Source: Pseudobutyrivibrio ruminis
GTDB taxonomy: Bacteria; Bacillota; Clostridia; Lachnospirales; Lachnospiraceae
Direction: 5' to 3'
Length of the DNA: 36,007 nucleotides
Assembly: GCA_015057315.1 (NCBI GenBank)
Contig: SVER01000032.1
Span: forward strand, 1-36,007
Every line of letters starts with the position of its first letter. Positions within the stretch are counted from its first letter, which is position 1. Position numbers and translations under genes: made by a program. Under the pieces are notes generated by a model, which made no database searches, was not told the origin of the DNA, and saw only the letters and a list, made by a program, of their open reading frames with translations. Below, one piece after another: positions 1 through 36,007 of this stretch.

Positions 1-40
1 CACTTCATATCTGTAATGCACTATTTTGATCAATATATGT

Positions 41-91
41 AACTGTAAACAGTTTAACAAAGCTTGATAATTCGGGGGTTCTTTGTTAAAC
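41..91. repeat. Nested inverted repeats upstream of the left toxin locus
   Basis: Two overlapping inverted repeats lie in front of the first gene. AACTGT at 41-46 faces ACAGTT at 49-54. GTTTAACAAAG at 52-62 faces CTTTGTTAAAC at 81-91, an 11-bp perfect stem with an 18-nt loop that contains GGGGG. There is no T-run, so it is not an intrinsic terminator. It could be an operator or a 5' UTR hairpin of the toxin operon. Function is not known. Confidence 0.45.
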
Positions 92-120
92 ATCAACAAA
101 AAAGAATAGAGAGAAAAATA

Positions 121-432
121 ATGAGTCAGACAGATGGAGAAAAACAGGTAAATCAAACTGATGTAGAAACATCAGATGCCGAATATACACAGGCAGCTTC
201 ATATCTAGAAGCGGATTTCCTGGCGTCAGATCAGATAGATTCAAAGTCTACAATAACAGCCAATGAAAAGAGCTATATGGCTTACACAATGAGCGAGGTT
301 TTGCTTGAAAGCCTTGGCGAGAAACTAGATACTGAGGCTCAAAACATTAGAGCCACAGGATTAGAATTCAAGGAATACGATGAAATGATGGCAAGCTTTT
401 TTGCAAATGGAGAAAGGGTAAAGGGGGATTAA
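121..432 (+). CDS. Small type VII toxin partner protein (TIGR04197/DUF3130-like)
   Basis: A 103-residue acidic, mostly helical protein with no signal peptide or membrane segment. Its second half ends in F-x-x-x-D followed by FF, the same pattern as the C-terminus of the 94-residue partner at 31189-31473. Small helical proteins of this kind are encoded directly upstream of LXG-type toxins, bind the helical targeting domain of the toxin and help its recognition by the type VII secretion system. It ends 4 bases before the toxin gene, so the two are co-transcribed. The frame is open back to a TTG at 64, but the ATG at 121 with a weak AGAGAG site is the more likely start. The family assignment rests on context and pattern; there is no catalytic motif. 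Confidence 0.6.
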   Translation: MSQTDGEKQVNQTDVETSDAEYTQAASYLEADFLASDQIDSKSTITANEKSYMAYTMSEVLLESLGEKLDTEAQNIRATGLEFKEYDEMMASFFANGERVKGD

Positions 433-436
433 TACA

Positions 437-2137
437 ATGACAGAATCATCATATTTAGACCCAACAGCAATAAGTGCCCAATGTACCTTGATGAGAGAAA
501 AAATAGCTCGGGATCAGGAGGCTCTTGATGTTGCTTATTTAGCGGTTTCAAATTTTGTAAGTAAAGATGAATTAAAAAGCGAAGCTTTTTCTGTACTTAA
601 AAGTAACATGGATCAGTATTTGAATTTTATAGGATACCTAAAGGCAGCAAATCAGTGCGATGTAAGAGATTTAGGTATTTTAACTACATCTGTTGGAAAT
701 GAAGTATTAGATGGAAAAGTTATTCTTAAAAATAAGAAGGACGCTTGGGATTCTAAAGTAAAAAATGAGGAGCTTGCTGCAAGCTATAGTGAAAAAGCTG
801 CTTCTGGCAATGCTATAGAGGCTATATATTATAGTGCCATGGCCACCTATCATAGTATGCTTGCTAATCATGATTATTCTAATTATCTATATTGGAAGGG
901 CAAAGAAGAGCTATATGATGAAATAGAAGAATCTACAAAAGCATTGTTTGATGAAGGTTTTGCCATAAGATCACTATGTATGGTGGGAGGAACTTATCCT
1001 GGACTTGGAGGTAAAACGTTTACTAAACCTGGTTTGGATTTTGATATAGATAATCCTAATTTTGATGAGGATACTTATTATAGATTAACTACTCTTTATA
1101 GAGAAAGCGGCGATGCATACTTTGATGCATTAAGTGCTAGAAATGATGACCCAACCCAGTGGTCTAAAGCGGAAAAAGATTTTTACATAGCAGAATATGA
1201 AAAAAGAGGCCAACCTCTGACAGGAGATGTAATTAACTCACTTAGAGATGCAGGATATGATGAAGATGTTAGAAATATAAAGGTGTTGATTTATACTACC
1301 GAGGAACCATATCGAAGCGCATTTTTAGAAAATGTTATGTTCACTAAGTTGGGGGATATGCATTACAAAGGAACAGCACATTATTCGCCAGGTGAAAATG
1401 CAATATATTTAAATGTTGATGAGTTTCATTTTTTAGGAACGAGAGCTTCCAATTACAGAACTTTTTTTCATGAAATGTCTCATGCTGCAGACCACAATTA
1501 TTCTAACATTAAAAATAACAGTAATGTTCCAATATCACAATCGTATGTAGATAAAAATGGAAAAACATTTGGCGACTATATAAAGGCAGATGTTGAAAAT
1601 ACAATACGAGCAGAGGTAGATGAGTATATAGAAAAGAAGAATTTAAATTTAACAGCAGAAGAAAAGAAAAAGCTGGAAGATGATGTTACTCATTTGCTAA
1701 TGAATACAGCAGATTATAAAAATAATCCACCAAAGATAGATGATGCACTGACAAAGAAATGCTATAAGAGCGTTCGTTTATCAATAGAAATGGACTTGAT
1801 AGTTAATGGCGGAATAGCTCGAGACATGTATGGTGGATATACTGGAAATTCTTTTCCATTAGATTCTGGACATTATGTATATTATAAAGAAAACGATTTA
1901 GATTTTGGATATTATTGGGTAGAACAAACAACTGATAGCAATGGAAATAAGGTTCCTGTATATGATGAGAATGGCAATATTGTATATTCAAATAATCAGC
2001 CAGTTGAATGTTTTGCAGAATGTATGGCTGGTATGATTACAAATGATTCGGAGGATGTGAAGGGATATAACTACTATTCCGAAGATGTCCAGAACACCTT
2101 CAATGATATAGCATCAGAAATGGCTGGAACTAACTAA
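437..2137 (+). CDS. Putative type VII-secreted toxin: helical LXG-like N-terminus with C-terminal zinc metallopeptidase domain
   Basis: A 566-residue protein without signal peptide. Residues 1 to about 200 are predominantly helical and rich in Lys, Glu and Ala, as in LXG-type targeting domains. The C-terminal half carries a zincin signature: HEMSH at residues 345-349, followed by AADH, and a downstream ECFAEC segment at 524-529 whose Glu could be the third zinc ligand. The order HExxH ... E-x-F-A-E is that of lethal-factor-like and related toxin peptidases. The gene sits between a small type VII partner and a lipoprotein, the usual order partner, toxin, accessory or immunity. The substrate is unknown. 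I see the metal-binding motif directly; the N-terminal targeting role and the toxin role are inferred from architecture and neighbours. A non-toxic secreted peptidase is an alternative. Confidence 0.6.
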   Translation: MTESSYLDPTAISAQCTLMREKIARDQEALDVAYLAVSNFVSKDELKSEAFSVLKSNMDQYLNFIGYLKAANQCDVRDLGILTTSVGNEVLDGKVILKNKKDAWDSKVKNEELAASYSEKAASGNAIEAIYYSAMATYHSMLANHDYSNYLYWKGKEELYDEIEESTKALFDEGFAIRSLCMVGGTYPGLGGKTFTKPGLDFDIDNPNFDEDTYYRLTTLYRESGDAYFDALSARNDDPTQWSKAEKDFYIAEYEKRGQPLTGDVINSLRDAGYDEDVRNIKVLIYTTEEPYRSAFLENVMFTKLGDMHYKGTAHYSPGENAIYLNVDEFHFLGTRASNYRTFFHEMSHAADHNYSNIKNNSNVPISQSYVDKNGKTFGDYIKADVENTIRAEVDEYIEKKNLNLTAEEKKKLEDDVTHLLMNTADYKNNPPKIDDALTKKCYKSVRLSIEMDLIVNGGIARDMYGGYTGNSFPLDSGHYVYYKENDLDFGYYWVEQTTDSNGNKVPVYDENGNIVYSNNQPVECFAECMAGMITNDSEDVKGYNYYSEDVQNTFNDIASEMAGTN

Positions 2138-2156
2138 TTGGATTTGGGAGATTACT

Positions 2157-2879
2157 ATGAAGAAAAAACATTTAATTGCAGTAACGCTTATGTTAATTAT
2201 GTTAGCAGGCTGTGGAAAAGAAGTAGTAAATAGCAATCCTGATGTGGAAAAACAAAAAATAGAGGAGAAAGCTGAGGGCGGAATTATGAATGCAAATACC
2301 TTAATTGAATACTATGGCGATACATTGAAGGATATTCCTAAAGATTATATTCAGGGCTACATAGATGAATACAATATCAAGCAGGAAGATTTAGCAAAGA
2401 TGCGCTGGGATGAAGAAATCATTTCAGATTACAATGATGGTGTCGCTGTTGGTTGTGACCCAGCAGATATTGTTACCGAAGATGAAAGTGATGAAGACAT
2501 CGCCACATTTGTAACAGACATTAATAGAATCTATGTAAATGCTAATGTTCATACAACAGGAGAATTTGTTGAGGAGCACGCATCGGTAGCTGATGTAAAG
2601 GAAGGAAAAATATACAGCTATAAGGGCGGAACCTTCGATTATACAAAGGCAGAAAACATCAGCGACTTACAGGGAAGCAAGGATGATTATGCAGATGTAT
2701 TAAAGAAGGCTGTTTCAGAAATAGAAAGCAATGATAACTGGGACGTAGAGCAGAACCTCCTAATCGTAATTGAAAACAGTAACAATGAAATTAAAAAATA
2801 TGTTGTGTCAGGCTATAACACATCTGATGATTCAGCAGTGTATGAACTTATGACAAAATATATGAAAATAGAGCTATAA
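2157..2879 (+). CDS. Putative lipoprotein, candidate immunity protein of the zincin toxin
   Basis: A 240-residue protein with a classic lipoprotein signal: positive MKKK start, hydrophobic stretch and lipobox LAGC with the lipidated Cys at about residue 19. The mature part is acidic, soluble and resembles nothing I recognise. A GGGAG ribosome binding site precedes the ATG and the gene starts 19 bases after the toxin gene. A membrane-anchored lipoprotein next to a type VII toxin is a common arrangement for an immunity protein that protects the outer face of the producing cell; the second type VII locus in this window (31474-32274) also has one. No homology to a known immunity family is claimed. 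Confidence 0.55.
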   Translation: MKKKHLIAVTLMLIMLAGCGKEVVNSNPDVEKQKIEEKAEGGIMNANTLIEYYGDTLKDIPKDYIQGYIDEYNIKQEDLAKMRWDEEIISDYNDGVAVGCDPADIVTEDESDEDIATFVTDINRIYVNANVHTTGEFVEEHASVADVKEGKIYSYKGGTFDYTKAENISDLQGSKDDYADVLKKAVSEIESNDNWDVEQNLLIVIENSNNEIKKYVVSGYNTSDDSAVYELMTKYMKIEL

Positions 2880-2922
2880 AAGAGGTAAAATGATTCTTCG
2901 CACAAAAACAGAATTTTAGTCA

Positions 2923-2950
2923 TTGTATTTTCACAACATCTTGTTATACT
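2923..2950 (+). promoter_or_regulatory. Predicted sigma-A promoter for the Cys-rich small protein
   Basis: TTGTAT at 2923-2928, a 16-base spacer, and TATACT at 2945-2950. It lies about 90 bases upstream of the ATG at 3042 and upstream of the repeat at 2981-3012, which would therefore be in the transcript leader. Confidence 0.4.
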
Positions 2951-2980
2951 ATTAAGTATCTTAATCCTATATTTTGTATT

Positions 2981-3012
2981 TCGCGAGCAGAGGACCAAAA
3001 TTTCGCGAGCAG
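2981..3012 (+). repeat. Dispersed intergenic repeat, copy 1 (TCGCGAGCAG pair)
   Basis: TCGCGAGCAG occurs at 2981-2990 and again at 3003-3012, with GGACCA between. The same two 10-mers, also with GGACCA between, recur at 9363-9417 in front of fliS. The core TCGCGA is palindromic. Both copies lie just upstream of ribosome binding sites of genes in motility surroundings. The function is unknown. Confidence 0.7.
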
Positions 3013-3041
3013 GTTAGAGTTATGTAATGGGAGGTACCGGT

Positions 3042-3218
3042 ATGAAAGAGCAGGATGTTAGAGCCGTTGAGGCTATGTGTAGTTGTGGAATGGATTTTGA
3101 CACATTGTGTGTCTGCTTTCCTAGTTTTGCCACTGCAGATTTGAAAAATATTTATGATAATTTCAAGGGAGTTATACCTCCTGCGAAGCAGGTAGCAGTC
3201 AGTGTTAACTGCTCATAA
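3042..3218 (+). CDS. Small Cys-rich protein of unknown function
   Basis: A 58-residue protein. The ATG at 3042 is chosen because GGGAGGT at 3029-3035 sits 6 bases upstream; a longer frame from an ATG at 3027 would contain that site inside the coding sequence. Cysteines form two C-x-C pairs, C13-S-C15 and C23-V-C25, with a fifth Cys near the C-terminus (C57), so metal or redox binding is possible. The pattern G-M-x-F-D-x-L followed by D-L-x-x-I-Y could be a short helical bundle. It is a single gene with its own predicted promoter and a strong terminator directly behind it. I do not recognise the family. Confidence 0.6.
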   Translation: MKEQDVRAVEAMCSCGMDFDTLCVCFPSFATADLKNIYDNFKGVIPPAKQVAVSVNCS

Positions 3219-3234
3219 CATAATAGAGATTGAA

Positions 3235-3264
3235 GGTCGAGGTTGCAAAACCTCGACCTTTTTT
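3235..3264 (+). terminator. Intrinsic terminator
   Basis: The 10-bp stem GGTCGAGGTT / AACCTCGACC (3235-3244 with 3249-3258) has a GCAA tetraloop and is followed by a run of T. Confidence 0.9.
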
Positions 3265-3267
3265 AGT

Positions 3268-3294
3268 TAACATTTTTCCCATCTCATCCGAAAT
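3268..3294 (+). promoter_or_regulatory. Possible sigma-D (sigma-28) flagellar promoter
   Basis: TAAC at 3268-3271, a 16-base spacer and CCGAAAT at 3288-3294, close to the TAAA-N15-CCGATAT consensus. The flagellin gene has a nearly perfect version at 7631-7657. It is weaker than that one, but it fits the motility-linked reading of the gene downstream. Confidence 0.4.
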
Positions 3295-3330
3295 ACATAG
3301 TGTAAACGAAAAATACCCTGGAGGAACTAT

Positions 3331-6234
3331 ATGCAAATTGAAGCACTCAAGGTAACGGATTACATCAAAACAGAAGGTACAGACAATCAAGGATTTGGCG
3401 TAGGTACCAGCGGTATCAAGGATGATAGCAAAGCAAACATTAACATAGAACTTAGAACATTATCAGTGGATAATGCCTTTTATGATAACAAAGGAAAGAT
3501 GACTGATGAAGATTTCATGGAAGACGTGAATGAGGCATCAGCTCTTGGCATGTCTACAGTTGAAAAGGTGAAAAACATCGAAAATGCCTGGGATGAAGAT
3601 GCCACAGCAAAGGTTCGTGAGGATGGCCATGACCCTATGGATATGTCAGAGGACACCCTTATCACTGTAGTAGATGAAATAAAGATGAATCTTGCAAAGG
3701 CTGGCGCCGATATCAGCAAAATGGGAGGCCTATCCTCAGATGAAATCGAAGCCATGACAGGTTCGGTTGCCCAGGCTGTTGAAATGACAAGAGGCCTTTC
3801 AGATAAGCTACCAGTTGAAACACAAGCATATCTTGTAAAAAATGATTTAAAGCCAACAATCACAAACATATATAATGCAACCTATTCAGCTCCAGTTAAC
3901 GAAAAGGCAACTGGCATGGAAGCTGATAAGGACATAGTAGACCTGCTAGATAATTTAGGTAATAAGCTGGATACACTTATAGACAGTGTTGAAGGTGAAC
4001 ATACTCAGTCTGCGCTGAAAGCCACTGTGGCGACCATGGTTAAGCAAGATGTTCCTATTACAAAGGAACATCTTGAATACATGGTTCAGTTGCAGGATTA
4101 TGAAAAGCCAGCTGAAGCAGATATCGTAAATGCGATAGGCGATATTATGGCTGAAGGCAAAGAACCTACAGATGCATACCTGCTTCCTGGCTATTCTCTT
4201 ATGGATCAAGCCAAGAAGACTTTTGAAGAAGTGATGGCGATGGACGTAAACGACCTGCCAACAATAACAGCCAAACGTCAGCTTACTGAAATACAGCTTA
4301 CCATGACAGTGGAGGCCACATTTACCATGATGAAAAATGGCATAGATGTGGATACAAGCAACCTGTCTGATTTGCTTGATAAACTAAAGCTGCAGGAAAC
4401 AAATCTTTTACAGATACTTATGAAGGCAGAGAATAAGGAGGCTACTAATAATAACGTAAAGCTGTTTACTCAAGTGATGAATGAGATGGCAGAAATAGAG
4501 GCATCACCTGCAGCAGGTCTTGCCAGATTTTCTAACATCAATGCCGAGACATTCTCTTATGTCCATGAGGTAAGTGTATCTGTAACAGCAGAATATAGCC
4601 GCATGGAAATGACCTATGAGGCAGTTGGAACAGAAGTGCGCCGTGACCTTGGGGACAGCATGACAAAGGCATTTAGGAATGTGGATGATATACTTGCAGA
4701 CCTTGATATAGAGGCAACAGAATCAAGCCAAAAGGCTGTGCGCGCCCTTGCATACAATCAAATGGAAATAACAGCAGAATCTGTAACAACAGTGAAGGCC
4801 ACCACAGAAATGGTAAATAGAACCTTCAAAAGTATGACACCAGCTGTTGTAGCAGAAATGATAAAGCGTGGGGACAATCCTCTGGACATGACCATGGAGC
4901 AGCTGAAGGCAAAGGCAGAAGAAATCAAAGCAGAAATGGGAAGCACATCGGACGAAGAAAGCTTTGCCAAATTCCTGTGGAAGGCTGAGAGAAGTACAGA
5001 TATTAGTCAGTCAGAGCGTGATGCATACATCGGCGTGTACAGGTTACTTCATCAAGTGGAAAAGTCCGACGGCGCAGCAATTGGTGCGTTGATAAGTCAG
5101 GGCACAGAAGTTACCCTCAGAAATCTTATGACAGCTGTGCGAAGCTCAAAGCACACAGGCCGTGAGTATGAAGTAAGCGACAAATTCGGCCAGCTGGATG
5201 AGATGGTGGTTACAGACTTATCTATTACAGAGCAGATTGAAAAGGTATTCTTAACAGACCGTTGCCGCGATGCTAAGGAGACAATGACTCCTGCTAAGAT
5301 GAAGGCATTTGGCGAGGACACAATCCTTTCAATGAATCCTGATGAATTCGCTACAGCAATGGAAGAGACACTTGATGAGCAATCAGAAATCGCCTACAAC
5401 CAGTATGTTACTGAGCAGCTAAAGTCTGCAATAAAAGCCGATGAAAGTGTAGCGGCAATCTTAGATGAATACAATGTGCCACATTCTGCAAACATGATTG
5501 CAGCAGTGGAAGCTTTAGTCAGCGATAATGGCAAGGCAATAAGGGATTTGTATGGCAGAGCTGCAAGGCAGCAGGAGATGGGCATAGAGGATTTGATAAA
5601 CTTGGCTTATGAACGTTTTTCAGAAGCCTGCCACAATCCTGATGATATGCTTGAAGTCCAGGAGGCTTTAGGTGATTTAGCTGAAAACGTAATGAAGACC
5701 ATGATAGAAACCGAGGATGTCCGCACTATCGATATGGACGGAATGAAGCTGGTAGTGCAGCAGGCCAGGGCAATGCAGCAAATGGCAGCCACAGGTGAAA
5801 CCTACCACATCCCTATGATGATAAATGATGAGGCTGGAGCCATGAGCCTTAGAGTAGTTCGTGGCAGCGGAGAAACAGGCTTGATTAAGATGGCCCTTTA
5901 CTTGCAATCAACAGGAACAATTTCAACCACCTTCAGATACGAAGCTGGTGAAGTAAATGCATCAGTAGAATGCGAGACCGCCCAGATGCGACAGCTGTTT
6001 GAAGAGCAGGCCGACCGAATCGCTGGCATTATGGAGGATTCCACCGGCTACGCCTTCAGCTTCTCATTCACCAGATCTATGGGTATAAGCGCAAGTGATA
6101 TTTACAATTTAAATATGGGCAATTTTACTCCATCAACCAGTCAGCCAGAGTCCAACAAAGATTATGAAATACAAACACAAGCACTCTACAATATTTCACG
6201 AAGCTATATACAGGTAATAGCAGAGCTTTTCTAA
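3331..6234 (+). CDS. DUF6240-like large protein with FliK-like C-terminal domain
   Basis: A 967-residue acidic, soluble, helix-rich protein without signal peptide or membrane segment. GGAGGA lies 5 bases before the ATG. The body is repetitive in character (many Met, Ala, Thr, Glu), consistent with DUF6240 proteins of Lachnospiraceae; I assign this from memory of the family. Residues about 838-920 have the look of the flagellar hook-length control (FliK/Flg_hook) C-terminal domain: LRV at the start of a strand, an acidic turn, a second strand pair, VECET, then MRQLFEEQADRI as the following helix. This, the possible sigma-D promoter and flagellin nearby suggest a motility role, such as a molecular ruler or export-switch protein. 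That role is inferred, not shown. Confidence 0.6.
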   Translation: MQIEALKVTDYIKTEGTDNQGFGVGTSGIKDDSKANINIELRTLSVDNAFYDNKGKMTDEDFMEDVNEASALGMSTVEKVKNIENAWDEDATAKVREDGHDPMDMSEDTLITVVDEIKMNLAKAGADISKMGGLSSDEIEAMTGSVAQAVEMTRGLSDKLPVETQAYLVKNDLKPTITNIYNATYSAPVNEKATGMEADKDIVDLLDNLGNKLDTLIDSVEGEHTQSALKATVATMVKQDVPITKEHLEYMVQLQDYEKPAEADIVNAIGDIMAEGKEPTDAYLLPGYSLMDQAKKTFEEVMAMDVNDLPTITAKRQLTEIQLTMTVEATFTMMKNGIDVDTSNLSDLLDKLKLQETNLLQILMKAENKEATNNNVKLFTQVMNEMAEIEASPAAGLARFSNINAETFSYVHEVSVSVTAEYSRMEMTYEAVGTEVRRDLGDSMTKAFRNVDDILADLDIEATESSQKAVRALAYNQMEITAESVTTVKATTEMVNRTFKSMTPAVVAEMIKRGDNPLDMTMEQLKAKAEEIKAEMGSTSDEESFAKFLWKAERSTDISQSERDAYIGVYRLLHQVEKSDGAAIGALISQGTEVTLRNLMTAVRSSKHTGREYEVSDKFGQLDEMVVTDLSITEQIEKVFLTDRCRDAKETMTPAKMKAFGEDTILSMNPDEFATAMEETLDEQSEIAYNQYVTEQLKSAIKADESVAAILDEYNVPHSANMIAAVEALVSDNGKAIRDLYGRAARQQEMGIEDLINLAYERFSEACHNPDDMLEVQEALGDLAENVMKTMIETEDVRTIDMDGMKLVVQQARAMQQMAATGETYHIPMMINDEAGAMSLRVVRGSGETGLIKMALYLQSTGTISTTFRYEAGEVNASVECETAQMRQLFEEQADRIAGIMEDSTGYAFSFSFTRSMGISASDIYNLNMGNFTPSTSQPESNKDYEIQTQALYNISRSYIQVIAELF

Positions 6235-6245
6235 TGGAGTACATT

Positions 6246-6287
6246 AGGAGGTGCAGAAAGCAGAACTTTCTGCACCTCCTTTTTTTC
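6246..6287 (+). terminator. Strong intrinsic terminator
   Basis: A 15-bp perfect stem (6246-6260 with 6266-6280), loop CAGAA, then a run of T to 6286. It closes the DUF6240-like gene and separates it from the array region that follows. Confidence 0.93.
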
Positions 6288-6298
6288 TCTAAGCATCG

Positions 6299-6327
6299 TT
6301 GACAAAAAGCTATAAAATTAGTATAGT
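6299..6327 (+). promoter_or_regulatory. Strong sigma-A promoter reading into array 1
   Basis: A consensus TTGACA at 6299-6304, exactly 17 bases, and TATAGT at 6322-6327. Transcription would begin near 6334 and run through the whole motif array (6422-6712) to the gene at 6742, so the array would form a leader RNA of about 400 nt. Confidence 0.75.
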
Positions 6328-6345
6328 TTCTTAATCTAATTTAAA

Positions 6346-6374
6346 ATGCATTTTTCAACGTGCTCAAAATGCAT
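6346..6374 (+). other. Hairpin at the head of the array leader
   Basis: ATGCATTTT at 6346-6354 faces AAAATGCAT at 6366-6374, a 9-bp perfect inverted repeat with an 11-nt loop. It lies between the promoter at 6299-6327 and the first array motif. It could be a stem in the leader RNA or a protein-binding palindrome. There is no T-run behind it. Confidence 0.5.
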
Positions 6375-6421
6375 AGATATCCCTTAATAATTTAACTTAA
6401 TAATAAGATTTGGTTCTTTTT

Positions 6422-6712
6422 GTCATGGGAAATAAAAAAGAACAATATAAACCCATACAAATTTATAGTACTGCGTTGCTCAACTGTATGGGAAACTTTT
6501 CTCATGCCATATAACCCATACAAAAATTGGATGTTCTAGGATTCTTGGTGTATGGCATTAGAGTTCCACCATTGATATCCCATACATAATTTGCATATGG
6601 GGCTGAAAAATTGTATGGGAATAGAAATGTTGTAAAGCCATCCCATACAAAAAATAAAAAAATCTTCATAAAGCAGTATGGGAAATGTTCATAGATAAGA
6701 AGAAACCATACA
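6422..6712. repeat. Array 1: alternating inverted 8-mers with a 63-bp unit
   Basis: CCCATACA occurs at 6452, 6515, 6579 and 6642, with a variant ACCATACA at 6705. Its reverse complement TGTATGGG occurs at 6485 and 6612, with variants at 6549 (last base C), 6675 (first base A) and a poor one, GTCATGGG, at 6422. The two orientations alternate strictly. Each series steps 63, 64, 63, 63 bp, so the unit is 8+22+8+25 bases with one single-base insertion between 6515 and 6549. The spacers do not resemble each other in sequence but keep their length. No open reading frame uses the region except the 5' part of an overlong frame. The array stops 29 bases before the ATG at 6742. Confidence 0.92.
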
Positions 6713-6741
6713 AAAGAAGCGAAAATAAAGGAAAAAGTAAT

Positions 6742-7542
6742 ATGATAGATTATAGATTTGCTCTAGAAGAGCAATTAAGTGAAATAAAGGACTTGATAAA
6801 GGAATCAGAATCCAGGCTTAAAACCTTAGAAAGAGTAAAGCTGCTACCAGTTGAGGTATTGAAAAGAAACAATAAGTATTTGTATTACATAAAGGAGGAT
6901 AACAAGCGTAGATATATTAAAGGCAAAAAGCTAAAAGAGGTACAAAAAATAATTCAGAAAAATTATGAATTAAAGCTAAATAAGAACCTTCTAAAGATGG
7001 AGCGTAAATTGGAGAAATTCTTAAAAGAATATAGGATTAACGATATCCAAGGATTATATGAAAATACAGTAGAAGGAAGAAGGCTGATGTTAACACCATT
7101 AATAGAACCTGACGATGCTTTTATAGAAAGATGGATGAATGATCATCCAGGAGAGCAGAACCAGTATTATGGTGTAGGAAACTACAAAACTCAGCGAGGT
7201 GAATATGTACGCTCAAAATCCGAAAAAATAATTGCGGATATGCTATATGCAAATAAAATACCTTACCAGTATGAAGCATTACTAGACCTTAATGGAAAAA
7301 ATATTTATCCTGATTTTACAATACTTGATTTAAAGGACAGAACCACTAAGTATTGGGAACATTTTGGCATAGTATCGGACATAGACTATGCAACTAAAAA
7401 CTTTCAAAGATTAGCTGAGTATGAAGCCTGTGGGTTGGAGTTGGGAAAAGATATATTGATTTCTCAGGAAGCAGAAAACATGCCTTTAGATATTGCTATT
7501 GTAGAGAGAAAAATAAATAAATTAGCCTGCAATAAAGGATAA
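6742..7542 (+). CDS. Solitary PD-(D/E)XK-like protein, paralogue A
   Basis: A 266-residue basic protein. Residues 1 to about 100 are Lys/Glu-rich and probably coiled coil, with a YIKGKKLKEV element and K-x-N-K-N-L-x-K-M that recur in the paralogue at 23405. The C-terminal domain has a nuclease-fold core: RSKSEK (E161), YPDF (D191) and YWEHFG (E206-H207), i.e. E ... PD ... E-x-x with His in place of the usual Lys region. It belongs to a family I recall as widespread and unnamed in gut Firmicutes. The ATG at 6742 is chosen over the ATG at 6685 because it aligns with the start of the paralogue and because the longer frame would run through the last array motif; AAAGGA lies about 10 bases upstream. 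It is a single gene with its own terminator. Activity and target are unknown. Confidence 0.75.
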   Translation: MIDYRFALEEQLSEIKDLIKESESRLKTLERVKLLPVEVLKRNNKYLYYIKEDNKRRYIKGKKLKEVQKIIQKNYELKLNKNLLKMERKLEKFLKEYRINDIQGLYENTVEGRRLMLTPLIEPDDAFIERWMNDHPGEQNQYYGVGNYKTQRGEYVRSKSEKIIADMLYANKIPYQYEALLDLNGKNIYPDFTILDLKDRTTKYWEHFGIVSDIDYATKNFQRLAEYEACGLELGKDILISQEAENMPLDIAIVERKINKLACNKG

Positions 7543-7568
7543 AAAAATGTGAATGAGTAAAATAAAAG

Positions 7569-7604
7569 TGCAAGTCTTTATATTATAAGGACTTGCATTT
7601 TTTT
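7569..7604 (+). terminator. Intrinsic terminator
   Basis: TGCAAGTC at 7569-7576 pairs with GACTTGCA at 7590-7597, extended inward by an AT-rich stem, and is followed by seven T. Confidence 0.88.
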
Positions 7605-7630
7605 AGCTCAAAAATGTATCTAATTTTGGT

Positions 7631-7657
7631 TAAGTTTGGACACTTCAAACCGATATT
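7631..7657 (+). promoter_or_regulatory. Sigma-D (sigma-28) promoter of flagellin
   Basis: TAAG at 7631-7634, exactly 15 bases, and CCGATATT at 7650-7657. This is an almost perfect match to the sigma-D consensus TAAA-N15-CCGATAT and lies 83 bases upstream of the flagellin start. Confidence 0.85.
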
Positions 7658-7739
7658 ATTGTTGTAAGGACATGGAAGACCTATACAACTAAAAATACAC
7701 CGCACGGATGCTTGACTAGCTTTTATTAGGAGGCAGCAT

Positions 7740-9359
7740 ATGAGAATTAATAACAACATGTCAGCGGTGATTACTAACAATCAGCTTCTAGGTACTGAAA
7801 GTTCCCTTGCGGATGTAATGGAAAAATTAAGTTCTGGATTTAGTATTAACCATGCGTCAGATGATCCATCTGGAATAGCAATTGCAGGTAAGATGCAGGC
7901 TCAGATAGATGGTTTGGCACAGGCATCAACAAACAGTTCGGATGGTATATCCGTACTTCAGACAGCAGAAGGTGCTCTTAACGAAGTAACAGATATGATT
8001 CAAAGAATGAGAGAGCTTTCTGTTCAGGCGGCCAACGGCACCAATTCACTTTCAGAAAGAAAAACAATTCAAAAGGAAATCGATTCTCTTCTAGAGGAAA
8101 TTGATAGAGTTGCAGAGACCACAGAATTTAACAATATCAACCTTCTAAATGGAGGACTTGATAATAGAACCTATGCAGAGCACGCAACTAGAATGCAAAC
8201 ATCTAAAACTGTGGCAGCAGGTATCTATGAGCTCACAATTAACGAGGCTGCAACTAGAGGTTCGACTGGAAATAACAGCTTGAAAGGAGATACTTTTACA
8301 AGCAGCACAACAAATAGTTACTTCAATACAAGAACAGATACATCAGTAGAGACACCTACAGGTGTGACAGATTTTAAGGACTTTATAAATCAAACAAAAT
8401 GGCAGGTAGATAAAGTAGATTTGGGCGATGGCTCTACTATTACATCAGAATCTGGTAGAGGCCTTGGAATGTCTGGTACCATAACAATTAATGGACATGG
8501 TGTGGAATTGACACAGGGTACTTCTGGCGAAGGTGTATACGAGCTTTTAAGAAATATTTGCGAGGAGGCAGGTGCTATCATTTCAAATCCAGGGGATGGC
8601 ACAGCTTTTTCAATCCAATCTTATAAGTTTGGCGCACATGCCAATTTAAAGATTGAATTTTCTAGCATGGATTTTGCAAGAGTATTAGGTTTTGATACTA
8701 GTGACACAGAACTTTTCCCAGATGCAAACACACCAGTGATTGAAAGTGTTGGTAAAGATCCAAAGATTACATTAGTAAAAAAAGGCACTGTAGATTCAAA
8801 GTCTTTATTTGGTGCTCAGGCCACAGTAAGTGCTGATGGAAATCATATTACAGTCAGTGACGTGGATGGGTTTGAATTATCCTTCCTGGCAGAGGCAGGA
8901 TTTGATGAAAAAACAGATACAGCAACAGATAATAAGGGAAAAATTGTTTTTAACGTAACAGATATTGGTTCCATGACACTTCACGTAGGTGCTAACAAGA
9001 ACCAGAATATGGAAGTAAGAATTGCAGCAGTAACAACACAGTTCATGTATATAGATGATTTGAATGTTACAAGAGTAAATGGTCCAGAGGATGCACTAAA
9101 TTCATTGGATGTAGCTTTAAGCTATGTAACCAGTGTTCGTTCACAGCTAGGTGCATACGAAAACAGATTGGACCATACAACCAAATCTCTTGATACAACA
9201 GAAGAGAACATGACAGCAGCTATCTCTCGTGTAGAGGATGCAGATATGGCAACAACAATGGTTGAGTATACTAAGCTCAACGTGTTAGAGCAGGCAGGAA
9301 CTTCAGCTTTGGCTCAGGCCAACGAATTACCACAGCTGGCACTGCAGTTGCTTCAGTAA
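7740..9359 (+). CDS. fliC: Flagellin
   Basis: A 539-residue filament protein. The conserved N-terminal D0/D1 helices are clear (MRINNNMSA start, then KLSSGFSINHASDDPSG and IQRMRELSVQAANGT), as is the C-terminal partner region (SLDTTEENMTAAISRVEDAD ending in QLALQLLQ). The central part, about residues 145-430, is the variable surface region and makes this longer than the roughly 270-residue minimal flagellins of many Clostridia. AGGAGG lies 6 bases before the ATG and a sigma-D promoter is upstream, so it is expressed late in flagellar assembly. The protein is exported by the flagellar type III apparatus and polymerises outside the cell. fliS follows directly. Confidence 0.96.
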   Translation: MRINNNMSAVITNNQLLGTESSLADVMEKLSSGFSINHASDDPSGIAIAGKMQAQIDGLAQASTNSSDGISVLQTAEGALNEVTDMIQRMRELSVQAANGTNSLSERKTIQKEIDSLLEEIDRVAETTEFNNINLLNGGLDNRTYAEHATRMQTSKTVAAGIYELTINEAATRGSTGNNSLKGDTFTSSTTNSYFNTRTDTSVETPTGVTDFKDFINQTKWQVDKVDLGDGSTITSESGRGLGMSGTITINGHGVELTQGTSGEGVYELLRNICEEAGAIISNPGDGTAFSIQSYKFGAHANLKIEFSSMDFARVLGFDTSDTELFPDANTPVIESVGKDPKITLVKKGTVDSKSLFGAQATVSADGNHITVSDVDGFELSFLAEAGFDEKTDTATDNKGKIVFNVTDIGSMTLHVGANKNQNMEVRIAAVTTQFMYIDDLNVTRVNGPEDALNSLDVALSYVTSVRSQLGAYENRLDHTTKSLDTTEENMTAAISRVEDADMATTMVEYTKLNVLEQAGTSALAQANELPQLALQLLQ

Positions 9360-9362
9360 ATA

Positions 9363-9417
9363 TCGCGAGCAGATTTCCAACGGAAATCTCGCAGCGGACC
9401 AGACATTTCGCGAGCAG
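9363..9417 (+). repeat. Dispersed intergenic repeat, copy 2, with hairpin
   Basis: TCGCGAGCAG occurs at 9363-9372 and 9408-9417. Between them are a hairpin AGATTTCC / GGAAATCT (9371-9378 with 9382-9389, loop AAC) and GGACCA. Copy 1 at 2981-3012 has the same flanks but lacks the hairpin. It lies between flagellin and fliS, just before the fliS ribosome binding site, where it could tune fliS translation or mark an mRNA processing point. Confidence 0.7.
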
Positions 9418-9442
9418 ATTTGCCTTATAAGGAGTATAGTAA

Positions 9443-9919
9443 ATGAACAAAGATAAGATTTCAGCTTTTACCTTAAAAATAGCGTCTAGCAACGGACTAG
9501 GATTGATATCCATTCTTTATGATATATATGAGGAATATGAAACCGATGCGCTAGATAATTTTGAAGCTGGCCAAGTGGATGAGGCTATAGCAGCATTGAA
9601 GAAATGCGCTACAGTAGTAAGCCACCTCCAGAAGGATTTGAATTTTAATTACAAGGTAAGTGGAAATCTGTACGCGCTTTACGATTACGTACAGCGAAAT
9701 GTATCAAAGTCCATATACAAGGCAAATTCAGAAGGTTTGATAGAAGCAAAGAAGGTAATGGATGAGTTAGGTGATGCATTTGAGCAGATTGCAAAGGAGG
9801 ATACTTCAGCTCCATTAATGCAAAACACCCAATCAGTAGTAGCAGGTATGACTTATGGAAAGGGGTCGTTAAACGAAAGCATATTAGGTAACCAAAGCAG
9901 CAGAGGCTTTTGGGCATAA
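9443..9919 (+). CDS. fliS: Flagellin export chaperone FliS-like protein
   Basis: A 158-residue helical cytoplasmic protein. The family pattern is visible: ISILYDIYEEYETDAL near the N-terminus (the usual LI-x-MLYDGA region), a central helix with AIAALKKC, and GNLYALYDYVQRN matching the FliS L-x-x-LYDYM region. FliS binds the disordered C-terminal helices of flagellin and prevents premature polymerisation before export. The partner, flagellin, is immediately upstream. AAGGAG at 9429-9434 precedes the ATG. It is somewhat longer than typical FliS (about 130 residues) because of a Gln/Ser/Gly-rich tail ending in RGFWA. Confidence 0.85.
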   Translation: MNKDKISAFTLKIASSNGLGLISILYDIYEEYETDALDNFEAGQVDEAIAALKKCATVVSHLQKDLNFNYKVSGNLYALYDYVQRNVSKSIYKANSEGLIEAKKVMDELGDAFEQIAKEDTSAPLMQNTQSVVAGMTYGKGSLNESILGNQSSRGFWA

Positions 9920-9940
9920 ATTTAATAAATGATTACAGAA

Positions 9941-9973
9941 AAGAGATTCCTGTTAAGTGGAATCTCTTTTTTT
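9941..9973 (+). terminator. Intrinsic terminator after fliS
   Basis: A 10-bp stem AAGAGATTCC / GGAATCTCTT (9941-9950 with 9959-9968), 8-nt loop and T-run. Confidence 0.9.
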
Positions 9974-10148
9974 AATGCAAAAGAGTAAATTACATTGTGC
10001 TATTTTCACAAGCCTTTGATGACAAAAGGACACCTGCTAGAAGATATTCACAAAAAATAAAATAGGAAAATTGTCCAAAACAAAATATAGCCCGAAATGT
10101 TATAGAGAATCTATCCCCCTGGTCCTATACTTGTCACTCGGAACGGAG

Positions 10149-10583
10149 GTGAAAGAAACGAGCACGTTTTTGATCTGGAGCATTTTGACCGTAGCATCCT
10201 TATTTGATGCTAAGGAATACAAAATTCCAAATCAGCTAATCATCCTGGGATATCTGGCGGGAATATTTGTAAACCTGCAGCAGTATGGGATGATGGGCAT
10301 TGCATACTTCATATTAAAGGCTGTATGGCCTTACATTTGCTTATCTATGCTGTATCTATTTGGTAAGCAGATTGGTTCAGGTGACATCAAGCTGTTCTCA
10401 GTTGTGGCTACTATTATTGGAGCTAAATCAACAGTGGATGTGATGGTTGCCTCTGTGATGATTGCTGCTATTGCTGTTGTGGCAGTCAGTATATATGAAG
10501 GGCATTTAATGAAAAGAAATCTTCATTATTCATACTACATAACGGCCGCTTTCTTTTTTCTTCAGGTCCAAAGTATTAGATAA
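10149..10583 (+). CDS. Prepilin peptidase, A24 family (TadV/CpaA type)
   Basis: A small polytopic membrane aspartyl protease that cleaves type IVb prepilin leaders. The two catalytic aspartates are in the expected places: SLFDAKEYKIPN just after the first membrane helix, and GSGDIKLF before the later helices. Several membrane segments follow. The start is uncertain. GTG at 10149 gives the usual short N-terminus before the first helix but has no good ribosome binding site; the frame is open back to a TTG at 10071 with AGGA upstream. It is the first gene of the Tad cluster, and its likely substrate is the Flp pilin at 14709 or the pseudopilins. A second A24 peptidase lies at 17391. Confidence 0.85.
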   Translation: MKETSTFLIWSILTVASLFDAKEYKIPNQLIILGYLAGIFVNLQQYGMMGIAYFILKAVWPYICLSMLYLFGKQIGSGDIKLFSVVATIIGAKSTVDVMVASVMIAAIAVVAVSIYEGHLMKRNLHYSYYITAAFFFLQVQSIR

Positions 10584-10597
10584 TGGAGGATTAAAAA

Positions 10598-11572
10598 TTG
10601 AAGGATTTGGAAATTGCTTTATGTGATTTAAACGAGGATTACATACTTCGCTTTGCTTCATATTTGATGAGTGAATTGGATGTTGGAATACATATATTTA
10701 CCACAACAGAAAGCTTTTTTGCAGATGATGGTAATTATGACATTACCATTATGACGGAGGAGTTTGAGGAAATATCTGATTTCATGTCAAATAAAAATCT
10801 GGGGCAAAGATACATTCTAAGTGAAACTGCAAATGACGAGAAAGAAAATCACATCTATAAATATCAGGCAGTAAACTGCATTCTGGATGAAATCACACCT
10901 TTGAGAAAGAAATGTAGTGGTAGCACGAAAAAATCTGGTTATAACTCGAAGCTTATCGGCGTCTATTCTCCAGTCGCCCACGAACTATCGTTGCCATTTG
11001 CTATGGCACTTGGCCAGGCTTACAAAAGCCAGGGCAGGGTTCTCTTTTTAGACCTTGAGGAGATTTCTATTTTGCCTAGTCTTCTAGGCAATCACTGTGA
11101 AAGAAATCTTATGGATCTTCTTTATGAAATAGATACTGCTGATTTAGATATAGATGAATATGCTCATAGCTTTATGGGATTTGATTACATCGAACCATTT
11201 CTTAACCCTAACGAGATAGCTGAGATAGATGCTAATACATGGGATAGATTGTTTTCGCTGTTAGCTGTGGCGAATTACGATGTGATTGTAATTTTGTTTG
11301 GCAGGGCTATTAACGGGTTCAACAGGATTGTGGGTAATCTGGATAGATTGTATGTCCTGGGGAAGCCTGGTGATTATTTCAAAAAAGGGCAGGAAGTTTT
11401 TATGAACTACATGGACAGGCTTGGAGTAGAATCTGAGCTTGAAAATGTAATCCTGCCTATGTCGGCAAAGAATCTGTCAGATAACAGCTATCAGATTGAG
11501 GAACTGTTGCAGGGAAATCTTGGGATGTTTGTGAAGAAGCTGATAAATGTTAACGGACAAAGTGCAAATTAA
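10598..11572 (+). CDS. tadZ: TadZ/CpaE-like pilus localisation protein
   Basis: A 324-residue cytoplasmic protein. The first 95 residues look like an atypical receiver domain; from about residue 118 there is a MinD/ParA-like fold (LIGVYSPVAHELSLPFAMALG, then VLFLDLE). The P-loop Lys/Thr are missing, as is common in atypical TadZ proteins, so strong ATP hydrolysis is doubtful. TadZ places the pilus machine at a cell site and interacts with TadA. The TTG start at 10598 is supported by GGAGGA 7 bases upstream. It sits between the prepilin peptidase and tadA, the usual position. Confidence 0.8.
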   Translation: MKDLEIALCDLNEDYILRFASYLMSELDVGIHIFTTTESFFADDGNYDITIMTEEFEEISDFMSNKNLGQRYILSETANDEKENHIYKYQAVNCILDEITPLRKKCSGSTKKSGYNSKLIGVYSPVAHELSLPFAMALGQAYKSQGRVLFLDLEEISILPSLLGNHCERNLMDLLYEIDTADLDIDEYAHSFMGFDYIEPFLNPNEIAEIDANTWDRLFSLLAVANYDVIVILFGRAINGFNRIVGNLDRLYVLGKPGDYFKKGQEVFMNYMDRLGVESELENVILPMSAKNLSDNSYQIEELLQGNLGMFVKKLINVNGQSAN

Positions 11573-12785
11573 TATGATTAATTTCGAAGAAAAAATACGT
11601 AAAGAAGTAATGGAATCTATTGATTTGTCAGTAGATGTTTCTGATGAAGAGATACAAAAGCTGATTAGAAGCAAAATAATAGAACTGGCAAAAATCCAGC
11701 CTATATCCTTAACAGACAGAAAAAAGGTAGAGGGACATGTGTTTAATTCCCTTAGAAAGTTGGATGTGCTGGAGGATTTACTGAAGGATGAAGAGATTAC
11801 TGAGATTATGATAAACGGCCCCAAGAACATTTTTGTAGAAAAGAATGGACGGGTGGAAAAATCAAAGGAGCAGTTCTCTTCGGAGGAAAAGCTAAACGAT
11901 GTAATTCAAAGCATTGTTGCAAGCACTAACAAGATTGTAAATGAATCAAATCCCATAGTGGATACCAGGCTAAGTGATGGTTCCAGAATAAACATTGTGT
12001 TGCCACCGGCAGCAGTTGATTACAGCATCTTATCTATTAGAAAATTTCCAAAAGAGCAGATGACCATGGAGCGATTAAAGTCCTATGGTTCTATTAGTGA
12101 TGAGCAAATCGAGCTTCTTAAAAAGCTGGTAATCAGCGGATATAACATATTCGTATCTGGCGGAACAGGCAGTGGAAAGACTAGTTTTCTCAATGCATTA
12201 GGTGAGTTTATTCCAACAGATGAAAGAGTAATTACTATAGAAGATTCGGCGGAGCTTCAGCTTAAGAATGTTGAAAACATTGTTAGGCTGGAGGCAAGAA
12301 ATGCCAATCTGGAGGGTAATAACGAAATCACTATTAGGGATTTGCTGAAATCTTCATTGAGAATGCGTCCCGACAGAATCGTAGTTGGAGAGTGCCGTGG
12401 TGCTGAGGCACTAGAGATGCTGCAGGCCTTTAATACAGGTCATGATGGAAGCCTGTCCACAGGGCACAGCAATTCATGTAAGGATATGCTTTCAAGACTG
12501 GAAACGATGGTGCTTATGGGGGCAGAGATTCCCATAAGTGCCATCAGGCAGCAGATTGCATCGGGAATAGATATAATCGTGCAGCTTGGCAGGCTTAGGG
12601 ACAAAAGCAGAAAGCTCATAGAAATAACAGAGGTGTTAGACCTTGAACAGGATGAGATAAAGCTTAATCCACTGTATCGTTTTAAGGAACTGGAAGAAGT
12701 AAATGGAAGGATAATAGGCCAATGGGAAAAAGTAGGCGATCTAAAAAGAAAAGACAAATTAGCCGCAAGTGGTCTTTTGACTTAG
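11547..12785 (+). CDS. tadA: Tad pilus assembly ATPase TadA/CpaF
   Basis: A 412-residue secretion ATPase of the type II/IV family that powers pilus extension (and perhaps retraction) at the cytoplasmic face. An N-terminal CpaF domain (ITEIMINGPKNIFVEKNGR) is followed by Walker A GGTGSGKT at about residues 205-212, the Asp box ITIEDSAEL, the Walker B region RIVVGECRG and the His box GHDGSLSTGHSNS. Length is normal. The start is either the ATG at 11547, inside the end of tadZ, or the ATG at 11574; neither has a strong ribosome binding site, so translation is probably coupled to tadZ. Confidence 0.95.
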   Translation: MLTDKVQINMINFEEKIRKEVMESIDLSVDVSDEEIQKLIRSKIIELAKIQPISLTDRKKVEGHVFNSLRKLDVLEDLLKDEEITEIMINGPKNIFVEKNGRVEKSKEQFSSEEKLNDVIQSIVASTNKIVNESNPIVDTRLSDGSRINIVLPPAAVDYSILSIRKFPKEQMTMERLKSYGSISDEQIELLKKLVISGYNIFVSGGTGSGKTSFLNALGEFIPTDERVITIEDSAELQLKNVENIVRLEARNANLEGNNEITIRDLLKSSLRMRPDRIVVGECRGAEALEMLQAFNTGHDGSLSTGHSNSCKDMLSRLETMVLMGAEIPISAIRQQIASGIDIIVQLGRLRDKSRKLIEITEVLDLEQDEIKLNPLYRFKELEEVNGRIIGQWEKVGDLKRKDKLAASGLLT

Positions 12786-13504
12786 CAAAGCTAAAGGATA
12801 AAAGCTGGCTGATTATTTTGCAGGGGTTGGGTCTTACTGCCGTGATTGCCTTTTTATTCTACAGGTCTGTTTTTGGCTTGCTGGTAGGTGTAATTGTAAT
12901 TCCATTTTGGTACAAGCTTGCTATGGCTGATAAGCAGGCCAAAAGAAAAGTAAGCGTAATGCTTGAATTTAAGGAATACATGATGCTTATAGTGGCAGCG
13001 CTTCAAACAGGCTATTCCCTGGAGAAGGCCTTAAAGCAATCTGAGGTGGAGCTAAAGCGACTATATAGTGAGGAATCCATGCTGCTACCTTTAGTCCATG
13101 TAATGAATCAAAAGATAGGCATGAATATACAGCTTGAAAAGGCCTTCTTAGAATTCGCCAGGGCTATAAATATAGATGAAGCCATAAGCTTGGCAGAAAT
13201 AATATCTTTTGCTAAGCGAAGTGGCGGAAACTATGGCAAAAACATTAGGGACACAGCTATCAAAATAGAAGAGAACCTAGGTGTAAAGCAGGAGATAGAA
13301 ACTATCACCACAGAAAAGCGCTTAGAACTAAAGGTAATGTGTGTAATGCCCTTAGGGATACTTGCATATATCAGCCTTACATCAAGCTCTTTTATTGCCC
13401 CCCTTTATAAAAACGCCTTGGGAGTAGTAATCATGACAGCATGCTTGGTGGCTTATGGCCTGCTAATTATGCTGGGAAGGAGAATCATTGAAATCGACGT
13501 ATAA
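12722..13504 (+). CDS. tadB: Tad inner-membrane platform protein TadB (T2SSF family)
   Basis: A 260-residue membrane protein. A very basic N-terminus is followed by two hydrophobic helices (about 30-65), a cytoplasmic T2SSF domain with ALQTGYSLEKALKQS, and a C-terminal pair of helices. It forms the platform with TadC that couples the TadA ATPase to pilin assembly. The gene begins inside the last 64 bases of tadA, and AAGGAT precedes its ATG, so expression is coupled. Confidence 0.88.
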   Translation: MGKSRRSKKKRQISRKWSFDLAKLKDKSWLIILQGLGLTAVIAFLFYRSVFGLLVGVIVIPFWYKLAMADKQAKRKVSVMLEFKEYMMLIVAALQTGYSLEKALKQSEVELKRLYSEESMLLPLVHVMNQKIGMNIQLEKAFLEFARAINIDEAISLAEIISFAKRSGGNYGKNIRDTAIKIEENLGVKQEIETITTEKRLELKVMCVMPLGILAYISLTSSSFIAPLYKNALGVVIMTACLVAYGLLIMLGRRIIEIDV

Positions 13505-14693
13505 AAAAATCTTAGTGGCATGTTTGGTGCTTGGAATAGGTCTGCTTGTATACGATTATGTAGATTCAAAGATTCTTTTTGATGGAGCAATCCCAAGAAA
13601 TCAGGCAGGTGGCGGCATGGTATCTGAAGAACTAAATCTTAGATATAAAGACAATGATAGCACCTACACCGTAGAGGTTTCTGAAAAGGGCCTAACTAAA
13701 AAGCAGCAAAGGAAGCTTTTTAACTCAGCAATAAAAGAGCTGGAAGATACATATCTTGGCAAGAACAAATCAGCAGATAAGGTTATGTATGACCTGAATT
13801 TTAAAAGCAGCTATTGCGATGGTTTGGTGGTAGCGGATTTTAAGTTTGACAAATATGGCCTAATCAATAACGATGGCAGGCTGATATATGAAGAGCTTAA
13901 AGGAGATGGTGAGGTAGTTAATGTAATTGCTGAGCTTAGGTATGAGGATGCAACAGAGCTTTACAGCTTTAATATAATGGTGCTGCCCCCATCAATGGAT
14001 ACTGTAGAAGGTCAACTGAATGCCATAGACAAGGCAGTGACATTGGCAGATGAAAAGACAAGGACAAAGGACTATCTAACGCTCCCTAAAAGCGTAGGTG
14101 ACATTAGCTTGAAATGGCAAAAGAAGATGAACTATAGAGGATTGCAGCTGATTGTTCTTGGAATAGCAGCTATAGCAGGACTTGTAGCAGGGCAAAAGAG
14201 AGATGCCAAACAGGCTACCAGGAAGCTCTTAGAAGAAAAGGAGCGGGATTACCCAATGATAGTAAGTGAGCTGTCGATACTGCTTGCAGCAGGCATGAGC
14301 TTTAGGAAAGCCTTAGAGCGAATTGTGCTTAGATACAATGCCAAAAAAGAGGTATCAGGAATCCGACCTGGCTATGAAGACATGGCCCTCACCTATCGCA
14401 AGATGGTAGATGGAATGGGTGAGATAGCAGCACTTGAAGACCTGGGAATGAAAAGCGAAAGCAAGGAATACAGAAAGCTTGCTATGCTGCTTTCGCAAAA
14501 TCTTAGAAAAGGCTCCAAGGATTTGCTAGACAGTCTCCAAAAGGAAGAGCAGTACTCCTTTGAATTAAGAAAACAAAGAGCTATGAGGGCAGGCCAGGAA
14601 GCATCAACAAAGCTGCTTGTGCCAATGGCAGGAATGCTATTTATAGTAATCGTAATACTGGTGGTACCAGCATTGATGCAAATGAATATTTAA
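13488..14693 (+). CDS. tadC: Tad inner-membrane platform protein TadC with N-terminal extension (T2SSF family)
   Basis: A 401-residue membrane protein. There is a membrane helix near residues 6-22, a soluble region of about 180 residues with LRYKDNDSTYTVEV, a second helix (LIVLGIAAIAGLVAG), a T2SSF domain with ELSILLAAGMSFRKALERI, and a C-terminal helix. The TTG start at 13488 has GGAAGGAG just upstream and overlaps the end of tadB by 17 bases. The large extracytoplasmic segment between the first two helices is longer than in the proteobacterial TadC I know, but I recall such extended forms in Clostridia. Confidence 0.85.
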   Translation: MKSTYKKILVACLVLGIGLLVYDYVDSKILFDGAIPRNQAGGGMVSEELNLRYKDNDSTYTVEVSEKGLTKKQQRKLFNSAIKELEDTYLGKNKSADKVMYDLNFKSSYCDGLVVADFKFDKYGLINNDGRLIYEELKGDGEVVNVIAELRYEDATELYSFNIMVLPPSMDTVEGQLNAIDKAVTLADEKTRTKDYLTLPKSVGDISLKWQKKMNYRGLQLIVLGIAAIAGLVAGQKRDAKQATRKLLEEKERDYPMIVSELSILLAAGMSFRKALERIVLRYNAKKEVSGIRPGYEDMALTYRKMVDGMGEIAALEDLGMKSESKEYRKLAMLLSQNLRKGSKDLLDSLQKEEQYSFELRKQRAMRAGQEASTKLLVPMAGMLFIVIVILVVPALMQMNI

Positions 14694-14708
14694 AGAAAGA
14701 GGTAAAAA

Positions 14709-14906
14709 ATGTTAGGAATTAAGTTATTAATGTTAAAGCAAAGATTTATTGATTTTATTGAGGAAGAGGATGGAATTGGAACAGTTGAGATGATTCTTAT
14801 TTTGGTTGTATTAATCGGCCTAGTTCTAATCTTTAAGTCTCAGCTTACATCCCTTGTAAATAGCATCTTTAGGCAGATTAATGAGAAGGCAAGGAGCGTA
14901 TATTGA
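14709..14906 (+). CDS. flp: Flp-type (type IVb) major pilin
   Basis: A 65-residue prepilin. A basic, amphipathic leader ends at Gly, followed by IGTVEMILILVVLIGLVLIF: the hydrophobic pilin helix with the conserved Glu at position +5 after the predicted cleavage site. The cleaved pilin would be about 40 residues, normal for Flp pilins. AGAGG precedes the ATG. It is the probable substrate of one of the two prepilin peptidases and the building block of the filament made by TadA, TadB and TadC. Confidence 0.88.
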   Translation: MLGIKLLMLKQRFIDFIEEEDGIGTVEMILILVVLIGLVLIFKSQLTSLVNSIFRQINEKARSVY

Positions 14907-16390
14907 TTGGCAGGCTAAAGGCGAGCCTTACAGTTTTTGTGGCGCTGATTCTTACAGCGGTAATGACCTTATTATTTACCATGAGTGAGTGTATAAGGCT
15001 TTACGAGCTCAACGATTTCGGGCAGCAATTCACAGATATGGCTGTGGAAAGTGCTTTCTCTGAGTACAATCCATATCTATGGTCAAATTATAAAATCCTT
15101 GCTGTGGATTTGGGCTATGGCACAGATGTTACTGGTCCATCCATATTTCAGCAGAAGCTTCTTGATTACGCTAAATTTAATGCAGACATTGAAGAGGGAA
15201 GTAACTTTGCAAGATTAAACCCTGCAGGAGCCACCACTAATCACTATTCTCTGCTCACAGATGGGAATGGTGAAGCGGTGGTGATGCTTGGGGTGAAGGC
15301 TGCAAAGGATGACATTGCTGCCCAGATTATTGATGGGATACAAGGGCACAGTGATGCAATAAATGGCATAGAAAAGGTATCAGTGGAAAGCAAGGCTAGT
15401 GAAGGCGCCAGCGCATTGGACAATGCCAAGAGGGAATTAGAAGAGAAAAAAGCAAACGCAGATAATGACGATGACCCAAATACATCATCTGCTGATTATC
15501 CAGAAATTGAAGAGGTAGAGGACAATCCTTTGGATGCCTTTAAGATGATGAAGGAAGCTTTGTCTAAGGGATTTTTATCAACATTGGTGGATACAAATGC
15601 TGTGTCCGACAAGGAATGGGATAAGGCTGCCTTGCCATCTAAGCGAAGCCTGAATAAAGGTGCTGCAGAGCTTTCAAATGGAAGTGGCATAGCAGATAAA
15701 GCGCTGTTTATTGATTATGTGCTGGCAAATTATAGCAGGTATGATTTGGATAAAAAGCATGATGGAATGAAGTATGAGGTGGAGCATCTTATAGCAGGTA
15801 AGGGGTCAGATAGTCAGAATCTTGCAGCAGTTGTTGGAGAACTGCTTCTTATCAGGGAGGCGGCAAATTATGCAACTATTTGTAATAGCGGTGTTTTACT
15901 ATCGCAGGCCAGGGGAGTGGCGGCTACCCTTAGTAGTGTTAATCCGGCAATTGAGTCTGTGGTTGAGGCCGCTGTAATAGCAGCATGGGCCTACATAGAA
16001 AGTGTCTTGGATGTAAGGCTGTTGCTTTCAGGCGGGACGGTGTCTCTTAAAAAATCAGCAGATGAGTGGACCTCGGACGTGTTGCACTTATCTTCATTTA
16101 TCAATGTAAATGCAAAAGCAAAGCAGTGTAAAGGTGGCATTAGTTACGAGAAATATCTGATAGGCTTTCTTGCCATAAAGAGCAACAAGACCTTGGGGAT
16201 GAGAGCCTGTGATGTTATGGAAACAGCCCTCAATTCTACCGAGGATTATAAGAATGTTAAGGCTGATAATCTGATGTTCTACGCAGATGTGACTATGGAT
16301 TATTCAGCAGATGAAATGTTTTTATCACTGTTTGATGGTGGTAAAACTCAAGGATATACAATAACAAAACAAAGCCAAATGTCCTATTAG
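14903..16390 (+). CDS. DUF5702-like Tad-associated envelope protein
   Basis: A 495-residue protein with one N-terminal membrane helix (LTVFVALILTAVMTLLFTM, about residues 9-27) and a large extracytoplasmic domain, as in the DUF5702 proteins of Clostridial Tad clusters. The stretch SECIRLYELNDFGQQFTDMA after the helix resembles TadG-like pseudopilins that line the pilus apparatus. The TTG start at 14903 overlaps the pilin stop by 4 bases and has AAGGAG 6 bases upstream. A Glu/Asp/Asn-rich linker lies near residues 180-205. Its exact role is unknown. Confidence 0.7.
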   Translation: MIGRLKASLTVFVALILTAVMTLLFTMSECIRLYELNDFGQQFTDMAVESAFSEYNPYLWSNYKILAVDLGYGTDVTGPSIFQQKLLDYAKFNADIEEGSNFARLNPAGATTNHYSLLTDGNGEAVVMLGVKAAKDDIAAQIIDGIQGHSDAINGIEKVSVESKASEGASALDNAKRELEEKKANADNDDDPNTSSADYPEIEEVEDNPLDAFKMMKEALSKGFLSTLVDTNAVSDKEWDKAALPSKRSLNKGAAELSNGSGIADKALFIDYVLANYSRYDLDKKHDGMKYEVEHLIAGKGSDSQNLAAVVGELLLIREAANYATICNSGVLLSQARGVAATLSSVNPAIESVVEAAVIAAWAYIESVLDVRLLLSGGTVSLKKSADEWTSDVLHLSSFINVNAKAKQCKGGISYEKYLIGFLAIKSNKTLGMRACDVMETALNSTEDYKNVKADNLMFYADVTMDYSADEMFLSLFDGGKTQGYTITKQSQMSY

Positions 16391-16407
16391 AAAGGAGGTA
16401 TAAATAG

Positions 16408-17373
16408 GTGTCTCTATGTAAAAACGATTTTCCCCAAAATCGTCTACTTGCACTAGACGAAATGAATTGTAAGTTTAAGTTGATTAGATGTTGTAGAAAA
16501 GTCGGCTTACCAAAAAATATACCTTCGAAAGAGATGCCTATTTATGCCTCCTTGAAAAAGGCCAGCTATACCATAGAGGCAGCGATTATCATGCCTCTTT
16601 TTATTACGCTAATGGTGTTTGGTATGTTTACATTCAGGGTGCTGCAGGTGGAATCTGGAATGCAAAGAGCTATCAATAACGCCAGCAGAACCATGGCTGT
16701 CACATTAGGCAATGTGGCAAACAAGGGAGAATCCGATAAAGATGTGGATACTACAAATGATGCGCCTACGGTAAGAGGGGAGCTTTCCGAGGGGGCGCTA
16801 GAAGCTGCTACCTTAGGCCTTGTAGCGGTGGAAGTATATAAGGAGAAAGTTCCGGTAGGATACATCGATTTAGGTATAGCTGGAATCAATCTGCTAGACA
16901 CCAATGTGGAAGGAAACTACATAGATGTTAAGGCAAGCTATACCATGACATTTCCTGTGGGACTCCTTGGCAATCTTAGCTTTGATGTGAACCAAAGAGC
17001 AAGAAGCAGGAAATGGGTAGGCTACGATAAAGCGGAAAACACCACTGATTCACGGTATGTCTATATCACAGATCACGGAGAGGCATATCACAGCAATTAT
17101 TACTGCACATATCTTAATCCGAGCGTTCACAGAATATCAGCTGATGAAGTATCAGGAAAGAGAAATGCAGGTGGTGGAATATATTATCCTTGCGAAAAAT
17201 GTAAGCCAGGTAAACATCCGACTGGGGTGCTGTATATTACCGATTATGGCACAGCTTACCACGGTGATATCAATTGCAAAGAGATAAAGCACAACATTAA
17301 AAAGGTGCTATACGAGGAAGTGAAGGATACAATGCGCCCATGCAGCAAGTGTGCAGCAGGGGAGCGACATTAA
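16408..17373 (+). CDS. TadE-like pseudopilin with two C-terminal Cys/His modules
   Basis: A 321-residue protein. A 50-residue basic N-terminus, unusually long for a prepilin leader, precedes ASYTIEAAIIMPLFITLMVFG, the TadE-type hydrophobic segment with conserved Glu. At the C-terminus are two copies of a small module: YITDHGEAYHSNYYC ... PCEKC and YITDYGTAYHGDINC ... PCSKC. Each has Tyr-His, one Cys and a C-x-x-C pair, suggesting metal binding or disulphides. The GTG start at 16408 is supported by AAAGGAGG at 16391-16398. It is probably a minor pilin at the tip or base of the Tad pilus; the C-terminal modules could bind a surface ligand, which is inference. Confidence 0.75.
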   Translation: MSLCKNDFPQNRLLALDEMNCKFKLIRCCRKVGLPKNIPSKEMPIYASLKKASYTIEAAIIMPLFITLMVFGMFTFRVLQVESGMQRAINNASRTMAVTLGNVANKGESDKDVDTTNDAPTVRGELSEGALEAATLGLVAVEVYKEKVPVGYIDLGIAGINLLDTNVEGNYIDVKASYTMTFPVGLLGNLSFDVNQRARSRKWVGYDKAENTTDSRYVYITDHGEAYHSNYYCTYLNPSVHRISADEVSGKRNAGGGIYYPCEKCKPGKHPTGVLYITDYGTAYHGDINCKEIKHNIKKVLYEEVKDTMRPCSKCAAGERH

Positions 17374-17390
17374 TAGTTAGAAGGAGAAAT

Positions 17391-17828
17391 ATGGAAGCAT
17401 TTGGACTTGTATGTCTGTATGGCATTACAGCTTTTGATGATTATAGAACAAGGCATATTAAGGCGATAGAGCTGTTGATATTTGCAGTGATAGGAATATG
17501 CCTTGATATCGTATATACGAAGTATTCACTTACAAGCATTTTAGGCGGCGTGGGGGTAGGTGTTGCTATGTATATTTTCAGCATTATATCTAAGGAGAAA
17601 ATAGGAAAAGGAGATGCGTTACTTGTAATGGTTACAGGGCTATATTTAGGCTTTATGAACACTGTTATATTGCTTTGGTTAAGCTCTGTTTTGGCAGCGA
17701 TTGTAGGACTTATTTTAATTCGTAAATACGATAATGGCAAGGATAAGGAATTGCCATTTGTACCATTCATTTTGCTGGCATTTCTAATTCTATACACTAT
17801 CAAAACCTTAGGAGGTTGCTTAGGATGA
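17391..17828 (+). CDS. Second prepilin peptidase, A24 family
   Basis: A 145-residue polytopic membrane protein with the A24 aspartates in AFDDYRTRHIK and GKGDALL. AAGGAG at 17381-17386 lies 4 bases before the ATG at 17391; the frame is open to an ATG at 17340 but that would overlap the preceding gene and add a non-hydrophobic N-terminus. It lies between two TadE-like pseudopilin genes, so it may process those while the peptidase at 10149 handles the Flp pilin. That division of labour is inferred from position only. Confidence 0.8.
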   Translation: MEAFGLVCLYGITAFDDYRTRHIKAIELLIFAVIGICLDIVYTKYSLTSILGGVGVGVAMYIFSIISKEKIGKGDALLVMVTGLYLGFMNTVILLWLSSVLAAIVGLILIRKYDNGKDKELPFVPFILLAFLILYTIKTLGGCLG

Positions 17829-18031
17829 AGTTAAAGGCAAGCTATACAGTGGAGGCTGCAATAATCATAAGCCTCTGCTTTATATTGTTTGGAATTGCTA
17901 TAGGCTTAGCCTACGAGCTTTTCAAAATGACCATTGATTATGTAGGGCAACGGGATGGAACATTTGATGCAGTCAGCGCATTTAGGTTAAAGGAAGGAGC
18001 AATGGGCGTATATCACGCCCTTATTGATTAG
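17825..18031 (+). CDS. Short TadE-like prepilin
   Basis: A 68-residue protein with MKLKASYTVEAAIIISLCF at the N-terminus, the same K-A-S-Y-T-x-E-A-A-I-I signature as the protein at 16408, followed by one membrane helix and a short soluble tail. The ATG at 17825 is chosen because GGAGG at 17811-17815 lies 9 bases upstream; a TTG at 17816 would be too close to it. It overlaps the end of the peptidase gene by 4 bases. It is likely a minor component of the Tad pilus. Confidence 0.7.
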   Translation: MKLKASYTVEAAIIISLCFILFGIAIGLAYELFKMTIDYVGQRDGTFDAVSAFRLKEGAMGVYHALID

Positions 18032-18033
18032 AT

Positions 18034-19164
18034 ATGGAAATCACATACGAAAGAAAGCATAACGAAAGCTATATGGTGCTAGAAGGGGAGCTTAACACCG
18101 CTTCTTACGAATACAAAATGATTAGGGATAACGAGATTCATTCTCTCCTTGATATGACTTGCTTTGAAATAGATGGAACGAAGAAAATCAGCTATAAAAT
18201 CAGCAGAAAGGAAAACCTATCTGATTACATCGAATCAAATGATGTGACCCTGGATTTGCTATACCGATTTGTTGTAAATCTGCAGCTGGCACTTGATGAG
18301 GCCAGCAGATTTCTTATAGATGAAGAGCATTTTATCCTTGATAAGGAAACAATTTTTATGGAAAAGGCCAAGGATAATTGTAAGGTCAGCCTTTGCTATA
18401 TGCCAGTTAACAACGGCTCTGTGCAGCAGCAGTTTAAGGGTATTATGGAATACTTTATCTCCAAGCTATTAACGAAGAACAGAGAAGAATCCAAGAAGAT
18501 TTACGATGCCTACAATCTTTGCCAAAAGGGAGATTACACACTTAGTGAGATAATCGAATGCCTACAGGCAGAGGGGGAAGAGGTGTCAGAAATCTACGTG
18601 GAAAAGGTATCGCTGGATTCGGAAGAAGATACTAAGGAATTATATGACGCCCAGGGCGATGGGGATGCATTGGGAGCTGAGTATATATCGGATTATTATG
18701 ATGTAGAAAGTGTGGAGAAAAAGGGTATCGTAAATACGATAATAGATAAGACTAAGGCAATATTTGGAAGGTTGAATTTCGAAGATGATATGGTGGTGCA
18801 GCAGACTGAGGATTTTGTAATCGAGCCAGACTATGAAATAGATGAAAAGACCGTGCTTTTATCAGAGGCGAAGCCAGTAGGAAGGCTAGTGTACGATGGC
18901 AACAGCAACGAGGACGATTTCATCATCAACAAAGACGTCTTCAGAATAGGCACAGGTAAAACCAACGATGCCATCATCCATGCCAAAACAGTCAGCGGCA
19001 ATCACGCCAAAATCACCAAGGAAGGCAACGACTACTACATCACTGACTCCAACAGCACCAACGGAAGCTTCCTTAACAGCCTCCCCCTGGTCTATCGCAA
19101 GCCTTACAAGCTAAAGCCCATGGACGTAATTCGCTTCGCCACGGAAAGCTATATATTTTTGTAA
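18034..19164 (+). CDS. DUF6382-like and FHA domain protein
   Basis: A 376-residue soluble protein. The N-terminal part (about 1-180) matches my recollection of DUF6382, a domain found with FHA in Clostridial Tad clusters. An acidic linker follows. The C-terminal FHA domain (about 290-376) shows FRIGTGKTNDAII, SGNHAKI and DSNSTNGSFLN, the Arg/Ser/Asn residues that bind phosphothreonine. It is the last gene of the Tad operon, starting 2 bases after the previous stop. It probably links pilus assembly to Ser/Thr phosphorylation signalling; the partner kinase is not in this window. Confidence 0.78.
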   Translation: MEITYERKHNESYMVLEGELNTASYEYKMIRDNEIHSLLDMTCFEIDGTKKISYKISRKENLSDYIESNDVTLDLLYRFVVNLQLALDEASRFLIDEEHFILDKETIFMEKAKDNCKVSLCYMPVNNGSVQQQFKGIMEYFISKLLTKNREESKKIYDAYNLCQKGDYTLSEIIECLQAEGEEVSEIYVEKVSLDSEEDTKELYDAQGDGDALGAEYISDYYDVESVEKKGIVNTIIDKTKAIFGRLNFEDDMVVQQTEDFVIEPDYEIDEKTVLLSEAKPVGRLVYDGNSNEDDFIINKDVFRIGTGKTNDAIIHAKTVSGNHAKITKEGNDYYITDSNSTNGSFLNSLPLVYRKPYKLKPMDVIRFATESYIFL

Positions 19165-19265
19165 ACCAATAATCAGGGCATGCTAAATCCAAATATTTGA
19201 AAAACAATCCTGTCCGTGAATTGTATCTACTTTACTTTGTCGGGGTGTAATTACAGTTAATAATG

Positions 19266-19294
19266 TTGTGAACCATGTACTTTTCTGTTAAAAT
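19266..19294 (+). promoter_or_regulatory. Predicted sigma-A promoter of secA
   Basis: TTGTGA at 19266-19271, exactly 17 bases, and TAAAAT at 19289-19294, 45 bases before the secA ATG. The 19165-19265 interval upstream shows no gene or convincing terminator. Confidence 0.6.
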
Positions 19295-19339
19295 AGTAGG
19301 AGTTTGTGGGGTAACCCTAGAGTTAGGAGAATTAATAAA

Positions 19340-21910
19340 ATGAGTATTATCGACAAAGTATTTGGAACACATTCCGATAGAGAGCTTAAGAGAATTAAGC
19401 CTATCGTTGATAAAATCGAATCGCTCAGACCTGAGATGCAGGCACTTACAGATGAGCAGCTTCGTGCAAAGACTACAGAGTTTAAGGAGCGTCTTGCAAA
19501 GGGGGAGACACTTGATGATATTTTGCCAGAGGCATACGCAGTTGTCCGTGAGGCAGGTAAGCGTGCCATTGGTATGGAGCACTTCCGTGTTCAGTTAATC
19601 GGTGGTATCATCCTCCATCAGGGACGTATTGCAGAGATGCGTACTGGTGAAGGTAAGACACTTGTTTCAACACTTCCAGCATACCTTAACGCACTTGAAG
19701 GTAAGGGCGTTCACATCGTTACAGTTAACGATTACCTTGCTAAGCGTGATGCTGAGTGGATGGGTGAGGTTCACCGTTTCTTAGGCCTTACAGTAGGCGT
19801 TGTTCTTAACGATATGTCTAAGGAGGAGCGTCAGGAAGCTTACAATTGTGATATTACATACATCACAAATAACGAGCTTGGTTTCGATTACCTCCGTGAT
19901 AATATGTGTGTTTACGAGAAGGATCTTGTACAGCGTGGCCTTCACTACTGCATCATCGATGAGGTTGACTCCGTTCTTATTGATGAAGCACGTACACCAC
20001 TTATCATTTCTGGTCAGTCAGGTAAGTCTACAAAGCTTTATGAGCTTTGTGATGTGCTTGCTCGTCAGCTTAAGCGAGGCGATGACCTTCCAGAATTCAC
20101 TAAGATGGATGCCATCATGGGTGTTGAGCGTAACGAAACTGGCGATTTCATCGTAGACGAAAAGGATAAGGTAGTTAATCTTACTGCTGAAGGTGTTGCT
20201 AAGGTAGAGCAGTTCTTCCACATTGAGAACCTTGCAGACCCTGAGAACCTTGAGATTCAGCATAACATCATCCTTGCGCTTCGTGCACATAACGTCATGT
20301 TTAAGGATCAGGATTATGTTGTTAGTGATGGCCAGGTTATGATTGTTGATTCATTTACTGGTCGTATCATGCCAGGTCGTCGTTATTCTGATGGTTTGCA
20401 TCAGGCTATCGAGGCTAAGGAGCATGTTGAGGTTAAGCGCGAGTCTATGACTCTTGCAAGCATCACATTCCAGAACTTCTTCAACAAGTACGATAAGAAG
20501 GCTGGTATGACAGGTACAGCTCTTACAGAGGAGCAGGAATTCCGTGATATCTACGGAATGGACGTTGTAGAGGTTCCTACTAACAAGCCAGTTCAGCGTA
20601 TCGACCATGATGATGCTGTATATAAAACAAAGGCAGAAAAGTACAAGGCTGTTGTTGAGGAAGTTAAAAAGGCTCATGCAAAGGGACAGCCAGTACTTGT
20701 TGGTACTATAGATATAGATATTTCAGAGCTCGTTTCTAAGATGCTTCGTAAGGAAGGCATTGAGCACAACGTACTTAATGCTAAGTACCATGAGAAGGAA
20801 GCTGAAATCGTTGCTGAGGCAGGTAAGCACGGTGCCGTTACTATCGCTACTAACATGGCAGGTCGTGGTACTGATATTAAGCTTGATGAGGAAGCACGTG
20901 CAGCCGGTGGTCTTAAGATTATCGGTACAGAGCGTCACGAATCTCGTCGTATTGACAATCAGCTCCGTGGACGTTCAGGTCGTCAGGGTGATGTAGGTGA
21001 ATCGCAGTTCTTCATCTCACTTGAGGATGACCTTATGAGACTCTTCGGTTCAGAGAGACTTATCAATATGTTCAACGCTCTTGGTGTTCCAGAGGGTGAG
21101 CAGATTAAACACAAGATGCTTTCAGATGCCATCGAAAAGGCACAGAAGAAGATAGAGGAAAACAACTTCTCAGCTCGTAAGAACTTGCTTGATTACGATC
21201 AGGTTATGAATGAGCAGAGAGAGCTTATTTACAAGCAGCGTCGCCGTGTACTTATGGGCGAGGATATGCACGAGCAGATTCTTGGCATGATTCGCGACAA
21301 GGTTGACGAGTGCATCGAAAAGACTATTCCAGATGATGTAGAGAAGGAGCTTTGGGAGCTTCAGGAGCTTAACCATCTCCTTTGCCCGGTTATTCCAGTG
21401 CCAGTAATGACACAGCTTTCAATTGGTAACATCAAGAGCAAGAAGGAGCTTAAGGAAAAGCTTACAGATATTGCACTTGATTTGTACGACAAGAAGGAAA
21501 AGGAATTTGATCAGCCAGAGCAGTTCCGCGAGGTTGAGCGTGTAATCCTCCTTCGTGTAATTGACCGCAAGTGGATGGAAGAGATTGACGATATGGAGCA
21601 GCTTCGTCAGGGCATCCGCCTCCAGGCATACGGTAACCGTAACCCTGTAGACGAATACAAGGCAGCCAGCTACGATATGCTTGATGCAATGAATGCTTCA
21701 ATCATCAACGATACACTTACAATGCTTTACCGCATCCGCATTGAAAAGAAGGTAGAGCGTGAAGAAGTTGCCAAGGTAACAGGCACAAACAAAGACGACA
21801 CAGCATCTTCAGGACCAAAGGTTCGCAAAGAGAAGAAGGTCTTCCCTAACGATCCATGTCCATGTGGTTCTGGTCTAAAGTATAAGCAGTGTTGCGGAAG
21901 AGCAAAATAA
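19340..21910 (+). CDS. secA: Preprotein translocase ATPase SecA
   Basis: An 856-residue motor that drives unfolded preproteins through SecYEG. Walker [10 protein letters not shown] lies at about residue 99, followed by VNDYLAKRD, the DEAD-like [21 protein letters not shown] segment, [10 protein letters not shown] and [16 protein letters not shown], and the C-terminal zinc-binding [14 protein letters not shown] that contacts SecB or the ribosome. All helicase motifs and the zinc ligands are intact and the length is normal. The ATG at 19340 has AGGAGA 9 bases upstream. Arg codons are mostly CGT and Gly often GGT, unlike the AGA/GGA-rich neighbours, as expected for a highly expressed housekeeping gene. 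Confidence 0.98.
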
Positions 21911-21922
21911 TATAATGTTTAG

Positions 21923-21951
21923 GGGCCTCATACAAAGTATGAGGCCCTTTA
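21923..21951 (+). terminator. Intrinsic terminator of secA
   Basis: An 11-bp perfect stem GGGCCTCATAC / GTATGAGGCCC (21923-21933 with 21937-21947), loop AAA, then TTT. Confidence 0.85.
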
Positions 21952-21960
21952 AGATATAGC

Positions 21961-22012
21961 CTTCCCCCTGAGAGCAGGGGGAAGGGGGACCGCATTAGCG
22001 GTGGATGAGGGT
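21961..22012. repeat. GC-rich intergenic repeat with two hairpins
   Basis: CTTCCCCCTG / CAGGGGGAAG (21961-21970 with 21975-21984) is followed by ACCGC / GCGGT (21989-21993 with 21998-22002) and GGATGAGGG. From memory, this C-rich and CCGCTAATGCGG-containing unit is a common dispersed repeat in Clostridia of the gut. It is far more GC-rich than its surroundings. Its last bases, GAGGGT, fall 3 bases before the ATG of the next gene and act as its ribosome binding site. Confidence 0.7.
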
Positions 22013-22015
22013 AAT

Positions 22016-22831
22016 ATGACAAACTTAGAAGAATACTACAACAAATTCAACGAAGATAAACGCCTTAAATCGCGTCATGGCATCATGGAATTCACAGTAA
22101 CCATGAAATACGTTCACAAATATCTAGACATACTAGAGCGTGGCGAAGAAATGCCAGATGCAGAACCTAAGGCCAAGTCAGATATAAAGATTTTAGACAT
22201 CGGCGCCGCCACCGGTGGCTACAGCATCCCCCTTTGGAACGAGGGCTACGATGTCACCGCAGTGGAGCTGGTAAAGCACAACCTTGGCATGCTAAAAGCC
22301 AAAGGCACTGGTGTGAAAGCATACCAGGGCAACGCGTTGAAGCTCAAGCGTTTTGAAGATAATAGCTTTGACTTGACGCTGCTTTTTGGACCTATGTATC
22401 ACCTGAAGACCAGAGAAGAGCAACTACAGGCTTTATGTGAAGCCAAGCGTGTTACAAAGCCTGGCGGATTTATACTGGTAGCGTATGTAATGAATGAGTA
22501 CGCCTTCCTGACTTATGGAATCAAGGAGGGCCACGTCTTAGAGAATATTGCTGAAGGAAAGTTGGACTTAGCCTACCACGTTCGGCCGGGCGCTGATGAT
22601 TTGTACGCGTTTATGAGAACAGAGGACATTGAGTCGCTAAATGCGGACGCTGAGTTGACCCGCGTACAAATCATATCGCCAGACGGCCCAGCGAATCACA
22701 TGCGCCGTGAGGTCAACGCCTTGACGGAGGAGCAGTTTGCGGCCTTCATACAGTATCAGATGGCCGTCTGCGAGCGCGCCGACTTGCTCGGCGCCAGCGC
22801 CCACACAGTCGACATTTTACAGAAACACTAG
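22016..22831 (+). CDS. Class I SAM-dependent methyltransferase
   Basis: A 271-residue soluble enzyme. Motif I ILDIGAATGGYS binds S-adenosylmethionine; VTAVEL gives the acidic residue for the ribose; FDLTLLFGPMYHL and RVTKPGGFILVAYV are the later Rossmann motifs. The acceptor is unknown. The ATG at 22016 is preferred to a GTG at 22001 because the latter lies in the repeat. The last 200 bases are markedly more GC-rich than flanking genes (many GCC, CGC, GCG codons), a possible sign of transfer. It stands alone: the secA terminator lies upstream and the second array downstream. Confidence 0.85.
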   Translation: MTNLEEYYNKFNEDKRLKSRHGIMEFTVTMKYVHKYLDILERGEEMPDAEPKAKSDIKILDIGAATGGYSIPLWNEGYDVTAVELVKHNLGMLKAKGTGVKAYQGNALKLKRFEDNSFDLTLLFGPMYHLKTREEQLQALCEAKRVTKPGGFILVAYVMNEYAFLTYGIKEGHVLENIAEGKLDLAYHVRPGADDLYAFMRTEDIESLNADAELTRVQIISPDGPANHMRREVNALTEEQFAAFIQYQMAVCERADLLGASAHTVDILQKH

Positions 22832-22862
22832 CATCACAGTAATATCACTTAAATTCCCAACC

Positions 22863-22888
22863 AGCGCAGCCGCACTCACGGCTGTGCT
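22863..22888 (+). other. Hairpin after the methyltransferase gene
   Basis: A 10-bp stem (22863-22872 with 22879-22888, one G-T pair) and loop CACTCA. There is no T-run behind it, so it is at best a weak terminator. It separates the methyltransferase gene from array 2. Confidence 0.45.
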
Positions 22889-22948
22889 GCACATTTCCCC
22901 ACCATTGAACTACTAGAATACAAAATAAAGATTAAATAATCTGCCGAA

Positions 22949-23349
22949 TACAGTGCTATTGGAAAAATCCTAGTTTGCACTGTAATGGACAGGCTACAAA
23001 TACAGCGCGAAGCAAAGATTTGAAAAAAGCACTGTATGGAGTATTGGTTTAATGCAGCGGAAATAGAAAAAAAGATGATAGCGCTGTAAAGATAGAAATG
23101 TGATTACAGTGTAAATAGATAAATATATAATGGCGCTGTAAAAAATTATGAATCATTACAGCGCTATATAGAAAAATAATGAGAACACTGTAATGCCAGA
23201 CTAATCATTACAGTCAGAAATGAAAAAATGTCATCGGCACTGTAATGGGACAGTAATCATTACAGTTATTTTTTATAAAAGAGTAGTTACACTGTAGTGT
23301 GGTCGTCATGAGTACAGCGCCTAGAGTAAAAAAATATAATAAAACTGTA
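22949..23349. repeat. Array 2: alternating inverted 8-mers with an exact 52-bp unit
   Basis: The R motif (TACAGYGC) starts at 22949, 23001, 23053, 23105, 23157, 23209, 23261 and 23313: seven consecutive steps of exactly 52 bp. The F motif (GCRCTGTA, its reverse complement) starts at 22977, 23029, 23081, 23133, 23185, 23237, 23289, all 52 apart, and 23342 (53). The unit is 8 + 20 + 8 + 16 bases. Variants occur at the outer bases, e.g. TGCAGCGG at 23053 and TACAGTTA at 23261. The 20-base gaps hold an A- or T-run of five or more in seven of eight units; the 16-base gaps mostly do not. Otherwise gap sequences are not conserved, although three 16-base gaps end in AATCAT. No coding frame is apparent in 22832-23404. 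Confidence 0.95.
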
Positions 23350-23357
23350 ATTCACAT

Positions 23358-23386
23358 TTGTTAAAAGGAAAGACATTATTTATAAA
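23358..23386 (+). promoter_or_regulatory. Predicted sigma-A promoter between array 2 and its gene
   Basis: TTGTTA at 23358-23363, exactly 17 bases, and TATAAA at 23381-23386. The start of transcription would be near 23393, directly on the ribosome binding site at 23392-23399, so the leader would be very short. The array lies just upstream of the -35 element, where bound protein could repress or activate. Confidence 0.5.
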
Positions 23387-23404
23387 GATTTAAAAGGAGT
23401 TCTA

Positions 23405-24223
23405 ATGAAAGAAATAATAAGAAAAATAGATATCAAATTGGAAGAAGTAAATAACCTGCTTCGTATATCAAATAAGCAGATAGCACAATATAACAATATG
23501 GCAGATATTCATATTCAGTCATCAATAAATCGAGGATATGAACAATTCTATTGTGTTGATAGAGCAAGGAATACAAGGAAATATTTGAGGATATCAGATT
23601 TGGTAAAGTATTCCGGCCTTATACAACGAGATTATGATATTAAAGTAAATAAAAAGTTAGTTAAAATGCAAAAGAAGCTTGCTAGAATTGCAAAGGACCT
23701 AAGAGAAATTGATTTATCTGAAATAAAGGCAATTTATAATAAACAAGCAAAGGCCAAGAAACCCTACATCACCCCAATAATTCCAAGTGACGAGGATTTT
23801 ATAGCTAGATGGTACGAAGAGCACAAAGGAGAACAGAACACATTTCCAATAGAAGGTAACATATACACAGAGCGAGGTGAACATGTACGTTCTAAATCAG
23901 AAAAGATACTTGCGGATTTATTTTATAAATATGATATTCCATACGTATACGAGCCGAAGATAAAAATGAGTAATGGACACATGGTATGTCCGGATTTTGC
24001 GTTATTAAATAAAGAAACGCGACAGACTATTTACTGGGAGCATCTGGGGCTTATAAATCAAGATGAATACGCAGTAAGAAATCTGGAAAAGCTACATGAG
24101 TATGAAGAAAGCAGCCTGATATTGGGAGAAAACTTACTGATATCCATGGAATCAACCAAGAAAGGCCTAAACACAAAACTAGTAGAAATGCAGATAAAGA
24201 AAAAAATAAGTAAAACCTTATAA
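23405..24223 (+). CDS. Solitary PD-(D/E)XK-like protein, paralogue B
   Basis: A 272-residue basic protein homologous over its full length to the one at 6742. The N-terminal 100 residues are divergent, Lys-rich and helical, with YLRISDLVKYSG and K-x-N-K-K-L-V-K-M. The C-terminal domain repeats the same core: HKGEQN, RGEHVRSKSEK (E166), CPDF (D197) and YWEHLG (E212-H213). The spacing of the three acidic residues (31 and 15) nearly equals that of paralogue A (30 and 15), which supports a conserved metal-site geometry. AAAAGGAG lies 5 bases before the ATG. It is a single gene behind its own motif array. Nuclease activity is inferred from the fold signature; the His after the last Glu replaces the usual Lys position. 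Confidence 0.75.
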   Translation: MKEIIRKIDIKLEEVNNLLRISNKQIAQYNNMADIHIQSSINRGYEQFYCVDRARNTRKYLRISDLVKYSGLIQRDYDIKVNKKLVKMQKKLARIAKDLREIDLSEIKAIYNKQAKAKKPYITPIIPSDEDFIARWYEEHKGEQNTFPIEGNIYTERGEHVRSKSEKILADLFYKYDIPYVYEPKIKMSNGHMVCPDFALLNKETRQTIYWEHLGLINQDEYAVRNLEKLHEYEESSLILGENLLISMESTKKGLNTKLVEMQIKKKISKTL

Positions 24224-24270
24224 AATCCTTATAATTTGATTCTATCCTATTAATCAGGAGGTAGGAAAAA

Positions 24271-25131
24271 ATGAATATTATAAGAAAAGGTTTAACAGGA
24301 TTTGATTTAAAATATCTGGCATTAATTTTTATGGTAATGGACCATATTCATTATTTCTTTGAATTTACAGGTAAGGTGCCAATTTGGTTTTCGTGGGTTG
24401 GTAGATTGGCAGCGCCGTTGTTTCTGTTTTGTTTCATCGAAGGATTCTTTCACACACATGATAGAAAAAAATATTTCCTGAAGATATATGTTATCGCAGT
24501 AATCATGGGCTTGATAAGGTTTGGATTTTACAATGTGCTTAGTTTTGCGCGACGTGGAGATGGATTCATCCCAGAAAATGCTATGTTATCAAGCTTTGCC
24601 ATATTGTTTGTAGTGTTACAGGGAATAGAGTGGATAAAATCTAAGAAGTATTTTATAGGAATAACAGCAGTAGTTATGCCTATTATATTACCTTTCATTT
24701 TTGCATTAGCTGTATATCAGCCAGATACGAACGCAGGAAACAGCACAATATCATTCTTTGCCAACATGATAAACTTTTCCATATTACCGCTTCATACATG
24801 GATAGTAGATGGTGGAACCGCAACATTGCTGGAAGGACTAGCGTTATATGCATTAAGCCATTTTAAAAACAAAAACATTCGTGTATATGGGTATGGCGCA
24901 TTCATCCTGCTAAGAAATTTTGGGTTGATGATGTTATGTCATGTGCCATTCACAGCCTATAATTTATTTTTCTACTCATATGAGTGGATGAGTGTCTTTT
25001 CAATAGCATTTATGTTATTGTACAATGGTAAAAGAGGACAGGGCAATGGCAAATTCTTCTATTACTTTTATCCATTGCATGTGTACGTATTGTACGGACT
25101 ATCAATTCTAATATACACGGTGACCAAATGA
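24271..25131 (+). CDS. TraX-family membrane protein
   Basis: A 286-residue polytopic membrane protein. The N-terminal LTGFDLKYLALIFMVMDHIHYFF and RLAAPLFLFCFIEGFFHT are characteristic of the TraX family, named for an F-plasmid protein needed for pilin N-acetylation; most chromosomal members in Firmicutes have no assigned substrate and may be acyltransferase-like. A good AGGAGGT precedes the ATG. Its stop overlaps the start of the response regulator by 4 bases, so the three genes 24271-26641 form one operon. Confidence 0.85.
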   Translation: MNIIRKGLTGFDLKYLALIFMVMDHIHYFFEFTGKVPIWFSWVGRLAAPLFLFCFIEGFFHTHDRKKYFLKIYVIAVIMGLIRFGFYNVLSFARRGDGFIPENAMLSSFAILFVVLQGIEWIKSKKYFIGITAVVMPIILPFIFALAVYQPDTNAGNSTISFFANMINFSILPLHTWIVDGGTATLLEGLALYALSHFKNKNIRVYGYGAFILLRNFGLMMLCHVPFTAYNLFFYSYEWMSVFSIAFMLLYNGKRGQGNGKFFYYFYPLHVYVLYGLSILIYTVTK

Positions 25132-25799
25132 AATTACTAGTTGTTGATGACGAAAAAGAAATACTAACATTGATAAAAAAAGCATTAAGTGGGCAGTATC
25201 AGGTTGATACTGTCCATTTTCCAATAGAAAAGATACCAGAGGATTTATCCGGCTATAGTTTGATATTGATGGATGTGATGATGCCAAATGAAAACGGATA
25301 TACGATAGTTGAAAAGATAAGAAATCAAGTGGACTGCCCGATTATTTTCCTAAGCGCCAAGGCATTGGAGGATGATATTGTATATGGTCTTGCCATTGGG
25401 GCAGATGATTATATTTGCAAGCCATTTTCGGTGGCTGAATTAAGAGCTAGAGTATCAGCTCATATTAGAAGAGAGAATAGAGGCTCAGCATGTAACTTCA
25501 TCCGCAGGGGAGATGTGAGTGTAAACCTTACTGAAAAAAGAATTTCAGTGAGAGAAAAAGAGATAAAGCTAACAAAAAGTGAATACGAAATAGTTAAGCT
25601 TCTTATAAAAAATATTGGTCAAATATATTCCAAATCTCAACTGTATGAATATCTGTATGGCTACGAGAAGGATGGTAACGATTCAGCAGTTACAGAGCAT
25701 ATCAAAAACATTAGAAGAAAATTCCAAAATGAAGGACAAGATCCAATTGATACAGTGTGGGGGATAGGATATAGATGGAAAAAAGAAGCGATGGATTAA
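25128..25799 (+). CDS. OmpR/PhoB-type response regulator
   Basis: A 223-residue protein. The receiver domain has the acidic pair in VVDDEKE, phosphoacceptor D49 in LILMDVMMP, and Lys in YICKPFSVAEL. The C-terminal winged helix shows KLTKSEYEIVKLLIKNIGQIYSKSQLYEYLYG and ending VWGIGYRWK. It binds DNA when phosphorylated by the partner kinase. The kinase gene that follows overlaps its end by 25 bases. Confidence 0.93.
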   Translation: MKLLVVDDEKEILTLIKKALSGQYQVDTVHFPIEKIPEDLSGYSLILMDVMMPNENGYTIVEKIRNQVDCPIIFLSAKALEDDIVYGLAIGADDYICKPFSVAELRARVSAHIRRENRGSACNFIRRGDVSVNLTEKRISVREKEIKLTKSEYEIVKLLIKNIGQIYSKSQLYEYLYGYEKDGNDSAVTEHIKNIRRKFQNEGQDPIDTVWGIGYRWKKEAMD

Positions 25800-26641
25800 G
25801 TAAAATAATAATAAAATATATAATTATTGTATTTACGTTAATACTGACTTCACTATGCGTACTGGCAATTATTTCACTAATTATATTTTCAAAAAAGGAT
25901 GTAAAACCTGCTAATTACGTTGAGCAGAAGGTGGAAGCGTGGATAGATAGTTGCAAAGAAAAGGGAGCAATTGAAGTGGAGTCTTTCCCGGAAAATGCAG
26001 ATTATATCTGGAAGAAAAATGATGGAAAGCTAATTGAAAGTTCGGAAGATGCCGCTAACAACCGCGGATTACTAAGATTTATAGAAGGATATGAGAAATA
26101 TCAAATAGGCCAGGATATCAAAGGTAATAACGTATATACGATATTAAAAGACGACAATAGTGTGATATTCATACATTATGTGATAGGGTATAAATACGAA
26201 TATTTAGTCCTGATAATCATGGTGCTAGTGATTGTATTAGATGTGATGATACCAACAATCCTGTTGATAAAAAGAATAAAAAAAGCAATAATACAAGTAA
26301 GCGAATATGCACTGGCTATAGGTAGTGATGACCTAAACACAAGCATAGAAAAAACGGATATAACAGAATTAAATAACGTTATAGCTGCAGTGGATGAAAT
26401 GAAAGAGGGGCTAGTATCAAATCTTAATGAGCGATGGAAGGAGCAGCAGGAGCAGAAACGCCAGATGGCAATGATTGCCCACGATTTAAAAACACCTCTT
26501 ACAATAATTAGGGGAAATGCGGACCTGCTTTTGGAAAATGAAAGTGATGAAGAAAAAAGAGAATCCGCTCAGGCAATAATTAATAATTCAGAACGAATTG
26601 TACGAAGTATTTTGGAAATATTAGAGAAGGAAAAACAATAG
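25775..26641 (+). CDS. Sensor histidine kinase lacking the ATP-binding domain
   Basis: A 288-residue membrane protein with TM1 at about 10-38, an extracytoplasmic sensor of about 100 residues, TM2 at about 143-167, a HAMP-like linker and a HisKA dimerisation domain with the phosphoacceptor H236 in MIAHDLKTPLTIIRG. It stops after the second HisKA helix. There is no N, G1 or G2 box, and the following bases already hold the next ribosome binding site, so no HATPase domain remains in any frame nearby. It could receive phosphate from another kinase, act only as a phosphatase, or be a decayed kinase. Confidence 0.8.
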   Translation: MEKRSDGLSKIIIKYIIIVFTLILTSLCVLAIISLIIFSKKDVKPANYVEQKVEAWIDSCKEKGAIEVESFPENADYIWKKNDGKLIESSEDAANNRGLLRFIEGYEKYQIGQDIKGNNVYTILKDDNSVIFIHYVIGYKYEYLVLIIMVLVIVLDVMIPTILLIKRIKKAIIQVSEYALAIGSDDLNTSIEKTDITELNNVIAAVDEMKEGLVSNLNERWKEQQEQKRQMAMIAHDLKTPLTIIRGNADLLLENESDEEKRESAQAIINNSERIVRSILEILEKEKQ

Positions 26642-26651
26642 GGAGGTGTAC

Positions 26652-27239
26652 ATGAATAAGATTAAACTGTTAGCACTTTTAATAACATTGATATTATCCA
26701 TTGCGGCTTGTGGAAAAGCGCAGGATGCCGACGAGGTGGGGGATAGCCAGGCTGTGGGGGAAGCAGTAACAGAAAAGGCAGATGATTTAAAATCAGAAGA
26801 TAAGGATGCCTCAGAAGAGAAAACTGAAGATAGCACAGAAAAATCCAATAGCGAAAAGACTAAAACAGATGAAAGCGAGCAGGAAAAGGTGGAGCTAGAA
26901 AAAGTAGAACCTGGCCAAGATACAACAGTAGATAGATTTAAGGATGGAGACTTCACCGTTCCTGAAATAGATGACACTGGAAGAGAATATAGCCATAACA
27001 CAGTGATAGTGATGGTGAAAGAAGGAACAGAGGAAAGCCAAATCCAGCAGATTTGCGATGCCTATAACCTAGAAATAAAGTACAGCTACGATACGATTTC
27101 AGGATACTCCCTTTCATCAAAAAAGGAATTAACAGACAAAGAATTAAATGAACTTATAAAATCCATAAATGAATACAACTTTGTTCTTAGTGCTGAAAAG
27201 GACTATGTAGTTAACCTGGATGAAAGCGAAGCCCGCTAG
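26652..27239 (+). CDS. Lipoprotein with acidic linker and a small C-terminal domain
   Basis: A 195-residue lipoprotein. The signal peptide ends in a lipobox at IAAC, with Cys near residue 20. About 75 residues of Glu/Lys/Ser-rich low-complexity linker follow. The C-terminal 80 residues (NTVIVMVKEGTEESQIQQIC ... YSLSS ... SAEKDYVV) have the beta-alpha-beta look of inhibitor I9 or subtilase propeptide-like domains, but no protease is attached. GGGAGG immediately upstream supports the ATG at 26652. It follows the kinase gene by 10 bases and may be a target or sensor partner of that two-component system; this is inferred from position. Confidence 0.6.
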   Translation: MNKIKLLALLITLILSIAACGKAQDADEVGDSQAVGEAVTEKADDLKSEDKDASEEKTEDSTEKSNSEKTKTDESEQEKVELEKVEPGQDTTVDRFKDGDFTVPEIDDTGREYSHNTVIVMVKEGTEESQIQQICDAYNLEIKYSYDTISGYSLSSKKELTDKELNELIKSINEYNFVLSAEKDYVVNLDESEAR

Positions 27240-27300
27240 AATCGGACCCAACGATGAAAATATAATCATGAATAAAGTTTTAGAATTTTAGTAAAAATAG

Positions 27301-27329
27301 TTGCGCAACATAATCGTGTATGCTACAAT
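27301..27329 (+). promoter_or_regulatory. Promoter of the attenuated MFS operon
   Basis: TTGCGC at 27301-27306, exactly 17 bases, TACAAT at 27324-27329, with TG at 27321-27322 making an extended -10 element. Confidence 0.7.
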
Positions 27330-27361
27330 CAAGAAAAATTGTGAAGAAAGGAGGGCGTGTC

Positions 27362-27439
27362 ATGATGAACAATTATGGCAGAGAATTTAAAAATGATTTT
27401 AATTACTTTAAGAATGATGCGCTCTTTTTGCAGCGATAG
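27362..27439 (+). CDS. Leader peptide of an attenuator
   Basis: A 25-codon open frame (M M N N Y G R E F ... A L F L Q R, stop at 27437-27439) with a very strong ribosome binding site AAGGAGGG at 27348-27355. Its last codons lie within the 5' arm of a 13-bp inverted repeat whose 3' arm is next to the MFS gene, and a terminator hairpin lies in between. Ribosome position on this frame would decide the downstream fold, as in leader-controlled macrolide and tetracycline resistance genes. The peptide itself probably has no other role. Confidence 0.65.
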   Translation: MMNNYGREFKNDFNYFKNDALFLQR

Positions 27440-27543
27440 CTTGGCCTAACTGATAGCTAAAATAATTATCGCATATACGAATTAGCATCCCCTTGAGGTA
27501 ATAAACTTCAAGGGGATTTTTTTGTATAATTGCAAAAAGAGCG
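27420..27543 (+). promoter_or_regulatory. Transcription/translation attenuator of the MFS gene
   Basis: CGCTCTTTTTGCA at 27420-27432 (end of the leader frame) is a perfect complement of TGCAAAAAGAGCG at 27531-27543, 5 bases before the ribosome binding site of the exporter. The interval holds a second pair GCGATA / TATCGC (27433-27438 with 27469-27474) and a terminator at 27487-27523. Ribosome stalling in the leader would free or occupy the 5' arm and change which hairpins form. Confidence 0.65.
27487..27523 (+). terminator. Attenuator terminator
   Basis: ATCCCCTTGA at 27487-27496 pairs with TCAAGGGGAT at 27508-27517, followed by a T-run to 27523. It sits between the leader peptide and the exporter gene. 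Confidence 0.85.
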
Positions 27544-27558
27544 TCAACGGGAGGAAGC

Positions 27559-28842
27559 ATGACAGATATAACAACGACAACAAACACAAACACCCCGCGA
27601 CAAACAGACACTCTATGGACCAGAGATTTTACAATCATAACAATTGGCAGTGTGATATCTATGCTGGGCAATTCACTTACCAGCTTTGCCATGAGCCTGA
27701 TGGTACTGGATTACACTAGTTCATCAATGCTGTATGCAATATATATGGTGCTATACACATTGCCACAACTTGTAACTCCAATTATTTCAGGTGCTATCCT
27801 GGATAGATTTTCAAGAAAGAAAATGATTTACACATTGGACTTCGTAAGTGCAGGAATCTATCTGATAATGGCAATTACCCTGTTAAATGGAGTATTCAAC
27901 TTCCCAATGTTTGCAGCAGTAATTTTTATCCTGGGAATAATCCAAAGCACCTACTACATAGCATACGATAGCCTGTATCCAATGCTAATCACTGAGGGCT
28001 ATTACCAAAAAGCTTACTCAATCTCCAGCATGCTAGAGACCATGACTGTAGTGATGGTTCCAGTATCAACCTTTGTATATAAGCTGGTGGGAATCGGACC
28101 GCTTATGATAATAAATGCAGTATCTTTTGCTATAGCAGCGGTATTTGAAATGCAGATAGGGCATGAGGAAAAGTACGTTGAAAAACGTAAAAACGAAGTG
28201 GATAACAGCAGTAGTAAAATCAATCAGATGTTGATAGACATCAAAGAGGGCGTAAAGTATATGCGCTCCGAACCGGCACTACTTGCAATAGTTTCATATT
28301 TCGGACTTAACATGTTAGCCTGCGGTGCAATGGATGTGCTGTGCCTGCCTTATTACAAGCAGAATTTTAAAAACGGCGAGTACCTGTATGCTTTAGTATT
28401 TGGTATAAGCTTTATCGGTAGGGCAGTAGGTGGAGGAATACATTACAAATTTAAGATTCCAACCAAGCTTAAGTTTATGTTTGCAATGACTATTTACATT
28501 ATCATTGCAATCGGCGAAGGCACGTATATGTTTATGCCAATCGGCTTAGCTGTAGTGGTGTGCTTCATCACAGGTATCTCTGGAGTTACTAGCTACACCA
28601 TCCGCATCTCATCAACACAATCTTACGTACCAGATGAGAAGAAGGGCCGCTACAATGGTGCATTTCAATTGATAACCACAATCGGCTTACTTATTGGTCA
28701 AATGGCTGGCGGTGCCCTGGCACAGAAGATGGATGCAAGATTCGTAGTATTTGCTGGTAACATAATTGCACTTATAGCAGCCATCATCATCATCGGCGGT
28801 AACAGAAAAGCAGTGGCAAAGATTTACAACACTGACAACTAA
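27559..28842 (+). CDS. MFS efflux transporter (Mef-like)
   Basis: A 427-residue membrane protein with about 12 hydrophobic helices. The pattern FTIITIGSVISMLGNSLTSFAMSLMVLDYT and the ILDRFSRKKMIY loop after helix 2-3 are typical of the Mef-like branch of the major facilitator superfamily, which includes macrolide and multidrug exporters. The N-terminus is an unusual Thr/Asn-rich stretch of about 20 residues. GGGAGG lies 4 bases before the ATG. The leader peptide and attenuator upstream suggest induction by a ribosome-targeting antibiotic. The actual substrate cannot be read from the sequence. Confidence 0.82.
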   Translation: MTDITTTTNTNTPRQTDTLWTRDFTIITIGSVISMLGNSLTSFAMSLMVLDYTSSSMLYAIYMVLYTLPQLVTPIISGAILDRFSRKKMIYTLDFVSAGIYLIMAITLLNGVFNFPMFAAVIFILGIIQSTYYIAYDSLYPMLITEGYYQKAYSISSMLETMTVVMVPVSTFVYKLVGIGPLMIINAVSFAIAAVFEMQIGHEEKYVEKRKNEVDNSSSKINQMLIDIKEGVKYMRSEPALLAIVSYFGLNMLACGAMDVLCLPYYKQNFKNGEYLYALVFGISFIGRAVGGGIHYKFKIPTKLKFMFAMTIYIIIAIGEGTYMFMPIGLAVVVCFITGISGVTSYTIRISSTQSYVPDEKKGRYNGAFQLITTIGLLIGQMAGGALAQKMDARFVVFAGNIIALIAAIIIIGGNRKAVAKIYNTDN

Positions 28843-28890
28843 AATCAAATCAGCTATCATAATATCAATATAAAATAAGGGAGAAGAACA

Positions 28891-30699
28891 ATGGCAGAGA
28901 CACTTAAGAAAAGAAGCGAAATCCCAGAGGAATTAAAGTGGGATACATCAAGAATTTTTAAAACAAAGGATGATTTGAAAAAGGCGTTAGAGGAATTCAA
29001 AACCCTTACAGAAGAAATAGAAAAAATCTACAAGGGCAAGCTAACTGATGCAAATGCCATAAATGGCTGCATAGAAAAGTTGAATGAATGGGCACGACAG
29101 GCAGATTTGCTATACAACTATGTGAGCCTTAACGTTTCTGTAGATTACACAGATGCTGAGGCTCAGAAGGAGCAGTCAATCGTCCTTTCAGAATTTGCAA
29201 AGGCTGACAGCACCCTTTCCTTCATCGACAGCGAGCTTGCGGATGCGCCAGTAGAGCTGATTGAAGAGGCAATCAAATCTGCCACAGTAGGCAAGTGCCA
29301 CTTGAAGGATATTGAAAGAGAAAAGCCGCATCGCCTATCTCCAGAGACAGAAAAGGCAATGGCATCCCTTAGGGAGACAATCGAGGCGCCATACAACATC
29401 TACGAAACCAGCAAGCTTGCAGACATGAGCTTTCCTGATTTTGAGGTAAAGGGCGAAAAGCATCCTTTAGGCTACAGTCTGTTCGAAGACAACTACGAAT
29501 ACGAACGCGACACTGATGTTAGACGCGCAGCTTTCAGCGCATTCTCAAGCAAGCTTAGAGATTACATGTACACAACGGCTACAGTTTACGGCGCTCACGT
29601 TCGCACGGAAAAAATCATCGCAGACCTTCGTAAATACGATAGTGTAATTGATATGCTTCTGTTCCAGCAGAAGGTTACACGTGAAATGTACGATAGACAA
29701 ATCGATGTCATCATGGAGAAGCTTGCGCCTCACATGAGAAAGTACGCACGCCTTCTTAAAGAAGCCCACGGACTTGATAAGATGACTTACGCAGATTTGA
29801 AAATCACTCTCGACCCAGATTACGACCCACACGTTACAATCGAGGAGTCAAAGAAGTACATCCTTGATGGTCTTAAAATAATGGGTCCAGAATATGTGAA
29901 GATGCTTGAGACAGCCTACGACGAAAGATGGATTGACTTCGCCCAAAACATTGGAAAATCAACAGGTGGCTTCTGCGCCAGCCCATATCAGAAGGGCTCA
30001 TACATCCTGCTTTCATGGAACGAGAGAATGAGTGATGTGTTTACACTTGCCCATGAGCTTGGTCACGCAGGTCACTTCTACACATGTAATCAGACACAGA
30101 GCGCTCTTGATGCAGAGGTGTCAAACTATGTGGTGGAGGCTCCATCTACAATCAACGAGCTTCTCATGGCAGAGTACCTTAAGGAAAAGAGCGGCGATGA
30201 CAAGCGATTTAGAAGATGGGTGCTTGCATCCCAGATTTCAAACACCTACTACCACAATTTCGTAACACACCTGCTAGAGGCTGCATATCAGCGTGAGGTT
30301 TACAAGCTTGTAGATAAGGGTGAGGCAGTACCTGCTGAGACATTGAATGAGATTTACAAGAACGTCCTTAAGAAATTCTGGGGCGATGAGGTAGAGCTTA
30401 CAGAAGGCTGCGAGCTCACATGGATGCGCCAGCCACATTACTACATGGGACTTTATTCTTACAGTTACAGCGCCAGCCTTACAATCGCCACCCAGGTGAT
30501 GAAGCGAATTCGTAAGGAAGGACAGCCAGCTGTCGATGATTGGAAGAAGACCCTTGCAGCAGGCGGCACGGTAGCACCTGTAGAGTTTGCCAAGATGGCA
30601 GGAGTGGACGTAACCACAGACGCTGCATTAATCGATACAATCGATTACATCGGTGGAATCATTGATGAGATTGAAGAATTAAATAAAGAGCTTAACTAA
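28891..30699 (+). CDS. pepF: Oligoendopeptidase F (M3 family)
   Basis: A 602-residue cytoplasmic zinc peptidase that cleaves short oligopeptides. The active site HELGH lies at residues 388-392 (FTLAHELGHAGHF), and the third ligand is the Glu in VVEAPSTINE about 25 residues later. Conserved STGGFCASPY and the C-terminal YSYSYSASLTIA also match PepF. The length is standard, about 600 residues. GGGAG precedes the ATG. It is transcribed after the MFS gene with only a 48-base gap and no terminator, so it may share the attenuated transcript. Confidence 0.95.
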   Translation: MAETLKKRSEIPEELKWDTSRIFKTKDDLKKALEEFKTLTEEIEKIYKGKLTDANAINGCIEKLNEWARQADLLYNYVSLNVSVDYTDAEAQKEQSIVLSEFAKADSTLSFIDSELADAPVELIEEAIKSATVGKCHLKDIEREKPHRLSPETEKAMASLRETIEAPYNIYETSKLADMSFPDFEVKGEKHPLGYSLFEDNYEYERDTDVRRAAFSAFSSKLRDYMYTTATVYGAHVRTEKIIADLRKYDSVIDMLLFQQKVTREMYDRQIDVIMEKLAPHMRKYARLLKEAHGLDKMTYADLKITLDPDYDPHVTIEESKKYILDGLKIMGPEYVKMLETAYDERWIDFAQNIGKSTGGFCASPYQKGSYILLSWNERMSDVFTLAHELGHAGHFYTCNQTQSALDAEVSNYVVEAPSTINELLMAEYLKEKSGDDKRFRRWVLASQISNTYYHNFVTHLLEAAYQREVYKLVDKGEAVPAETLNEIYKNVLKKFWGDEVELTEGCELTWMRQPHYYMGLYSYSYSASLTIATQVMKRIRKEGQPAVDDWKKTLAAGGTVAPVEFAKMAGVDVTTDAALIDTIDYIGGIIDEIEELNKELN

Positions 30700-30700
30700 G

Positions 30701-30752
30701 AATAAACCGCAAGTTACAGATAAAATAATTGTAACTTGTGGTTTATTTTTTT
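30701..30752 (+). terminator. Intrinsic terminator after pepF
   Basis: An 18-bp stem with one G-T pair (30701-30718 with 30730-30747), an 11-nt loop and a T-run. Confidence 0.9.
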
Positions 30753-30761
30753 AGTTAAAAC

Positions 30762-30790
30762 TTGTTATGTATATATTGATGATATATAAT
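30762..30790 (+). promoter_or_regulatory. Promoter of the type VII lipase locus
   Basis: TTGTTA at 30762-30767, exactly 17 bases, and consensus TATAAT at 30785-30790, 54 bases before the first ATG of the five-gene locus. Confidence 0.7.
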
Positions 30791-30843
30791 AAACTAAGTT
30801 TATATACACAGTTATGTATTATAGTGGATTAAAAGGTGGAATA

Positions 30844-31176
30844 ATGAATAACGATACAATTATAGTTGAGAGCGAAATTTCAATTGCAGTCAATAAATTG
30901 AAAAATATGTCAGAAAATTTATCTGCTTCTGTGGAAGAATATGCTTCAATAATGAACAAGGTGCGGGATGAGGGAATATGCGATATCAAAATTGATGCCG
31001 AATTAAATGAAATAATAACTAAGGCAAAAGCTTATGAAGCAGCTATAGCTAATGTAGATTTAAATTTAAAAGGGATAATAGATGAACTTGAAACATCAAT
31101 AGAGGATAATAAAGATTTTTCATATCCTTATTCTGTTATGGATATTATATCCCAGGTTCTAAAAGTATTGTTTTAG
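30844..31176 (+). CDS. Small helical type VII partner protein 1
   Basis: A 110-residue, mostly helical acidic protein without signal peptide, with heptad-like ISIAVNKLKNMSENLSASVEEYASIM near the N-terminus. The ATG at 30844 is chosen because AAAGGTGG lies just upstream; the frame is open to an ATG at 30814 that has no such site. Its size and place, first in a locus with a second small helical protein and a lipase-type toxin, match the TlaA-like targeting partners of type VII lipase toxins. Sequence alone is not diagnostic. Confidence 0.55.
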   Translation: MNNDTIIVESEISIAVNKLKNMSENLSASVEEYASIMNKVRDEGICDIKIDAELNEIITKAKAYEAAIANVDLNLKGIIDELETSIEDNKDFSYPYSVMDIISQVLKVLF

Positions 31177-31188
31177 GGAGAAAGCATC

Positions 31189-31473
31189 ATGGATGAGATT
31201 AAACTACATAAAAAAAATATGATTAACTCCATATCTGAAATGAAATCATTGTCAGAGGTTACAAGCAATTATGATGTTAATATTACTTTTGAAAAATCTA
31301 AGGGCGACACGGTGGACAGTTTGGTGGAGCTACAAACACAGTTAAAAGCAATTAGAGATTCATTAGCTGAACTGTGTGCTACCACACAAAACGCTCTGCA
31401 AAACACTCTTGATACATTTAATAAAGTAGATAATACAATAAGTGATTTCTTTGATGGTGAGGAAGGAAATTAG
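31189..31473 (+). CDS. Small type VII partner protein 2 (TIGR04197/DUF3130-like)
   Basis: A 94-residue helical protein whose C-terminal FNKVDNTISDFF matches the F-x-x-x-D ... FF ending of the partner at 121-432. GGGAGAAAG precedes the ATG. Proteins of this class pair with the helical targeting domain of LXG-type and reverse-LXG toxins and are exported with them. The gene lies 12 bases after partner 1 and directly abuts the lipoprotein gene. Confidence 0.65.
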   Translation: MDEIKLHKKNMINSISEMKSLSEVTSNYDVNITFEKSKGDTVDSLVELQTQLKAIRDSLAELCATTQNALQNTLDTFNKVDNTISDFFDGEEGN

Positions 31474-32274
31474 ATGAAGAGAAAAATATATTTTTTATTG
31501 GCATGCATTACAATGGCTTGTATGTTAAGTGCATGTTCAGCAAAAACTGCAAAACAGGATGAAGAAGTGGTAGAAACAAAGCAGGAGGAAGAAGTAGTGC
31601 TATCTGAAAAGCAGAAAAAAATATTAAAAGAAGCTGGGCTTCCACAAAACTATGATGAGTTGGATGCTATGCAGCAAATAAATATTAGAAACATTGGCTT
31701 AATGCTAGATTATATAGAAAATAAATATGATAAGGAATTTGAATTTTATAAATTTTATGCAGACTCAACAGGTTTAGAGACTCCATCATTAGAAGTTTAT
31801 CCTGTTGATGACAGTGAATGCATAGTAACCGTTAAAACTGTAACTAAATCTGATTCAAAAAAAGTTACATATACAGATGATTACATGGAATTACAGGCAA
31901 CATCGGAATATGAGCAAGCAGTCAAAAACTGCATAGCAGAGAGATTTCAAGATGCTGAGTTTGAAGTATTTTCAACAATAAATTCAATGGAAGAAGGAGA
32001 GAGAGATGTATTATCTAAAGCATCAGCTGTGACCTACGTATGTATGGTTGATCCTTTTGAAAAGGAAGAGGATGCTTTAAAAGCTGCAGAAGAAGTTATT
32101 AATTATATAAAAGAGAAAAATGGAAATAAACCTTTAGGTATTTATTACTATATGCAGACTGAAGAGCAGTTTAATCAAACTTATATCACATCGGCTGATG
32201 ATGATTTCTCAGATGTAGAATATAAATACAGAATGACTACAAACAATAATGCTGCGAGAATAGAGGAAAAATAA
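31474..32274 (+). CDS. Lipoprotein, candidate TilA-like immunity protein
   Basis: A 266-residue lipoprotein. The signal is clear: MKRK, hydrophobic core and lipobox LSAC with Cys at about residue 21, followed by a Glu/Lys-rich linker. The mature domain (about 50-266) is soluble and acidic. In the staphylococcal TslA system the lipase toxin is neutralised by a lipoprotein on the cell surface, and this gene stands in the corresponding place, overlapping the start of the lipase gene by one base. GAGGAAGG precedes the ATG. Similarity to TilA itself cannot be judged here. Confidence 0.6.
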   Translation: MKRKIYFLLACITMACMLSACSAKTAKQDEEVVETKQEEEVVLSEKQKKILKEAGLPQNYDELDAMQQINIRNIGLMLDYIENKYDKEFEFYKFYADSTGLETPSLEVYPVDDSECIVTVKTVTKSDSKKVTYTDDYMELQATSEYEQAVKNCIAERFQDAEFEVFSTINSMEEGERDVLSKASAVTYVCMVDPFEKEEDALKAAEEVINYIKEKNGNKPLGIYYYMQTEEQFNQTYITSADDDFSDVEYKYRMTTNNNAARIEEK

Positions 32275-34016
32275 TGAGTTTAACAGATGAGCAACTGATG
32301 CTTTTAGAACAGCTTACATATATGGATACTGATGTAGCAAATGAAGCTTCTGTAAGTTTAAATACTAATGCAAAGACAGTTCAAGAATTTATTCAGCCAT
32401 TTCTAGATAATCCGGATGCTTTGAAAAATTTAGAAAATTCCACCAGGGATTCAATAAGTGGTGGGGTAATGCAGGGAAGTGAATGGGCAGCAATCATTCG
32501 TGAAGTTGAAAATGATCCAGAATTGATGAAGCTGGAAATGGATGTTAACTACACTAGTCAAAAGGATAAGACTATCGATAACATTGTATTTACAGAACCA
32601 AATGGTGACCCTAATAAAGCAATTGTAGCATTTAGAGGTACATTGGATGGAACAGAGTGGAATGATAATTTCTTAGGATTTAACACCACAGACACAGAGT
32701 GTCAGCAAGAGGCACTGAGATTTATAAATGGATTGCCTTACAATGATATTACTGTCATTGGACATTCAAAAGGAGGTAACAAGGCGCAGTATTGTACATT
32801 ATTATCGGATAAGGTTACTTATTGTTTATCTATGGATGGGCAAGGCTTTTCTCCTGAGTTTATTGATAAGTATTGGGCAGAAATACAGGCCAGGGGATAT
32901 ATGATAAATAATTATTCTTTAAAGAATGATTTTGTTCATGGAATTATACTCACAATTCCTGGTTCAAACCAAAAATATTTTACAGGTTCAGGTATGGCTA
33001 ATGCTGCAGAAAATCATAGTCCATGTTCGTTTTTTCAGTTTATGCAGGATGATAAAACAGGATTTTCTGCTATCATTCACAATGAAGATGGTAGTATATA
33101 TTTAATAGAAGTCGATGAGGAAGACTTATCTTTACAATATATACATAAGTTTTTTAACTTTGTAGAGAACATAATGCCAGATGATCAGAAAAATCAGGTA
33201 GTAACATTGTTAGGTCCACTTTTAGCTATGACAATTGGTGGTGGTATCGTTATAGATGGAACACTCTATAAAGGGCAGGATGATGCATTGAAATATCTAA
33301 GCGAACACCAAGAGGAAGCTTCGGTGTTGCTAGGGTATTTGCTGAAGTATATTTATCTATACGACTTGAGTGATGAAGAAATATGCTCAATGTTCGAGTC
33401 TTTTGGTTTTGGTGATATAGCGGATGGTATAAAGGAATTCCAAGAAGAACATCCATGGCTTTTTAGTATGGGAGTTGGAAGTATAAAAAGTTTATTGAAA
33501 CAATTAGGCGATGGTAACGATGACAAAATAATAAAGTGGCTTTTGGGTTATCTATCAGATTATTTAAAGGAGAAAGGGATTGATATTGACGTTAAAGAAC
33601 TCTGGGATGATACAGAAAGGGTATTTTCTTCAATAGATGTAACAGATCTTGACGCAGCTATTGCTGAGCCTACGCTTAGAGAAGATAAGATATATAATTT
33701 TTCCAAAGAAGCATTTGAAAATATTATGGAAACAATTAGTTCTTTTGAAAATTATTTATACGAAATAGTGGACTGGTCAAAATATGAGAATGAAAAATGG
33801 TCAGGAGATTTTTTGATAAGCTCTATAACAAATGCTATAAACAGGTATATAGATGGAGTTGCAGAGCAGATGTCAACGTCGAAAGCGCGAATTGAAGAAA
33901 CTTTTAATAAAATTTGGGTATTAGATAATGAGTATTCTACAAAAATAGAAATTCTGGCAGAAGATGTTACATCGAGTAAAGATAAGTATACTGCTCTAGC
34001 AGAATGCATAAAATAA
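32274..34016 (+). CDS. Putative type VII lipase toxin with reversed domain order (DUF2974-like lipase, C-terminal helical domain)
   Basis: A 580-residue protein without signal peptide. The N-terminal half is an alpha/beta hydrolase: AFRGTLDGTEWNDNF forms the oxyanion strand region, VIGHSKGG holds the nucleophile S165, and an Asp (MDGQGF or KNDF) and the His in ENHSP could complete the triad. The last 110 residues (from about IYNFSKEAFENIMETISSF) are a helical WXG100/LXG-like domain, so the targeting part is C-terminal, as in TslA of Staphylococcus aureus. The middle, about 270-460, is of unknown role. The ATG overlaps the stop of the lipoprotein gene. It is likely a secreted phospholipase acting on other cells; the substrate is inferred. 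Confidence 0.72.
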   Translation: MSLTDEQLMLLEQLTYMDTDVANEASVSLNTNAKTVQEFIQPFLDNPDALKNLENSTRDSISGGVMQGSEWAAIIREVENDPELMKLEMDVNYTSQKDKTIDNIVFTEPNGDPNKAIVAFRGTLDGTEWNDNFLGFNTTDTECQQEALRFINGLPYNDITVIGHSKGGNKAQYCTLLSDKVTYCLSMDGQGFSPEFIDKYWAEIQARGYMINNYSLKNDFVHGIILTIPGSNQKYFTGSGMANAAENHSPCSFFQFMQDDKTGFSAIIHNEDGSIYLIEVDEEDLSLQYIHKFFNFVENIMPDDQKNQVVTLLGPLLAMTIGGGIVIDGTLYKGQDDALKYLSEHQEEASVLLGYLLKYIYLYDLSDEEICSMFESFGFGDIADGIKEFQEEHPWLFSMGVGSIKSLLKQLGDGNDDKIIKWLLGYLSDYLKEKGIDIDVKELWDDTERVFSSIDVTDLDAAIAEPTLREDKIYNFSKEAFENIMETISSFENYLYEIVDWSKYENEKWSGDFLISSITNAINRYIDGVAEQMSTSKARIEETFNKIWVLDNEYSTKIEILAEDVTSSKDKYTALAECIK

Positions 34017-34037
34017 AAGATTTCAAGGGGCAAAGTG

Positions 34038-34421
34038 ATGAGTTTAACAGATGACGTTATTAATGAAATAAAAGCTCAAATTGAAGCGACTAAACAGAGA
34101 ATAGCAGAATTGGAAGCAGAATTAGAAACGCTGAAAGCATTTAAAACTGATGTATCTGATTCCCAGGATAGTTTTTCAACTGTGAATGAAGCGAAAAAAC
34201 AATACATAAGTGATTTGTATGATGAGGTAAAGGATAACGAGTGTGTAAACACATTGGCAAGGGGAATGTCTGTAACGCTTGATAGTGTCGGGTACACATG
34301 CGTTAAAGGGGTTTACCTAGCATTGCTAGGTTCTATTGATTTTAAAATATTGGAATATGAAACTAAAATAATGAACGAAAAGGCATCTCTTTGGGGATTG
34401 ATAGCAAGATTGAGTGAATAA
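34038..34421 (+). CDS. Coiled-coil LXG-associated protein (DUF5082/YwqH-like)
   Basis: A 127-residue protein. A strongly helical N-terminus with IKAQIEATKQRIAELEAELETL is coiled coil, as in YwqH-like (DUF5082) proteins encoded next to LXG toxins; a hydrophobic patch (CVKGVYLALLGSI) follows. AAGGGG lies 6 bases before the ATG at 34038; a GTG at 34035 is directly adjacent. It is the last gene of the lipase locus and closes with a strong terminator. Its role is probably chaperoning or targeting. Confidence 0.6.
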   Translation: MSLTDDVINEIKAQIEATKQRIAELEAELETLKAFKTDVSDSQDSFSTVNEAKKQYISDLYDEVKDNECVNTLARGMSVTLDSVGYTCVKGVYLALLGSIDFKILEYETKIMNEKASLWGLIARLSE

Positions 34422-34463
34422 AATAAGCCACAAGTTGTTTATATTTCAGCTTGTGGCTTATTT
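34421..34463. terminator. Bidirectional terminator between convergent genes
   Basis: A 14-bp stem (34421-34434 with 34450-34463) with a 15-nt loop, T-rich on its right side and A-rich on its left. It can serve both the lipase locus (+) and the acetyltransferase gene (-). Confidence 0.85.
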
Positions 34464-34466
34464 TAC

Positions 34467-34937
34467 TTATAAGATGTATTCCATCATACGTTCTTTAGTT
34501 TTCATGCCGATTTTTTCATAAAACTTTTCGGCCCCATCATTTCCAGCCCAAACAGCCAGAGTAACTTCGTAGCAGCCTAGGCGCTTTGCCTCTGCCTTAA
34601 CATGTTCAAAAAGCTGCTCACCGATATGTTTGCCGCGGCATGTACTGTCCACGCACAAATCGTCTATGTACATAGATTTGAAAGGCACCATGTTAGTAGA
34701 AAAAGGCTGCTCCCTAAGGATACAAAATGCATAGCCCTTTACTTCATCATTATCATCTACAGCCACGTAGATTGGTTCGTCGTCATTAGTAATCTTTTCT
34801 AGTAATTCCTCGCGAGTGTATTTAGTGGTTCCAGAGATGAAAATGTCAGGCCTGATTGTAGCATGAATCTCCAAAACCTCCTGGAGTAAGGATATAAGTC
34901 TTTCTATATCTTTGTCCTGTGCGCGTCTAATGTTCAT
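34467..34937 (-). CDS. GNAT family N-acetyltransferase
   Basis: A 156-residue enzyme that transfers acetyl from acetyl-CoA to an amine. The acetyl-CoA-binding signature CRGKHIGEQLFEHV (R-G-x-x-x-G) follows the strand MYIDDLCVD, and the C-terminal AVWAGNDGAEKFYEKIGMK is typical of the fold. The substrate is unknown. It is the only clear gene on the minus strand of the window. AGGAGGT lies 5 bases before its ATG (minus strand). Confidence 0.9.
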   Translation of the reverse strand: MNIRRAQDKDIERLISLLQEVLEIHATIRPDIFISGTTKYTREELLEKITNDDEPIYVAVDDNDEVKGYAFCILREQPFSTNMVPFKSMYIDDLCVDSTCRGKHIGEQLFEHVKAEAKRLGCYEVTLAVWAGNDGAEKFYEKIGMKTKERMMEYIL

Positions 34938-34967
34938 TGGTGTACCTCCTTGTGAATCTTGGTAAGA

Positions 34968-34997
34968 ATTATAACACAGGGGTTTGTTATAGTCTAA
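34968..34997 (-). promoter_or_regulatory. Predicted promoter of the acetyltransferase gene
   Basis: On the minus strand TTAGAC (34992-34997), 18 bases, and TATAAT (34968-34973), about 30 bases before the start codon. Confidence 0.55.
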
Positions 34998-35005
34998 ATT
35001 TATAA

Positions 35006-35035
35006 TTGATTTTGCACAACCAAATAGTGTAAAAT
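35006..35035 (+). promoter_or_regulatory. Predicted promoter of the nitroreductase gene
   Basis: TTGATT at 35006-35011, 18 bases, TAAAAT at 35030-35035. The alternative TTGCAC at 35012 has too short a spacing. Confidence 0.4.
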
Positions 35036-35060
35036 ACTAATCAATATGGAGGTAAATAAA

Positions 35061-35870
35061 ATGTTTATTGAGGATGTAAAAAATCGTAGAAGCGTAAGAA
35101 CCTTTGATGGCAAAGGTGTAAGTAACGAAGTAATAGATGATTTGAAGGAATATGCAGGAAGCATTGTAAATCCTTACAATATCCCTGTTGAATTCGTATT
35201 CTTAAATAAGGATGAACATGGTCTTTCTAGCCCGGTTCTCTCTGGTGAAAAGGAATACATCGCAGCCAAGGTGAAGAAGGGAACAAACGCTGATGTTGCA
35301 TACGGCTATAGTTTTGAAGAGCTTCTTATGTATGCTGTAAGCAAGGGCCTTGGCACAGTTTGGATTGGTGGCACCATGCCAAGGGACAAGTTTGAGAAAG
35401 CTTCTAATCTTAAAGAAGATGAAATTATGCCATGCATGAGCCCTATAGGATACGCCGCCGGCAAAATGGGTGTTAAGGAAGTGCTTATGCGAAAGGGTGT
35501 AAAGGCTGATAGCAGATATGATTCTAAAGAGCTGTTTTTTGCAGACAGCTTTGATACTCCACTTACTGAAGCTAAAGCCGAAGCGTTTGGAATCAAGACA
35601 GCCCTTGAAGCAGTTCGCCTTGCTCCATCAGCTGTAAACAAGCAACCATGGCGTGTAGTGGTTACAGAAAATGCTGCACATTTCTACGAGAAAAAGGACA
35701 AGGGCTACGACAACGGCACCTATGATTTACAGAAGGTAGACCTTGGAATTGCTCTTTATCATTTTGAAAACCAGTGCCGCGAGGAGGGCAAAAAGCTTAC
35801 ATTTAAGCTTGAAGATCCTGGTATCGCCATGCCTGATAAAACTGAATACATAGCAAGCTACGTATGGTAA
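35061..35870 (+). CDS. Nitroreductase family protein (TM1586-like)
   Basis: A 269-residue flavoprotein-like enzyme. The N-terminal NRRSVRTFDGKGVS is the family FMN-binding start. The duplicated nitroreductase-like halves are visible as LLMYAVSKGLGTVWIGGT and ALEAVRLAPSAVNKQPWRVVV, the arrangement of the putative TM nitroreductase (TM1586) family. It probably reduces nitro or quinone compounds with NAD(P)H; the substrate is unknown. GGAGGT at 35048-35053 places the start at ATG 35061, not the ATG at 35046 that overlaps it. Confidence 0.85.
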   Translation: MFIEDVKNRRSVRTFDGKGVSNEVIDDLKEYAGSIVNPYNIPVEFVFLNKDEHGLSSPVLSGEKEYIAAKVKKGTNADVAYGYSFEELLMYAVSKGLGTVWIGGTMPRDKFEKASNLKEDEIMPCMSPIGYAAGKMGVKEVLMRKGVKADSRYDSKELFFADSFDTPLTEAKAEAFGIKTALEAVRLAPSAVNKQPWRVVVTENAAHFYEKKDKGYDNGTYDLQKVDLGIALYHFENQCREEGKKLTFKLEDPGIAMPDKTEYIASYVW

Positions 35871-35901
35871 GAATTCTTGGATGCAGCCGCTGCAATAAAA
35901 C

Positions 35902-35934
35902 AGGTGCAAATCAATTTGATTTGCACCTTGCTTT
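35902..35934 (+). terminator. Terminator used as intron target
   Basis: A 12-bp stem AGGTGCAAATCA / TGATTTGCACCT (35902-35913 with 35917-35928) with a 3-base loop, followed by TGCTTT. A group II intron begins right after it. Confidence 0.85.
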
Positions 35935-36007
35935 GTTTGCGCGCCATGGGCGCGCTCTAACGGGTGAAAGTCCCGAACACGCCCGGATAGTGGGAAGTGT
36001 ATAGCTG
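35935..36007 (+). mobile_element. 5' end of a group IIC-like intron (cut by the window edge)
   Basis: From 35935 the sequence reads GTTTGCGCGCCATGGGCGCG, then CTCTAACGGGTGAAAGTCCC and GAACACGCC. The GGGTGAAAGTCCCGAAC block and the preceding hairpin with CATGGG match the start of domain I of group IIC introns such as that of Oceanobacillus iheyensis, as I remember it. Group IIC introns insert a few bases after intrinsic terminator hairpins, as here (6 bases after the stem). The intron-encoded reverse transcriptase would lie beyond the window. Confidence 0.75.

Follow-up and report, generated by a model that had tools for sequence, protein, structure and literature searches.

In single-protein plasmid partition systems such as pSK1 Par and R388 StbA, the gene for a DNA-binding protein lies beside an array of its sites, and these arrays serve as segregation sites. 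The family described here differs from them in being chromosomal, in having a nuclease-like domain and in its many dispersed arrays. REPIN/RAYT elements are described as dispersed intergenic inverted pairs whose class is tied to a gene of its own and which sometimes stand in tandem near that gene; the abundance of a REPIN class depends on the resident cognate gene, and orthologous genes with different flanking repeats constitute an orthoswitch (PMC3686654, PMC8049555, PMC3116915). REP sequences are defined by a conserved tetranucleotide (GTAG/GTGG) together with a palindrome of their own. The REPIN/RAYT arrangement shares with ours an own gene, dispersed intergenic inverted pairs, a motif class tied to the resident gene, and switching among relatives. 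The two differ in their enzyme, which is PD-(D/E)xK-like here whereas RAYT is a Y1 tyrosine transposase (no Y1 (HUH) transposase family of Pfam matched either window protein at E≤1), and in their arrays, which here are in whole-turn phase and flank foreign cassettes. No tetranucleotide is shared among the 80 labels of the 93 arrays discussed below.

TIGR-Tas is described as having edge and loop repeats with 9-nt spacers that are made into 36-nt RNAs, which are bound by a Nop domain (PMC12045711). The likeness lies in a single gene with an adjoining array, before or behind it, in which two short repeats alternate; the differences are that the repeats here are inverted copies of one motif and that their periods are helical multiples. 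We considered membership in TIGR-Tas and rejected it on domain content (a Pfam search found no Nop domain in the window proteins) and on array geometry (no 9-nt spacers). No description of such arrays was found in the open-access literature of PubMed Central, and the arrangement reported here, from the rumen bacterium Pseudobutyrivibrio and its relatives, appears to be a system not described before, made up of dispersed DNA elements that have an enzyme of their own.

The window, which is the whole stretch of DNA analysed (36,007 nt), contains the following features:

6742-7542, + strand: family gene A, 266 aa, paralogue of gene B
23405-24223, + strand: family gene B, 272 aa, with an N-terminal half (about aa 1-135) and a putative C-terminal PD-(D/E)xK-like half
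E166, D197 and E212 of gene B: predicted key residues in the C-terminal half, from conservation and the predicted order of core elements
6452-6712, strand not applicable: array A, alternating inverted sites CCCATACA / TGTATGGG, steps 33/30, period 63 bp
22947-23351, strand not applicable: array B, alternating inverted sites GC[A/G]CTGTAAT / ATTACAG[T/C]GC, period 52 bp

A preliminary description had taken the two genes for paralogues, each directly behind an array with its own motif and period. Both points were borne out: the proteins are 41% identical across 211 aa, and each gene lies right behind its array, with periods of 63 bp (six helical turns) for array A and 52 bp (five turns) for array B. 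The pattern is real and is larger than first noted.

Array A consists of nine sites, CCCATACA and its reverse complement by turns, in steps of 33/30/34/30/33/30/33/30. For array B, a motif search tolerating up to three mismatches returned 20 matches, 15 in register and five out of register, with spacings of 30 (R to F) and 22 (F to R) and a final step of 31; a 16th, degenerate site that fits the register can be seen by eye at 23051. Our alternation detector gave scores of 13 and 18.5 for arrays A and B. The top score among 1220 dinucleotide-preserving shuffles of upstream regions was 7.5, and control stretches inside the gene or further off scored at least 8 in four of 286 cases. A whole-window scan at a score of 7.5 found no arrays besides A and B, and no Rfam match lies within the window. 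Among orthologues of array B from four genomes, 11 of 150 site columns vary, compared with 44 of 280 spacer columns (p = 0.015). Elsewhere in the window, two clusters (64-2879 and 30814-34421) of small acidic proteins, lipoproteins and larger lipase- or protease-like ORFs resemble secreted-effector loci, an impression gained from the ORF list alone.

The window genes are members of one family, in which a variable N-terminal half is joined to a putative PD-(D/E)xK-like half. For the window proteins Pfam gave no domain above cut-off and NCBIfam no match; the family is outside the coverage of both databases and is without a name. In 90 diverse members (<70% identity), W136, R162-E166, E183, D197, E212, H213, G215 and Y222 are invariant (90/90); variation is far greater in the N-terminal than in the C-terminal half. 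The PD-(D/E)xK superfamily is marked by an acidic residue on the first helix and by PD and (D/E)xK on a beta sheet. The last catalytic position here reads E-H-x-G where PD-(D/E)xK expects ExK. In a structure model of modest quality (pLDDT 68.7, pTM 0.47), the order of the core elements fits PD-(D/E)xK, and the N-terminal half is modelled as long helices and a beta hairpin. We call the domain PD-(D/E)xK-like and treat the fold assignment as putative. A PDB sequence search gave no convincing relative.

The C-terminal domain of gene A matches the PADLOC candidate PDC-S68 (7.1e-26). This match is limited to positions 1100-1218 of a 1221-position profile, short of a full-profile match, and extends over no more than the domain that the family has in common with the helicases. 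A related domain occurs in a UvrD-type helicase of the window's genome and at the end of RecD-like helicases in viral contigs; the helicases ending in this domain that were read are 1004-1332 aa long. PDC-S68 and these helicases share the C-terminal domain of the family, with its RSKSE, PDF and EHxG motifs, and differ in that the family, where the others have their helicase part, carries a variable N-terminal half of roughly 135 aa, and in that arrays are present.

Among the matches listed, at least 28 of the 29 genomes of the genus Pseudobutyrivibrio carry a family match, with a highest count of at least 11 per genome, and the one genome without a match is 83% complete. Matches were found in 63 of 200 genomes sampled from the host family, some of them via the domain in helicases, and in 23 of 291 genomes sampled from the class. 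The ten matches in the window's genome correspond to eight single-gene copies, one of which is frameshifted and present as two pieces, and the helicase. By eye, an array can be made out at each of the eight copies, though faintly at contig C5; two of the eight score below the array threshold of 8. The frameshifted copy (L006/L007, G000:C88:51873-52641) still has a GACGTAG array in front of it. The GTGGTAA array that belongs to gene L005 has a tRNA gene (L286:16305-16384) some 370 nt ahead of it.

The seven plasmid and three phage records that matched include none with a place covering 80% of the protein. The annotated relatives from phages and plasmids are helicases or AAA ATPases, and the three phage records carry no annotation. 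We rejected an origin from a phage or plasmid because the relatives there match mainly the C-terminal domain.

After removal of seven loci on viral contigs and of duplicate loci, 204 copies of the gene were available, and the association with arrays was counted in the 164 that had both flanks and a complete N-terminal half. At a detector score of at least 8, an array is found on at least one side of 118 of these 164 copies (141 at a looser score of at least 6), and four of 600 random windows from the same genomes pass this score. The array is upstream in 108 copies, downstream in 20 and on both sides in 10, while 46 copies have none at the threshold; in 11 copies the array lies only downstream. 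Seven of the ten two-sided genes plainly have one motif on both sides, and an eighth probably does. The last site of the upstream arrays ends a median of 70 nt before the start codon, and the largest array has up to 26 sites. Degenerate arrays are missed by the detector: those at C5 and C88 score 5.5 and 6.0 although they are visible by eye (the C88 score being that of one piece of the frameshifted gene only), and an array at C12 that was found by pattern is absent from the matches of the detector scan. Arrays are present near other members of the family; their absence there would, according to the preliminary description, have spoken against the unit of array and protein.

The window's methyltransferase locus, at which gene B is situated, allows gene and array to be followed together. 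Both are present in 10 loci and both are missing in 16, an agreement of 26 out of 26. All 10 gene-bearing loci have an array score of at least 8; among the 16 gene-less loci, two had flanks of just 435 and 703 nt to judge by, and one is a distant second match in genome G021. Small genes resembling a HicA toxin pair were seen at five of the eight empty methyltransferase sites that were read by eye out of these 16 (L193, L200, L201, L203 and L204).

The spacing of the arrays was compared in a set of 93 arrays from copies with <70% identity, bearing 80 different 7-mer labels, some of which are registers of one motif, the labels being 7-mers and not full binding sites. The periods fall only at 41.7, 50.2-54, 61.9-64.7, 71.8-75 and 81.6-86 bp, and the gaps between these ranges are empty. 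Periods near 42, 52, 63, 73 and 84 bp are whole helical turns; the best-fitting repeat is 10.4-10.6 bp, with a vector length of 0.876 and a phase of -0.1 bp at 10.5 bp. In the 24 arrays with a period of at least 70 bp, the shorter spacing is 24-41 bp and mostly near 30, the split into shorter and longer spacing varying with the position of the 7-mer within the site. The inverted pair therefore seems to be a fixed unit, with a linker that lengthens in whole turns. Whole-turn periods suggest a protein on double-stranded DNA and speak for copies of it stacked along a single face.

Within the arrays, the motif columns reach a consensus of 0.97 against 0.66 in the spacers, a difference that is partly built in, since the arrays were found by motif. 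Adjacent units are more alike in their spacers than distant units (0.504 vs 0.452), which fits unit duplication. Adjacent opposite sites agree slightly but significantly better than other opposite sites (0.61 vs 0.58, p = 0.009 and 0.008); the excess is equal for both neighbours, so that no hairpin partner is preferred. Three of four pieces of the window arrays (138-150 nt) fold better as RNA than their shuffles (z = -4.6, -3.8 and -2.8; the fourth, -1.65), a surplus that inverted repeats are bound to show.

We compared motif and protein in 5253 pairs drawn from 103 copies of the genus. When the N-terminal halves are at least 80% identical, 30 of 32 pairs have the same motif, and the two exceptions are one motif in two registers. 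When the C-terminal halves are at least 90% identical, 8 of 38 pairs have different motifs, and the N-terminal halves of these eight average 48% identity. Over all 5253 pairs the two halves predict motif identity nearly equally (AUC 0.86 for the N-terminal and 0.84 for the C-terminal half), so the case for the N-terminal half rests on the closely related pairs. The motif appears to follow the N-terminal half, which we infer to be the part that reads the array.

Identity profiles in 100-nt steps point to exchange of the array together with this part of the gene. In the pair L002/L047, where both arrays score above 8, the upstream flank is 84-98% identical; identity drops to 34-65% over the block that begins with the array and reaches about codon 134, and then rises to 94-99% in what is left of the gene, or 93-100% with the following kilobase counted in. 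Divergent blocks ending near codon 100-134 are also seen in L025/L033 (31-76%, remainder of the gene 92-99%) and in L094/L096 (43-69%, remainder 96-100%, with noisier flanks). The arrays of L025, L033 and L094 score 6.0, 7.5 and 4.5, below the threshold of 8, and that of L096 scores 9.0; judged from these profiles, replacement of the motif is clear-cut only in L002/L047. The pair L001/L023 presents the mirror image, the array and the first 300 nt of the gene being 89-98% identical, the rest of the gene 66-83% and the downstream region 25-46%. The array and the putative recognition half thus appear to move as one block, although the array adjoins the N-terminal half, so that one recombination event could carry both without functional coupling and block exchange alone is no proof of contact. 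By flank homology, 149 copies of the genus fall into 42 sites, of which the top three contain 28, 15 and 13 members; single-linkage clustering was used, by which neighbouring sites may have been joined, and probably were in the biggest one. Three motif classes occur at the methyltransferase site, and directly behind guaA there are at least two motif classes above a score of 8, plus weaker ones. The earlier argument that array and protein form one unit is supported by the association in 118 of 164 copies, by the 26 of 26 methyltransferase loci and by this exchange of N-terminal half and array as a block.

Arrays are also found away from the gene. The motif B pattern occurs as arrays on contigs without a listed family gene; in the window's genome, C62 is one example, and orphan arrays are present on contig C89 too. 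In this genome 0.80 Mb were scanned (overlaps included). The scan, on a sample biased in that most contigs were picked for a family gene or an array, gave 17 matches, one of which is probably false (no exact site, period 39); a shuffled copy of the same 0.80 Mb gave none. Of the other 16 arrays, ten are not next to a single-gene copy; the label of each of the ten is identical to, or overlaps with, one carried by a gene-linked array of the genus. Arrays of the CTGTCACA type are present in five of 29 genomes, which are exactly those with a cognate copy among the matches listed, and all five also have them away from the listed copies; the chance of this coincidence is 1 in 118,755 if the genomes are independent, and they may share ancestry. 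GTGGTAA-type arrays are present in 11 of 29 genomes, of which nine have the same label or a shifted register and G017 a related label; G007 has such arrays, yet none of its nine examined copies has that label, and the strict GTGGTAA array pattern has no match in four genomes that have such a gene. The dependence of a class on its resident cognate gene, known from REPIN/RAYT, is thus seen here as well, more weakly for the GTGGTAA class and among genomes that may share ancestry. One viral contig matching the CTGTCACA pattern was rejected as an array, its clustered repeats being without alternation. Between purN and purD, an array is present in eight of 29 genomes, one inverted pair in one, and neither in the 20 others, where purD starts 6-225 nt on. 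This array starts at the purN stop, and both its ends, where seen, have outward-matching sites.

Two pairs of directly repeated arrays enclose genes in the window's genome. The first cassette (L276:2092-6622, G000:C29) lies between TGTCACA arrays, whose 306 bp copies are 97% identical, and contains a Fic gene in two frames, which correspond to positions 1-293 and 272-374 of PDC-S72, together with the UvrD helicase that bears the family domain. The second (L296:7549-11929, G000:C4) lies between GATAGTA arrays (310 bp copies, 85% identity) and contains CdiI_3, YxiF and DUF3969 immunity-type genes and one gene without a match. At trpD, a single genome has the first cassette and its arrays, another has a remnant, and 26 others have neither; none of the 28 genomes has an empty site with a single array. 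By this pattern, the array either arrived together with the cassette or disappeared along with it. The array of the second cassette is present at its locus in four of 26 genomes. We saw no target-site duplication or transposition event, and the duplicated arrays could stem from ordinary recombination.

Several roles had been offered for array and protein in the preliminary description, among them an operator cluster and a selfish element. The selfish element fits best, and the protein probably acts on the dispersed arrays as well; a pure operator cluster does not fit the downstream-only and orphan arrays. We give an even chance to the reading, drawn from sequence comparison, that this is a REPIN/RAYT-like system that arose independently with another nuclease and acts on its own and on dispersed arrays. 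A little short of even is our confidence in the fuller proposal of a second invention of the REPIN/RAYT principle, with hypervariable PD-(D/E)xK nucleases that read double-stranded DNA, phased networks of their own, block exchange, and host cassettes between duplicated arrays.

As a REPIN/RAYT-like system, each gene would encode a DNA-binding nuclease whose N-terminal half reads a 7-10 bp motif and which has an intact PD-(D/E)xK-like domain for its C-terminal half. Protein copies would occupy inverted site pairs about 30 bp apart, and neighbouring pairs would lie further whole turns away, which would place proteins of the same orientation on one face of the DNA. The gene-adjacent array would be the home platform and would probably also govern expression of the gene, and arrays with the same motif elsewhere in the genome would be targets in trans. 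Nicking or cutting inside occupied arrays, followed by repair from another unit, another array or an incoming allele, could let arrays grow or shrink, seed them between genes, replace alleles at fixed sites and leave cassettes between two array copies. The logic would be that of REPIN/RAYT elements, carried out by an unrelated enzyme on double-stranded DNA. The unit itself, the phasing, the agreement between motif and N-terminal half, the invariant residues, the dispersed arrays, their patchy presence and the duplicated arrays are evident from sequence; binding, cutting, spread, action in trans and benefit to host or element are what we infer.

If this is correct, common gut and rumen bacteria carry an unnoticed class of dispersed elements with its own enzyme family. 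Such a class would provide a natural library of many protein-motif pairs from which DNA recognition could be learned, a test case for the tolerance of nucleases with built-in chromosomal targets, and a possible route for the movement of defence and immunity cassettes. Shifting a site pair by half a turn would be expected to break the assembly, while a whole-turn shift would not.

An unlikely alternative, and the one that survives best, is a host-domesticated system that organises the chromosome, in which the dispersed arrays would be architectural or segregation sites and the nuclease fold would be structural or regulatory. In its favour are the several motifs found among the dispersed intergenic arrays of one genome, the occurrence of both arrays and gene sites in several species, and motif columns that are kept while spacers drift (0.97 and 0.66, partly built in). 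The patchiness of the arrays (eight of 29 genomes at purN-purD), the switching of motifs between close relatives, the nuclease residues invariant in 90 of 90 members and the 83% complete genus genome without a match among the matches listed argue against it.

Defence is improbable to a further degree. The array would hold or license the nuclease, which would be released or retargeted upon disturbance by a phage, and motif switching would evade phage inhibitors. The match of the gene A C-terminal domain to PDC-S68 and the presence of this domain at the end of helicases in viral contigs point in that direction, but the match spans only the domain common to the helicases. The cassette with the UvrD helicase and the Fic gene (PDC-S72) and the HicA-like genes at some empty sites (seen by eye among the eight of 16 empty loci that were read) would also agree with a defensive role. 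Such a role does not account for orphan arrays that stand between housekeeping genes, and the three motifs tested form no array in viral contigs.

With a last upstream site typically about 70 nt before the start codon, the arrays could be taken for an autoregulated operator cluster and nothing else, the protein repressing its own promoter via many operators. We rejected this explanation, which keeps only a slim probability, on the 11 copies with an array solely downstream and on the arrays away from any listed family gene; as many as 26 sites would also seem to exceed the need of repression. An array acting at the RNA level, with inverted sites giving rise to hairpins or to guide RNAs of the CRISPR or TIGR kind, is hardly credible: the folding surplus and the closer match of adjacent opposite sites would suit it, but it was rejected on account of periods of whole B-DNA turns, of an excess equal for both neighbours that leaves no preferred hairpin partner, and of the lack of RNA-binding domains (no Pfam domain above cut-off), and the window has no Rfam match.

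A separate observation concerns the purN-purD region of genomes that have no array there (L342, L344, L346, L350, L352 and L354), which contains an element of about 190 nt with a long-range stem and covariation. In the six genomes folded, 33 pairs were counted, 16 of which have changes on both sides, and the element has no Rfam match in L344, L346 and L352.
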